Positions 1 through 44,939 of a stretch of DNA of 44,939 nucleotides are shown piece by piece. Origin of the DNA: Chloroflexota bacterium. GTDB taxonomy: Bacteria; Chloroflexota; Anaerolineae; Anaerolineales; UBA11579. The stretch spans positions 1 to 44,939 of the forward strand of contig JAMCZK010000020.1 of assembly GCA_023485685.1 (NCBI GenBank). Direction: 5' to 3'. The notes beneath the pieces were generated by a model, which was not told where the DNA came from, did not search any database, and saw only the letters and a list, made by a program, of their open reading frames with translations. A program made the translations under genes and the position numbers. Within the stretch, counting starts at the first letter, position 1; each line of letters starts with the position of its first letter.

Positions 1-459
1 CATGGCTGAAATGTAACCAGCAATGAAAGCAATTTGAGCATCCTGGCCACTGCCCAGCGGTAGGCTAATTAAATTGGCTATACTTCCTTCGCTAGAAAAA
101 CCTAAGGCAATAACCTGTGCCTGCGGGGCAGCCGCGGCCAGCGTTGCCGCGCCCGGGTCCGGCGCCAAGACGATGAGCTTTGCCAGTGATGCGGGCAGTT
201 CAGCAGGGTTCAACAGAGAGCGCTGCTCGAATTGCATTCCAGCGCCTGAGGCATAGGCAGAGGCGAGTTCGGAGGCGACTGCGACCAAACTGGCGTCGCT
301 TTCCGGAGGCGCCAGCAGAAGAACGAGGGGATCTGCAGGCGTAGGAGTTGGGCTGGGCAATGCTGTCACTGTTGCGGTCGGGACTGCCTGGGCACACCCA
401 ACGAGGACAAACGCGAAAAAAGTAGTCAGGAAAAATGAGATCGGTTTACTCATTGTCAT
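1..459 (-). CDS. Lipoprotein, N-terminal part (runs off left edge)
   Basis: The gene is read on the minus strand and continues beyond base 1, so only 153 N-terminal residues are visible. Residues 1-21 form a signal peptide ending in a lipobox (LVGC, lipidated Cys at residue 22), followed by a Thr/Pro-rich spacer typical of surface lipoproteins. An ATG at 459 has a GGTGG-type ribosome site 8 bases upstream; a second ATG at 453 is possible. The last visible stretch (DAQIAFIAGYISAM) resembles the segment before the ligand site of BMP-family (basic membrane protein) substrate-binding lipoproteins. This suggests a periplasmic-binding protein for an ABC importer, but the defining part lies outside the window. 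The lipoprotein call is firm and the family call is tentative. It is divergent from the DUF389 gene. Confidence 0.7.
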   Translation of the reverse strand, partial: MTMSKPISFFLTTFFAFVLVGCAQAVPTATVTALPSPTPTPADPLVLLLAPPESDASLVAVASELASAYASGAGMQFEQRSLLNPAELPASLAKLIVLAPDPGAATLAAAAPQAQVIALGFSSEGSIANLISLPLGSGQDAQIAFIAGYISAM

Positions 460-508
460 GGAACGAACCACCTATCCTTTTTCCGAAAATCCATAAAAGT
501 GCGTCCTG

Positions 509-514
509 TATAAT
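509..514 (+). promoter_or_regulatory. -10 element (TATAAT) upstream of DUF389 gene
   Basis: A perfect TATAAT lies 33 bases before the ATG at 547 in the divergent intergenic region. No convincing -35 was found, so this is a partial promoter call. Confidence 0.4.
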
Positions 515-546
515 ACCGCGCAAGCGCGAACTCTATACAACCTCAG

Positions 547-1728
547 ATGAACCTGCCCCCAAATCAAACGCAACCCGATGACGACCCCCGGCTCCCAGCC
601 GCGCGCCGGCGCCAGGCGCAACGTGGTCTATTTGGGCCGCTGACGGTTGATGAGCGCAGTCAAGCGCTCGAGAGGGTGGTGCGGCGGGCGGCGTCCGGCG
701 TCGATTTTTTCTTGTATTCGTTCTTCTCAGGGGCCGTAATCGGGTTGGCGCTGCTGCTCGATTCCCCATTTCTGGTTCTGCTTGGCGTGTTTATCGCGCC
801 TTTGATGGCGCCTGCGGTTGGCGTTGCGCTGGGGGTGGCCCTCGGCTCCGCCCGCCACTTCGGCCGCAGTGTCCTGGCTTTGCTGGTTAGCGCCCTATCG
901 GTGTTCGCGACGGGTTGGTTAGCTGGACAAGCTACGCAATACGGCGCAAATGGCGAAGTCGTTCAGGCGTATATTTACGCACAATTTCAGTGGCCTGCGC
1001 TCGTTCTGCTTGCGCTTGCCGGAGCGCTTATTGCTTCTGGGCTAATACGCGAAGGGCAAACTCCCGATGTGCCAAGCTTTCTGCTAAGCCTCGGGCTCTT
1101 TGTTCCCCTGAGTGCGGCGGGATTTGGCCTGGGCAGCGGACTTCCTTTTCTGTGGCCTGATGGGCTGGTGGTATTTTTCATCTACCTGGCCTGGGCCACG
1201 CTGTGTGGAGCAATTACTCTTGCAGTGATCGGGTTCCGGCCACCCACCCCGTTTGGTTATTCCCTGGGCGCAGCCATCCTGCTGGCGGGGATTCTGGTTT
1301 TCGTCGGCTTTACCGGGGCCGGAGCGGTGTTCGGCGCCCGTATCGGATTACCAAGCTTAACGCCTACCGCAACGCTTCCCCCGACCTTAACGCCAACAGC
1401 CAGCCGCACGCCCACCCCCAGCCAGACTGCCACTGCCACGCGAACAAGGACGCCAACTCCTTCGCTCACCCCGACACCTACCCCAGCCCCAATCATTGCG
1501 GTGATTGATGCCGAAGAGGGTACCGGGGTCTTCGTGCGGGCCGAACCCGCTGGGAAAGGCATCACCACATTGTTGAACGGCACGATTGTGCACTTGCTAG
1601 ATGAACCACCGGTGGAATCAGGCGGTGTGCTCTGGCTGCACATCTACATGCCAAACCGTGACGAATTCGGGTGGATTCTTCAGGGGTTATTGTCTACAGC
1701 CACGCCGCAAATCACGGTTACACCTTAG
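547..1728 (+). CDS. DUF389 membrane protein with C-terminal SH3-like domain
   Basis: This is a 393-residue integral membrane protein. Residues about 45-270 carry roughly eight hydrophobic segments. The first of these (LLLDSPFLVLLGVFIAPLMAPAVGVALG) has the IAPLMxP signature of DUF389 proteins, a family of unknown transport or regulatory role. Residues about 275-315 are a Thr/Pro repeat linker. Residues about 317-390 look like a small SH3-type beta domain (GVFVRAEP...LLNGTIVHLL...WLHIYM...GWILQGLL), a fold often used to bind cell wall or peptide. The linker plus SH3 tail is additional to the DUF389 core, so the tail probably projects outside the membrane. No strong ribosome site precedes the ATG. 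The role is unknown; the family assignment is good. Confidence 0.75.
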   Translation: MNLPPNQTQPDDDPRLPAARRRQAQRGLFGPLTVDERSQALERVVRRAASGVDFFLYSFFSGAVIGLALLLDSPFLVLLGVFIAPLMAPAVGVALGVALGSARHFGRSVLALLVSALSVFATGWLAGQATQYGANGEVVQAYIYAQFQWPALVLLALAGALIASGLIREGQTPDVPSFLLSLGLFVPLSAAGFGLGSGLPFLWPDGLVVFFIYLAWATLCGAITLAVIGFRPPTPFGYSLGAAILLAGILVFVGFTGAGAVFGARIGLPSLTPTATLPPTLTPTASRTPTPSQTATATRTRTPTPSLTPTPTPAPIIAVIDAEEGTGVFVRAEPAGKGITTLLNGTIVHLLDEPPVESGGVLWLHIYMPNRDEFGWILQGLLSTATPQITVTP

Positions 1729-1949
1729 AGTTTGAGGGAAATAGTGCCGAAGAACCATAAATTGACGAAACATTCTCAAATGAGAAGATTGCTCGCTTCG
1801 CTCGCAATGATGGACAGGTTAGAAACCTATCCCAACAAAAATTACGTCAACTGGCCGAGACGCTTCCGGGTGGACTCGGCAGGATCTGTTGTCTACGGCT
1901 ACCCCTCAAATAACGGTTGCCACTTGAAGGCTGCGAAAAGGGAAATCAA

Positions 1950-2006
1950 ACCACGGAGACACTGAGTCACGGAGTTTTTCCCCTTTTTCCTCCGTGTCTC
2001 CGTGGT
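1950..2006. repeat. CACGGAG-type palindromic repeat
   Basis: Perfect 13-bp arms ACCACGGAGACAC (1950-1962) and GTGTCTCCGTGGT (1994-2006) flank a 31-base loop that contains a further CACGGAG. Similar CACGGAGACACGGAG elements are dispersed in many environmental bacterial genomes; their function is unknown. Confidence 0.65.
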
Positions 2007-2021
2007 AAATTCCAATCCATC

Positions 2022-2030
2022 TGGTACAAT
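2022..2030 (+). promoter_or_regulatory. Extended -10 promoter of rplI
   Basis: TGGTACAAT matches an extended -10 (TGnTAtAAT) 57 bases before the rplI start. It follows the CACGGAG palindrome directly. No -35 box is obvious, as is common for extended -10 promoters. A near-identical TGTTACAAT precedes the gene at 32597. Confidence 0.45.
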
Positions 2031-2087
2031 AGCGACCGTCTTGTGACAGATCGTCCCCAAGCTTATTCTTAAAAAGAAGGAACAGCA

Positions 2088-2675
2088 ATGCAAGTTTTAT
2101 TACTGGAAGACATATACAAACTGGGCCACGCCGGCCAGGTGAAGAAAGTTGCCAATGGTTACGGGCGAAATTTCCTGATCCCGCAAGGATTGGCTACCCG
2201 CGCCACCAAGGGCGCATTGCAGCAAGCTGAACGCATCGCCGCCGATGCTGACAAGAAGCGCACGGCCTTGAATGCGGAGATGAGCGCGGTGGCCGAGAAA
2301 TTCGTCGGCCTGCAATTATTCTTTCCCGCGCGGGCCGGGGAGACAGGTAAGCTGTATGGATCGGTAACGACCCAAATGCTGGCCGACCAGATCGGCGAAA
2401 AAATCGGCCTGAAAATCGACAAGCGCCAAATCCATGGACAACCCCTGCGTTTGCTGGGTATGCACAAGATAGGCGTTCGCCTGACCATGGATATCATTCC
2501 CCAGTTCGAAGTGATCGTCTATCGCGAGGGTGAAAGTCCCGAAAACTATATGGTGGCCGCCGAGCAACTGGCTGCCGCCGCTGAAGCCGCCCAACAGCCC
2601 AAAGCTGCTGAAGCCGCGAAGCCCGAAACGGCACCTGAGGCGGCTGAGGAACAGCAACCAGAAGGAAGGAAGTAG
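2088..2675 (+). CDS. rplI: Ribosomal protein bL9 with long acidic tail
   Basis: Residues 1-48 are the bL9 N-terminal domain that binds 23S rRNA (MQVLLLEDIYKLG, GQVKKVANGYGRNFLIPQGLA). A charged helix follows at about 50-80 and the C-terminal domain at about 85-148 (LYGSVTTQMLADQI, QPLRLLGMHKIGVRLTMDI). The family is usually about 148 residues. Here it is 195 because of a 45-residue Ala/Glu/Gln/Pro-rich tail after residue 150, probably disordered. A good ribosome site (AAGGA) precedes the ATG. The gene is monocistronic: its own promoter region is upstream and a hairpin follows. It acts in the L1-stalk region of the large subunit. Confidence 0.96.
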   Translation: MQVLLLEDIYKLGHAGQVKKVANGYGRNFLIPQGLATRATKGALQQAERIAADADKKRTALNAEMSAVAEKFVGLQLFFPARAGETGKLYGSVTTQMLADQIGEKIGLKIDKRQIHGQPLRLLGMHKIGVRLTMDIIPQFEVIVYREGESPENYMVAAEQLAAAAEAAQQPKAAEAAKPETAPEAAEEQQPEGRK

Positions 2676-2714
2676 GCTGTTCCCTACCCTGCAAACAGCG
2701 AAAACAAGGATTCA

Positions 2715-2757
2715 ATCAGCCTGCCGCCCGGAAAAGCCGCAGGCTGATTTCTTTCTT
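2715..2757 (+). terminator. Rho-independent terminator after rplI
   Basis: Perfect 10-bp stem ATCAGCCTGC (2715-2724) / GCAGGCTGAT (2739-2748), followed by TTCTTTCTT. Confidence 0.75.
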
Positions 2758-2760
2758 AGA

Positions 2761-2766
2761 TACAAT
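2761..2766 (+). promoter_or_regulatory. -10 element of RodZ-like gene; probably leaderless
   Basis: TACAAT ends only 10 bases before the ATG at 2777, and no ribosome site lies between. The transcript would start at or very near the initiation codon. Confidence 0.4.
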
Positions 2767-2776
2767 TTCCGTCCGT

Positions 2777-4087
2777 ATGAATTCTAAAGATATAGGCCAA
2801 AAACTGCGCCAAGCCCGCCAACAGCGGGGCCTTGAGGTGGCGGAAGCTGCAAAAGCTACGCGCATCCGCAGCCACTATTTGCGTGCACTGGAGGAAGGGG
2901 ACTTTGGGGAACTGCCCTCCCCGGCGCAAGTGCGCGGCTTCCTACGGACCTATGCAAAATATCTAGGGCTTGATGTGCAAGAACTGTTTGACTGGCTCAA
3001 TCCTCCGAAGCAAGAAACTTCCGAATCTGCATTGCATACTGAACCCACTAAAAAATCTTCGGAAACTCAGGATCAAGCACAGGCGACGTTCGCGAGCATC
3101 GGAGCGGACTTACGGAAGCGCCGCGAGAATCTTCAACTGACACATGAGGAAATCGAAACCAGCACCCACTTGCCGGCTCATTACCTGCAGCGGCTCGAAA
3201 ATGGAGATTTCGACAAATTTCCATCCCCTTCGCAAGCGCGAGGCATGCTGGGATCCTATGCCGAGTTCCTCGGCCTTGAAAGCGAAGGGTTGCTGGCGCG
3301 TTATGCCGAAGCTGTGCAGCAGCGTTTCCTGGCCAAGCAAGCTGCGAAGCCGGCCAAACCAAGACGCGAGCACCCCAAGCTGATCTTTCGCATGCCCGAA
3401 TGGCTGGCTCCCCTGCTTTCACGGGATATCGTGTTCGGTGGAATAGCAGGCTTGTTCCTACTCCTATTCGTAGTCTGGAGTATCGGGCGCATCGCTGTGG
3501 CGGCTGCCGGACAAACGCCCGAACCGACCGCGCCGCCTCTCATCGGATTGTTGCTGCCCAGCCAAGTTTCACCACTAACAGCAACCGGAACGCCGGCAAG
3601 CGGGGTGAGTGAATCCATCAATCTGCTTGGACAAGTAACCGCTACGCCCGGCTTGTTGGGGGAGGCCACCGTCCAAGCCGGCGTGTTCGGCAATATTTCT
3701 GTGCGACTGATCGCCACTCAGCGCACCTGGATGCGCGTGATCGTGGATGGGCGAGTGGAGTTCGAAGGCCGCACTCTTCCCGGGCAGAGCTATTCTTTCA
3801 CGGCCATCAACCAAATCGTTTTGCTCACCGGCAACGGGTCGGCTTTGCGGGCCTTTTTGAATGAACAAGACTTGGGCATTATCGGTCTTTACGGTGAAGT
3901 CGTAGAAGTAGTGTTCTCCGGCGAAGGGGCAGCGACCCCCACTGTATCGCCCACACCGACCATCGATCCAGGCATTCTTACAGCAACAGCGGAGAGTGCG
4001 CTGACCCCAAGCGCCACGCCCACTGCGACGGCCACGCCAAGCCCCCTACCGACATCCACGATTGACCCGAGCGGCAACGCCCCGTAG
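2777..4087 (+). CDS. RodZ-like membrane protein with two tandem HTH domains
   Basis: 436 residues. Two Cro/CI-type helix-turn-helix domains lie in tandem: residues 5-66 (IGQKLRQARQQRGLEVAEAA ... GFLRTYAKYLGLD) and 108-168 (IGADLRKRRENLQLTHEEIE ... GSYAEFLGLE). A basic linker is followed by one transmembrane segment at about 218-243. A beta-rich DUF4115/RodZ C-terminal domain spans about 305-375 (ISVRLIATQRTWMRVIVDGRVEFEGRTLPG), and the protein ends in a Thr/Pro-rich tail. RodZ anchors MreB and shapes the cell; canonical RodZ has one cytoplasmic HTH, so the duplication is unusual. The gene abuts rimO, with its stop one base before the next ATG, suggesting co-transcription. The architecture is clear; the role in cell shape is inferred. 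Confidence 0.85.
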   Translation: MNSKDIGQKLRQARQQRGLEVAEAAKATRIRSHYLRALEEGDFGELPSPAQVRGFLRTYAKYLGLDVQELFDWLNPPKQETSESALHTEPTKKSSETQDQAQATFASIGADLRKRRENLQLTHEEIETSTHLPAHYLQRLENGDFDKFPSPSQARGMLGSYAEFLGLESEGLLARYAEAVQQRFLAKQAAKPAKPRREHPKLIFRMPEWLAPLLSRDIVFGGIAGLFLLLFVVWSIGRIAVAAAGQTPEPTAPPLIGLLLPSQVSPLTATGTPASGVSESINLLGQVTATPGLLGEATVQAGVFGNISVRLIATQRTWMRVIVDGRVEFEGRTLPGQSYSFTAINQIVLLTGNGSALRAFLNEQDLGIIGLYGEVVEVVFSGEGAATPTVSPTPTIDPGILTATAESALTPSATPTATATPSPLPTSTIDPSGNAP

Positions 4088-4088
4088 A

Positions 4089-5528
4089 ATGAGCGCCCAA
4101 ATGGTTCGCCCGAAAACTTTCCATCTGGTTTCCCTTGGTTGCGCAAAGAACACCGTCGATTCCGAATCGATGGCGCAGTTGATGGCCCGTGATGGCTACC
4201 AGGCCCGCGTTGATCCCAACCAAGCCGAGGTGCTCATCGTCAACACTTGTGGCTTCATCGGACCTGCCCGCGACGAGTCCTATCAGGTGCTCGGCGAATT
4301 GGCAGTTAAGAAGCGCCCCGATCAATGGCTGATCGCGGCCGGCTGCCTCAGCCAACGCTATGGCGCCGAGGTGATCCAACATGTGCCCGGCGTAGATGGT
4401 TTGTTGGGAACCCGGCGCTGGATGGATATTCTCGATCTAGTCGGAAAACTTCGCCGACGAACCAATCCCGAGCCTCTGTATCATCTCCCCGACCAGGCAA
4501 TTACCGTGGGCCGAGATGAAGGGAATGTGCTGCGCGTAGCAAAACAGGGCTGTAGTGCGTACCTCAAAATCGCCGACGGCTGTCGCCGCCCCTGCGCCTT
4601 CTGTGCTATCCCATTGATTAAAGGAACACTCATCAGCCGGCCAATGGAGAATATACTTGCAGAAGCGCGCGCCTTGCAAGCCGCGGGGGTACGTGAAATC
4701 ATCTTGATTGCCCAAGACATAACCGATTGGGGCCATGAGCTCGGCCAGCGAGAGGGTTTATCCACGTTGCTGGAAGCACTGGTACGCGAAACCCCTGAGA
4801 TCGACTGGATCCGCATCCTGTACAACTTTCCAGGCTCTGTCACCGACCGCCAAATTGAAACCATGGCGGTGCACAATCAGCTCATCCCTTATTTTGACAT
4901 GCCCCTACAGCATGCGCACCCGGATACACTGCGGCGAATGCGGCGCCCAGCCAATATGGATTGGGTGTATCGCACGCTGGAAAAAATGCGCTCAGCCCTT
5001 CCGGGTCTCGCCCTGCGGTCAACTTTCATCGTCGGCTATCCCGGCGAAACGGAGGAAGAATTCCAAACCCTGCTGGATTTCGTCGAAGAAATCCGCTTCG
5101 ATCGCTTGGGCGTATTTACATTCTCGTTCGAACCGGGGACAACCAGTGAACCGTTAGGTGATCCCATTCCTCAGGATGTAAAAGAGGAACGCAAGGATCG
5201 TTTGATGAGGCTGCAGCAACGCATCTCATTGGAAAAGAATCAAGAACTGGTGGGCAAAACTTTGGATGTGTTAATCGAAGGCCAGGGGCAATACGAGGAA
5301 TGCGGGGAAACCACCGCGGGTAAAGCGATAGCAGTTGGACGCAGCTATCGAGATGCACCGGAGATAGATGGCTTGGTGTTTGTCGAGGGAAGCCCACCCC
5401 TCGGTGAAATCGTACCGGTACGGATCACAGGCGCAATGCCCTATGATCTTAGTGGAGCGGTGGATACGGGGCGAAATATTATTACGCTTGAAGGCTTAAG
5501 CGAATCTGCGATGGCCAAACAAAGTTAG
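4089..5528 (+). CDS. rimO: Ribosomal protein uS12 methylthiotransferase RimO
   Basis: 479 residues from the ATG at 4089, chosen over an upstream TTG at 4062 that would overlap the previous gene. An ATG at 4101 is also possible. The N-terminal UPF0004 domain carries the three cysteines of the auxiliary iron-sulfur cluster (C18 in SLGCAKN, C54 in VNTCGFI, C86 in AAGCLSQ). The radical SAM core has CxxxCxxC at C165, C169 and C172 (DGCRRPCAFC). A TRAM domain follows after about residue 385. RimO adds a methylthio group to the conserved aspartate of ribosomal protein uS12. The SLGCAKN start and cluster spacing favour RimO over MiaB. It ends at a strong terminator. Confidence 0.95.
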   Translation: MSAQMVRPKTFHLVSLGCAKNTVDSESMAQLMARDGYQARVDPNQAEVLIVNTCGFIGPARDESYQVLGELAVKKRPDQWLIAAGCLSQRYGAEVIQHVPGVDGLLGTRRWMDILDLVGKLRRRTNPEPLYHLPDQAITVGRDEGNVLRVAKQGCSAYLKIADGCRRPCAFCAIPLIKGTLISRPMENILAEARALQAAGVREIILIAQDITDWGHELGQREGLSTLLEALVRETPEIDWIRILYNFPGSVTDRQIETMAVHNQLIPYFDMPLQHAHPDTLRRMRRPANMDWVYRTLEKMRSALPGLALRSTFIVGYPGETEEEFQTLLDFVEEIRFDRLGVFTFSFEPGTTSEPLGDPIPQDVKEERKDRLMRLQQRISLEKNQELVGKTLDVLIEGQGQYEECGETTAGKAIAVGRSYRDAPEIDGLVFVEGSPPLGEIVPVRITGAMPYDLSGAVDTGRNIITLEGLSESAMAKQS

Positions 5529-5555
5529 GCGCTACCCGGTTCTGTATAGAAACGA

Positions 5556-5583
5556 AAGGAACCCCGCTGAAGCGGGGTTCCTT
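5556..5583. terminator. Strong terminator between convergent rimO and SIMPL genes
   Basis: Perfect 13-bp stem AAGGAACCCCGCT / AGCGGGGTTCCTT with a 2-base spacer. Its position between convergent genes means it may serve both strands. Confidence 0.85.
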
Positions 5584-5603
5584 GTCTCGTGAGCCTGTTT
5601 TTT

Positions 5604-6350
5604 TTATTGGATCGCGTAAGTGATATACACTTCAGCGCTTACCGTGATTTGGCCGGGCACAATGCTAGTCGCAGCTCCCGCTTGTGCCCCACCACCGCCG
5701 CCGCCCAAGCCATAGTAAGGCGGGTAATAGTAGCCGGTATCAGTGTAGCTGACACTAATGATGTCACCCAGCGTAACTTCTGTGGCAGATGCCAAGGCTT
5801 GCGCCTCGGACTTGGCATCCTCAACAGCCATATCGCGGGCTTGCGCCAGAGCAGTATCTTTGTTCTCGAGATCGAAGGTGACACCCCAGATCGAGTTTGC
5901 TCCGGCGCTGATGGCAGAATCCAGCAACTCACCCATGTTAGCGAGATCGCGGGCAGTTACGTTGACTGTATTGTCCACCGAGTATTTCTTGCCATCAACC
6001 AGACCCGTCAGTGGGTCGTAGTTGTCCATGGTGTAGACACTAAAGTTCGAGGTCTGCATATCCTCTGGAGCGACACCGGCCTCAGACAAGGAAGCCATTA
6101 CAGCGGCCACCTGGTCTGCGTTTTCCTGTACCGCTTGAGAGACGTCGGTAGCCTCGGTGTGCACGCCGATCGTCACGTAGGCCACATCGGGCGGCAGGAC
6201 CACCTGGCCGCGGCCATTCACCGAAAGACCGGCTGCGGTTGCACCATTACCATAACTCGGAACCACGGCGGTGGTCCCGTTGCAGCCGGCTAAGATAAGT
6301 GCTGTCGCAGCCAAAACCAAAACAATAAGTAACAAGTTTTTCTTCAACAT
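5604..6350 (-). CDS. SIMPL-domain (DUF541) lipoprotein
   Basis: 248 residues. The signal peptide ends in LILAGC, with the lipidated cysteine at residue 23. The rest is a SIMPL/DUF541 domain: GLSVNGRGQVVLPPDVAYVTIGVHTEATDVSQAVQ at the start, then ISAGANSIWGVTFDLENKD and LAQARDMAVEDAKSEAQALA, with a Gly-rich loop near the end. This family occurs in many envelopes; some members oligomerise into large channels or assist stress tolerance, but the biochemical role here is unknown. A GGAG ribosome site sits 8 bases before the ATG. The gene stands alone between a terminator and a gap. Confidence 0.85.
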   Translation of the reverse strand: MLKKNLLLIVLVLAATALILAGCNGTTAVVPSYGNGATAAGLSVNGRGQVVLPPDVAYVTIGVHTEATDVSQAVQENADQVAAVMASLSEAGVAPEDMQTSNFSVYTMDNYDPLTGLVDGKKYSVDNTVNVTARDLANMGELLDSAISAGANSIWGVTFDLENKDTALAQARDMAVEDAKSEAQALASATEVTLGDIISVSYTDTGYYYPPYYGLGGGGGGAQAGAATSIVPGQITVSAEVYITYAIQ

Positions 6351-6464
6351 AGAGTCTCCATTCTGGAAATCAAATTTGCAGGCGAGGCCCGGGTGGGCAT
6401 ACCCGCTTATGGTGGTTAACGAATTATCGCGCAGAAAGTTCCCGTTCCCTAAGAAATGGCAAGG

Positions 6465-7463
6465 TCAAAATCCGTTCGAATTGACTGACTGCTTTTCGCG
6501 TTTTACTTTCTCAATCCAGGCAAACTGCTGATAAGTTCCACCGCTTGGGCGTTCTATCGGAGAAATATCTACTGGCGTCTCCAATGGCTGGGGAATTAGT
6601 AATACGTCCCCATCGGAGACCGTATCGTTGGGGCTCAAACCGTTGAACTCGAGAATCACACGCCATTTTAGCGGATCGCCATAATAATGAAGGGCCAGGG
6701 TTCCCAGGTCGTCATCGACAGCAACGGTGTGGTGCGCCATCCGAATTCCCCAACCTCCCATGACAGTCAGGTAGGCATTCACCGTGGCTGGATTATTCAG
6801 GTTGGGCTGAGGCGCATGGTTAAAATAAGCCCAAGCACGTATGCGGCTGACGGTCTGAGAATCCAGAGTGAAATCCAGGATGGGTGACCAGGCGCCGCTG
6901 CCATAGGGAGCCGTGGGCAGCGATTGTTGGGTCAGGATGCCACAGCATGGGGTGTTACCATCTTCCTGGTTGCGGCTCCAGGCTTCCATGAACTGGGCGT
7001 GAGTCCAAGCTTTACGGAAGCCCTGGCTGCGGCGCGTGTCTTTCCAGAGCGGGTCATTAACGAAAATGTGCTCATCATCTGTGCCGACAATGACAACAAA
7101 ATGGGGGCCTTCGAAAGTATTTTGGGTTGAAATACCGGGATTAATTTGTGACCAAGCCCCATAGTGAATCAGGGCAATAATCCCCTTTCCCCGGCGGACG
7201 GCTTCGAGGAGTTGGGCCAGCGTCCAGCGGCCGAAGTAATCAAACGGCACCCCGTAGCTGAGCGCGACGCGCATAAGCTGCGCCACGCTGACGTAGTTGT
7301 TGGGCTTGGCACCGGTCTTGGCGTATACGGCATTAGTGGACACGTTGAACCCGAACGCCTGTAGGAGCATCGCTAGACAAGCCGGCCCGCAATCGTTGCG
7401 GAATTCATTGGCGTCCGCGTCGTACTGGGACTTATAGGGAACCGAAGGAATGATGACACCCAT
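6465..7463 (-). CDS. C39-like cysteine peptidase domain with C-terminal LysM
   Basis: 332 residues. Residues 1-145 match the C39/papain-like fold. The catalytic triad is visible: Cys25 or its neighbour Cys29 in RNDCGPACLAM, His121 in EGPHFVVIVG, and Asp137 in FVNDPLW. A central beta domain follows at about 185-255. A LysM domain is at about 245-300 (DLGTLALHYYGDPLKWRVILEFNGL) and would bind glycan. No signal peptide is present, so export would need another route or the protein is cytoplasmic; the LysM argues for the envelope. The start at 7463 has no clear ribosome site. The next gene upstream on this strand encodes another LysM protein. The substrate is unknown. Confidence 0.75.
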   Translation of the reverse strand: MGVIIPSVPYKSQYDADANEFRNDCGPACLAMLLQAFGFNVSTNAVYAKTGAKPNNYVSVAQLMRVALSYGVPFDYFGRWTLAQLLEAVRRGKGIIALIHYGAWSQINPGISTQNTFEGPHFVVIVGTDDEHIFVNDPLWKDTRRSQGFRKAWTHAQFMEAWSRNQEDGNTPCCGILTQQSLPTAPYGSGAWSPILDFTLDSQTVSRIRAWAYFNHAPQPNLNNPATVNAYLTVMGGWGIRMAHHTVAVDDDLGTLALHYYGDPLKWRVILEFNGLSPNDTVSDGDVLLIPQPLETPVDISPIERPSGGTYQQFAWIEKVKREKQSVNSNGF

Positions 7464-7514
7464 GGCTCAATGCCAAGTGCAAGGATTGGGCCAAAATGGG
7501 TATTTGGCTATTTG

Positions 7515-8525
7515 TTATTGGTTATTAGGTCGAGGGATAATGTCCAGGGGGTTGAGAAACTCTTCGCCGCGGCGGATCTCGAAATGGACGAACGGCTCGG
7601 CTGGGTGGCCGCTCATGCCGCCGGTGCCGATAACATCTCCCTGGCCTACCGCGCTACCACAAATAGCGATGACTGAATTCAAGCCTGCATAGAGGCTGAA
7701 ATTTCCGTTGCCATGGTCCAGCATGATCATGTATCCATAACCCAGGTTTGACCAGCCCGAAAAGGTCACCACCCCAGCATCGGCCGCCCTTACCTCGCCG
7801 CCGATTTCAACCGCCAGGTCCAGGCCGGGGTGCGCACTCCAAAAGCCATCGCCGTCGACCTCGGGATTGTCTACCGGCCAGGCGAACACACCGTCTCCAC
7901 TGGTGTCATCGCTGACATTCTCAGGGCAAGCACCCACGCCGTATTCAGTCGGGTCGACCGCCATGGAATAACGATAGAGATTTGGCGCAAACCTGCGTCG
8001 CAGAGCGCGCTGGCCGCCGGGGACCAGCACCCATTGCCCCACAAAAATCACGGGGTTGCTCGGGTCGATTTCGTTGCCTGGCCAATCGATGATAGCCTGA
8101 GCGTCAGCCGCAAAAAAGGCGGCGATGCTTTGCACCGTATCAGTGCCGCCGATTTGATGGTAGGTACCATCAATAGGCAGAATGGTTAGCTGCATGCCGG
8201 GCAGTAAAAAATCCGGGTCATCGAGAAGCTGATCGTAGTTGGCCCACAAGACTGTTTCGGGTTTAAGTTTGAAGGTTTCAGCAATGCTGCTGATGGTGTC
8301 ACTTTGAACTACTGTGTAAGTCTCGATGTCAGTTCTGATCGGCGAAGGAGTGATTTCAGCGGAGGTAGAAGTTGCAGTGGCGCTGGCCTGCAGGATTTGC
8401 ACGGTAGGCAGCGCCGTAGGAATTTCTGGTGAAGGCGAACAGCCCGCGAAAAAAACAAGAAACAGACTGGCGGAAACCAAGCGCCAAACCTGCTTATTCA
8501 ACCTTGCGAGGGTTGGACTTGCCAT
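7515..8525 (-). CDS. LysM/M23-fold lipoprotein, probably not an active peptidase
   Basis: About 336-340 residues depending on the start (ATG 8525, or GTG 8537; neither has a ribosome site). Numbering from the GTG, the lipobox is FFAGC with Cys33. A Ser/Thr-rich spacer is followed by two LysM-like segments (about 72-122 and 126-174) and an M23/LytM-type domain (about 217-338). Zinc ligands are kept: His236 and Asp240 in HPGLD, and His318. The two catalytic histidines of LytM are replaced: the YxHL His is Gly285 (LYAGL) and the first His of HxH is Phe316 (PFVHFE). It is therefore probably a binding or regulatory pseudo-peptidase in the manner of EnvC or NlpD. The start codon lies inside a small repeat element (8499-8582). 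Confidence 0.8.
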   Translation of the reverse strand: MASPTLARLNKQVWRLVSASLFLVFFAGCSPSPEIPTALPTVQILQASATATSTSAEITPSPIRTDIETYTVVQSDTISSIAETFKLKPETVLWANYDQLLDDPDFLLPGMQLTILPIDGTYHQIGGTDTVQSIAAFFAADAQAIIDWPGNEIDPSNPVIFVGQWVLVPGGQRALRRRFAPNLYRYSMAVDPTEYGVGACPENVSDDTSGDGVFAWPVDNPEVDGDGFWSAHPGLDLAVEIGGEVRAADAGVVTFSGWSNLGYGYMIMLDHGNGNFSLYAGLNSVIAICGSAVGQGDVIGTGGMSGHPAEPFVHFEIRRGEEFLNPLDIIPRPNNQ

Positions 8526-8582
8526 TCGTTTCGCCACGAATTTAACCCTTCGCTTCTCTCAGGGCAAGCTCTTCGCAAGGTT
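8499..8582. repeat. MITE-like element with AACCTTGCGA ends
   Basis: Perfect 10-bp inverted ends AACCTTGCGA (8500-8509) and TCGCAAGGTT (8573-8582) enclose about 63 bp. The same ends bound the element at 30476-30566. It occupies the space between rho and the M23-fold gene and contains the latter's start codon. Confidence 0.5.
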
Positions 8583-8589
8583 ATCGAGC

Positions 8590-9870
8590 TTAAGCCTCGT
8601 CTTTCAAGTTCTCCAGGAATTCCTGGTTGCTATCTGTCTTGGACATGCGCTGCAACAGCGCTTCCATAGCGGTGCTCATGTCCATGCCGGCGCCATGCGG
8701 CGGCTCGGCGATCATGGTGCTATACATGCGGCGCATCAGCCAAACGTATTGCGTGATGTCCGGGCCGAGCAGCATTTCTTCGCGGCGGGTGGACGAGCGT
8801 TCCACATCGATGGCGGGGAAGATGCGGCGTTCCTGCAACTTGCGAGAGAGGTGGAGTTCCATGTTGCCGGTACCCTTGAACTCTTCGTACACCACATCAT
8901 CCATGCGGGAACCCGTGTCCACCAGACAGGTGGCAATAATAGTCAATGAACCACCTTCTTCGATATTGCGCGCAGCACCGAAGAATCGTTTAGGCGGGTA
9001 CAGCGCCGATGGATCGATACCGCCGGACAGCGTGCGACCAGATGGCGTGACCACCAGGTTGTAAGCGCGTGCCAGACGAGTCAGTGAATCCATCAAGATC
9101 ACCACGTCGCGCCCGATCTCCACCAAGCGCTTGGCGCGCTCGATGACCATCTCGGCGGCGCGCACATGAGAGGTGACAGGTTCGTCGAAGGTGGACGAAA
9201 TCACTTCGGCGTCCACCGAGCGATCCATATCGGTCACTTCTTCGGGGCGCTCGCCGATCAGCGCCACCATGAGGTGCACGTCTTTATATTTGGTGGAGAT
9301 GGAATTGGCCATCTCTTTCAATATGGTGGTCTTGCCCGATTTGGGTGGGGACACGATTAAGCCGCGCTGGCCGCGCCCAACGGGCGCCACCAGGTTGATC
9401 ATACGCATGGCCAGGCCGCGTTTGTCGGTCTCTAAATCAAAGCGCTCTTCAGGAAAGATCGGAGTGAGACTCTCGAAACGGGGGCGGCTCTTAGCTTGCT
9501 CAGGATCCAGGCCGTTGACAGATTCAACTTTCACCAGCCCAAAATGTTTTTCGGATTCGCGCGGGGGGCGCGCCTCGCCGATGATCAGGTCGCCGTTGCG
9601 CAACCCATAACGGCGCACCTGGGTCTGGGAGACGTATACGTCGCCTGGGCCGCCCTGGTAATGATCGGAGCGCAGGAAGCCCACGCCCTCGTTCATGATT
9701 TCAAGGATGCCACCGCGCACCTCGCGGCCTTGCTTTTGAGCTTCGGCTTGGCGGATGTGTACGAGCAGGTCTTCCTTCTTTAGGCGATTGGCGCGGTCAA
9801 CGCCGAGTTCCTTGGCTTGCCTACGCAAATCGGCCAAGGTATTTTTTTCTAATGTCAATATGTCGTCCAT
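8590..9870 (-). CDS. rho: Transcription termination factor Rho
   Basis: 426 residues, normal Rho length. The N-terminal helical domain (about 1-48; LADLRRQAKELGVDRANRLKKEDLLVHI) precedes the RNA-binding cold-shock-like domain (about 50-125; GGILEIMNEGVGFLRSD, VYVSQTQVRRYGLRNGD). The RecA-type ATPase contains the Walker A loop SPPKSGKTT, the catalytic Glu region LIGERPEEVTDM, Walker B VVILMDSLTRLARAYN and the R-loop/C-terminal block. Rho is a hexameric RNA helicase that ends untranslated transcripts. A promoter and a leader of about 135 nt with a small hairpin lie upstream, which fits the autoregulation known for rho genes elsewhere. Confidence 0.97.
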   Translation of the reverse strand: MDDILTLEKNTLADLRRQAKELGVDRANRLKKEDLLVHIRQAEAQKQGREVRGGILEIMNEGVGFLRSDHYQGGPGDVYVSQTQVRRYGLRNGDLIIGEARPPRESEKHFGLVKVESVNGLDPEQAKSRPRFESLTPIFPEERFDLETDKRGLAMRMINLVAPVGRGQRGLIVSPPKSGKTTILKEMANSISTKYKDVHLMVALIGERPEEVTDMDRSVDAEVISSTFDEPVTSHVRAAEMVIERAKRLVEIGRDVVILMDSLTRLARAYNLVVTPSGRTLSGGIDPSALYPPKRFFGAARNIEEGGSLTIIATCLVDTGSRMDDVVYEEFKGTGNMELHLSRKLQERRIFPAIDVERSSTRREEMLLGPDITQYVWLMRRMYSTMIAEPPHGAGMDMSTAMEALLQRMSKTDSNQEFLENLKDEA

Positions 9871-9923
9871 GGAGATCTCTTTTGTTGAAACGATAGGATA
9901 GGATAAATCGTACTGTTGCTAAT

Positions 9924-9942
9924 GCCTGCACCCCAGGCAGGC
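9924..9942 (-). promoter_or_regulatory. Hairpin in rho leader
   Basis: GCCTGC (9924-9929) pairs with GCAGGC (9937-9942), giving a short GC stem in the leader of rho. It has no U-tract. Rho leaders can be control sites, but whether this one matters is unknown. Confidence 0.3.
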
Positions 9943-10011
9943 TCGTTCACGTCGAAACGTTAGTGGGTGAATGGATCAGATTGTGCGAAAAGGTCCGGGG
10001 AAATCAAGGCA

Positions 10012-10040
10012 ATTATAGCGGATATTCGTATGAATCGCAA
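10012..10040 (-). promoter_or_regulatory. rho: Sigma-70-type promoter of rho
   Basis: Read on the minus strand: -35 TTGCGA (10040-10035), 17-base spacer, -10 TATAAT (10017-10012). The leader to the rho ATG at 9870 is about 135 nt. The -35 box overlaps the end of the NUDIX gene. Confidence 0.6.
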
Positions 10041-10042
10041 GC

Positions 10043-10585
10043 CTACTTCGATTTCCCTGTTTCCAGATACTCCCTAAATAGGAAGAGCCCGAGCATGGTC
10101 TTGGCATCTTCGATTTCTCCAGAACGTATGGCGCCAAAAGCCTCATCTAGAGTCATACGTTCAACCTCGAGATCCTCGTCTTCATCACCAGGGAGGTGCT
10201 CGGGGGTCAAATCTTCGGCCAGGTAGATGTGCATACGTTCAGTGGAATAGCCCGGCGCCAGGAAGAATTCGGCCAATTTAGTAAGGCGGCCGGGCGCCAT
10301 GCCTACTTCTTCGCGCATTTCGCGTTGAGCCGTTTCTTCGACCGGTTCGCCTTCTTCTAAAGTGCCCGCGGGAAGTTCCAGCAAGCGTTTGCGGGCTGAG
10401 TGGCGGTATTGGCGCACGAAGAGGAGGTAGCCTTGACCATCAATCGGCACCATGGCCACTGCACCAATATGATACACGGTGTCAATGGCGGTCTTCTTCC
10501 CATTGGGACGAAGGACCAAGTCGTGCTGTATTTTAAAGGCGCGACCTCGGAAGACCGTTTCGCTGCTGAGGATTTCGTTTGTCAC
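10043..10585 (-). CDS. NUDIX hydrolase, ADP-ribose pyrophosphatase type
   Basis: 180 residues from a GTG at 10585. The open frame extends much further upstream, but that part overlaps the preceding lipoprotein gene out of frame and is not protein-like. A perfect NUDIX box Gx5Ex7REUxEExGU is present (G-TLEEG-E-PVEETAQ-REMREEVGM). The preceding LLELPAG and the following APGYSTERMHIYLA fit the NudF/ADP-ribose pyrophosphatase subgroup, which cleaves ADP-ribose to AMP and ribose-5-phosphate. The glutamates of the box bind the catalytic Mg ions. It starts 13 bases after the stop of the LysM lipoprotein gene, so they are probably co-transcribed. Confidence 0.88.
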   Translation of the reverse strand: MTNEILSSETVFRGRAFKIQHDLVLRPNGKKTAIDTVYHIGAVAMVPIDGQGYLLFVRQYRHSARKRLLELPAGTLEEGEPVEETAQREMREEVGMAPGRLTKLAEFFLAPGYSTERMHIYLAEDLTPEHLPGDEDEDLEVERMTLDEAFGAIRSGEIEDAKTMLGLFLFREYLETGKSK

Positions 10586-10598
10586 TGAATAATAAACG

Positions 10599-11234
10599 TT
10601 AGGGGATGTACAGTTGCATGCCGCCGGGAAGCTCTTCGTCCAAGTCCATGCCGTTGGCTTCCGCAATGTGTTCCGGCCAAACGTCTCCAAAAGCGCAGGC
10701 GATGCTATAGAACGTATCGCTTCCACTGGCGGTGTAGGTAGTCGGATGTGAGCGAAGCGAACGAGCAGCGCCAAATGTGCCAACCTCGTCCACTGGGATG
10801 ACCAGCTTATAGCCCACACTAAGGTTTGCGGCCTGCTGCTCGGTGAGACCGTTAGCGGTCAAGAGTGCAGCAGAATCGATATCGAATCGTCTGGCAAGGC
10901 AATAAGGCCACTCGCCTAAGTGAAGGGTGTAGCTGCTGGGCACTGCCAATTCGGTGATGGGCGCTGGCGTAGTGGTGGCTGTCGGGATAGTAGTCGGTGA
11001 GGAGGCCAGCGTAGCGGTAGCGCCAAATATAGAGGTGGCGGAAGTCGTCGGTAATGTGGATTCGGGGTCCTTGGATCCAGCGGCCAGAGCGGTTTGGGTA
11101 GCGATGGTATTGAAGACTGACTCGAGCGGGTCCTCGGTTGGCGTGGACTGGGAAGCCGAGGTAGCCGAGCGTGTGCAGGCGGAGGCCAACAAGCCCGCAA
11201 CAATAATTAATAGGAATCGAATTCGTTTATTCAC
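10599..11234 (-). CDS. LysM-domain lipoprotein
   Basis: 211 residues from a GTG. The signal peptide ends in LLASAC, with the lipidated Cys at residue 20. A low-complexity Thr/Ser/Pro region runs to about residue 100. Two LysM-like repeats follow at about 100-150 (YTLHLGEWPYCLARRFDIDSAALLTANGL) and 165-211 (YTASGSDTFYSIACAFGDVW). Each has a conserved Cys in the position after the first helix (YCLARRF, SIACAFG), so a disulfide between or within repeats is possible. No enzymatic domain is present. It likely tethers to peptidoglycan at the cell surface. The ribosome site is poor, leaving the exact start uncertain. Confidence 0.82.
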   Translation of the reverse strand: MNKRIRFLLIIVAGLLASACTRSATSASQSTPTEDPLESVFNTIATQTALAAGSKDPESTLPTTSATSIFGATATLASSPTTIPTATTTPAPITELAVPSSYTLHLGEWPYCLARRFDIDSAALLTANGLTEQQAANLSVGYKLVIPVDEVGTFGAARSLRSHPTTYTASGSDTFYSIACAFGDVWPEHIAEANGMDLDEELPGGMQLYIP

Positions 11235-11597
11235 GGTGGGAGGAGAACAGTCTCGAGATGCGCGATACTAGCATATCGAGGAATCAGCGTCAAGCGATAT
11301 CGGTCTCAGAACCCGAAAAGATATTATTCCGCGAAATGAGGGGCTTAAGAGCACTTAACAAGACCTCCTTTTTCGTGTTTCAACAAAACGCGAATGTTTC
11401 ATTTGCACACGTCGCAACATACTACATCCGCCCAACATGTAATCTTGCGGTGTGTAACACCGTCCTCGACCCAACTTGACAAGTTCAGCACTCCCGTGAC
11501 TACGCTTTCATCCGTGTGCCGCGGCCATTATTGCATGAAGTTAGCAAAACTGTAAAAAGAAAGGAAATTGTCAAGGAACTGGACAAGATCAATCGAC
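11235..11597. other. Intergenic, nothing recognisable
   Basis: No gene, promoter pair or repeat here is convincing. A short 73-codon plus-strand frame at 11258 lacks protein character. A small GC hairpin (CGGTG...CACCG) lies near 11450. Confidence 0.4.
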
Positions 11598-11625
11598 AAA
11601 AAGGCACAGCATGCTGCGCCTTTTT
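11598..11625. terminator. Bidirectional hairpin terminator
   Basis: AAAAAGGC-CAGC / GCTG-GCCTTTTT stem around an ATGC core with one mismatch (AAAAAGGCACAGC vs GCTGCGCCTTTTT). A/T runs on both sides allow termination on either strand. It lies just past the end of the minus-strand gene remnant at 11653. Confidence 0.65.
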
Positions 11626-11652
11626 GAATGTTGGTCCGTCTGGATCGGGTAA

Positions 11653-11872
11653 CTAATTTTTGAAGGTAAAAGAAGCCTGAAGACCCCCACCGGCACTGTA
11701 GATATCTACCTGGAAGAGATCGTTGACGGGGTTAACTGGATTGACACCCAGTTTGGTGACAGTTACATACCAACCTGACTGTTACTGTCATAGAAACATC
11801 TATAGGTTCAATAAGTTGCAGGAAAGTACCCCAGCCGCTTCCGACTGGGTTTGCGCCAAGCAATCGTGACAT
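11653..11872 (-). pseudogene. Decayed 3' end of a beta-rich protein gene
   Basis: On the minus strand two open segments in adjacent frames read as one protein. The upstream one includes SRLLGANPVGSGWGTFLQLI and EPIDVSMTVTV. The downstream one includes WYVTVTKLGVNPVNPVND, LFQVDIYSAGGG and LQASFTFKN, then stop TAG at 11653. Alternating hydrophobic/polar residues suggest a beta-sandwich. The frame change falls near 11785, and the downstream frame has a TAA just before it. The hairpin at 11598 is where its terminator would be. The family is not recognised. The upstream limit is uncertain because reading frames decay past about 11880. Confidence 0.45.
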
Positions 11873-11879
11873 TTGTCAC
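11866..11879. promoter_or_regulatory. CRP/FNR-family operator palindrome
   Basis: GTGACATTTGTCAC is GTGA-N6-TCAC, the CRP-type half-site spacing, and the inner bases are also symmetric (GTGACA-TT-TGTCAC). It lies about 150 bp upstream of the putative NO-response genes. HcpR-type regulators of nitrosative stress use a related TGTGA-N6-TCACA motif. Confidence 0.4.
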
Positions 11880-12030
11880 TAGTTTTCCTATCAATATTCC
11901 TCAACAATTAACTAGCGGTTGAGATTGCCGCCGCGTTTTAGGAGATGCGGGAATCCCCTTCTAGAAACCTCTAGGTCGAAAACGCCGGCCGATTATTCGT
12001 GTCAGTTGCCAAAATAAATGGAGGGCAAAA

Positions 12031-12321
12031 ATGTTCATCAATATCATCCACTTTCCCCCCATCAAGCCAGGTAAGGATGCTGAATTTCGCGAATGGTTTG
12101 ACTGGTCGAACGTGGAGTACGCCAAGCACAAGGGGTTCATTAGCCGCAGGTTGCTAAAGCTCCGTGAGGACGGCAACTATGTGGGCCTGGTGGAACATGA
12201 AAGCTACGATTCCTTTATGGCAATGCATACCAGTTCCACACAAGCAGAAGCGAATAAACGCGTGAAACCGTTGCTCGACGGAAGCCCAAGTCCTGAATTT
12301 CTCGAGGTGGTTGCGGAGTAA
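12031..12321 (+). CDS. Antibiotic-biosynthesis-monooxygenase (ABM) fold protein
   Basis: A 96-residue protein with the dimeric ferredoxin-like pattern of the ABM/DUF4188-like superfamily: MFINIIHFPPIKPGKDAEF strand, an amphipathic helix to residue 45, GFISRRLLKLREDGNYVGLVEHESYDSF strand pair, then a second helix. Such small proteins include quinol monooxygenases and haem-degrading enzymes, but many are uncharacterised. An excellent ribosome site (GGAGGG) is 7 bases before the ATG. It is the first of five plus-strand genes ending in nitric oxide reductase, which suggests a role in nitrosative or haem-related stress. No substrate can be deduced. Confidence 0.75.
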   Translation: MFINIIHFPPIKPGKDAEFREWFDWSNVEYAKHKGFISRRLLKLREDGNYVGLVEHESYDSFMAMHTSSTQAEANKRVKPLLDGSPSPEFLEVVAE

Positions 12322-12372
12322 CTAGAGGGAACTGCTTAAACGAGCGGAAACCGCCCCACTGGAAACCTCCTC

Positions 12373-13266
12373 ATGACGGAATCAGCAGATATACGCAGTC
12401 TGAAAATAGCGCTGGGCGCATATATTGTCGTCCTCGCCCTGAAATTGGCCGTCTACTTCATGAGCGGGGTAATGGCCCTGATGGCCGAAGCGCTGCATAC
12501 CTTGAGCGATATCTTTGTTTCCAGCTTTCTGCTGGCGGCGGCCTATTATTCCCGCAGATCAGCCGATCAAGAGCACATGTTCGGCTATGGCCGGGCACAA
12601 AATATCGCCGCCCTGGTAGCCGCAACCCTGTTTATCTCCTTCACCAGCTACAAACTCTATGAAGAAGCGATCCCGCGCCTATTCACCTCAGGGGAAGCCA
12701 CATATCAGAACCTATGGCTGGCGATCGGGGTGATCGTGGTGTCCATGGTCATGGCGGCAGTGCCCCTAATACAACTTTACAGACAAAAAACGCGCGGGGC
12801 CGCCGCCAAGGCGCAATTCATGGAGTCGATCAACGACGAGTTGGGCCTCGTGGCTGCGCTGATCGGTACGTTCTTCATCATCTGGGATATCCCCATCGCG
12901 GACCCCATCGCTTCCATCGTCGTTGCCACCATCATCGCTTACAACGGGATCAAGCTGTTTCTTGAAAACTGGAATCTGCTATTAGGCCGTTCGCCCGGGA
13001 GGGAATATCTCGAGAAGATCAAGGGGATCGCGTTGGCGGTTCCCGGCGTGCTGGGCGTTCACGATCTGCGCGCCGAATACATCGGGCCTGACGTCATTCA
13101 TGCGGGGATGCACATTGAGGTTCAGCGCGGAACGCCGATCGAGGAGGCGGACCGCATTTCTGCGGAGGTGCAAAAAGGGATCCACGAAGATAAGGAAACA
13201 GGGTTTTGCGTCATCCATGTGGACCCGGCCGGTAAAAAATCAAACAAACAAAAAACAAACCTTTGA
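12373..13266 (+). CDS. Cation diffusion facilitator family transporter
   Basis: 297 residues. An N-terminal membrane domain with about six helices spans residues 10-205 and a cytoplasmic C-terminal CDF domain spans about 208-290 (VLGVHDLRAEYIGPDVIHAGMHIEVQ). His42 and Asp46 (ALHTLSDIF) fit the TM2 metal site. The matching TM5 site reads ESINDELGLV, with Asn-Asp rather than His-x3-Asp, so metal choice may differ from classical Zn CDFs. SRRSADQEHMFGYGR is the conserved loop after TM2. The family exports Zn, Fe, Mn, Co or Ni by proton antiport. Its place beside hemerythrin and haem/non-haem iron NO reductase hints at iron handling, which is inference. Confidence 0.88.
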   Translation: MTESADIRSLKIALGAYIVVLALKLAVYFMSGVMALMAEALHTLSDIFVSSFLLAAAYYSRRSADQEHMFGYGRAQNIAALVAATLFISFTSYKLYEEAIPRLFTSGEATYQNLWLAIGVIVVSMVMAAVPLIQLYRQKTRGAAAKAQFMESINDELGLVAALIGTFFIIWDIPIADPIASIVVATIIAYNGIKLFLENWNLLLGRSPGREYLEKIKGIALAVPGVLGVHDLRAEYIGPDVIHAGMHIEVQRGTPIEEADRISAEVQKGIHEDKETGFCVIHVDPAGKKSNKQKTNL

Positions 13267-13302
13267 TTTCTGCATTACGAAATTCGGTGAAAGCAGGCAA
13301 GC

Positions 13303-13755
13303 ATGAAATTCCAAATCCCCCAAGCCATGAAAGAGGAACACGAAGAACTTCATAACAACCTGAGGAAGGCGATTATGGCGGGCGGTAAAGTTGGCAAGGC
13401 GGCCGAAGATGTTGCGCATGCTTTGCACCCGCACTTCGAGCGCGAGGAAAAAATTGCGCTCCCACCCCTGGGGCTGCTGCCCGCTCTGGCAGCGGGTGAG
13501 GTTACGCCAGATATGGCCGAGGTATTCAAAATGACCGACACCCTAAAAGCTGAACTGCCCCAGATGCTTGAAGAGCACCAGGCCATCGTCGCGGCGCTCG
13601 AACAATTGACCGACGCAGCCAAGAAGGAAAAGAAAGATGAGGTAATGCATTTTGCCCATCAACTGATTTTGCACGCCCAGACCGAAGAACAGGTCTCCTA
13701 CCCAACGGCAATTCTCATCGGCGAATACCTGAAACTCCGACTCGGCAAGCAGTAA
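13303..13755 (+). CDS. Hemerythrin HHE domain protein
   Basis: 150 residues of a four-helix bundle with metal-binding residues spaced as in HHE proteins: H13 and H17 (EEHEELH), H44-x3-E48 (HPHFEREE), EEHQAIV, and HQLILHAQTEEQ. HHE proteins carry a diiron centre that binds O2 or NO; some (YtfE/RIC type) repair nitrosatively damaged iron-sulfur centres. There is no signal peptide or fused domain, so it is cytoplasmic. It begins 36 bases after the CDF gene and lies 88 bases before the DUF6448 gene, within the same strand run ending in nitric oxide reductase. An NO-sensing or scavenging role is likely but inferred. Confidence 0.85.
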   Translation: MKFQIPQAMKEEHEELHNNLRKAIMAGGKVGKAAEDVAHALHPHFEREEKIALPPLGLLPALAAGEVTPDMAEVFKMTDTLKAELPQMLEEHQAIVAALEQLTDAAKKEKKDEVMHFAHQLILHAQTEEQVSYPTAILIGEYLKLRLGKQ

Positions 13756-13843
13756 CTTGGCTCCACTCAGAAGTCAGCATGAAAGAGAGTTCTAAACAGA
13801 TCTTCAATTCGTTTCCCCACTCATAGGTAAGGAGAACTTAACC

Positions 13844-14374
13844 ATGCCACCCCATTGTGATACTTTGGACGGCCCGGTTGTCACCGCCGCCAAAAAAGCC
13901 CTGGAAGCAGGAAATGTGAATCTCATCCTGCCTTATGTCCCCAAGAAGGATGAGGCGGAGATCATTCGCGCCTTCGAAAAAGTAACGAAAATCCGCAAGG
14001 ATGAGGCGGTGCGCGAAGTGGCCGATCTGTATTTCTTCGAGACCGTTGTCCGCGTTCACCGCATGGGCGAAGGCGCGCCTTACACCGGCCTGAAACCGGC
14101 CGGGTTGGACGAAGGACCGGTCATCCCCGTGGCAGAGAAGGCCATTGAAAGCGGCTCGCCCGAGGAACTGATCCAGATCCTCTCCGGGATGCTGCGCGAG
14201 AAAGTGACCCATCGGCTTCACCACGTGAAACACCTGAAAGAACATGCTAACAAAAGCGTGGATGACGCTAGAGAGTACGTAGAAGCCATGCTGGGTTTGC
14301 AGGTATGGTCGCATGCGATCCATGAGCGCATCCATGGCGAAGCCCATGCCGGCCACGAGCACGGGCACGGCTAA
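13844..14374 (+). CDS. DUF6448 family protein
   Basis: 176 residues. The N-terminal block MPPHCDTLDGPVVTAAKKALE followed by GNVNLILPYVPKKDEAEI matches what I know of DUF6448, a family of unknown function often found with a signal peptide; here none is present. Middle motifs include ADLYFFETVVRVHRMGEGAPYTG. The C-terminus is strongly His-rich (HAIHERIHGEAHAGHEHGHG) and may bind metal. A ribosome site (AAGGAG) precedes the ATG. It directly precedes the NO reductase gene (129 bases). Its conserved His/Cys/Asp at residues 4-6 also suggests metal binding. No activity can be assigned. Confidence 0.75.
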   Translation: MPPHCDTLDGPVVTAAKKALEAGNVNLILPYVPKKDEAEIIRAFEKVTKIRKDEAVREVADLYFFETVVRVHRMGEGAPYTGLKPAGLDEGPVIPVAEKAIESGSPEELIQILSGMLREKVTHRLHHVKHLKEHANKSVDDAREYVEAMLGLQVWSHAIHERIHGEAHAGHEHGHG

Positions 14375-14502
14375 TCCTCGAATAGGATTTGCCTGTAACA
14401 ATTTCTGAGGGGCGATCCTTGGGGCATTCCCGCACTCAACCATCGCCAATATCGGACAATTTGGATGCTGGAGAGGCATTCAAATCAAGATGGAGAAAGG
14501 AT

Positions 14503-16767
14503 ATGACCGCAACAACGGCAACAATCCAATCTGTTTCACCTTGGTGGCGAGTAGGAGTTCTGATTGCTGTGATCGTCGGATTCTCGGTGCTCATTGGAAT
14601 GACCGTCAGTGCGTACCAATATGCACCCCCAATCCCCGATGAAGTCATCGGCGCTGATGGCGCCACCCTATTTACAGGGGATGACATCCTCGCCGGCCAA
14701 GCCACTTTTCTCAAATACGGTTTGATGGAAAATGGAACGATTTGGGGGCACGGAGCCTACCTGGGGCCCGACTTCTCGGCGGAGTACCTGCACACGTTAG
14801 GACTCGAGGCGTCTGTGGTATTGGCCAGCCAGCTGTACAACAAGTCACCTGAAGAGTTGATGGCTGGGGAGAAGGCCGCAGTGGAAGCGCAGGTAGCGGC
14901 TCTGCTCAAGCAGAATCGCTACGATGCCGCCAGCGGAACTCTGCAATTCACGGAAATCGAAGCAGTATCATTTCAGAACCAAATTGATAAATGGACAATT
15001 TACTTTGCCGAACCGCACAACAGTGCCGGACTCGAATCCGCGGTGATCAGCGACCCGCAAGAGCTGCGCCAACTCACCGCTTTTTTCGCCTGGACTTCCT
15101 GGGCATCGGTGGCGAATCGACCGGATAAACCGTATTCGTATACCAACAACTTCCCCTATGATCCGCTGGTTGGCAATGTGGCCACGACGGATTCGCTGAT
15201 CTGGAGCGCGTTGAGCGTTGGCGGGTTGCTGGGTGGATTGGCCATTGTGCTGTTTGTGTTTGGACGGTGGAATACGCTCGGTTGGAGGGCGGAAAACGGG
15301 CAACGGCCAAAGGTTGCCGAAATGGGGGTGGTGACTCCCAGCCAGCGCAACGTCATCAAATATTTCCTGGTCGTAGCGTTGCTGGTGCTGGCCCAGACCG
15401 CGGTCGGCGCCGTGGTTGCTCACTATCGCGCCGACCCCGTTTCATTTTATGGGCTGGACCTCTCGGGCATCCTGCCCAGCAACCTCGCCCGGACCTGGCA
15501 CTTGCAACTGGCGGTTTTCTGGGTAGCTACAGCTTTTGTAGGCGGTGCGCTGTTCCTGGCGCCTGCCATCAGCGGCAAGGAACCCAGATGGCAATCGGCC
15601 GGAGTGAATATCCTGCTCGGCGCGTTGATCCTGGTGGTGGGCGGCAGCCTGATCGGCGAATGGCTGGGGATCAATAATCAACTCGGCGACCTGTGGTTCT
15701 GGATCGGGAACCAGGGGTGGGAGTTCATCGAACTCGGGCGCCTGTGGCAAGTCTTGCTCGCCGTTGGGCTTGTGCTCTGGCTGGTCTTGCTGATCCGCGC
15801 CGTCTCCTCGGCGCGCGCAAACCGCGAACGCAGCGAAATCGCTTCGCTTTTCATGATCGCCGCGGTGGGCATCCCCATCTTCTACCTGCCTGCGTTGTTC
15901 ATCAACAGCATGAGCAATTACACGGTGGTAGAGACCTGGCGCTTCTGGATCATCCACCTGTGGGTGGAGGGGTTCTTCGAGCTATTCGCCACGGTGATGG
16001 TGGCGATCATCTTCTTCCTGCTGGGCGTCGTTTCGCGGAAGACGGCAACGAGAGTCATTTACCTCGATGCGATCCTGTTCCTGGGCAGCGGCATCATCGG
16101 CACCGGCCACCACTGGTACTGGACAGGGCAAACGAACATCACCATGGCGCTGGGAGCTGTGTTCTCCGCGCTGGAAGTAGTGCCGTTAACCCTGTTAACT
16201 CTCGAAGCCTGGAATTTCATCAAACTGACACAGGGGAGAGAAAAACCTATGCCGCATAAGTGGGCGCTGTATTTCCTGATCGCAGTCGGTTTCTGGAATT
16301 TTGTGGGCGCGGGCATTCTCGGTTTCCTGATCAATATGCCGATCGTCAGCTACTATGAGGTCGGCACAATGCTGACACCCAGCCATGGCCACGCGGCGCT
16401 CATGGGTGTCTTTGGTATGCTGGGCTTGGCGCTATTGACCTTTGCATTGCGCCACGTGCTCAACGATAAACAGTGGCCTGGCGTGGAGAAGTACATCCGC
16501 TTTGGATTCTGGGGCTTGAACATCGGGCTGGCCTTGATGGTCATCATCGCTCTCTTCCCCGGCGGGATCCTGCAACTTGTGGATGTGCTCAACAATGGCT
16601 ATTGGCATGCGCGCAGCCAAGAGTTCTTGGGCGGCGGTCTGATCAAGACCATCGAGTGGATACGCATCGTGCCGGATGTGATCTTTGCGGTTGCGGGAGT
16701 CGTGCCGATCGTGATCGCGGCATGGCTGACTTACATCACCATGAGACGGAAACAAGTTGCGGCATGA
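14503..16767 (+). CDS. norZ: Quinol-dependent nitric oxide reductase (qNOR)
   Basis: 754 residues from the ATG at 14503, which has a GGAGAAAGG ribosome site; a TTG frame upstream is not protein-like. The N-terminal part has one membrane helix and an extracytoplasmic domain (about 30-225) replacing the NorC cytochrome. The NorB-like core of about 12-13 helices keeps the metal ligands: His in ARTWHLQLAVF (low-spin haem), His and Glu in IHLWVEGFFELFATV (FeB site), His-His in GTGHHWYW, and both His of PSHGHAALMGVF (haem b3 and low-spin haem). It reduces 2 NO to N2O with electrons from quinol at the membrane. No nitrite reductase is nearby, which favours NO detoxification. A strong terminator follows. 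Confidence 0.93.
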   Translation: MTATTATIQSVSPWWRVGVLIAVIVGFSVLIGMTVSAYQYAPPIPDEVIGADGATLFTGDDILAGQATFLKYGLMENGTIWGHGAYLGPDFSAEYLHTLGLEASVVLASQLYNKSPEELMAGEKAAVEAQVAALLKQNRYDAASGTLQFTEIEAVSFQNQIDKWTIYFAEPHNSAGLESAVISDPQELRQLTAFFAWTSWASVANRPDKPYSYTNNFPYDPLVGNVATTDSLIWSALSVGGLLGGLAIVLFVFGRWNTLGWRAENGQRPKVAEMGVVTPSQRNVIKYFLVVALLVLAQTAVGAVVAHYRADPVSFYGLDLSGILPSNLARTWHLQLAVFWVATAFVGGALFLAPAISGKEPRWQSAGVNILLGALILVVGGSLIGEWLGINNQLGDLWFWIGNQGWEFIELGRLWQVLLAVGLVLWLVLLIRAVSSARANRERSEIASLFMIAAVGIPIFYLPALFINSMSNYTVVETWRFWIIHLWVEGFFELFATVMVAIIFFLLGVVSRKTATRVIYLDAILFLGSGIIGTGHHWYWTGQTNITMALGAVFSALEVVPLTLLTLEAWNFIKLTQGREKPMPHKWALYFLIAVGFWNFVGAGILGFLINMPIVSYYEVGTMLTPSHGHAALMGVFGMLGLALLTFALRHVLNDKQWPGVEKYIRFGFWGLNIGLALMVIIALFPGGILQLVDVLNNGYWHARSQEFLGGGLIKTIEWIRIVPDVIFAVAGVVPIVIAAWLTYITMRRKQVAA

Positions 16768-16790
16768 TCAGGCAATCGGCATAAGATCAA

Positions 16791-16819
16791 AAAAGCCTTC
16801 CACATAGTGGAAGGCTTTT
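16791..16819. terminator. Terminator between qNOR and ABC permease
   Basis: Perfect 13-bp stem AAAAGCCTTCCAC / GTGGAAGGCTTTT with a 3-base loop between convergent genes. A and T runs allow use in both directions. Confidence 0.85.
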
Positions 16820-16916
16820 GATTCGCTTTGCCTAATCAGGAGTTTCGCTCGTCGATGAGCACGCTGGTTACATATACCACGAACGGGTTGCATAATTTTG
16901 TTTGTATTTACGGCTT

Positions 16917-17120
16917 TCATCCAGACTTTAGCTGTCTCCCCCGCGCGGCGAAGGCAAGTATCACCAAAAGAACGCTGAGTAGGAGGTAAATCGGCCAGGT
17001 CTGGCCCGTCGCCAGGCCGGTGTAATCGAGCAGGGCGAATCCATTAATGGGTCCCATATACCAGATCAAAACGTAAAGGATTTCAAAGGTCTTGCTGCTC
17101 TCGGTCCAAACCCCCAGCAT
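16917..17120 (-). pseudogene. C-terminal piece of the frameshifted ABC-2 permease
   Basis: This frame supplies the missing end of the permease at 17083-18534: three hydrophobic stretches (ILYVLIWYMGPINGFALLDY, WPIYLLLSVLLVILAFAARG) and a basic tail. Reading the two frames together through the G-run near 17175-17180 gives one uninterrupted protein; a one-base insertion there explains the break. See the permease entry. Confidence 0.7.
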
Positions 17121-18534
17121 CAGCGCCAGGGAGGGGATAAATAACGCTCCCGCAAGCAGGGGCAGCAGCCCCCGCCGCGCCCCCGCTAAAGGCCATCTTC
17201 AGCGCCGCCCCCGACCCCATCAGGATTGCTAGCGTAAAACCCGTCAGCCACATGGCCGGAAGCTGCCGCGCCAATGGGTGCGGCGCGGAGAAGATCATCT
17301 GGCGTGTATCGTGGCTTGTCTCGCGGCACCCCAGCCCGCTCCAAATTAAGATTGGCCAGATCCAGGCGGCCGGCAGGAGCACCTTGCGAACAATCTCGAG
17401 TGGCGAGAAGAGCGCCCCTGCGATCAGCCCCAGCGCGACGGCGTACCACCACCAGCGCAGTCCTTTAAGTTGGAGGCGCATTTCCACCAAGAGGAGAGTC
17501 GTAAATCGGAACTGGGGCCTGGAAAAGTCCAGCCGGGTCAACACCGTGCTTGCGGTGAGCTTGGGGAGGGAACCATTCGTGGGCTCCGCCGTGTCAGCCG
17601 CAATTTCCTTCCCTCTTCGGCGCGGCAGCGCCCGGGAGGGGTCGAAGCGGTCGAAGCAGAGCGATGCCAGAAGCGCAACCCCTATCCCCAAGACTAGCGT
17701 CGCCAGCCGGGTCAGGATCACGGGGGCCGTCCAGGCGATACCTGCCCAGGAGAAGGCTTGCATATCCACCGCGGGCATCAACCCGAGCGAAAAGCCGCTC
17801 TGGTAACCAGGGTAGACTGCCCGGGCTGCGTCGCCCATGCTCTGGCTGAACATGCCAAAGCCAATCCAATCTAGCAGGGGCACTTTCGACCCCACCAAGA
17901 TGGTCAGCACCGACACGACAATGCTGAAGAAAAAGAAGTACACCAGGTTGCCGAACCCGCCGCGCAGCCAGCGGATGCTCTCAAATAGAACCGCGAACGC
18001 GGCGACCAGTCCCATGAAAGGCAGCGCAACGAATAGAAACGGAGCGATCAGGGCCCAGAGGTTGAGCGCCGGGTCTTCACGCTGGATCATCTGGTTCGCC
18101 ACGGCGAACAGCGCCAGGACGGCCACCATCACGGCCAGGACGGAAAAATTACTCAGCCACTTGCCCAGAGCGTAGATGGGCCGCGAGAGCGGCGTGGTCG
18201 CGATGATCTGTCCCACCCCTGTTTCGTAGTCCCGCGCAATCGAATTCTTAATGAGGTAAAAACCGAACCAGCCCAGGAAGAAATTGACCACCAGCGTCAT
18301 CATGCTGCCTACCCAGGCGGAGTTGAATATGCCGCGGTAAGTGTCCAGGCGCAAAGTGATTTGCCCCGCGTTGACGGTATAGCCGAGGTAGAGCACCAGG
18401 CCCAGCAGGATCAGAAAGCTGTAGCGTCGCGTGCGCTCGAGGAAATCGGCGCGCGCCATGTGGTAAAGAACGTACAGAGTGGAGGAAAACCTGCCTTGCG
18501 TACGCAGCGGGTTGGTCTTGTTAGGCGGATTCAT
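17083..18534 (-). CDS. ABC-2 type exporter permease (frameshifted near its end)
   Basis: The open frame encodes 483 residues with about nine to ten hydrophobic helices, first at about 38-60 (RRYSFLILLGLVLYLGYTV). The ARDYETGVGQIIATTPLSRPIYALGKW block is typical of ABC-2 permeases after the first extracellular loop. The last ~30 residues (GAAGAAAPACGSVIYPLPGADAGG) are unlike a membrane protein. Dropping one G in the GCGGGGGC run near 17175 restores LLPLLAGALFIPSLALMLGVW and joins the frame ending at 16917, for a protein of about 540 residues. Either a real frameshift or a homopolymer sequencing error is possible. The ATG overlaps the ATPase stop (ATGA), so the pair forms one transporter. The substrate is unknown. 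Confidence 0.75.
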   Translation of the reverse strand: MNPPNKTNPLRTQGRFSSTLYVLYHMARADFLERTRRYSFLILLGLVLYLGYTVNAGQITLRLDTYRGIFNSAWVGSMMTLVVNFFLGWFGFYLIKNSIARDYETGVGQIIATTPLSRPIYALGKWLSNFSVLAVMVAVLALFAVANQMIQREDPALNLWALIAPFLFVALPFMGLVAAFAVLFESIRWLRGGFGNLVYFFFFSIVVSVLTILVGSKVPLLDWIGFGMFSQSMGDAARAVYPGYQSGFSLGLMPAVDMQAFSWAGIAWTAPVILTRLATLVLGIGVALLASLCFDRFDPSRALPRRRGKEIAADTAEPTNGSLPKLTASTVLTRLDFSRPQFRFTTLLLVEMRLQLKGLRWWWYAVALGLIAGALFSPLEIVRKVLLPAAWIWPILIWSGLGCRETSHDTRQMIFSAPHPLARQLPAMWLTGFTLAILMGSGAALKMAFSGGAAGAAAPACGSVIYPLPGADAGGLDREQQDL

Positions 18535-19409
18535 ACCCTGGCTCCGTTCTGGGAGACGAGGTAAAGGTACACATCCTCCAGGCTGGGGGAAATCGGCTCT
18601 GCCCCGGCCGCCGGTTGGGATTCACTCACCACCCGTACCTGCACGCCCTCTGCCCGGCGGACGGTACCGCTTAGAATGTACTTTTGCTTGAGGTCGGGCA
18701 GATCGGTGCTGGCAACCAGCCAGGCCCAGACCTTGCCATCCAGCAGGCGCAGGAGTTTTTCTGGTGCGGCGTGTTCCACCTTGCGGCCTTTGTTGATGAT
18801 CACAATTTCGGTAGCAGTGGCCTCCACATCGGAGACGATGTGGGTGGAAAGGAGGATGATGCGCTCACCAGATAGGTCGGATAAGAGGTTGCGGAACCGC
18901 ACGCGCTCTTCGGGATCCAGCCCGGCTGTGGGCTCATCCACGATGAGCAGTTGCGGGTCGTTGAGCAGGGCCTGGGCGATCCCGACCCGCTGCTTCATGC
19001 CGCCAGAATAACCGCCGAGCGGGCGTTTGGCGGCGTTCACCAGGTTAACCACCTGCAGCAGCTCGTCAATCCGGCGGCGGGACGTCCCGGCATCCAGTCC
19101 CTTAATGGCAGCCATATATTCCAGGAACTCCACCGCGTTCAGGTTGGGGTAAATGCCGAAATCCTGGGGCAGGTAGCCGAGCACGCTGCGCAGGCTATCG
19201 GGCGATTTCGCAATATCGACGCCGTTCCATTTCACTGTCCCCTCTGTTGGTGGGGTAATGGTGGCGAGCATGCGCAGCAGCGTGGATTTTCCGGCGCCAT
19301 TAGGCCCTAACAGGCCAATAACCCCAGGACCAAGTTCGAGGTCAAACGCGCGCAGACCCCAAAAATCGCGCCGGTACTGCTTGGAAAGGTGCTCAATGGT
19401 CAGGTTCAT
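18531..19409 (-). CDS. ABC transporter ATP-binding protein
   Basis: 292 residues, a single nucleotide-binding domain with a C-terminal extension. Walker A is at residues 35-42 (GPNGAGKS), Q-loop at YLPQDFG, signature at 135-139 (SGGMKQ), Walker B at 154-159 (LLIVDEP), and the switch His in LLSTHIVSDVEA. The pattern is that of ABC-2/natA-type exporter ATPases (GVIGLLGPNGAGKSTLLRML). The C-terminal 70 residues after the core probably contact the permease or dimerise. It is translationally coupled to the permease by a 4-base overlap. The cargo cannot be deduced. Upstream of the start lies a GATCCA-N9-TGGATC inverted repeat (19476-19496) that could be an operator. Confidence 0.92.
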   Translation of the reverse strand: MNLTIEHLSKQYRRDFWGLRAFDLELGPGVIGLLGPNGAGKSTLLRMLATITPPTEGTVKWNGVDIAKSPDSLRSVLGYLPQDFGIYPNLNAVEFLEYMAAIKGLDAGTSRRRIDELLQVVNLVNAAKRPLGGYSGGMKQRVGIAQALLNDPQLLIVDEPTAGLDPEERVRFRNLLSDLSGERIILLSTHIVSDVEATATEIVIINKGRKVEHAAPEKLLRLLDGKVWAWLVASTDLPDLKQKYILSGTVRRAEGVQVRVVSESQPAAGAEPISPSLEDVYLYLVSQNGARV

Positions 19410-19851
19410 GGGTTGCTCTCTTTATCTTATGCATACGCTGTGAAGGAACCCGGTCTGGTAAAGGTATGACTTACGGATCCAAGCGTAGACTGGATCACCG
19501 CTAGATGGCCTGATAGGGTTTCGGTAAAGCTTGTTTTTGTCTCAGTCGGAAGGAGGGCTCGCTGTTGAAAGCACCTTTATTATCCGTCTTCGCCAACAGG
19601 TTCAAAATAGACTTATTACTTGTAAATTATTCGTGATGATTGGGAACCAGCAAGGAGCTTCCAAATATTATAGCAAGAACCCAGAATCCGGGCCCTTCTC
19701 CATGGCTCCCGGATAGAAGAAATCCAACAAAGCAGCGGTCAAAGGGACGAAAAAAAGTGGGCTCAAATCCGGCGTATCAAACATATAAAATTGCACTTAT
19801 TGTTGGCCTATAACCGATAAATTTATGCGAGTCACAGAACCCCCAACCCTA
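19410..19851. other. Intergenic upstream of ABC operon; little recognisable
   Basis: Contains an inverted repeat GATCCA (19476-19481) / TGGATC (19491-19496) about 70-85 bases before the ATPase start on the minus strand, a possible operator. The rest is AT-richer with no credible gene. Confidence 0.35.
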
Positions 19852-19885
19852 AAAACAATTGCCGGCGAATGCTGGCAATTGTTTT
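19852..19885 (-). terminator. Terminator after DUF35 gene
   Basis: 15-bp stem AAAACAATTGCCGGC / GCTGGCAATTGTTTT with one G-T mismatch and a 4-base loop, directly after the last gene of the mevalonate cluster. Confidence 0.75.
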
Positions 19886-19889
19886 CTGT

Positions 19890-20297
19890 TTACGCTACTT
19901 GCGCTACCGCAGGCCGGAACTTATATCCGTAAATAAGCATGCCGCGCTCATCGGTGGCGGAGCGCAGCAAGCGGGTGACCATTTCCACCGGCATGCCGAT
20001 AGCGGGCTTCTGGGCGCCGAGATCGGTAAGTTGCGCGGTGATCAGGGGACCTTCGTCCAGCTTCACCATCGCGAGGGTATAAGGCGCCTGCTCGGCATAG
20101 CCTTCTGGGGCTTCGTAGACGGCGGTGTAGGAATACACCTCGCCCTTGCCGCTGAACTGGAAGAGGGTCTTGGCCTCTTCGCCGCATTCCGGGCAAATGT
20201 CGCGGGGCGGGAAGAGCTTGGCATCGCAATGCTCACAGACTTCGCCCACTAGGGCGTAGCGTTGTTTCTTTAGTCTCCAATGGCGCGGGATATCCAT
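19890..20297 (-). CDS. DUF35 zinc-ribbon/OB-fold protein (thiolase/HMG-CoA synthase partner)
   Basis: 135 residues. The rubredoxin-like zinc ribbon is C21, C24, C35, C38 (EVCEHCDAKLFPPRDICPECGEE). An OB-fold follows from about residue 50 (GKGEVYSYTAVYEAPEGYAEQAPYTLAMVKLDEGPLITAQL). Members of this family hold acetoacetyl-CoA thiolase and HMG-CoA synthase together in the archaeal mevalonate complex and let the intermediate pass by a shared CoA site. Others pair with Ltp-type aldolases. Here it lies downstream of HMG-CoA synthase and the thiolase-fold gene on the same strand, separated from the latter by 287 bases of repeats. The family is clear; the complex is inferred from gene neighbours. 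Confidence 0.88.
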   Translation of the reverse strand: MDIPRHWRLKKQRYALVGEVCEHCDAKLFPPRDICPECGEEAKTLFQFSGKGEVYSYTAVYEAPEGYAEQAPYTLAMVKLDEGPLITAQLTDLGAQKPAIGMPVEMVTRLLRSATDERGMLIYGYKFRPAVAQVA

Positions 20298-20340
20298 AAT
20301 TGCTCCTTTGCTCTTACTAACGCAGAATCTAGCCCCAGGA

Positions 20341-20428
20341 AACTATCAGAAGCTATCAAATTTCAGCGATCAGCTATCAGCAGTCAGCTAGCTCTAAGCT
20401 ATAAGCTGTAAGCCGTAAGTTGAAAACC
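20341..20428. repeat. Gene-free heptad (YAGCNNT) array
   Basis: Seven-base periodicity: CAGCGAT, CAGCTAT, CAGCAGT, CAGCTAG from 20364, then the inverted form AGCTATA, AGCTGTA, AGCCGTA from 20397. It ends in GAAAACCA, like the AAAACCAGAA block in front of the two four-helix-bundle genes. The segment 20351-20370 recurs at 24213-24231 with one base missing. Confidence 0.6.
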
Positions 20429-20461
20429 AACGCCAGCGAGTGGTCTTGAAAATCATGGTGG

Positions 20462-20583
20462 AGATTTCCCCTTGCTTCGCTCAGGGTCGCAATGACGGAA
20501 TTGGCTTGGGGATTACTTTGCTGCGCTCGCAATGACGAGATTGGCTTGGGGATTGCTTCGGTCCCTTCGCTCCCTCGCAATGG
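20462..20583. repeat. Threefold GCAATGACG-type repeat
   Basis: Three imperfect tandem copies of a ~40-bp unit (GGATT-x-TGCTTCGCTC-x-TCGCAATGACG-x-TTGGCTTGGG) at about 20462-20500, 20501-20540 and 20541-20583. They end directly at the stop codon of the thiolase-fold gene. The same core occurs at 1785-1811. Confidence 0.6.
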
Positions 20584-20584
20584 T

Positions 20585-21745
20585 TTAACCAGTGATTCTA
20601 AGTACATGTGTAACAGCCGTCGAGGCCGGGCCGCCCAGGCTTTGCACGAGTGCGGTCTTTGCATTCTTCACTTGCGCCCCGCCCGCCTGGCCGCGCAATT
20701 GCAGCACAGCTTCGACGGCCTGGTAGGCGCCGGTGGCGCCGCCGGGGAAGCCGCGCGCCTTAAGCCCGCCTAGCGTGGAAATGGGCAATTCGCCGGTGAG
20801 GCTGATGGCGCCGTCCTGCGCCCACTTCCAGCCTTCGCCTTTCGGCGAGAAACCGGCCGCTTCCAAAGACAGCGCACTATAAATGGAAAAGGCGTCGAAC
20901 AGTTCGAAGAGATCGACGTCCTTGGGCAGGATGCCAGCCTGCGCGCAGGCGCGCTCCACGGACAGGCGCGCGGCGTTGAAGGTAAGAGGATCGGGGCGAT
21001 CGTGAAGCGCCAGGGTGTCAGTAACGGCGCTTGAGCCTGCGATTTCGACGAGCGGGTGCGGGAAACCGGACGGCAGCAGATCGGCGCGGGTAAGCAAGAG
21101 CGCAGCAGCTCCGTCGGCATTAGGCGCCACATCGAACATATTGAGCGGGGCGCTAACCATCCCCGCCTTGGCGTAGGTTTCCGGCTTCACGGCTTTGCGA
21201 AACATGGCGTTGGGGTTGTGGGCTCCGTTGGCGTGAGCGGTGAGCGGGAAGCCTGCCAGCCCGTACTCGGGAACTTTGTATTCGTGCATATAGCGCTGAG
21301 CAATCATCGCGGCTTGAGCTGTCAGCGTGAGACCCTGCTCAGCTTCGTAATCGGTGTCGGATCCCATGGCAAGCGCCGATTCCACCTGTGCGGGAACCTG
21401 GTCGCTGAGTTTTTCTACACCAAGAACGAGGGCAGCGTCCACTTGGCCGGAGGCAACTGCCAGCATACCGACGCGTAGCGCCATCGCCGCAGAGGCGCCC
21501 GCGGCTTCGATGGTGGCGGCTTCGATGCCGATGAGGCCGGCAAAGTCAGCGAGGAGCGCGCCGAGATGTGCCTGGCGCGAAAGCGTGCCAGCCAGCATAT
21601 TGCCGACGTACAGCGCGGTGGGTCGCAGGCCGCCCGCATCTTGCATGGCGGCCTCTATGGCCTGGAGGCCAAGCTCGCGCAGAGATACGTCCCATTGCTC
21701 ATTGACTGGGGTCTGGCCGATGCCGGCGATAATAACTTTAGACAT
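20585..21745 (-). CDS. Thiolase-fold protein lacking catalytic Cys and His residues
   Basis: 386 residues with the SCP-x/archaeal thiolase pattern: MSKVIIAGIGQTPV start, VDLFELFDAFSIYSALSLEAAGF, GGLKARGFPGGATGAYQ, and a GGPASTAVTHVLR end. Family active-site positions are changed. The nucleophilic Cys of AACAS is Gly83 (EAAGAS; the GGC codon is one base from TGC). The His of HDAF is Phe283 (LFDAF). The His of GHPxGATG is Phe333 (GFPGGATG). By place it should be the acetoacetyl-CoA thiolase of the mevalonate pathway, between HMG-CoA synthase and the DUF35 protein. The sequence argues for a non-catalytic, structural or altered (Ltp2-aldolase-like) role. Start ATG at 21745. Confidence 0.85.
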   Translation of the reverse strand: MSKVIIAGIGQTPVNEQWDVSLRELGLQAIEAAMQDAGGLRPTALYVGNMLAGTLSRQAHLGALLADFAGLIGIEAATIEAAGASAAMALRVGMLAVASGQVDAALVLGVEKLSDQVPAQVESALAMGSDTDYEAEQGLTLTAQAAMIAQRYMHEYKVPEYGLAGFPLTAHANGAHNPNAMFRKAVKPETYAKAGMVSAPLNMFDVAPNADGAAALLLTRADLLPSGFPHPLVEIAGSSAVTDTLALHDRPDPLTFNAARLSVERACAQAGILPKDVDLFELFDAFSIYSALSLEAAGFSPKGEGWKWAQDGAISLTGELPISTLGGLKARGFPGGATGAYQAVEAVLQLRGQAGGAQVKNAKTALVQSLGGPASTAVTHVLRITG

Positions 21746-21763
21746 AAATAACCTCTAATCAAA

Positions 21764-21812
21764 TTGGAGATTAGAGACTGGAGATTTGAGATTAGTAATC
21801 TCTAGTCTCCAA
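21764..21812. repeat. Heptad hairpin (TTRGAGA units)
   Basis: Between the synthase and thiolase-fold genes: TTGGAGA, TTAGAGA, CTGGAGA, TTTGAGA, TTAGTAA, then the reverse complements TCTCTAG, TCTCCAA. This is the same 7-base periodicity and inverted layout as the YAGCNNT arrays but with a different word. Confidence 0.6.
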
Positions 21813-22898
21813 TCACTTCATAGTTAATTTTCCACGCATCCGTACGTACTCTGCATAATCGATCTCCGTGCGGCGGGCAATATATTCTTCGGTAGTCGTT
21901 GCCAGCTGTGGCTTGCCTGCAATCTTGTCGGTGACACGCAGTACCATGGCGTCGGAACCGGCGCCGGAGCCGAATGAGACCATCATGATGCGCTCACCGG
22001 GTTTAGCGACATCCAAGATGGCTGTTAAGCCGATGATAGCCGCTCCCGAATACGTATTACCGATGCGCGGCACCAGCAAGCCGGTGGCGATCTGTTCGGG
22101 TTTGAAGCCGAGCATCTGGCCGGCGCGCTGCGGGAATTTTGTGTTGGGCTGGTGAAAGACTGCGTACGCGTAATCTTCGGGTTTGGTGTTCGTCGCTTCG
22201 AACATGGCCTCACCCGCGGAGGTGATGTGTTTGAAGTAAGCCGGCTCGCCGGTGAAGCGCTGTCCGTGTTCAGGATATATTGCGTACTGGCGGCGCCAGA
22301 AATCCGGAGTATCGGTGACAAATGAATATGATGATTCAATTTCCGCCAGCGAGTCATCGCCGGGGCCAATAATGAATGCCGCGCCCCCTGCCCCAGCGGT
22401 GTATTCGAGCGCGTCGCCCGGCCGACCTTGAGCGGTGTCCATTCCGATTGCGAGCGCGTAGCGCGCCATCTGTGAACCCACGAAGCCCATGGCAGCCACC
22501 ATGGCTTCAGTGCCCGCTTTGCAGGCAAACTCCCAATCGGCCGCCTGGGTGCTGGGCACCGCGCCGATAGCTTCGGCGACAATGGTGGATGTGGGCTTCA
22601 CCGCGTAGGGATGCGATTCGGAGCCGACCCAGACGGCGCGCAGATCGCTCGGATTGATCTGGGCGCGGGCCAGCGCGTTGCGCGCCGCTTCGATGGACAT
22701 GGTGGCGACATCTTCGTCGAGACCTGGCACGGATTTTTCTTCGATAGGCAGGCCGCCAGTTCCGTTCGTCCAGATGCGCGCCACTTCACGCGCAGGCAGG
22801 CGGTAGCGCGGTACGTAGGCGCCGTAGCCAACGATACCCACCGGATGCTCCGTTTTTAGAAGGCGGGCGTGTTCGTGGTCGTGATCGTTTTCAGTCAT
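21813..22898 (-). CDS. Hydroxymethylglutaryl-CoA synthase
   Basis: 361 residues, the short form seen in archaea and some bacteria. Catalytic residues are present: Cys126 ([11 protein letters not shown]), His249 ([12 protein letters not shown]) and a conserved Glu region ([12 protein letters not shown]). [15 protein letters not shown] is the usual start of the domain; an extra His/Asp-rich N-terminus of about 18 residues precedes it. The C-terminal [17 protein letters not shown] and [13 protein letters not shown] complete the thiolase-superfamily fold. It condenses acetyl-CoA with acetoacetyl-CoA to HMG-CoA. Its start overlaps the end of the reductase gene by 8 bases, indicating coupled translation. 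Confidence 0.93.
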
Positions 22899-24180
22899 GG
22901 GACCATTCCTTTAATAATTGCTCGGCGCGATCAACGCGCACCGTATTTTCTTTTATCAGGGCGCCGGCTAGCTTCTCGATGAGATCGCCTTGAGCGCCGG
23001 CAGCGACGGCTACCTGGCGGGCATGCAGACTCATGTGGCCGCGCTGGATACCTTCCGTGGCGAGAGCACGCAGGGCAGCCAAATTTTGCGCCAGACCGAC
23101 GGAAACAATAATTTCAGCCAACTCCGCGGCTGTGGTAACGCAGGCCAAAGACGAATTGCTGGCCGCGCCGGGATGCACCTTGGTGGCCCCGCCGACAATG
23201 CCAACTGCCATCGGCAGCTCGAGGTTTCCCACGAGATTTCCCTCCGCGTCTTTGCTCCAGGTGCTCAATGAAGTGTATCGTCCGGATCGAGCGGCGTATG
23301 CGTGGGCGCCAGCTTCCACGGCGCGCCAGTCATTGCCGGTGGCAATAACCACGGCATCGATACCGTTCATGATGCCTTTATTATGCGTGGCGGCGCGGTA
23401 AGGATCGGCGGCAGCAAATGCCCAGGCTTCGATGATGCCATTGCGAACCTGTTCAGCGGAGAAATCGCCAAAAGCGAGTTCACTTAGCTTGATTGTGCAT
23501 TCAGACCGGGCCAGGCGGCGATCAGCCAGATTGCTGAGGATGCGCAAGTGCACGCGGCCACCAGTAAGCCCTTCGATCTTGGACGCCAGGCGCTCGCAGG
23601 CGGTGTTGACCGCGTTGGCGCCCATGGCGTCACGCACGTCGTAGATCAGATGCAATACCAAGAACGGACCAATGGACGATTCTTCGATGCGACGGATTTC
23701 CAGATCACGCGGGCCGCCCCCGTGTTTTTGCAGAAAGGGATCGATGGCTGCCACTTCGGCCAGCAATTCGTCTTTGGCCTGCGTAATGGCCGCTGCCGCC
23801 GCGTCCAGATTGGCCACGTCGAGCAATTGCATCTGGCCGATCATCTCAGGTGCATCCACGGAGGAGCGGAAGCTGCCTGCAGCTCGGGCGAGTTTCGCCA
23901 TGTACGAGGCACCTGCCACCACGGAGGGCTCTTCAATCACCATGGGCACCAGCACTTCGCGGCCATTTACTATGAAATTCAGGGCAACACCCAGGGGCAG
24001 GCTGTAAGTGCCGACCACGTTCTCAATCATGTGGTCGGCAAGGTTGCGGTCGAGGCCGCTGACGCCGCTGAGCGCGACCAGGCTGGACGGGTCCAGGTCG
24101 CCTGCTTCGCCCAGGCGCTGGAGACGGTCGGCGAGGGGCAAGTTATAGAAACCGGGTATACGGGAACTGCGGGCAGCCAT
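22891..24180 (-). CDS. mvaA: HMG-CoA reductase, class II type
   Basis: 429 residues, nearly the length of the Pseudomonas mevalonii class II enzyme (428). The catalytic set aligns by position: Glu83 ([10 protein letters not shown]), Lys268 (THNKGIMNG), Asp284 ([11 protein letters not shown]) and His382 ([11 protein letters not shown]). [10 protein letters not shown] is the cofactor/substrate block. Soluble, no membrane anchor. The class converts HMG-CoA to mevalonate (or the reverse in catabolic strains) with NAD(P)H. It is the first gene of a minus-strand run with HMG-CoA synthase, a thiolase-fold protein and a DUF35 protein, which favours biosynthesis. A heptad array lies just upstream. Mevalonate kinase and later enzymes are not in the window. 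Confidence 0.94.
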
Positions 24181-24203
24181 CGGCCTAATTAAGCCGCGGC
24201 CGG

Positions 24204-24266
24204 GCTATCAAGAGCTATCAAATTCAGCGATTTAGCAAGTAGCTATTGGCTATAAAGCTAAAGGCA
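24204..24266. repeat. Gene-free heptad-type array upstream of mvaA
   Basis: Degenerate AGCTATN units (GAGCTATCAAATTCAGCGAT, TTTAGCA, AGTAGCTATTGGCTATAAAGCTAAAGG). The 19-mer AGCTATCAAATTCAGCGAT (24213-24231) matches 20351-20370 except for one T, in the same orientation. It fills the gap between mvaA and the coiled-coil gene. Confidence 0.55.
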
Positions 24267-24267
24267 A

Positions 24268-24660
24268 CTATTCGAAACGGAACGAGGCGTAAGGTTTGCC
24301 CTGTTTTTTGAATTTGGAGATTACTTTGGCTACATCGGGATTGTTTTTTATGACACCTTCCAGACCTTTTGCGTCCCAAGAAACTCTTCCGTCGTAATAG
24401 AAAGCTTTCATTCCTTTTACGGTAAGGGTTTTCTGCACCTCAACTACACCGGCTTTGATCTCTTGTTCGAGTTTTTCCAATTCCTTCTGCGCCTTCTCCG
24501 ATTTGCCAGCAAATTCTTCTTCAATCTCCGCCACCTTATCTCGCACTTCTTTTGGCATGGCCTCTTGGATTAGCTTTTGCTTATCAGCCTCGAGGGCGGA
24601 GATCGAGGATTTCATATCCACGTACTTATTCATTAAGACAACGACTTCTTCATTATTCAT
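24268..24660 (-). CDS. Hypothetical coiled-coil protein
   Basis: 130 residues, not recognised. Residues about 15-75 are charged with heptad spacing (MKSSISALEADKQKLIQEAM, EEEFAGKSEKAQKELEKLEQ), indicating a coiled coil. A small basic domain of about 80-130 follows (LTVKGMKAFYYDGRVSWDAKGL, FKKQGKPYASFRFE). No signal peptide or membrane segment. The architecture recalls small phage-associated host-factor proteins, but no specific family can be claimed. A strong ribosome site (GGAGG) precedes the ATG, which makes it a real gene. It follows a lipoprotein gene on the same strand with an inverted repeat between them. Confidence 0.7.
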   Translation of the reverse strand: MNNEEVVVLMNKYVDMKSSISALEADKQKLIQEAMPKEVRDKVAEIEEEFAGKSEKAQKELEKLEQEIKAGVVEVQKTLTVKGMKAFYYDGRVSWDAKGLEGVIKNNPDVAKVISKFKKQGKPYASFRFE

Positions 24661-24699
24661 TTTTCTGAGCCTCCGCTAAATACGTGTTTGGCTTTGAGC

Positions 24700-24754
24700 G
24701 GAGTCGAGGCTTCAGGCGGTGAGGATTAAAAAATCCGGCTAAAGTCTCGACTCC
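24700..24754. repeat. GGAGTCGAG palindromic repeat
   Basis: GGAGTCGAG (24700-24708) pairs with CTCGACTCC (24746-24754); inside is a second small stem GGATT/AATCC. It may act as a terminator for the lipoprotein gene, but there is no T-run. It resembles the widespread GAGCGGAGTCGAG intergenic repeat type. Confidence 0.5.
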
Positions 24755-24789
24755 CCAGTTAACCCGGTCAACTGTTGCATGCGCAAGTT

Positions 24790-26214
24790 TTAGTTGCCCC
24801 AAATCATATACGATTCATTGGCGCAGACTTCATTTGCACCGAAACCTTCAAGACAGGCTTTGTAAGGTATCAGCGTGCCGTTTTGGGCGCGGATCGGGGG
24901 AATGGTTAGTAGGGTTTGGCCATCAGCGTCACTGAGCGGGAATTGGTAGATGCTGGTTCCACCACCCGGTAGTGTGATCTCCAGGTATGGTTGCAAGCCA
25001 GCCAAGAGTTGATTGCCTGCAAACAAAGTGGCATGGATCACTTGTTGTTCTGCTGAATTGATCTGCGAAAAATCCTCCCACACCTGGATGCGGATCTCCG
25101 CCTGCTGGGCTGGCGCTTCGATAGCAGGCTTATCGTAAAAACGCGCTTTGTATTCAGCGCCCACTGGCAACGGTTCCACCCCACTGCCCGGGACGTAGCG
25201 CATGCAAGCATTGGCGAAACACTGGTTGGCGCTGCCATCTTCCTGCAGCTTCAACTCAGAGATGGGCTGCCCGAAGATCTCGAAGCCGCCATGCAAACTG
25301 ATGTAATCGGAAAAGACCAATGGCACGTTGTATCCATATTCGCCATCGATGCCGTAGAACATCACATTGGGGTTATCGAGTCGCGTTACCAGCGGTTCCG
25401 GTAGGATGCCCAGTTCCGCCATGATGGGTCGGGGTGCGGCCTGCTTGGAACCATCCGCATTCGCATAGAGCACCAAATTCTGGTAGATGACTTCAAGGCT
25501 GCCATCAACCTTTTGGTAGGGTCCCGCTAACCGCGGCCCGACGAAGCTGTCGCCCAGGCGGGCCACCGTACTAACGAAAGGTTCGCCGTAGGGCAACTCG
25601 ATCTGGATTATGGCCGCAGGGTTGGCGAGCGTACCGCAGGTATCTGCGCAGGCGATGCGTCCATAGGGCATCAACTGCACGCCGGCACTGGCATCGTCCA
25701 GATTTTGGAAGAAGCCCAGGTTTTCAAAGTATTGTTCAACGCGATTCTGTTCGGAGTCGTATCGCACCCCGGTCAGTGGTTTGCCAACATAGCGCTGGGT
25801 GCCCAGTTCCTGGTAAAGGGGAACGAAACCTTCGTAGACGATGTATCCCTCTACAAATAAAACGCCCTGCAAATCAGTAGAGGCAAGCGGCTCGTCCCAA
25901 ACACCCATTTGCTGCCCCAGAGGCGCCAACGAATACTGCTCGCTGGGCGGCAGCTCAGGGTCGTAGACCATCAACGCGTTCTCCAGATATTGCTTCTGAA
26001 CATTGCCTTCAACGATCACCGGTGAAAGCGGCGGACCCAGGCGGTCCTGGCCTCCGAGGAAATCGTAGAACTCCTGGAAAACCGGTTCGATGAGGTAGGG
26101 GTTGGAGGAAAGCGAGAGATCAGGCTGGCTGGCGCCGGAGCACGCAGCCAGGAAGGCTGCAAGAAGCCTGAGAACAAAGTAGCTGGGATTGCGGATCAGC
26201 GTGCTTAATTTCAT
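24790..26214 (-). CDS. Lipoprotein with repeated FLGG...LGxPLS modules
   Basis: 474 residues from the ATG at 26214 (an upstream TTG gives 12 more residues before an otherwise normal signal peptide). Lipobox FLAAC. At least three copies of a module follow: FYDFLGGQDRLGPPLSPVIVEGNVQKQYLENALMVY, FVPLYQELGTQRYVGKPLTGV with VEQYFENLGFFQ, and YISLHGGFEIFGQPISEL with NQCFANACMRYVPG. The GG...xGxPlS then quasi-QYF pattern is a repeated unit common in surface proteins of Chloroflexota (established only as a recurring motif). A C-terminal beta domain is present at about 390-474. Function unknown; probably cell-surface binding. Confidence 0.72.
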   Translation of the reverse strand: MKLSTLIRNPSYFVLRLLAAFLAACSGASQPDLSLSSNPYLIEPVFQEFYDFLGGQDRLGPPLSPVIVEGNVQKQYLENALMVYDPELPPSEQYSLAPLGQQMGVWDEPLASTDLQGVLFVEGYIVYEGFVPLYQELGTQRYVGKPLTGVRYDSEQNRVEQYFENLGFFQNLDDASAGVQLMPYGRIACADTCGTLANPAAIIQIELPYGEPFVSTVARLGDSFVGPRLAGPYQKVDGSLEVIYQNLVLYANADGSKQAAPRPIMAELGILPEPLVTRLDNPNVMFYGIDGEYGYNVPLVFSDYISLHGGFEIFGQPISELKLQEDGSANQCFANACMRYVPGSGVEPLPVGAEYKARFYDKPAIEAPAQQAEIRIQVWEDFSQINSAEQQVIHATLFAGNQLLAGLQPYLEITLPGGGTSIYQFPLSDADGQTLLTIPPIRAQNGTLIPYKACLEGFGANEVCANESYMIWGN

Positions 26215-26254
26215 ATCGGTCTGACCGCAGGAAGAGATTCTAGCACGCAAGGAC

Positions 26255-26260
26255 TATAAT
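26255..26260 (+). promoter_or_regulatory. -10 element of four-helix-bundle/hppD operon
   Basis: TATAAT on the plus strand. The predicted start of transcription (~26267) coincides with the first base of the heptad array. No good -35 is seen. Confidence 0.4.
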
Positions 26261-26266
26261 CGATGT

Positions 26267-26322
26267 AAGCTGTTAGCTTATAGCTTTTAGCTGTTAGCTC
26301 TTAGCTATTAGCATTTAGCTTA
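26267..26322. repeat. Upstream heptad array of cassette 1
   Basis: Eight consecutive 7-base units: AAGCTGT, TAGCTTA, TAGCTTT, TAGCTGT, TAGCTCT, TAGCTAT, TAGCATT, TAGCTTA. The phase is unbroken over 56 bases. It is followed by TTAAAACCAGAA and the start of the four-helix-bundle gene. Confidence 0.85.
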
Positions 26323-26341
26323 TTAAAACCAGAAGCAAAAA

Positions 26342-26704
26342 ATGAAAGATTTCCGCAAACTGAAGGTTTGGGAGAAAAGCCACCGACTTGCTCTCGCCAT
26401 TTATCAACAAACAGTTGGATTTCCCAAGACTGAGATATACGGTTTGACCTCCCAGATAAGGCGGGCTGCTTCTATCCCGGCCAACATTGCCGAAGGAAGC
26501 GGCCGTGGCAGTGATGCAGAGTTGGCCCGATTTCTTCTAATAGCAATGGGATCAGCTAGTGAGCTAAAATATCATTTGTTCCTTGCCAAAGACCTGGAAT
26601 ATCTCAAAGAACCCGCTTTTCTTACTCTGGAAAAGCAAATTGACGAAGTCCAAAAAATGATTACCGCGTTACACAAGCGTATTAAGCTAACCGCTAATAG
26701 CTAA
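26342..26704 (+). CDS. Four-helix-bundle protein (S23/IVP-Avd family), copy 1
   Basis: 120 residues of the family first seen encoded in intervening sequences of 23S rRNA and related to Avd of diversity-generating retroelements. Family signatures: FRKLKVWEKSHRLALAIY, FPKTEIYGLTSQIRRAA, SIPANIAEGSGRGSDAEL. The protein is a basic helical bundle that in known cases forms a pentameric barrel and binds nucleic acid. It sits between inverted heptad arrays, and the final codons and stop (KLTANS*) are part of the downstream array. Compared with the copy at 28840 it is about 58% identical by eye. It lies just upstream of hppD with only 29 bases between, so it is probably co-transcribed. Its role here is unknown. 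Confidence 0.88.
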   Translation: MKDFRKLKVWEKSHRLALAIYQQTVGFPKTEIYGLTSQIRRAASIPANIAEGSGRGSDAELARFLLIAMGSASELKYHLFLAKDLEYLKEPAFLTLEKQIDEVQKMITALHKRIKLTANS

Positions 26705-26719
26705 AGGCTAATAGCTAGA
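26685..26719. repeat. Downstream heptad array of cassette 1 (inverted)
   Basis: AGCTAAC, CGCTAAT, AGCTAAA, GGCTAAT, AGCTAGA. The reverse complement gives TAGCTAT, TAGCCTT, TAGCTAT, TAGCGGT, TAGCTTA, the same words as the upstream array, so the two arrays are inverted relative to each other. Confidence 0.85.
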
Positions 26720-26733
26720 CCGGAGGTTCGCCT

Positions 26734-27879
26734 ATGGTTCAAGTGAAACAACCCGAAACGCGCCCCATAACTGAAGAGGGCGATTTCCTGCAAATACAAG
26801 CCATCGATCATTTGCATTTCTACGTGGGCAACGCCAAACAAGCCATGTATTACTGGTGGAAAGGCTTTGGATTCAAACCTGTCGCCTATTCCGGCATGGA
26901 AACAGGCAACCGCAAATTCGCGTCGTATGTGCTCGAATCCGGCAAGATCCGCTTCGTGGTGTCGGCGCCCTATTCGCCATCGCACGAGATGGCGGGGCAC
27001 CACCTGACCCACGGTGATGGCGTCAAGGTCATAGCCATTCAAGTGAAGGATGTCGAAGAAGCTTATCGGGCGACGACATCTCGCGGCGGGCAGAGCGCCT
27101 GGGCGCCCCGCGAAGAGAAGGACGAATTCGGCGTGTTGCGCACCTCGGCTATCCACACGTATGGGGAGGTTCTGCATATTTTTGTAGATCGCAGCGGATA
27201 CAAGGGCCCATTTGCGCCGACCTACCAGCCGCTGAACAAAGATGCGGATTCCGCAGGTCTGGCGGTTGTGGACCATATCGTAGGCAATGTGCAGTTGGGC
27301 AAGATGAATCACTGGGTGAATTTTTATCATCGCGTGATGGGTTTCCGGCAACTGCTACATTTCGATGACAAGGACATCAGCACCGAGTATTCAGCGTTGA
27401 TGTCTAAGGTGATGGAAAACGGCAACGGTCGGATCAAATTCCCGATCAACGAACCGGCCGAAGGGAAGAAGAAGAGCCAGATCGAAGAATACCTCGACTA
27501 TTACCTGACACCCGGAGTGCAACACATTGCCATGTCCACCGGTGACATCATCGAAACGGTTACGAAATTGAAGGCCAACGGCATCGAATTCCTGCGCGTG
27601 CCGGATACGTACTACGAGATGCTGCCGGAGCGCGTAGGCGATGTAGTTAAGGAGCCGCTCGACAAGATCAACGAGCTGGGCATCCTGGTCGACAGGGATG
27701 ACGAAGGCTATTTGCTGCAAATTTTCTCGCGCCCTATCCAAGACAGGCCGACTTCATTTATTGAAGTGATCCAGCGCCACGGATCGCGCGGCTTTGGCAA
27801 AGGCAACTTCAAGGCCTTGTTCGAAGCGCTGGAAATGGAACAAGACCGCCGCGGCAACCTGGATCCATACGGCGGATAG
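26734..27879 (+). CDS. hppD: 4-Hydroxyphenylpyruvate dioxygenase
   Basis: 381 residues, two vicinal-oxygen-chelate domains. The iron facial triad is His181 (VVDHIVGNV), His264 (GVQHIAMST) and Glu344 (SFIEVIQRHG), and C-terminal motifs (FGKGNFKALFEALE) match the family. It converts 4-hydroxyphenylpyruvate to homogentisate with O2, the committed step of tyrosine breakdown. A GGAGG ribosome site precedes the ATG just after the heptad array. FAH-family and homogentisate dioxygenase genes follow. The presence of a dioxygenase pathway implies at least microaerobic life. Note that prenyl quinones can also be made from homogentisate, but the catabolic neighbours favour degradation. Confidence 0.96.
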   Translation: MVQVKQPETRPITEEGDFLQIQAIDHLHFYVGNAKQAMYYWWKGFGFKPVAYSGMETGNRKFASYVLESGKIRFVVSAPYSPSHEMAGHHLTHGDGVKVIAIQVKDVEEAYRATTSRGGQSAWAPREEKDEFGVLRTSAIHTYGEVLHIFVDRSGYKGPFAPTYQPLNKDADSAGLAVVDHIVGNVQLGKMNHWVNFYHRVMGFRQLLHFDDKDISTEYSALMSKVMENGNGRIKFPINEPAEGKKKSQIEEYLDYYLTPGVQHIAMSTGDIIETVTKLKANGIEFLRVPDTYYEMLPERVGDVVKEPLDKINELGILVDRDDEGYLLQIFSRPIQDRPTSFIEVIQRHGSRGFGKGNFKALFEALEMEQDRRGNLDPYGG

Positions 27880-27887
27880 TCGCCTGA

Positions 27888-28796
27888 ATGAGATACCTAA
27901 CATTCACCGCACCGGGGGAGCAACGTACGCGCCTGGGCGCGCTGCTCTCCGAAGACCGCGTGGTCTCTCTGGCACGTGGGGACTTGCCCGCAGACATGCT
28001 CGCGTTCATCGAGGCTAGCGCGCCAACATGGGCCCTAGCCGAACAGATCGCGCGGCAGACGCAGTCAGTGTGGCCGCTAAACCAGGTGACGCTGAAGGCA
28101 CCATTGCAGCGGCCACCAACCTTGCGCGATTTCTACGCCTTCGAAGCGCACGTGAAGACGGCCAACAAGAACCGTGAGCGCGAGGTGCCCGAGGAGTGGT
28201 ACCAATTTCCGGTCTTCTACTTCACCAACCCGAACACCATTCACGGACCGGGCGAAGATGTCGCCATGCCTGCCTATACAAAGGCCATGGATTACGAGCT
28301 TGAAGTGGCTGCCATCATCGGCAAACCGGGCAAAGACATCCAGGCGGAAAATGCGCTGGACCACATTTTCGGATTCACGATCCTGAACGACTGGTCAGCG
28401 CGAGATGTGCAGCGCATGGAAATGAAAGTCGGGCTCGGACCCGCCAAGGGCAAGGATTTCGCCTCCAGTCTGGGACCATGGATCGTAACACCGTCTGAAC
28501 TGCGAGATCGGGTCACGGATCGCGTTGGCGTCTACGACGCGGAAATGACCGCCAAGGTCAACGGCGTCGAACGCTCACGCGGCAATTGGAAGGACATCCA
28601 CTACTCGTTCGGCGAGATCGTCGCTCGCGCCTCAGAGGGCGTGATGTTGTATCCAGGTGATGTCATCGGTTCGGGGACGGTTGGCACAGGTTGTCTGCTG
28701 GAAATTACCAAAGGTGAGGGGCCATGGTTAAACAAGGGGGATGAGGTGGAGTTGGAGATTGAGGGCGTTGGAGTGTTGAAAAACAAAGTGATTTAG
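27888..28796 (+). CDS. Fumarylacetoacetate hydrolase family protein
   Basis: 302 residues. The C-terminal FAH fold covers about 80-300: LRDFYAFEAHVKT, VMPAYTKAMDYELEVAAIIG (metal-binding Asp-Glu), FGFTILNDWSARDVQ, KGKDFASSLGPWIVT and DVIGSGTVGTG. Metal ligands are the acidic residues of the DYELE motif and the DWSARD block. It starts 9 bases after hppD. Its likely role is the last step of tyrosine degradation, cleaving fumarylacetoacetate to fumarate and acetoacetate. FAH-family enzymes act on other 2-oxo substrates too, so the substrate follows from context. No maleylacetoacetate isomerase is in the window. Confidence 0.92.
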   Translation: MRYLTFTAPGEQRTRLGALLSEDRVVSLARGDLPADMLAFIEASAPTWALAEQIARQTQSVWPLNQVTLKAPLQRPPTLRDFYAFEAHVKTANKNREREVPEEWYQFPVFYFTNPNTIHGPGEDVAMPAYTKAMDYELEVAAIIGKPGKDIQAENALDHIFGFTILNDWSARDVQRMEMKVGLGPAKGKDFASSLGPWIVTPSELRDRVTDRVGVYDAEMTAKVNGVERSRGNWKDIHYSFGEIVARASEGVMLYPGDVIGSGTVGTGCLLEITKGEGPWLNKGDEVELEIEGVGVLKNKVI

Positions 28797-28798
28797 AA

Positions 28799-28833
28799 TA
28801 GCATTCAGCACTCAGTATTCAGCCATCAGCAAA
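28799..28833. repeat. Upstream heptad array of cassette 2
   Basis: TAGCATT, CAGCACT, CAGTATT, CAGCCAT, CAGCAAA, then ACCAGA and the ATG at 28840; the junction AAAACCAGAA is identical to that of cassette 1. It begins right after the stop of the FAH-family gene. Confidence 0.8.
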
Positions 28834-28839
28834 ACCAGA

Positions 28840-29199
28840 ATGAAGGATTTTCGAAAACTACAAGTTTGGCAAAAGAGTCATCACCTAGCTTTGGCAATTT
28901 ATCGCGCGACCAAGGATTTTCCAAAGTCAGAACTGTACAGTCTCACTTCTCAAATGCGACGTTCTGCAACATCTATACCATCCAACATCGCGGAGGGAAG
29001 TGGGAGGGGAAGTGACGCCGATTTGCGCAGAATGCTGCAGATTGCCTTTGGTTCTGCAAGCAAACTGGAATATCAGCTTCTGCTAGCCCAGGAGTTAGAA
29101 TTCATTAATAAAGCCTCATATCAAAAATTAGACGACCAAATAACTGAAATTAAACGCATGCTGTCTTCGCTTATGAAAAAGCTGAAAGCTGACCGCTGA
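28840..29199 (+). CDS. Four-helix-bundle protein (S23/IVP-Avd family), copy 2
   Basis: 119 residues with the same signatures as copy 1 (DFRKLQVWQKSHHLALAIY, SIPSNIAEGSGRGSDADL, GSASKLEYQLLLAQELEF). About 58% identical by eye, so the two are paralogues rather than a recent duplication. The upstream array ends 6 bases before the ATG, and the downstream array encodes the last residues and stop (KLKADR*). It interrupts the tyrosine operon between the FAH-family gene and hmgA, on the same strand and without an apparent terminator, so the operon can still be read through. The ATG lacks a Shine-Dalgarno sequence. Function unknown. Confidence 0.88.
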   Translation: MKDFRKLQVWQKSHHLALAIYRATKDFPKSELYSLTSQMRRSATSIPSNIAEGSGRGSDADLRRMLQIAFGSASKLEYQLLLAQELEFINKASYQKLDDQITEIKRMLSSLMKKLKADR

Positions 29200-29214
29200 T
29201 AGCTGACAGCTAAA
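29180..29214. repeat. Downstream heptad array of cassette 2 (inverted)
   Basis: AGCTGAA, AGCTGAC, CGCTGAT, AGCTGAC, AGCTAAA. The reverse complement is TAGCTGT, CAGCTAT, CAGCGGT, CAGCTTT, CAGCTTT. The stretch AAGCTGACCGCTGATAGCTG matches AAGCTAACCGCTAATAGCTA of cassette 1 except for A/G changes. Confidence 0.85.
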
Positions 29215-29226
29215 AGGAGTTTCGCC

Positions 29227-30417
29227 ATGCCTTTCTACCATTCTCTCGGTCAACTTCCCAAGAAGCGCCACACGCAATTCAAGAAACCTAACGGCGGTGG
29301 TTTGTATAGAGAAGAAGTGATGGGACTGGAAGGATTTTCCGGAATCCAGTCGCTGCTCTACCACCACTTCCTTCCGCCGCGCATCAAAAAAGTCGAACTG
29401 CTCGGCGAGACCAAGCCGGCCTATGTGGATTTCGGCCCCATCCGCCATCGCGCCTTCAAGACGGCCGAAATCCCCAAGGGCGGCGACCCGGTTGCCGCTC
29501 GCCGAACGCTAATGGGCAACAACGATGTGACCCTGGGTCTCAGCCGCCCCACCAAGAATATGGATTATTTCTATCGCAACTCGCAGGCCTACGAATGCTG
29601 GTTCACCCACGAAGGCCGCGGCGTGCTGCGCAGCCAGTTCGGCGTACTCGAATTCCAAGAGGGCGACTACTTGGTCATCCCTTTCGGCGTCACCTGGAAG
29701 ATGGAACTCTCCAGCCCTGAAGCGCGCTTCTTCGTTGTGGAGACACCTTCCCACATCGAGCCGCCGCGCCGTTACCGCAACGAATACGGGCAGCTGCTCG
29801 AACATGCCCCCTACACCGAGCGTGATCTTCGCGTCCCAGAAAAACTGGATACCCATATCGACCACGGCGAGTTCGAGGTGCGCGTGAAAGTGCGCGACAC
29901 CATCAGCCGCCATATCTTGGATCATCATCCACACGATGTGGTGGGCTGGGACGGATTCCTTTACCCCTGGATCTTCAGCATCCATGACTTCGAACCGCGC
30001 ACTGGCGCATTGCATTTGCCGCCGCCCACGCACCAAACATTCCAGGGCCGCAACTTCGTATTATGCTCATTCGTCCCGCGCCTTTACGACTTTCACCCCG
30101 ACGCCATCCCAGCGCCCTATAACCATTCCAATGTGCAGTCCGACGAGGTCATCTACTATTGCGAAGGTAATTTCATGTCGCGCAAGAGTATCGACCGCTG
30201 CGACATAACTCTGCATCCCTTCGGCCTGCCCCATGGCCCCCAGCCAGGCGCCACGGAAGCGTCCATAGGCAAGAAGCGCACCGATGAGTTGGCGGTGATG
30301 GTGGATACGTTCCATCCGCTGAACCTCACCACGGATGCGCTTGAGCTGGAGAAGCCTGGGTACCAGGACACCTGGATGGCAGACGACAGCGAAGCGAGTT
30401 TCTTCACTGCGGGTTAG
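29227..30417 (+). CDS. hmgA: Homogentisate 1,2-dioxygenase
   Basis: 396 residues. The C-terminal cupin carries the iron ligands His300 (PYNHSNVQ), Glu307 (SDEVIYY) and His336 (LPHGPQPG). Family context motifs HHPHDVVGWDGFLYPWIF and SIHDFEPRTGALHLPPPTHQ are clear. The bacterial short form is about 390-430 residues, consistent with this. It opens the aromatic ring of homogentisate to maleylacetoacetate. A GGAG ribosome site (in the AAAAGGAGT sequence) starts right after the heptad array. Together with hppD and the FAH-family gene it makes a tyrosine/phenylalanine catabolic operon. Confidence 0.95.
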   Translation: MPFYHSLGQLPKKRHTQFKKPNGGGLYREEVMGLEGFSGIQSLLYHHFLPPRIKKVELLGETKPAYVDFGPIRHRAFKTAEIPKGGDPVAARRTLMGNNDVTLGLSRPTKNMDYFYRNSQAYECWFTHEGRGVLRSQFGVLEFQEGDYLVIPFGVTWKMELSSPEARFFVVETPSHIEPPRRYRNEYGQLLEHAPYTERDLRVPEKLDTHIDHGEFEVRVKVRDTISRHILDHHPHDVVGWDGFLYPWIFSIHDFEPRTGALHLPPPTHQTFQGRNFVLCSFVPRLYDFHPDAIPAPYNHSNVQSDEVIYYCEGNFMSRKSIDRCDITLHPFGLPHGPQPGATEASIGKKRTDELAVMVDTFHPLNLTTDALELEKPGYQDTWMADDSEASFFTAG

Positions 30418-30428
30418 CCTGCAATCCC

Positions 30429-30568
30429 ATGGAACTTAATCTGACAGAAATTCCCGCTGCCACGTTGAACCGTATCAACCTTGCGAAGGTCAAGGAAAGC
30501 GCAGCTTTCCGCAGTTGCGAGGAGGCCGAAGGCCGACGACGCAATCCCCAAACCTTCGCAAGGTTGTG
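30429..30568 (+). pseudogene. Truncated duplicate of the flavin reductase gene start
   Basis: The first 18 codons read MELNLTEIPAATLNRINL, nearly the start of the intact neighbour (MEINPTDIPAAALNRIIL), with 14 of 18 residues equal. Similarity stops exactly where the hairpin element with AACCTTGCGA ends begins. The frame continues through the element as unrelated residues to a stop at 30566-30568. It looks like a gene copy whose body was lost or replaced by the element. Confidence 0.7.
30476..30566. repeat. MITE-like element with 15-bp perfect inverted ends
   Basis: CAACCTTGCGAAGGT (30476-30490) and ACCTTCGCAAGGTTG (30552-30566) are exact reverse complements. Inside, GGAAAGC-GCA-GCTTTCC and GGCC-GAA-GGCC form further hairpins. 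The core 30488-30549 is 52/62 identical to the reverse complement of 33012-33073 and is also related to 31256 onward. Confidence 0.85.
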
Positions 30569-30574
30569 AATCTT

Positions 30575-31213
30575 ATGGAAATCAATCCCACTGATATTCC
30601 TGCCGCTGCGCTGAACCGAATCATCCTCGGTTCAGTCGTGCCGAGGCCTATCGCCTGGGTCTCCACTGCGGACCAATCGGGTAAGCCAAACTTGGCTCCC
30701 TTTTCCTTTTTCAACGCAGTTTGCTACAACCCACCGACCCTGCTCTTTTGCCCCGGCGTGCGCGGAACCGATTCGGGCACGAAGGACACCTATCACAATA
30801 TCCGCGCCACCAACGAATTCGTGATCAATATCGTCACCGAAGAACTGGCTGAGCCGATGAACATCACCGCCACCGAGTTACCCGCCGAGATAAACGAGTT
30901 CGAGCTGGCCGGTCTCATCGAAGCGCCCAGCGTCCGCGTGCGCCCGCCGCGGGTGGCGCAAAGCCCGGTAAGCTTCGAGTGCACGTTAAACCAGATCGTA
31001 GAAATCGGCGACGGCAGCCCAGGTTCCGGATGGGTAGTGATCGGAAATGTGGTGCATATCCACGTGGCAGACGAAGTCCTCCTGCCGGATTACAAGATCG
31101 ACATCCGCGCCCTGAAGCCGGTGGGCAGGCTGGCAGGTTTCAACTATGTGCGGGTGAACGACGTCTTCGAGATCAAGCGTCTGCCTTCACAGCTGGCGGT
31201 AAAGGAAAAATAA
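30575..31213 (+). CDS. Flavin reductase-like FMN-binding protein
   Basis: 212 residues from the ATG at 30575. An in-frame upstream extension is encoded by the repeat element and is not protein-like. It is a split-barrel flavin-binding fold of the COG1853 group: ALNRIILGSVVPRPIAWVST, NLAPFSFFNAVCYNPPTLLFC, KDTYHNIRATNEFVINIV, then GWVVIGNVVHIHV. This family includes flavin reductases and FMN-dependent oxidoreductases with unknown acceptors. It lies 158 bases after hmgA and could supply reduced flavin or another activity in aromatic degradation, but that link is only positional. The core element just upstream may have replaced its original promoter or ribosome site. Confidence 0.85.
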   Translation: MEINPTDIPAAALNRIILGSVVPRPIAWVSTADQSGKPNLAPFSFFNAVCYNPPTLLFCPGVRGTDSGTKDTYHNIRATNEFVINIVTEELAEPMNITATELPAEINEFELAGLIEAPSVRVRPPRVAQSPVSFECTLNQIVEIGDGSPGSGWVVIGNVVHIHVADEVLLPDYKIDIRALKPVGRLAGFNYVRVNDVFEIKRLPSQLAVKEK

Positions 31214-31247
31214 GGGTTGGTCTTCAACCAATCCTGTCAATCCTGTA

Positions 31248-31342
31248 TTGCGAGCGAGCCAAGGAAAGCTTTGCTTTCCGCCGTTGCGAGGAGCCGAGCG
31301 TTAGCGAAGCGACGAAGCAATCTTGTGAGCGAAGCAATCCCC
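31248..31342. repeat. Third copy of the hairpin element family
   Basis: TTGCGAGCGAGCC, GGAAAGC-TTT-GCTTTCC, CCGTTGCGAGGAG, then GCGAAGCGACGAAGCAATC and a second GCGAAGCAATCCCC. The first 38 bases match the elements at 30488 and 33012 (the latter inverted). The rest contains the GAAGCAATCC words of the 20.5-kb repeat, linking the two families. It lies between the flavin reductase-like and MscS-like genes. Confidence 0.7.
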
Positions 31343-31355
31343 AACCAGAGGAAAT

Positions 31356-32540
31356 ATGATCCCTGAGTTCTTCCAAACCTGGCTCAACAGTAATCCAAAC
31401 AATCCGACCATCGCGGTGATTGTTGGAGCTCTTCTGGTTTTTATCATCGCACGTTTTGTTGTGGCGCGCGGTTTGATCTATCTGACCACGCGTACCCAAA
31501 ACAAATGGGATGACATTCTGATTAAGCATCTGCGCCCCTATCGCCTGGCCTGGGTGGCTCCGCTGATCATCATTTATCTGTTCGCTTATCTGTGGGCGGA
31601 AACTGAAGGCTTTGTAGCAACAGGCAGCTTGTTTCTAATCGTGTGGATCATCGTACTTACATTTACTTCCGTGCTCTCCGCAGTGAACCTGATTTATGAG
31701 AGCCAGGCTACTTACACCGGAGTATCCATCCAGGGTTATCTGGATTTAGGCAAGATTGTTTTCCTGGCGGTTGGCACCATCCTCAGTGTTTCGCTAATCA
31801 CGGGGCAGTCACCTGTTTTGCTGCTCAGCGGCCTCGGCGCTATTGCCGCCGTGTTGCTGCTCATCTTCCACGACACCATCCTGGCCCTGGTAGCCAGCAT
31901 CCAGATTGCCGCAAATGACTTAGTGCGCGAAGGGGACTGGATCGAGGTGCCCGGCTTCAACGCGGATGGTGATGTGACCAACATTTCTCTGCACAGCATC
32001 AAGATCCAAAACTTCGATAAAACGTTTACCGTCATTCCTACTTATAAATTAATGGATGTCTCGTACAAGAACTGGCGTGGCATGAGTCAGGCAGGGGGCA
32101 GGCGCATTAAGCGTTCTATCTACATCGATATCCAAACGATCCGGTTTTGTGACCAGGAAGACATGGAACGTTTAAAGAAAATGGAATTATTGAAGGATTA
32201 CATTCCCACGCGCAATTGGGGGCCGGATGGCGCAAGCCAAAATGCATTGCCCCGTTCGACGAACGTTGGTGCGTTCATGGCATATATCGAGGCTTATTTA
32301 CGCAGCCGCCCGGACTTGCACAAGGACATGACGCTGCTCATCCGCCACCTTGACCCGGGCCCTAATGGCTTGCCGATTGAGATTTATGTCTTCTCCAACA
32401 CCACAGTTTGGGAACAGTACGAGGCCATCCAAGCCAGCATCTTCGACCATCTATTGGCTGTGGTGCCTGAATTCGACCTTCGCGTGTTTCAACAGCCTAC
32501 GGGGAAAGACTTTGCAGCCATAACCAATCGCGCCGTTTAA
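31356..32540 (+). CDS. MscS-family mechanosensitive channel
   Basis: 394 residues. There are about five membrane helices before residue 190, the last being the pore-lining segment (LLLSGLGAIAAVLLLIFHDTILALVASIQIAAND). The MscS beta domain follows (VREGDWIEVPGFNADGDVTNISLHSIKIQNFDKTFTVIPTYKLMDVSYKNW), then an alpha/beta C-terminal vestibule. The extended C-terminus (about 270-394) and RGMSQAGGRRIKRSIYID recall the YbdG-type subfamily (miniature-conductance). It releases solutes on osmotic downshock. The ATG has an AGGAAAT ribosome site. A hairpin follows the stop. Confidence 0.92.
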   Translation: MIPEFFQTWLNSNPNNPTIAVIVGALLVFIIARFVVARGLIYLTTRTQNKWDDILIKHLRPYRLAWVAPLIIIYLFAYLWAETEGFVATGSLFLIVWIIVLTFTSVLSAVNLIYESQATYTGVSIQGYLDLGKIVFLAVGTILSVSLITGQSPVLLLSGLGAIAAVLLLIFHDTILALVASIQIAANDLVREGDWIEVPGFNADGDVTNISLHSIKIQNFDKTFTVIPTYKLMDVSYKNWRGMSQAGGRRIKRSIYIDIQTIRFCDQEDMERLKKMELLKDYIPTRNWGPDGASQNALPRSTNVGAFMAYIEAYLRSRPDLHKDMTLLIRHLDPGPNGLPIEIYVFSNTTVWEQYEAIQASIFDHLLAVVPEFDLRVFQQPTGKDFAAITNRAV

Positions 32541-32551
32541 CGATGCCATGG

Positions 32552-32579
32552 CAGAGGGATTTGTTCCCTCTGTTACAAT
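32552..32579 (+). promoter_or_regulatory. Overlapping hairpin terminator and extended -10 promoter
   Basis: Stem CAGAGGGA (32552-32559) / TCCCTCTG (32565-32572) is followed by TTACAATAAAT. The TG of the stem is also the TG of an extended -10, TGTTACAAT (32571-32579), for the small gene at 32597. One structure may both end the MscS transcript and start the next. Confidence 0.45.
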
Positions 32580-32596
32580 AAATCTTGTCATCGCAT

Positions 32597-32884
32597 ATGG
32601 CTGATATTCTCCTTCAGAAGCTCTCCTCGTTACTGCAGCAAGCCAAAGAGGCTCACCAGCAATTCGAAAAAGTTGAATTAGAAGGTCAATTCGATGAGCA
32701 GTGGGCAGCCTGGTACGCGGATTTCCTGGTAACCAGCGGCCTGCCTGGTCTGCTCGGCTCTGAACCCGATGTCGACCAACTCGCCAGCCAACTAAACGAG
32801 ATCAGCCAGAGGCACAAAGCCGAACGCGCTGCAGAGAACTGGGCAGATTACACTGCCCGGGAACTGCTTGAAGTCCTAACTTAA
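32597..32884 (+). CDS. Small hypothetical protein
   Basis: 95 residues from the ATG at 32597; a TTG at 32585 would add four residues. Not recognised. Mostly helical: a Gln/Glu-rich first helix (ADILLQKLSSLLQQAKEAHQQFE), a Trp/Tyr segment (DEQWAAWYADFLVTSGLPGLL) and a charged last helix. No signal peptide. The segment EQWAAWYADFLV.SGLPG occurs in many small Actinobacteria and Chloroflexota proteins of unknown role. The -10 element lies 17 bases before the ATG, so the transcript is nearly leaderless. It precedes pepF by 21 bases and may be co-transcribed. Confidence 0.6.
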   Translation: MADILLQKLSSLLQQAKEAHQQFEKVELEGQFDEQWAAWYADFLVTSGLPGLLGSEPDVDQLASQLNEISQRHKAERAAENWADYTARELLEVLT

Positions 32885-32905
32885 TCCCCCACAAAAAGGA
32901 ACCCT

Positions 32906-34918
32906 ATGGCCAAGAAAAGCAAGAAAGCCGCAAAGCCAAAGAAAGCCGCCAAGTCCACCAAAGTAAAGAAACCTTCCAAGCCGGTCAGGGTAACCAAAAA
33001 ACCGGCTAAACGGGGATTGCCACGTCGGCCTACGGCCTCCTCGCAACGGCAGAAAGCAAAGCTTTCTTTGGCCTCGACTCCAAAATCGGCGGCCAAAGCA
33101 AGCCCCAAGAATCTCGGCACCGTGCCGCGCTGGGATTTGAGTAACGTCTACCCCAGCCTGGACAGCATGCAGTTCGAGGCTGGCGTCGAGGACGCCAAGG
33201 CGCAGCTCAACGATATCGAAACCTACCAGAAAACCCACAAAGTCGAAAAACGGGAAGGCGGCCCTGTGCAAGGCAACACCGACGACCTGGCGCGCGTCCT
33301 CTCTGAGCTGGTCGACAAGATGAACCGTGTGCGTCGCCTGTATGCCACGCTAAATGCGTACGTTGCTTCCTACACAACCACGGACTCCTTCAACAAGGAG
33401 GCCCGCCGCATCGAATCCGAACTGGAGTTGCTGGGTGTCCGCCTGCGCAAGCAGGAAGTGGATTTCCGCGCCTGGGTCGGCGGCATGGGCGCGCAGCTGC
33501 CCGAGTTGGTGGCTAAGCCAGGTACCCTGGCTGACCACGACTTCTATTTGAAAGAAGTGCATACGCAGAGCCAATACCTGATGAGTCCTGCTGAGGAATC
33601 TTTGGCAGCCGATCTCACCCTCAGCGGCGCTAACGCCTGGACCAAATTCCAGAACACCACCACCTCACAGCTCAGCGTGGAATTCGTTTTGGATGGCAAG
33701 AAACAAAAGCTGCCTATGCCGGCGCTGATCAACCTGCGCACCCATCCTGATGGCGAGACCCGCCGCCGGGCTTACGAAGCCGAGATGGAGGCCTGGGAGA
33801 AATCCAAGGAAGCCTACGCTGCCGCGCTCAATGGCGTGAAGGGCGAAGTGAACACTCTCGATAAGCGTCGCGGCCGCGCCGATGCGTTGCACGCATCCAT
33901 TGATACCGCCCGCATCGATCGCCAGACATTGGACGCGATGATGGAAGCTATGCGCGATTCCTTTCCCATGTTCCGGCGCTATCTCCTGGCTAAGGCCAAG
34001 CGATTGGGCAAGAAGCAGTTGCCCTGGTGGGACGTGTTCGCGCCAATGGGCAAGACCGATCGCGTCTACACCTTCGAGGAGGCTCGCGATTTCATCCTGG
34101 ATCAGTTCGCCACCTTCTCCGATGATCTGCATGGATTGGCCAAGCGCGCCTTTGACAATCGCTGGATCGACGCCGAGATGCGTGAGGGCAAGAGCGGCGG
34201 CGCCTTCTGTATGGAGGTGCCCGGGGTTGACGAGTCCCGCATTCTGGCGAACTACAACGGCTCCCTGGAGCAACTGGGAACACTGGCCCATGAGCTGGGC
34301 CATGCCTATCACAACGAATGCCTGGTAGGCAAGACCTACCTGCAGGCCATCACACCTATGACCTTGGCTGAGACGGCTTCCATTATGTGTGAAACCATCG
34401 TGACCGAAGCCTCGCTGAAGCTGGCCAAGAGCAAAGCCGAAGAACTCGCCATCCTCGAGAACGATTTGCTAGGTTCCTCACAGGTAGTGGTGGATATCAC
34501 CTCACGCTTCCTCTTCGAAAAGGAGGTTTTTGAGCGCCGCGCCAAAGCGGAACTCTCCGCCGACGATTTCTGCGCCATCATGGAAGATGCGCAGAAGCAA
34601 ACTTACGGTGAAGGCCTGGACCCGCAGTTCCTGCACAAGTACATGTGGACCTGGAAACCGCATTACTACTTTGCTGGTTTCTCTTTCTACAACTACCCCT
34701 ATGCGTTCGGTCTGCTGTTCGGCACCGGCCTGTACGCCATCTACCAGCAGCGCGGCAAGGATTTCGTGAAAGATTACCGCAATCTGCTGGCCAGCACCGG
34801 CCTCGGCGACGCGGCAACGCTAGCATCACGCTTCGACATAAACATTCGCGAAAAGAAATTCTGGGCCGACAGTCTCAAGGTGATCGGCAAACGCGTGGAT
34901 CGGTATGTAAGTTTGTAA
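32906..34918 (+). CDS. pepF: M3-family oligoendopeptidase F with translated repeat insert
   Basis: 670 residues, about 70 longer than typical oligoendopeptidase F. The zinc motif HELGH is in LGTLAHELGHAYHNE, and the third ligand Glu is in AETASIMCETIV. The C-terminal HKYMWTWKPHYYFAGFSFYNYPYAFG supplies substrate-binding Tyr and His residues. The enzyme cleaves short peptides in the cytoplasm. Residues 1-35 are Lys/Ala/Pro-rich (KKSKKAAKPKKAAK), then residues about 36-56 (RGLPRRPTASSQRQKAKLSL) are translated from an inverted copy of the hairpin element at 30488-30549. The true conserved domain starts near residue 70 (GTVPRWDLSNVYPSLDS). A good ribosome site (AAGGA) precedes the ATG, so the extension is likely expressed. 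Confidence 0.92.
   Translation: MAKKSKKAAKPKKAAKSTKVKKPSKPVRVTKKPAKRGLPRRPTASSQRQKAKLSLASTPKSAAKASPKNLGTVPRWDLSNVYPSLDSMQFEAGVEDAKAQLNDIETYQKTHKVEKREGGPVQGNTDDLARVLSELVDKMNRVRRLYATLNAYVASYTTTDSFNKEARRIESELELLGVRLRKQEVDFRAWVGGMGAQLPELVAKPGTLADHDFYLKEVHTQSQYLMSPAEESLAADLTLSGANAWTKFQNTTTSQLSVEFVLDGKKQKLPMPALINLRTHPDGETRRRAYEAEMEAWEKSKEAYAAALNGVKGEVNTLDKRRGRADALHASIDTARIDRQTLDAMMEAMRDSFPMFRRYLLAKAKRLGKKQLPWWDVFAPMGKTDRVYTFEEARDFILDQFATFSDDLHGLAKRAFDNRWIDAEMREGKSGGAFCMEVPGVDESRILANYNGSLEQLGTLAHELGHAYHNECLVGKTYLQAITPMTLAETASIMCETIVTEASLKLAKSKAEELAILENDLLGSSQVVVDITSRFLFEKEVFERRAKAELSADDFCAIMEDAQKQTYGEGLDPQFLHKYMWTWKPHYYFAGFSFYNYPYAFGLLFGTGLYAIYQQRGKDFVKDYRNLLASTGLGDAATLASRFDINIREKKFWADSLKVIGKRVDRYVSL
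33012..33073 (-). repeat. Hairpin element inserted in frame in pepF
   Basis: 62 bases, 52 of them identical to the reverse complement of the core at 30488-30549, including GAAAGC-AAA-GCTTTC and GGCCTACGGCC. It lies wholly within pepF without stop codons, in the N-terminal extension. Confidence 0.85.
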
Positions 34919-34937
34919 AATTCCACAATGGAATCAA

Positions 34938-34972
34938 AAGCAGCCCCGGAAATCCAGGGCTGCTTCGTTTTT
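34938..34972 (+). terminator. Terminator after pepF
   Basis: Stem AAGCAGCCC (34938-34946) / GGGCTGCTT (34957-34965) with CGTTTTTAA following. Confidence 0.75.
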
Positions 34973-35576
34973 AAGGTGTGGGCGATGGAGTTACGGTGAT
35001 CAATCCTTGTTTGATCAACTTCATGGTCATAGTGGGTTGAGTCCAGGCTAAGCCGTACCTTGTATAGTAACGCACCAGGCACCAGAGACGCCCTTTGGGA
35101 AGCCCGGGAGCAGGCTCCCAGTGAGTGGCGCACTTCCTCCAGCCACCATTCAATTTGTCAAAGTACCAGATGCTCATGTTGGCCTCTTCATCTATCCATT
35201 TGTCGTACTGGAACTTATCCAAATTGAAATAGACGCGCACATTGCCATACACCCATTCGAAGGGCTTCCCATTTCGATCGTAAACTTGGAAATCTAATAT
35301 CCGCTGGGTGAATTGATGCCACGACTGCACGCGACTCCAATCCTCAGACTGCAACACCATGGTCCCGCGCATTTGCGAATTGTCGATAAAGATGCCGCCG
35401 TTCCCAATGAAAACTTCGTAAGGCTTATTGAAAACTAACTCGACTTCGCGGCGCAGCGGCCCTTCGCCCTGGAAGGCGCGCACGGGTAACACGCTGGCAA
35501 CCATCGCCGCAGCTAAGACTACGAATAGAAGGCCACGGGCGATTCGCCTTGATCGAATCTGAGGTTTATTCTTCAT
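34971..35576 (-). CDS. Secreted hypothetical protein
   Basis: 201 residues from the ATG at 35576; an earlier frame start would overlap the TadE gene. A basic start is followed by a hydrophobic helix (GLLFVVLAAAMVASVLPVRAF) that looks like a signal peptide cleaved after AFQG or VRA. The mature part is a single beta-rich domain (REVELVFNKPYEVFIGNGGIFIDN, YGNVRVYFNLDKFQYDKWIDEE, WYFDKLNGGWRKCATHWEPA) with two Cys that could form a disulfide, and a short Thr/Pro end. No family is recognised. It starts 4 bases after the TadE stop, so it may be a partner in pilus or surface assembly. Confidence 0.65.
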   Translation of the reverse strand: MKNKPQIRSRRIARGLLFVVLAAAMVASVLPVRAFQGEGPLRREVELVFNKPYEVFIGNGGIFIDNSQMRGTMVLQSEDWSRVQSWHQFTQRILDFQVYDRNGKPFEWVYGNVRVYFNLDKFQYDKWIDEEANMSIWYFDKLNGGWRKCATHWEPAPGLPKGRLWCLVRYYTRYGLAWTQPTMTMKLIKQGLITVTPSPTP

Positions 35577-35580
35577 CACG

Positions 35581-36048
35581 TTAACACTGCGGCCGCAGGA
35601 TGTTGCTGGTGGCATCGAGCACGATATCGAACTGGTTCGTACCGATCATAGAGCTAACGAACGGCATTGTCAATTTAAAGGTATAGCTCACCGTGACTTG
35701 GATTGCATTGGTGCCATCCGCGCAATAATCGGTACCCACCAGGACGGGAGTCACCGTCACTAGGGAGGTATCAGTCAAATCAACCGGCGAATTGGAGCTA
35801 TCGCGCACGCGAGCCTCGATGTCATCGAAATCGGCAAGAGTGGGATGGATTGACCCGTATTGGGCGCCTTCTTGGGCCGCTTCCCTCACAGCAATATAGG
35901 AAAAGAATAGTCGTCCCCCGTCAACGGTTACGGCCAGGAGCATAACTAATACCACAAAACTTATGGCAAGCTCTACGACACTTTGGCCGCGTTCGCTGCG
36001 TCGATTTTTCAATTGGCGGTTATATACCGCCGATTTAGTTAAAACCAT
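35581..36048 (-). CDS. TadE-like pilus assembly protein
   Basis: 155 residues from the ATG at 36048. The TadE signature is at residues 14-60: RGQSVVELAISFVVLVMLLAVTVDGGRLFFSYIAVREAAQEGAQYGS, with the conserved Glu at the start of the membrane helix and the G-R/Y-A-x-REAA-E-GA motif. A periplasmic beta domain follows, ending in LDATSNILRP. TadE-type minor pilins are processed by prepilin peptidase and help assemble Flp (tight adherence) pili. No other tad genes are in the window, so pilus function is uncertain; solitary TadE proteins are common. Confidence 0.82.
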   Translation of the reverse strand: MVLTKSAVYNRQLKNRRSERGQSVVELAISFVVLVMLLAVTVDGGRLFFSYIAVREAAQEGAQYGSIHPTLADFDDIEARVRDSSNSPVDLTDTSLVTVTPVLVGTDYCADGTNAIQVTVSYTFKLTMPFVSSMIGTNQFDIVLDATSNILRPQC

Positions 36049-36159
36049 AGCGATCTGCCAGCTACAAGTTGCGTGCCAGCCGCCCGAAGGCAATCTGATG
36101 AAAAATTATAGCTGAAAGCAGAGCCTCTATAGTCCCCCAGCAGTACCAGCTTAGAAGGC

Positions 36160-37224
36160 CTATTCGGCTACGCTAGTTTTGCCATAGCCGAAGATAGCAA
36201 CGGTCAACGGGCGGTAATCCCCGTCCATCAATTCCACTCGCAGGACATGTTCCCCAGGCTCAAAACCGCTAATCTGGATATATCCGCCGTAAGAGCCGCC
36301 GTGGTTCCAGATAGCAGCTACGTCACCCCGCCAGACTTCATTACCATCGAAAAACACGGATGCCCAGCCAATGGTGCTGGTTCCATAGAACTGCACGCCC
36401 ATCACCGTGGCATCCAAGTCGCTATGGGCCTCGATCCAGTTGCCGCCCCACCAGAGGATGCGGTTCACGCCGTAGGGCTGGGTTTCCGGCGCAAAACTGA
36501 TGTCTATTCCATCTGGTGGCGGACTGTCTTCGGTATTGGCCTTCACCATCAGCTCAGGTGGAGTGGAGAACATGCGCACGTTGCCAGGCACCACTGTCAC
36601 AGTGACAGGAAGATCGTGCTCATCGAGCGGCAAAAATGCCTGCCGATCACCGCAGCCCAAAGGAGCGCCCTCGGCAAGACGATCCGCAGGGCAGAGCTCC
36701 CAGGTACCCAGACTCAAATTCTTCCCACGCAATTCAAAGTTGCACGGGTCATTGATCACGGAAAGTTTTAAACTGCCATCTGTCTTTGTCCATTGATATT
36801 CACCTTCCTCATCGCAGACCAAGTCATTGGACAGGAATAAGTGATCTCCTTCAACTCTGAAAGCCGCTACAGTGTGCCAGTTGTTCAACTCATAGAGAAT
36901 GCGGACCACGCCGCGATCCAGCTGCATGCGCCAGAGGCCGCCTGCAGGGCGATATTCGGCGCAGCGCAGGCAGCGCCACCATTGGGGAGGAATGTCTGCT
37001 AGGCGGCCATAGGTTCCATCGATAGGACTAGATTCCTGAACAGGCAGCGGATCGCCGGTAACGCCCAGAGGGCTACGCACAAGAAGCTCATCCCAAAAAT
37101 CCTCTGGAATGATCTGCGCGGCAGAAGCAGTTTGGGTCAATTGCATTGGAGTACCCGCTTGAGAACTACAGGCGAACAATCCTAGTAAAAGAAATCCAAT
37201 GGGCAAAATGTGAACGGCTTTCAT
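36160..37224 (-). CDS. Large lipoprotein of unknown function
   Basis: 354 residues from the ATG at 37224, which has a GGAG site 7 bases upstream; a longer upstream frame overlaps the SET gene. Signal peptide with lipobox LFAC. Middle domain (about 60-190) is a lipocalin-like or small beta domain (GTYGRLADIPPQWWRCLRCAEYRPAGGLWRMQLD, YELNNWHTVAAFRVEGDHLFLSNDLVCDEEGEY), containing CLRC and further Cys. C-terminal domain (about 240-354) is a beta sandwich: INRILWWGGNWIEAHSDLDATVMGVQF, GYIQISGFEPGEHVLRVELMDGDYRPLTVAIFGYG. No family is recognised. Follows the SET-domain gene on the same strand. Confidence 0.68.
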   Translation of the reverse strand: MKAVHILPIGFLLLGLFACSSQAGTPMQLTQTASAAQIIPEDFWDELLVRSPLGVTGDPLPVQESSPIDGTYGRLADIPPQWWRCLRCAEYRPAGGLWRMQLDRGVVRILYELNNWHTVAAFRVEGDHLFLSNDLVCDEEGEYQWTKTDGSLKLSVINDPCNFELRGKNLSLGTWELCPADRLAEGAPLGCGDRQAFLPLDEHDLPVTVTVVPGNVRMFSTPPELMVKANTEDSPPPDGIDISFAPETQPYGVNRILWWGGNWIEAHSDLDATVMGVQFYGTSTIGWASVFFDGNEVWRGDVAAIWNHGGSYGGYIQISGFEPGEHVLRVELMDGDYRPLTVAIFGYGKTSVAE

Positions 37225-37265
37225 TGTTTTCTCCGAAATGGCAAAGGGAGACAGTTTGCAAAAAA

Positions 37266-37796
37266 CTAGGCGCGCGGCTTGGATCTTTCTATGCGATGTT
37301 GAAGGTATGTCGAAAAATAGCCGGCATAGCGCTGCTGGAGTTCGGGCAGCATCCAATCTTTACCGGTAACGATATGGCGGCAGCGCGGCGAGCCGCAAAG
37401 GCATTCGAAATCATCGCGAGGATCGCCGTCGCACATGGCGTAGTCAATGGTGACTTCTTCTCCCGGTTCAATGTCCCGCATGGCGCGAATGACCACCTGT
37501 CCATCCAAGCCAGCATTCGGATCGCAAGAGTGATTGATGAAATCCCCGGGACCCGGTTTGCTGGAGACTAGGTAAAAGCCCTCTTCAATTTGGGCGCTCT
37601 GCCGCTTCTGGCGCTCACCAAGTCTCTCGAAACCGGCACGATCCACCACGTCACCCCCCCACAGGGCAATTAGCTCACCTTTGTAGATTTTCTCGCGGGC
37701 GAACATCCCCCTGCCCTCAATGGTATTGTCGTAACGAATCTCGATTTTGGGAAAGGCGTACGAATTAGGTCCGTTTAGGGAATAGTCTTCGACCAT
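37266..37796 (-). CDS. SET-domain protein (putative protein lysine methyltransferase)
   Basis: 176 residues. SET motifs in order: GRGMFAREKIYKGELIALWGGD (AdoMet GxG), DFINHSCDPNAGLDG (NHSC), GEEVTIDYAMCDGDP (the catalytic Tyr), then a post-SET Cys cluster CLCGSPRCRH whose Cys residues would bind zinc together with the NHSC Cys. The domain is complete. SET proteins methylate lysines; in bacteria substrates are mostly unknown (ribosomal proteins, chromatin-like proteins or, in pathogens, host proteins). It is divergent from the aldolase gene. The cytoplasmic location fits the absence of a signal peptide. Confidence 0.9.
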   Translation of the reverse strand: MVEDYSLNGPNSYAFPKIEIRYDNTIEGRGMFAREKIYKGELIALWGGDVVDRAGFERLGERQKRQSAQIEEGFYLVSSKPGPGDFINHSCDPNAGLDGQVVIRAMRDIEPGEEVTIDYAMCDGDPRDDFECLCGSPRCRHIVTGKDWMLPELQQRYAGYFSTYLQHRIERSKPRA

Positions 37797-37879
37797 CTTG
37801 AATACAGTGACCAGCGCTGCGAGTCCTCCGTCAAACGGCTGAGTTATATCATAGGAAAAGGCATGAACTTAATCGAACG

Positions 37880-37908
37880 TTGTCAAACTGGGTCATAGCC
37901 CTTATGAT
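37880..37908 (+). promoter_or_regulatory. Sigma-70-type promoter of the aldolase gene
   Basis: -35 TTGTCA (37880-37885), 17-base spacer, -10 TATGAT (37903-37908). Predicted start about 37915, a leader of about 53 nt. Confidence 0.65.
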
Positions 37909-37967
37909 AAGCACGGTATTTCCCGCAAAACCGAGACTGTTCCCACAATATTTTTTCCGGAGGAACC

Positions 37968-38960
37968 TTGAAGCAACTTTCTATCGGTAAGTATCGCGGC
38001 TTGCAGCAATGTTCTACACCCAATGGGGCCTTGTCCATTCTTGCCCTTGATCACCGCAACAATCTGCGACAGGCTCTGGCCAACGCGGGCGCGGGTGCGG
38101 CGGGCCCACGAGAGCTTAGCGAATTCAAGCTACAGGTAACAGGCGCACTGGCGCCGAGTGCCAGTGCCGTTCTGCTGGATCCGGAATTCGGGGCGGCGCA
38201 AGCCACTGCGGCAAATCAGCTTCCCGGCGGCGCCGGGCTATTGGTTTCCGTCGAGGCGACTGGCTACACCGGTGAACCAACCGGGCGGGAAAGCAATCTG
38301 CTGCCGGGTTGGAGCGTGGCTAAGATCAAACGCATGGGCGCCAGCGCAGTGAAGATGCTGGTGTATTACCACCCCCAATCGCCGACCGCCAAACAAAACG
38401 AGGAACTGATCAAACAGGTGGCTGCCGATTGCGCCAAACAGGACATCCCCTTCCTGGTGGAGCCGCTTTCGTTCGCCATCGAACCCGGGCAAAAGAAAGT
38501 AACCGGACCCGAACGGCATGATATCGTGCTGGAAACGGCACGTCGGCTCACTCCGTTGGGAATGGATATTTTGAAAGCTGAATTCCCGCTGGATATTGAG
38601 AACGCAAAAACAGATGCGGAATGGGAAAAAGCCTGCAAGGCGCTGACAGAAGCCAGCACTGTTCCTTGGGTGCTGCTTTCAGCGGCTGTCGACTTCGAAA
38701 CCTTCATGCGCCAGACCACTATCGCCTGCGAACAGGGCGCCAGCGGCGCCGCTGTCGGGCGGGCGGTATGGAAGGAAGCGGTGGAACTGCAAGGCCCCAA
38801 ACGTGAAGCGTTCCTGGCGGATGCGGGCGCCAGCCGCATGGCTCAAGTTACCAAGATTTGCAATGAGACCGCGCGGCCGTGGACCACTATCTATCAGGCA
38901 GAGCCTGTAGACGAGAACTGGTACAAGGGTTACTCAGAAAAACGACAGGTTACTGGCTGA
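37968..38960 (+). CDS. LacD-like tagatose-bisphosphate aldolase
   Basis: 330 residues from a TTG start, with a GGAGGA ribosome site 4 bases before. A TIM-barrel aldolase of the LacD family: GKYRGLQQCSTPNGALSILALDHRNN (start), VLLDPEFGAA, VSVEATGYTGEPTGRESNLLPGWSVAKIKRMGASAVKMLVYYHP, and MDILKAEFPLD; several lysines could serve as Schiff base. LacD splits tagatose-1,6-bisphosphate to glyceraldehyde-3-phosphate and dihydroxyacetone phosphate; other family members act on sulfofructose-type or deoxy sugars. No tagatose kinase is present nearby, so the natural substrate is unproven. It converges with the GH57 gene; the two overlap at their 3' ends by 11 bases. Confidence 0.85.
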   Translation: MKQLSIGKYRGLQQCSTPNGALSILALDHRNNLRQALANAGAGAAGPRELSEFKLQVTGALAPSASAVLLDPEFGAAQATAANQLPGGAGLLVSVEATGYTGEPTGRESNLLPGWSVAKIKRMGASAVKMLVYYHPQSPTAKQNEELIKQVAADCAKQDIPFLVEPLSFAIEPGQKKVTGPERHDIVLETARRLTPLGMDILKAEFPLDIENAKTDAEWEKACKALTEASTVPWVLLSAAVDFETFMRQTTIACEQGASGAAVGRAVWKEAVELQGPKREAFLADAGASRMAQVTKICNETARPWTTIYQAEPVDENWYKGYSEKRQVTG

Positions 38961-41900
38961 TTTCGAGCATTGGAATCCGCGCAAAATCAGACGCAGTTAA
39001 TTCAGTTTGTGGCAAGCTGCTGGGGGCGAAGGATGATAGCCATTCTTCCTGGAAACCGGGCGCCGGCCAGACCAGATCCATGACGCGGGTGTGGTTGGTA
39101 GCCCCAACCGGTCCGCCACCGATGCGCCACTGCTCGGCGATGGGCAGCACATCGCGAACGCGCATCACGCCGCCGCTGGGGAAGCCTTCCTGGCTGAGCA
39201 CCATGGCGGTGAATGCCCAATCCTCGGGGTTGTCGCCCAAGATCGACTTGGGGACGCGAATGGTTATTTTGCGCTGACCGGAATCGGCCAGGATCTGGAA
39301 GTCGCTGCTGCTGGCCACCTGGCTGATGCCGTCTTCCTCGCTGGGCACATAGATGCCCGCAGTCCAGCCTTCGGCGTGGATGCCGAAATCCCAGGCGAAT
39401 GGGCCCTCCAGGGCCAGGTTGCGGCCGGGGAACAAGGCTTTGCCGCCCACACCATCGTGATCAGTATCGATGTAGATGTCGAAGGTTTGCAGCGCTAAAC
39501 CGTTCGGGGAGCCCCAGGGATTGTCCACCGGACCGCGCACCACGAACTTGAAAACGACATTTTCACCGTCTTCTCCGACTTGGAAATTCAGGATGTCGAA
39601 ATTACCCGCATTGAACACCACGTCCTGTGGATAGGTGTAAGTACCGGGGCCATAATCATCACCCTCGGGGTCGGAAACTTCGAGCAAGACTTCCGTGGTG
39701 CCGAGATCCGGAACGGTTAGCCGCGCGGGACCCTGGCTTGGAAGCTGATCCACGTCGGAAAGTGCAAATTCGCCATTCAAGCCATTTGGCAATTGATAAT
39801 AAGCGCGCAACGTAATCGTGTCGCCAGTATCCGCGTTGCCGATGGAAGAACGAGGAATGGCCACCTCGATGGATTCGGCAGAAATCCCAACGCGTAAGGA
39901 GGAGCCGGTATCCAGCCATTCGCCATTGGCAGACGCGGTGAAAAGCTGGGCTGAACCTGAAATCGGGTTTACCTCGAGTCGCAGTTCACCGAGGAATCCG
40001 AGGACAGAACCTGCGGTCGAGAAACTAATTGCCGAATCTCCTCCGGGAACGGAAAGATAAATATCTATTTTCGAGTCGTCTTCAAACGGAGGCGTCAAAT
40101 TCAAGCCGATATATAAATTGCTCGAGTCAAATCCATAGAGTAGGGATTCGAATACTGCACCTGAATTCGCCATCACGCCGCTTGCTGCCTGGTAGCGCCC
40201 GCCTGCAGCCCACTCTTCTTGGCCGATCACACCGTCGATCCTGGGCGTGAACAAACCCTGGGAGGATTGATCGGCAGTTGCCGGCGCCTGCGGAATAATC
40301 GGCACATCCAATATTGAGGGCGGCTGTTCGCCGAGCGCTTCATATACAAGTTTGAGCGTTGAGCGGTATTGTTCATCGAAAATGTCGTCGTTGCCGGAAT
40401 TCTGGTCGCCGCCGTACCACCAGAACCAATCCGATCCTTCGGCAATGTACATTTGCTCCAGCGCCGCATCCAATTGGGCCGAAGTAACCGCGTCTTTGTT
40501 TTCACCGGTGATGTAGGTCTGCAAAAGGGTGCGCGTTTGGGCAAGCAACTCCCAGGCAGCGTTCTCTTCTTCTTCGCCGATCCAAGTGGAGAAATCGTGG
40601 TTGATCCAGGAACCTGCCCACAGGTCTTCGATGAAAGGTTGTTCGGGCGCCAATGCGAGAAACTCGCTCGGCGTCACCGTCTTGATCAGGGGATCCTCAC
40701 TTAGCTGCGCGTAAAGGCTGTTGAGGAACTCCTTACCGTCATTCTCGTAGTACTCCCAGGCGTTTTCTCCATCCAACAGCACGGTTACCAAATGCGGACC
40801 TTCAGCGCCTGAGTCAATGAGTTCTTCACGAATATTGTGTATACGTGTAATGAAATCGGTGGCAGCCAGTTCCCCATCCATGCCCGAATAAGTGAAACCC
40901 ACCTTGTCTGAGATGACCACATCGCGAAACAGGATCGCTACGGGCTGGCCACGCCGCCCTTGGACGTAATAAGGCCGGTATAGCGAATCGGCGTTAACAA
41001 CGACATCTTGCGAATTGCGTTCAAAACTTTCCAGACCGAGGCTTTTTGCCAGCACACCCTCGTCGGAAGCAATCCATTGCAAGCCCGCCTGGCTGACCAT
41101 GGTCACAATCTCCTGCGCCACCGAGCCTTCAGCAGGCCACATGCCGCGCGGCGGGACACCGAAATGGTCCTCGTAGAACTGCAGGCCGAGTTCGACCTGG
41201 GCAGTCGCGTCTTGCCCATAGACGAATGGCTCGCCAGGCAATTCGAGCTCGGGTAGCGCTTCCCGCGCAAGCTGAGTGGTGACCAACAGAGGCAGGATGG
41301 GGTGAGCAAACGGAGTCATGGTGACTTCGATCAGCCCGGCTTTCTGCAGACGGCGATGCAGCGGGATCACTTCGCTGATGATGCGTAAGTGTTCGGCAAA
41401 AACTATTCCCTTGTCGCCTTCATTGAATCCCTCACCTTTTGCGACCAAGGACGCCAGCGGTTCCTGAGCCAACCAATCGGGATCGGTCCAGGCCAAATTG
41501 AACAGCACCTGCAAATCGCGAAAGTCCTGGACGCTATATGCACTAACGGGATCGTTGTTTCCATCCCGCAAGGCCAGCAATTCCTGGTAACGCGGGAAGC
41601 GCGAGATGATCTCGCGGTTCGTATCGAAGAAGCGATCGAGGATGAATTGCTTTTCTTCGCTGGTTAATTCGTCGGCGGGGACCTCAGCCATCGCCCAATA
41701 GAGGTCCTTGGCGCCCGCCTCAAAGTCATCCAATTGGCGGATCAAGCTCGGGGTGATGTTGAAGGTGGCATGGATCTGGGGATACTCTTCCAGCATGGCG
41801 GCCATGTCCAGATAATCCTTGGCAGCATGGACGCGCACCCAGGGCCGAACGTAAAGGCCCGTCTCGGGATCCTTATAGTAAACGGGTTGGTGCTGGTGCC

Positions 41901-42036
41901 AGATAATGGCCAGATAGATGGGCTCGCCTTCAGGTGCCGGACTGACTTCGGTCGCGTCAACAGAAGGACTTGCGGGCGCGCAGGCAACTATGAAAGATAG
42001 GAGAATTACGCCAGCAACGAGATTATGCAGTTTCAT
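38950..42036 (-). CDS. GH57 glycoside hydrolase lipoprotein with glucodextranase-type C-terminal domain
   Basis: 1028 residues from the ATG at 42036, which overlaps the GH13 stop (ATGA). Signal peptide with lipobox FIVAC. The GH57 catalytic domain spans about 30-480: YLAIIWHQHQPVYYKDPETG (start motif), the likely nucleophile Glu in MWPAEGSVAQ, and the likely general acid Asp in VTVLLDGENAWEYY. A middle beta domain is at about 590-760. A C-terminal binding domain of the glucodextranase type (DILNFQVGEDGENVVFKFVV, FDIYIDTDHDGVGG) covers about 770-1000. GH57 enzymes act on alpha-glucans (amylase, amylopullulanase, branching). It is anchored outside the cell and would produce maltodextrins for the ABC importer. 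Confidence 0.9.
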   Translation of the reverse strand: MKLHNLVAGVILLSFIVACAPASPSVDATEVSPAPEGEPIYLAIIWHQHQPVYYKDPETGLYVRPWVRVHAAKDYLDMAAMLEEYPQIHATFNITPSLIRQLDDFEAGAKDLYWAMAEVPADELTSEEKQFILDRFFDTNREIISRFPRYQELLALRDGNNDPVSAYSVQDFRDLQVLFNLAWTDPDWLAQEPLASLVAKGEGFNEGDKGIVFAEHLRIISEVIPLHRRLQKAGLIEVTMTPFAHPILPLLVTTQLAREALPELELPGEPFVYGQDATAQVELGLQFYEDHFGVPPRGMWPAEGSVAQEIVTMVSQAGLQWIASDEGVLAKSLGLESFERNSQDVVVNADSLYRPYYVQGRRGQPVAILFRDVVISDKVGFTYSGMDGELAATDFITRIHNIREELIDSGAEGPHLVTVLLDGENAWEYYENDGKEFLNSLYAQLSEDPLIKTVTPSEFLALAPEQPFIEDLWAGSWINHDFSTWIGEEEENAAWELLAQTRTLLQTYITGENKDAVTSAQLDAALEQMYIAEGSDWFWWYGGDQNSGNDDIFDEQYRSTLKLVYEALGEQPPSILDVPIIPQAPATADQSSQGLFTPRIDGVIGQEEWAAGGRYQAASGVMANSGAVFESLLYGFDSSNLYIGLNLTPPFEDDSKIDIYLSVPGGDSAISFSTAGSVLGFLGELRLEVNPISGSAQLFTASANGEWLDTGSSLRVGISAESIEVAIPRSSIGNADTGDTITLRAYYQLPNGLNGEFALSDVDQLPSQGPARLTVPDLGTTEVLLEVSDPEGDDYGPGTYTYPQDVVFNAGNFDILNFQVGEDGENVVFKFVVRGPVDNPWGSPNGLALQTFDIYIDTDHDGVGGKALFPGRNLALEGPFAWDFGIHAEGWTAGIYVPSEEDGISQVASSSDFQILADSGQRKITIRVPKSILGDNPEDWAFTAMVLSQEGFPSGGVMRVRDVLPIAEQWRIGGGPVGATNHTRVMDLVWPAPGFQEEWLSSFAPSSLPQTELTASDFARIPMLEISQ

Positions 42037-43667
42037 TCTTTCCAAGGTTTGTCTTGCGCCCGCCGACGGATCAGCGATTGATAAAAGGCAAACAGCTCGC
42101 GATCTTGGAACTTCCCCCAATCCATGGGAGCGCGACATCCTACCAGGCGGTCGTGCGGATCATCGGTCTGAAATTCTGACATCCCGACTTCTGTGCCATA
42201 GTAAATGATCGGCGGACCGGGGAGCTTGAACTGCAGCTCCGCTGCAGCTCTCAATTTTTGCTTGTCCTCACCGGCAATGAACAAAAAGCGTTTCATGTCG
42301 TGGTTGTCGAGGAAGGTTGGCAGCAACATTCCAGATTCTCTAAAGAAATCAAGATGGCGGCGAAGGAAGATGTCAAAATTATGCATGGTGATGCTGCCGT
42401 ATCCATACGCCCGCCGGACCGTCTCGTTGAAATTGAAATCCAACAAACCGTCCACCCGGCCCGCATAGCGCAGCATTTCGCTGGGAGGTTCAACAACTTC
42501 CGCGAAACAAAAACTTTCGGGGTTGGCCTGCTTGCAGGCCATCTGGAATTCCGTCCAGAATTCAGGCCCGGGTCCTTGTGCATGGTCGAGTCGGAAGCCA
42601 TCAACCTCGAATTCCGTTAGCCAGAAGCGCGCAATATCGAACATCCATTTACGTGTGGCTTCATTGGTCAGGTTGATCTGCGGCATGCTGCGCACGCCGA
42701 AATAAGTGCGATAACCGATTTCCGACTCGTCGAAGACAAAATGCTCACGGTAGGGGCTCTCCGCCTTCGCCAAGGCATCTACAAAATAGGGGTGCTCGTA
42801 AGACAGGTGGTTGGCCACCAGATCGAGGATGATCTTGATTCCGCGTGTGTGCGCCTCTTTGATCAGCGCATGCATCGCCTCTTCCCCACCCAGGCGCTTT
42901 GACACCGCTTGATAATCAGTCACATCGTAACCGTGATAGCTGGTGCTCGGCCATGTGGGACTCAACCAAATAGCCGTGGCTCCCAATTCCGAAATGTGAT
43001 CCAGCTTATCGCGGATGCCCCATAACGTACCCCCGCAAAAATCACTGAGATGCGCGGTTTGGGTCCACTCGCGACCGATGCCGGGGTGGAAACGATCGGA
43101 GAAGATGTGGTAGATCACCGCTTCCCGTGCCCAATCCGGCGCGGGATATTGTGTCACGTGGTAAGAGAAGATCTTTCCACTCAGTGGATCCTCGGGTTTC
43201 GCCTCCGGAATGGGGGTATTGGCGAAGTGCGCACGGGTGGCCAGTTCCTGTTGAAATTTCGGCTCGGGCCAGTCGGCGTAGGCGGCAGCTTTCCCACCTT
43301 TCATTCCCACGATACGGTAGCGTACCAGCGTGCCTTCCGGCTGGGCGGGAATCTCACCACGCCAGGTTTCCATGTAGCCCCAACTTAGCGTGTCCCACTC
43401 GACACGCGACCGTGAGAGTCTGGCAGTTTTGACCTCACCATCAGCATCATTCGATGTATCCGGCTGGGTGCCATTGGTTGTGTAATAACAAACGATTTCG
43501 TCCAGATCCAGATCGCTACCCACTTTTGCGATGACCGCCACGGGTTTATCGGGCTTTGGATCGAGTGGATCGGTAGCGTAATTGTGCTGAAGTCCGCTGC
43601 GATGCGCGCGGTAGCGGATGAGCTTAAGCTCATCCGTGATTAAAGAGCCAAATATAGTGTCATGCAT
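42033..43667 (-). CDS. GH13 alpha-amylase family enzyme (cyclomaltodextrinase-like)
   Basis: 544 residues, cytoplasmic (no signal peptide). An N-terminal beta domain (about 1-130) carries a KVGSDLDLDEIVCYYTT block as in neopullulanase/cyclomaltodextrinase enzymes. The TIM barrel has GGTLWGIRDKLDHISELGATAIWLSP, DLVANHLSYEHP, nucleophile Asp361 (GFRLDHAQG), acid/base Glu390 (CFAEVVEP) and transition-state Asp457 (FLDNHDMKR). Length is a bit short at the C-terminal beta domain, with the end at PWKE. It would hydrolyse imported maltodextrins. It is followed by the GH57 gene with ATGA overlap and preceded by the ABC permease genes, forming one carbohydrate operon. Confidence 0.92.
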   Translation of the reverse strand: MHDTIFGSLITDELKLIRYRAHRSGLQHNYATDPLDPKPDKPVAVIAKVGSDLDLDEIVCYYTTNGTQPDTSNDADGEVKTARLSRSRVEWDTLSWGYMETWRGEIPAQPEGTLVRYRIVGMKGGKAAAYADWPEPKFQQELATRAHFANTPIPEAKPEDPLSGKIFSYHVTQYPAPDWAREAVIYHIFSDRFHPGIGREWTQTAHLSDFCGGTLWGIRDKLDHISELGATAIWLSPTWPSTSYHGYDVTDYQAVSKRLGGEEAMHALIKEAHTRGIKIILDLVANHLSYEHPYFVDALAKAESPYREHFVFDESEIGYRTYFGVRSMPQINLTNEATRKWMFDIARFWLTEFEVDGFRLDHAQGPGPEFWTEFQMACKQANPESFCFAEVVEPPSEMLRYAGRVDGLLDFNFNETVRRAYGYGSITMHNFDIFLRRHLDFFRESGMLLPTFLDNHDMKRFLFIAGEDKQKLRAAAELQFKLPGPPIIYYGTEVGMSEFQTDDPHDRLVGCRAPMDWGKFQDRELFAFYQSLIRRRAQDKPWKE

Positions 43668-43718
43668 TACTAGTCCATTGGAATGAAGAATTAATCAACG
43701 GATAAGCGCTAACAGCAA

Positions 43719-44648
43719 CTAGCCTTTGACCGCTCCCTGGGTCAAACCGCTGACGATGTAATCCTGCAATATTGTATAAATGGCCGCGGCGGGAATAGCG
43801 CCGAGCAAAGCCCCGGCGGCGAAGATGCCCCAGGATTGGGCGAAATTCTGGTCCACATAAAGATACAGGCCCGCCATCAAAGTGAATTGTTCGGTGCTGC
43901 GCAGCAAAACTCTGGCGAGAATGAATTCATTATAGGTACCCACGAAGGCCAGCACGCCAACCACGGCCAAGACCGGCCGCACCAGAGGAAAGATCAGCGC
44001 CCAGAAAGCCTGCCAGTGGGTGGCCCCGTCCACTGCAGCCGACTCGTCGATGTCGCGCGGGATCGAATCAAAGTAACCTTTCATCAACCAAATATTGATG
44101 CCCATCGCCGCGCCCAGATAAACCATGATCAGGCCGCCGTGTGTATTGAGGCCAAAGGCCGGGAAATATTCGCCGATCTGGCGCAAGAATAAGAACAACG
44201 CCACCATGGTGAGCAAATTAGGGAATACCTGAATCAGCAAGATGGTGACCAGCAGGGTGCGGCGGCCGCGGAAACGGAAGCGCGAAAACGCGTAAGCCGT
44301 CAACATGGTTACGAAGACCGCCAGTGCAGCGGTGATTCCCGCCACTTTTGTCGAATTCCACATCCACAGGAAAAATGGGTGCAGCGGGTCATTGAGCAAC
44401 GCCTTGAAGTTTGCCGTGGAGGCATTGGGAGGGATGAAGGCTTGAGTAGCCATTGAAGAAGAAGGGTTGAAAGCCGCTGAAATGATCCAGGCAATCGGGA
44501 ACAACGCAAATAGGAGCGCAAGGATAGTGGCAATGATCTGTCCTAGGCGGCGTGTTCGGCGTTGGCCGTGTAATGAACCGCCCAAGCGAGCGGTCTCTAC
44601 ACGAGTTCTTGGGAGCAACGCGGGCTTGGCTACAGTTTGCTCAGACAT
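43719..44648 (-). CDS. malG: MalG-type sugar ABC transporter permease
   Basis: 309 residues with six membrane helices. The EAA loop is at SIPRDIDESAAVDGATHWQAFWALIFPLVRP, the coupling site for the ATPase. The N-terminal basic part and ALFPIAWIISAAFNPS periplasmic opening are typical of MalG. GGLIMVYLGAAMGINIWLMKGYFDSI just before the EAA loop also matches. It pairs with the MalF-type gene upstream (8-base overlap). Together with an ATPase and a binding protein outside the window they import maltodextrin; the neighbouring GH13 and GH57 genes support this substrate. Stop precedes the GH13 start by 51 bases. Confidence 0.9.
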   Translation of the reverse strand: MSEQTVAKPALLPRTRVETARLGGSLHGQRRTRRLGQIIATILALLFALFPIAWIISAAFNPSSSMATQAFIPPNASTANFKALLNDPLHPFFLWMWNSTKVAGITAALAVFVTMLTAYAFSRFRFRGRRTLLVTILLIQVFPNLLTMVALFLFLRQIGEYFPAFGLNTHGGLIMVYLGAAMGINIWLMKGYFDSIPRDIDESAAVDGATHWQAFWALIFPLVRPVLAVVGVLAFVGTYNEFILARVLLRSTEQFTLMAGLYLYVDQNFAQSWGIFAAGALLGAIPAAAIYTILQDYIVSGLTQGAVKG

Positions 44649-44939
44649 TTTCGGAGATCTCCTCCCAGGTGCCCATGAAACGATATTGGAACAATGTAAT
44701 GACCGCCACGATCATAAAGATCACGATGGTGATGGCGTTGGCATAACCGTAATCGGCGCCTCGGCCCGATTCGAAAGCCAGGCGGAAAGTATAAGAAATC
44801 AGGATATCGGTGTAACCCGCCGGAGTAGCCGTATTAGGTATCGGTGGCCGGCCCTCGTTGTAAGCGTAGATTACGGCAAAATTGTTGAAGTTGAACGTGA
44901 AAGAAGCAATCAACAGTGGACCCACTGCCACCAGCAGCA
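44641..44939 (-). CDS. malF: MalF-type sugar ABC transporter permease, C-terminal part
   Basis: Only the last ~99 residues are visible; the gene starts beyond the right edge. Visible segments: VGPLLIASFTFNFNNFAVIYAYNEGRPP (post-EAA helix, the FNFNNF motif is typical of MalF), NTATPAGYTDILISYTFRLAF, then the last helix (GYANAITIVIFMIVAVITLFQYRFM) and the tail WEEISENV. Overlaps malG by 8 bases, so they are translated together. The identity as MalF rests on the FNFNNF..YTDILISYTF block and the partner. Confidence 0.88.
   Translation of the reverse strand, partial: LLVAVGPLLIASFTFNFNNFAVIYAYNEGRPPIPNTATPAGYTDILISYTFRLAFESGRGADYGYANAITIVIFMIVAVITLFQYRFMGTWEEISENV

Follow-up and report, generated by a model that had tools for sequence, protein, structure and literature searches.

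Genes of the PF05635 family, annotated as four helix bundle proteins, have no function known to us. In the intergenic DNA of cyanobacteria, tandem 7-mers are known as short tandemly repeated repetitive sequences (STRR). Arrays of one such word, TAACTGA, are known from Beggiatoaceae, cyanobacteria and Bacteroidetes (PMC4679880); a possible mobile repeat-binding protein is raised for them in that paper, whose main text contains none of the terms 'S23', 'IVP' and 'four helix'. In the intervening sequence (IVS) of the Coxiella 23S rRNA, as described in the relevant passages of PMC4990558, tandem heptamers of GACAGAT precede an S23 ORF, their number (two or three) varying by strain, and the ends of the rRNA element pair into a 28-bp stem at which RNase III cuts. 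A sequence-only reading of the locus considered here had supposed that a link between heptad arrays and the S23/IVP family, as one element, was undescribed. This holds for the general link, as no report tying S23 genes generally to inverted heptad arrays was found in the open-licence part of PubMed Central (preprints excluded), but the Coxiella IVS (PMC4990558) is a precursor of it.

The locus lies in a stretch of 44,939 nucleotides (the window) of a Chloroflexota genome of 1.7 Mb and 76% completeness. The -10 box of the hppD operon, TATAAT (26255..26260, + strand), was read in the sequence and likewise precedes hppD in the 12 relatives inspected. It is followed by the left arm of cassette 1, eight inward-pointing TAGCTNT heptads (26266..26321, + strand: TAAGCTG, TTAGCTT, ATAGCTT, TTAGCTG, TTAGCTC, TTAGCTA, TTAGCAT and TTAGCTT), then by an S23/IVP gene of 120 amino acids (26342..26704, + strand; PF05635/TIGR02436, identified by its ORF, profile matches and an AF2 model), and finally by a right arm of five inverted heptads (26684..26718, - strand: AAGCTAA, CCGCTAA, TAGCTAA, AGGCTAA and TAGCTAG). 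The right arm encodes the C-terminus and the stop of the S23 protein, the stop codon lying inside the third unit. Both arrays were read directly and were also detected by TRF and by the period-7 scan, so that the described run of eight heptads in and five out stands. Behind the insertion lies the host gene hppD (4-hydroxyphenylpyruvate dioxygenase, 26734..27879, + strand; TIGR01263, 440.7 bits). Since TATAAT is kept before hppD in the relatives, cassette 1 begins about at the expected transcription start, as had been proposed. It codes for S23 only, with no transposase in the unit, and a comparison of ten neighbouring proteins gave no match to a transposase or reverse transcriptase family. Within the window, Rfam yielded no match at gathering score; the cassette is not inside an rRNA helix but between TATAAT and hppD. 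With rRNA intervening sequences it shares an S23 ORF between complementary ends able to pair, and with STRR the window arrays share their nature of tandem 7-mers in intergenic DNA.

The period-7 scan of the window gave eight arrays against none in one shuffle, the control lags 6, 8, 9 and 10 giving 1, 0, 1 and 0 arrays (1, 0, 0 and 1 in the shuffle). Cassette 2, situated between a FAH-family gene and hmgA, consists of a left arm with the word CAGCANT (28800..28830, + strand), an S23/IVP gene of 119 amino acids (28840..29199, + strand; PF05635, 139 bits; 60% identical to the cassette 1 protein) and a right arm (29178..29216, - strand), both arms being found by TRF and the period-7 scan. The same two methods also detected an S23-less heptad hairpin (TTGGAGA... 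and ...TCTCCAA; 21763..21814, no strand assigned). Elsewhere in the window, two adjoining heptad arrays, both in direct orientation, carry first the word CAGCNAT and then TAAGCNN (20351-20419), and beside them lies a repeated CGCAATGACG-type sequence (approximately 20480-20583).

The cassette 1 protein matches PF05635 with 127.3 bits (cut-off 33.8) and TIGR02436, 'four helix bundle protein', with 121.4 bits (cut-off 24). Its AF2 model (pLDDT 94.8) shows a four-helix fold like that of 2gsc and 2rld, the closest PDB folds (TM 0.89 to 2gsc_B), Avd (4dwl) being further off. Five chains are present in each of the solved S23 homologues 2gsc and 2rld and also in 4dwl, all of which we take to be pentamers in solution. 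The family is under purifying selection: among 19 pairs, the eight with usable dS and a protein identity of at least 73% gave dN/dS values of 0.02-0.10, nine were saturated and one pair of 53% identity gave 0.32; one near-identical pair shows two nonsynonymous and no synonymous changes. PF05635 was found in 48 of 151 genomes sampled across the phylum and in 55 of the 57 genomes of one genus.

The source genome holds 11 PF05635 loci, nearly all with flanking inverted short tandem arrays of differing words, as judged by eye. The arrangement was evaluated on a first set of 142 S23 loci. Of these, 33 came from the genus (counting the source genome), 80 from named genome contigs of many phyla and 29 from the phylum; the second piece (L066) of a broken gene (L052) and duplicates of later loci (L001-L008) were left out. 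Over lags 3 to 16, only lag 7 and its double stand out, lag 7 reaching 2.7-3.9 times the shuffled value, and the excess at lag 8 is small (1.3-1.7 times). An array was called where the run score at lag 7 or 8 reached 9. By this criterion 112 of 141 loci have one upstream and 108 of 140 have one downstream, compared with 21 of the 533 control windows taken from the same loci. Addition of 41 loci from one Chloroflexota genus gave a larger set of 181; short flanks account for the loci dropped (142 to 141 and 140, 183 to 181, and 39 to 38 in the viral set below). In the larger set at least one period-7/8 array was present in 168 of 181 loci and both in 117, the chance level for at least one being about 8% (two windows at the control rate). 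Moreover, the flanks matched in inverted orientation with a z of at least 3 in 148 of the 181, a measure taken against 30 single-base shuffles and not against control windows. Eight of the 13 array-less loci still show this match. Three loci (L154, L172 and L112) have neither an array at score 9 and lag 7 or 8 nor an inverted flank match of z at least 3, and one (L212) has nine-base units, by eye.

A pattern scan of IMG/VR provided 39 putatively viral contigs with an S23 gene (L292-L330), nearly all with arms. As thresholds and word profile had been chosen on the first loci and the viral set was run later with thresholds unchanged, these loci served as a held-out set: at least one array was found in 37 of 38 and both in 29 (controls 7 of 133; four near-duplicates within the 38), with an inverted match in 36 of 38 (30 single-base shuffles, no control windows). 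S23 homologues do not, then, regularly occur without arrays, an outcome that would have told against the element proposed in the sequence-only reading.

The units carry terminal inverted repeats in the form of inverted tandem arrays of a common word. When the unit profile of the left arm was set against that of the right arm in reverse complement, own pairs scored 0.552 against 0.407 for permuted pairs (sd 0.0065, z 22.4, n=99), and the own arms compared in direct orientation scored 0.392. After clustering of the S23 proteins at 60%, 50% and 40%, z was still 19.0, 9.7 and 4.7 (n=50, 19 and 8). The periods of left and right arms also agree, with 99 loci (7,7), 11 loci (8,8) and 9 mixed (Fisher p 5e-9). 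An inverted repeat necessarily matches itself, so the arm match alone only identifies the two arms as the termini of a single element; the unusual feature is the freedom of the word between elements, while it is common to both arms of one.

A common unit profile can nevertheless be written, A-G-(C/T)-T-N-T-N, of which AG is the firm part. The AG polarity is inward in 208 of 232 arms, counted with a profile to which 74 of these loci had themselves contributed. The Coxiella heptamer, written in another frame as AGATGAC, fits this grammar. Word similarity climbs from 0.38 for proteins less than 25% identical to 0.67 for those more than 75% identical (Mantel rho 0.38, 0 of 999 permutations), a correlation that common descent would also produce. 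Five is the most frequent number of units per arm (115 loci; 43 left and 53 right arms), followed by four (23 left, 27 right) and six (17 left, 12 right). The counter needs some 3-4 units and over-counts by one in 1/4 to 1/3 of simulated short arrays; a geometric length distribution gives a mode of 4 and a broader tail.

The unit had also been called symmetric, which is true of word and orientation, but not of the size of the cassette 1 arms (eight against five units); across loci, arm lengths left and right are uncorrelated (rho 0.06) and the order of the units is not clearly mirrored. Mirrored order was considered and not retained, as a p of 0.009 in one shuffling scheme became 0.25 for genomes and 0.09 for viral loci with random frames (the viral test used 33 of 39 loci, without the four near-duplicates, L310 and L329, and 23 passed).

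These arm data bear on the explanation that the unit is an RNA intervening sequence, in which the arms are complementary for the sake of a transcript stem, S23 sits in the loop and RNase III excises the whole as in the 23S rRNA IVS, its removal from the mRNA making the unit harmless to the operons that carry it. The cassette 1 RNA does fold with its two arms paired (z -5.67), the arms covary, and the Coxiella rRNA element provides an example of a stem cut in this way (PMC4990558, in the passages cited above). Every inverted repeat folds with paired arms, however, so that the fold is little proof, and selection for a stem would favour both mirrored unit order and correlated arm lengths, which are hardly or not observed; neither AG polarity nor unit periodicity is needed by a stem. 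We consider this explanation unlikely.

Whether the unit is mobile can be judged at orthologous sites of related genomes. In the hppD leader, from TATAAT to the hppD start, S23 is absent from 10 of 10 other genomes of the same genus and from two further family members. No clear target duplication is seen at this site. In three of the same-genus relatives (L022-L024), a brief run resembling heptads was seen by eye ahead of the hppD box.

The site of cassette 2, between FAH and hmgA, is occupied in 8 of 11 genomes of the same genus, one copy being broken (by eye). The units there carry the words CAGCTNT, CAGCANT or TAAGCNN, and both copies with TAAGCNN belong to a different S23 subtype (by eye). 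Two genomes lacking S23 in this gap (G007 and G004) were examined as clean empty sites and rejected, since they also differ at the end of the FAH gene, which makes the junction unreadable. In the pair L048 (genome G009) and L052 (G010), flanks of about 94% identity enclose different S23 subtypes and words in the same FAH-hmgA gap; the FAH gene end has also diverged between these two genomes.

This orthologous placement in 8 of 11 genomes (one copy broken), together with the purifying selection on S23, is what could be expected if S23 were a conserved host regulator of its own operon, e.g. of tyrosine catabolism, with the arrays as operators. We give this very little probability, since the units come and go and lie beside unrelated genes: pheS-like, ABC-transporter, fatty-acid and leucine genes (by eye), and plasmid transfer and CRISPR genes.

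Among 38 of the 57 genomes of the genus in which 55 carry S23, one ABC-transporter gap is empty in 14, holds S23 units (449-467 bp) in 5, S23-less heptad hairpins (70-102 bp) in 11 and other hairpins in 8, one hairpin family there being of the GTCATTGCGAG type (genomes G254, G222, G231, G223 and G246). Every insertion falls after the stop codon of one gene and ahead of the start codon of its neighbour, and no clear target duplication is seen. A target-site preference was considered for this gap and rejected despite the unrelated hairpins at the same place, since stop and start codons overlap there and selection alone could account for the shared position. More generally, the units that were read follow a stop codon or a promoter and precede the next start codon. 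A hairpin type with nine-base units (ACCACGAAG...CACAAAGGAC) adjoins a pheS-like gene at two further loci (L265 and L266).

Over 200 kb of two genomes of about 97% identity, one of them G168, the S23 units differ at one site only, and no heptad insertions or deletions were found inside the aligned blocks, the larger gaps between them having been read in part. The G168 stretch contains 20 period-7 arrays, at most about four of which lie beside S23. Two candidate empty sites between G168 and G245 were set aside: at L179, with its pheS-like neighbour, the sister genome holds a different hairpin, and for L148 the upstream flank was not found beside it in G245. Both the single S23 difference over 200 kb and the frequent occurrence of elements at the same place in related species count against active transposition.

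Sites on cyanobacterial plasmids are more readily interpreted at the base level. At a first site, the unit is present in three records of conjugative plasmids (Trichormus variabilis ATCC 29413, 0441 and Scytonema NIES-4073), and six plasmids match the joined flanks in one piece with 97.1-97.8% identity; the four of these six that were fetched and read all lack the unit. The empty sequence is AAAAAGTAATTAAC, and the occupied one AAAAAGTAAT-element-GTAATTAAC, from which GTAAT appears as a doubled stretch of 4-5 bp. The same site holds a truncated copy in Nostoc C052 and an S23-less heptad hairpin in Brasilonema pBOCT2. At a second site, on Nostoc plasmids, TTCTA flanks the element on either side and occurs a single time in the empty site. 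Because TTCTA also terminates another copy of the element, the right end of the element may be its source, in which case it would be no duplication. No readable duplication was found at Aulosira plasmid2, at a TraM gene or at a second place on pNsp_c. The cmr operons of Picosynechococcus PCC 7003 and 7002 (90% identity) differ by presence and absence of the unit, the junction not being exact.

Clean empty sites thus exist, one showing a clear duplication of 4-5 bp, another a possible one and the other sites none that is clear, and S23 gene and arrays come and go together as a unit. The earlier proposal of a mobile-element-like unit with array ends is thus supported by the empty hppD leaders and the plasmid site. 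The opposite case, with array and gene at the same place in all relatives and no empty sites, does not apply to these two sites, and is approached at cassette 2 with its 8 of 11 shared.

The same sites bear on the explanation that arrays (STRR-like) or hairpins came first, as a landing pad in which S23 genes settled. S23-less arrays and hairpins are indeed common, as in the 200 kb of G168; S23 is found in a gap where other genomes have heptad hairpins, and the heptad-like stretch upstream of the hppD box in L022-L024 (by eye) could be read in this sense. However, empty sites show no array at the insertion point (14 genomes at the ABC-transporter gap, four plasmids and the hppD leader), and settling within a tandem array predicts direct arms, while it is the inverted comparison which scores higher. 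We rate this order of events as highly improbable, the empty plasmid sites appearing largely to refute it.

A further explanation is that replication slippage and fold-back template switching homogenise the arms, S23 being a passive cargo and the word not being read by the protein. In its favour, near-identical copies differ by whole units, the Scytonema left arm being exactly 14 bases (two heptads) shorter than that of T. variabilis, and Coxiella strains differ by one heptamer (two or three, PMC4990558, as above); the unmirrored unit order fits a promiscuous register, and S23-less hairpins look alike. It leaves unexplained why S23 is almost always within arms and under purifying selection, why AG and its inward polarity are common, and why the word follows the protein, although this last is also expected from common descent. 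Slippage as the whole account seems to us unlikely.

As regards distribution, a clade of six S23 proteins (support 96/84) unites Nitrospinota, Cyanobacteriota, Myxococcota, Pseudomonadota and Actinomycetota, each member having CAGC-type units in at least one arm. A five-phylum clade argues for horizontal spread of S23 between phyla, in a tree of 120 columns in which the bootstrap had not settled and most rows are metagenome bins. One S23 locus with a TAGCTGT left arm and no right arm detected (L127) lies on a contig labelled Candidatus Pacearchaeota archaeon, a label which could be a binning error. The INPHARED phage records gave no tblastn match at 1e-5 to the cassette 2 protein.

Some plasmid copies lie among CRISPR genes. 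On a Picosynechococcus PCC 7003 plasmid (L291), S23 is placed in a type III-B operon between cas10/cmr2 and cmr3, a place without S23 on pAQ6 of PCC 7002; on the Pseudanabaena galeata plasmid pPg_01 (L288) it lies between cas6 and cas4, the nearest arrays having one direction and an inverted array being found further upstream. The name '23S rRNA IVP' occurs in a figure legend of a CRISPR screen (PMC10910872). Such associations may be hitchhiking insertions.

The generality of the arrays, the common arm word and the empty sites point to a small mobile element that ends in tandem arrays and does not itself encode an enzyme. Cassette 1 is probably a copy of such an element, widespread and of about 450 bp, in which two inverted arrays, each of some five copies of a word of 7 (sometimes 8 or 9) bases, enclose an S23/IVP gene.

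How such ends might be recognised is suggested by the five chains of the S23 homologues and the approximately five units per arm, on which a reading of the arms by an S23 pentamer is proposed. The pentamer would read one arm as single-stranded nucleic acid, each subunit taking one unit with its AG, and would thereby mark or pair both ends of its own element. Because the unit encodes no known catalytic domain, cutting and joining would fall to an enzyme acting in trans. Heptad hairpins without S23 would represent non-autonomous versions, and the 23S rRNA intervening sequences copies that landed in rRNA loops. A ring whose subunits each take one AG of a single strand would account for the five units, the tolerance of 7, 8 and 9 bases and the free word. 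TRAP and Hfq offer analogies. The median net charge of S23, only +1, counts against a protein that reads nucleic acid. Tentatively, and with less confidence than in the element itself, we suggest a new class of mobile elements with free-word ends, in which the unit length (7-9), the AG and the inward polarity alone would be fixed. Its ring-shaped S23 readers of tandem-repeat nucleic acid would be pentamers that read some five units in each arm, the word being particular to the lineage, and IVS, STRR and heptad hairpins would be relics, landings or non-autonomous relatives of this one system.

If this were true, PF05635 proteins would be mobile-element proteins and not host genes, ribosomal proteins or operon partners, and a single origin would be given to rRNA intervening sequences, to the heptamers of cyanobacteria and Beggiatoaceae and to the S23 genes in CRISPR operons. 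Moreover, as the word would shift by lineage under a constant geometry, nature would offer a set of matched protein-repeat pairs.

Several known systems resemble the unit in part. MITEs and hairpin insertion elements can be compared with the short hairpin elements that occupy the same ABC-transporter gap, and REP sequences flanking a RAYT gene have a layout analogous to that of arms flanking S23. The ends of MITEs and REPs are fixed sequences of one family, whereas in the unit only the unit length, AG and the polarity are fixed, and no transposase is included. Avd of the diversity-generating retroelements shares the S23 fold, 4dwl chains being among the best PDB matches, and the homology is stated in PMC10053308; the cassette 2 protein reaches only 33.8 bits with the Avd model, far under the cut-off of 80, the cassette 1 protein has no Avd match, and the retroelements differ further by a reverse transcriptase, of which there is none among the ten neighbouring proteins tested here.

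STRR and the TAACTGA arrays of PMC4679880 are likewise intergenic tandem 7-mers scattered over distant phyla, and TAACTGA on the other strand is of AGTTATC type, with the same grammar as the unit arms; that paper treats direct repeats of one word, in contrast to the inverted arms, differing words and enclosed gene of the unit. The 23S rRNA IVS of Coxiella, Leptospira and others has an S23-family ORF, a length of about 430 bp and stem-forming complementary ends, and is called selfish in the part of PMC4990558 that treats it. The unit differs from it by lying between protein genes and not in rRNA, and by having inverted arrays at both ends, with a word differing by element. In view of the Coxiella precursor and the TAACTGA paper, the S23 units are classed with the intervening-sequence elements, with a fair chance that they are more than that.
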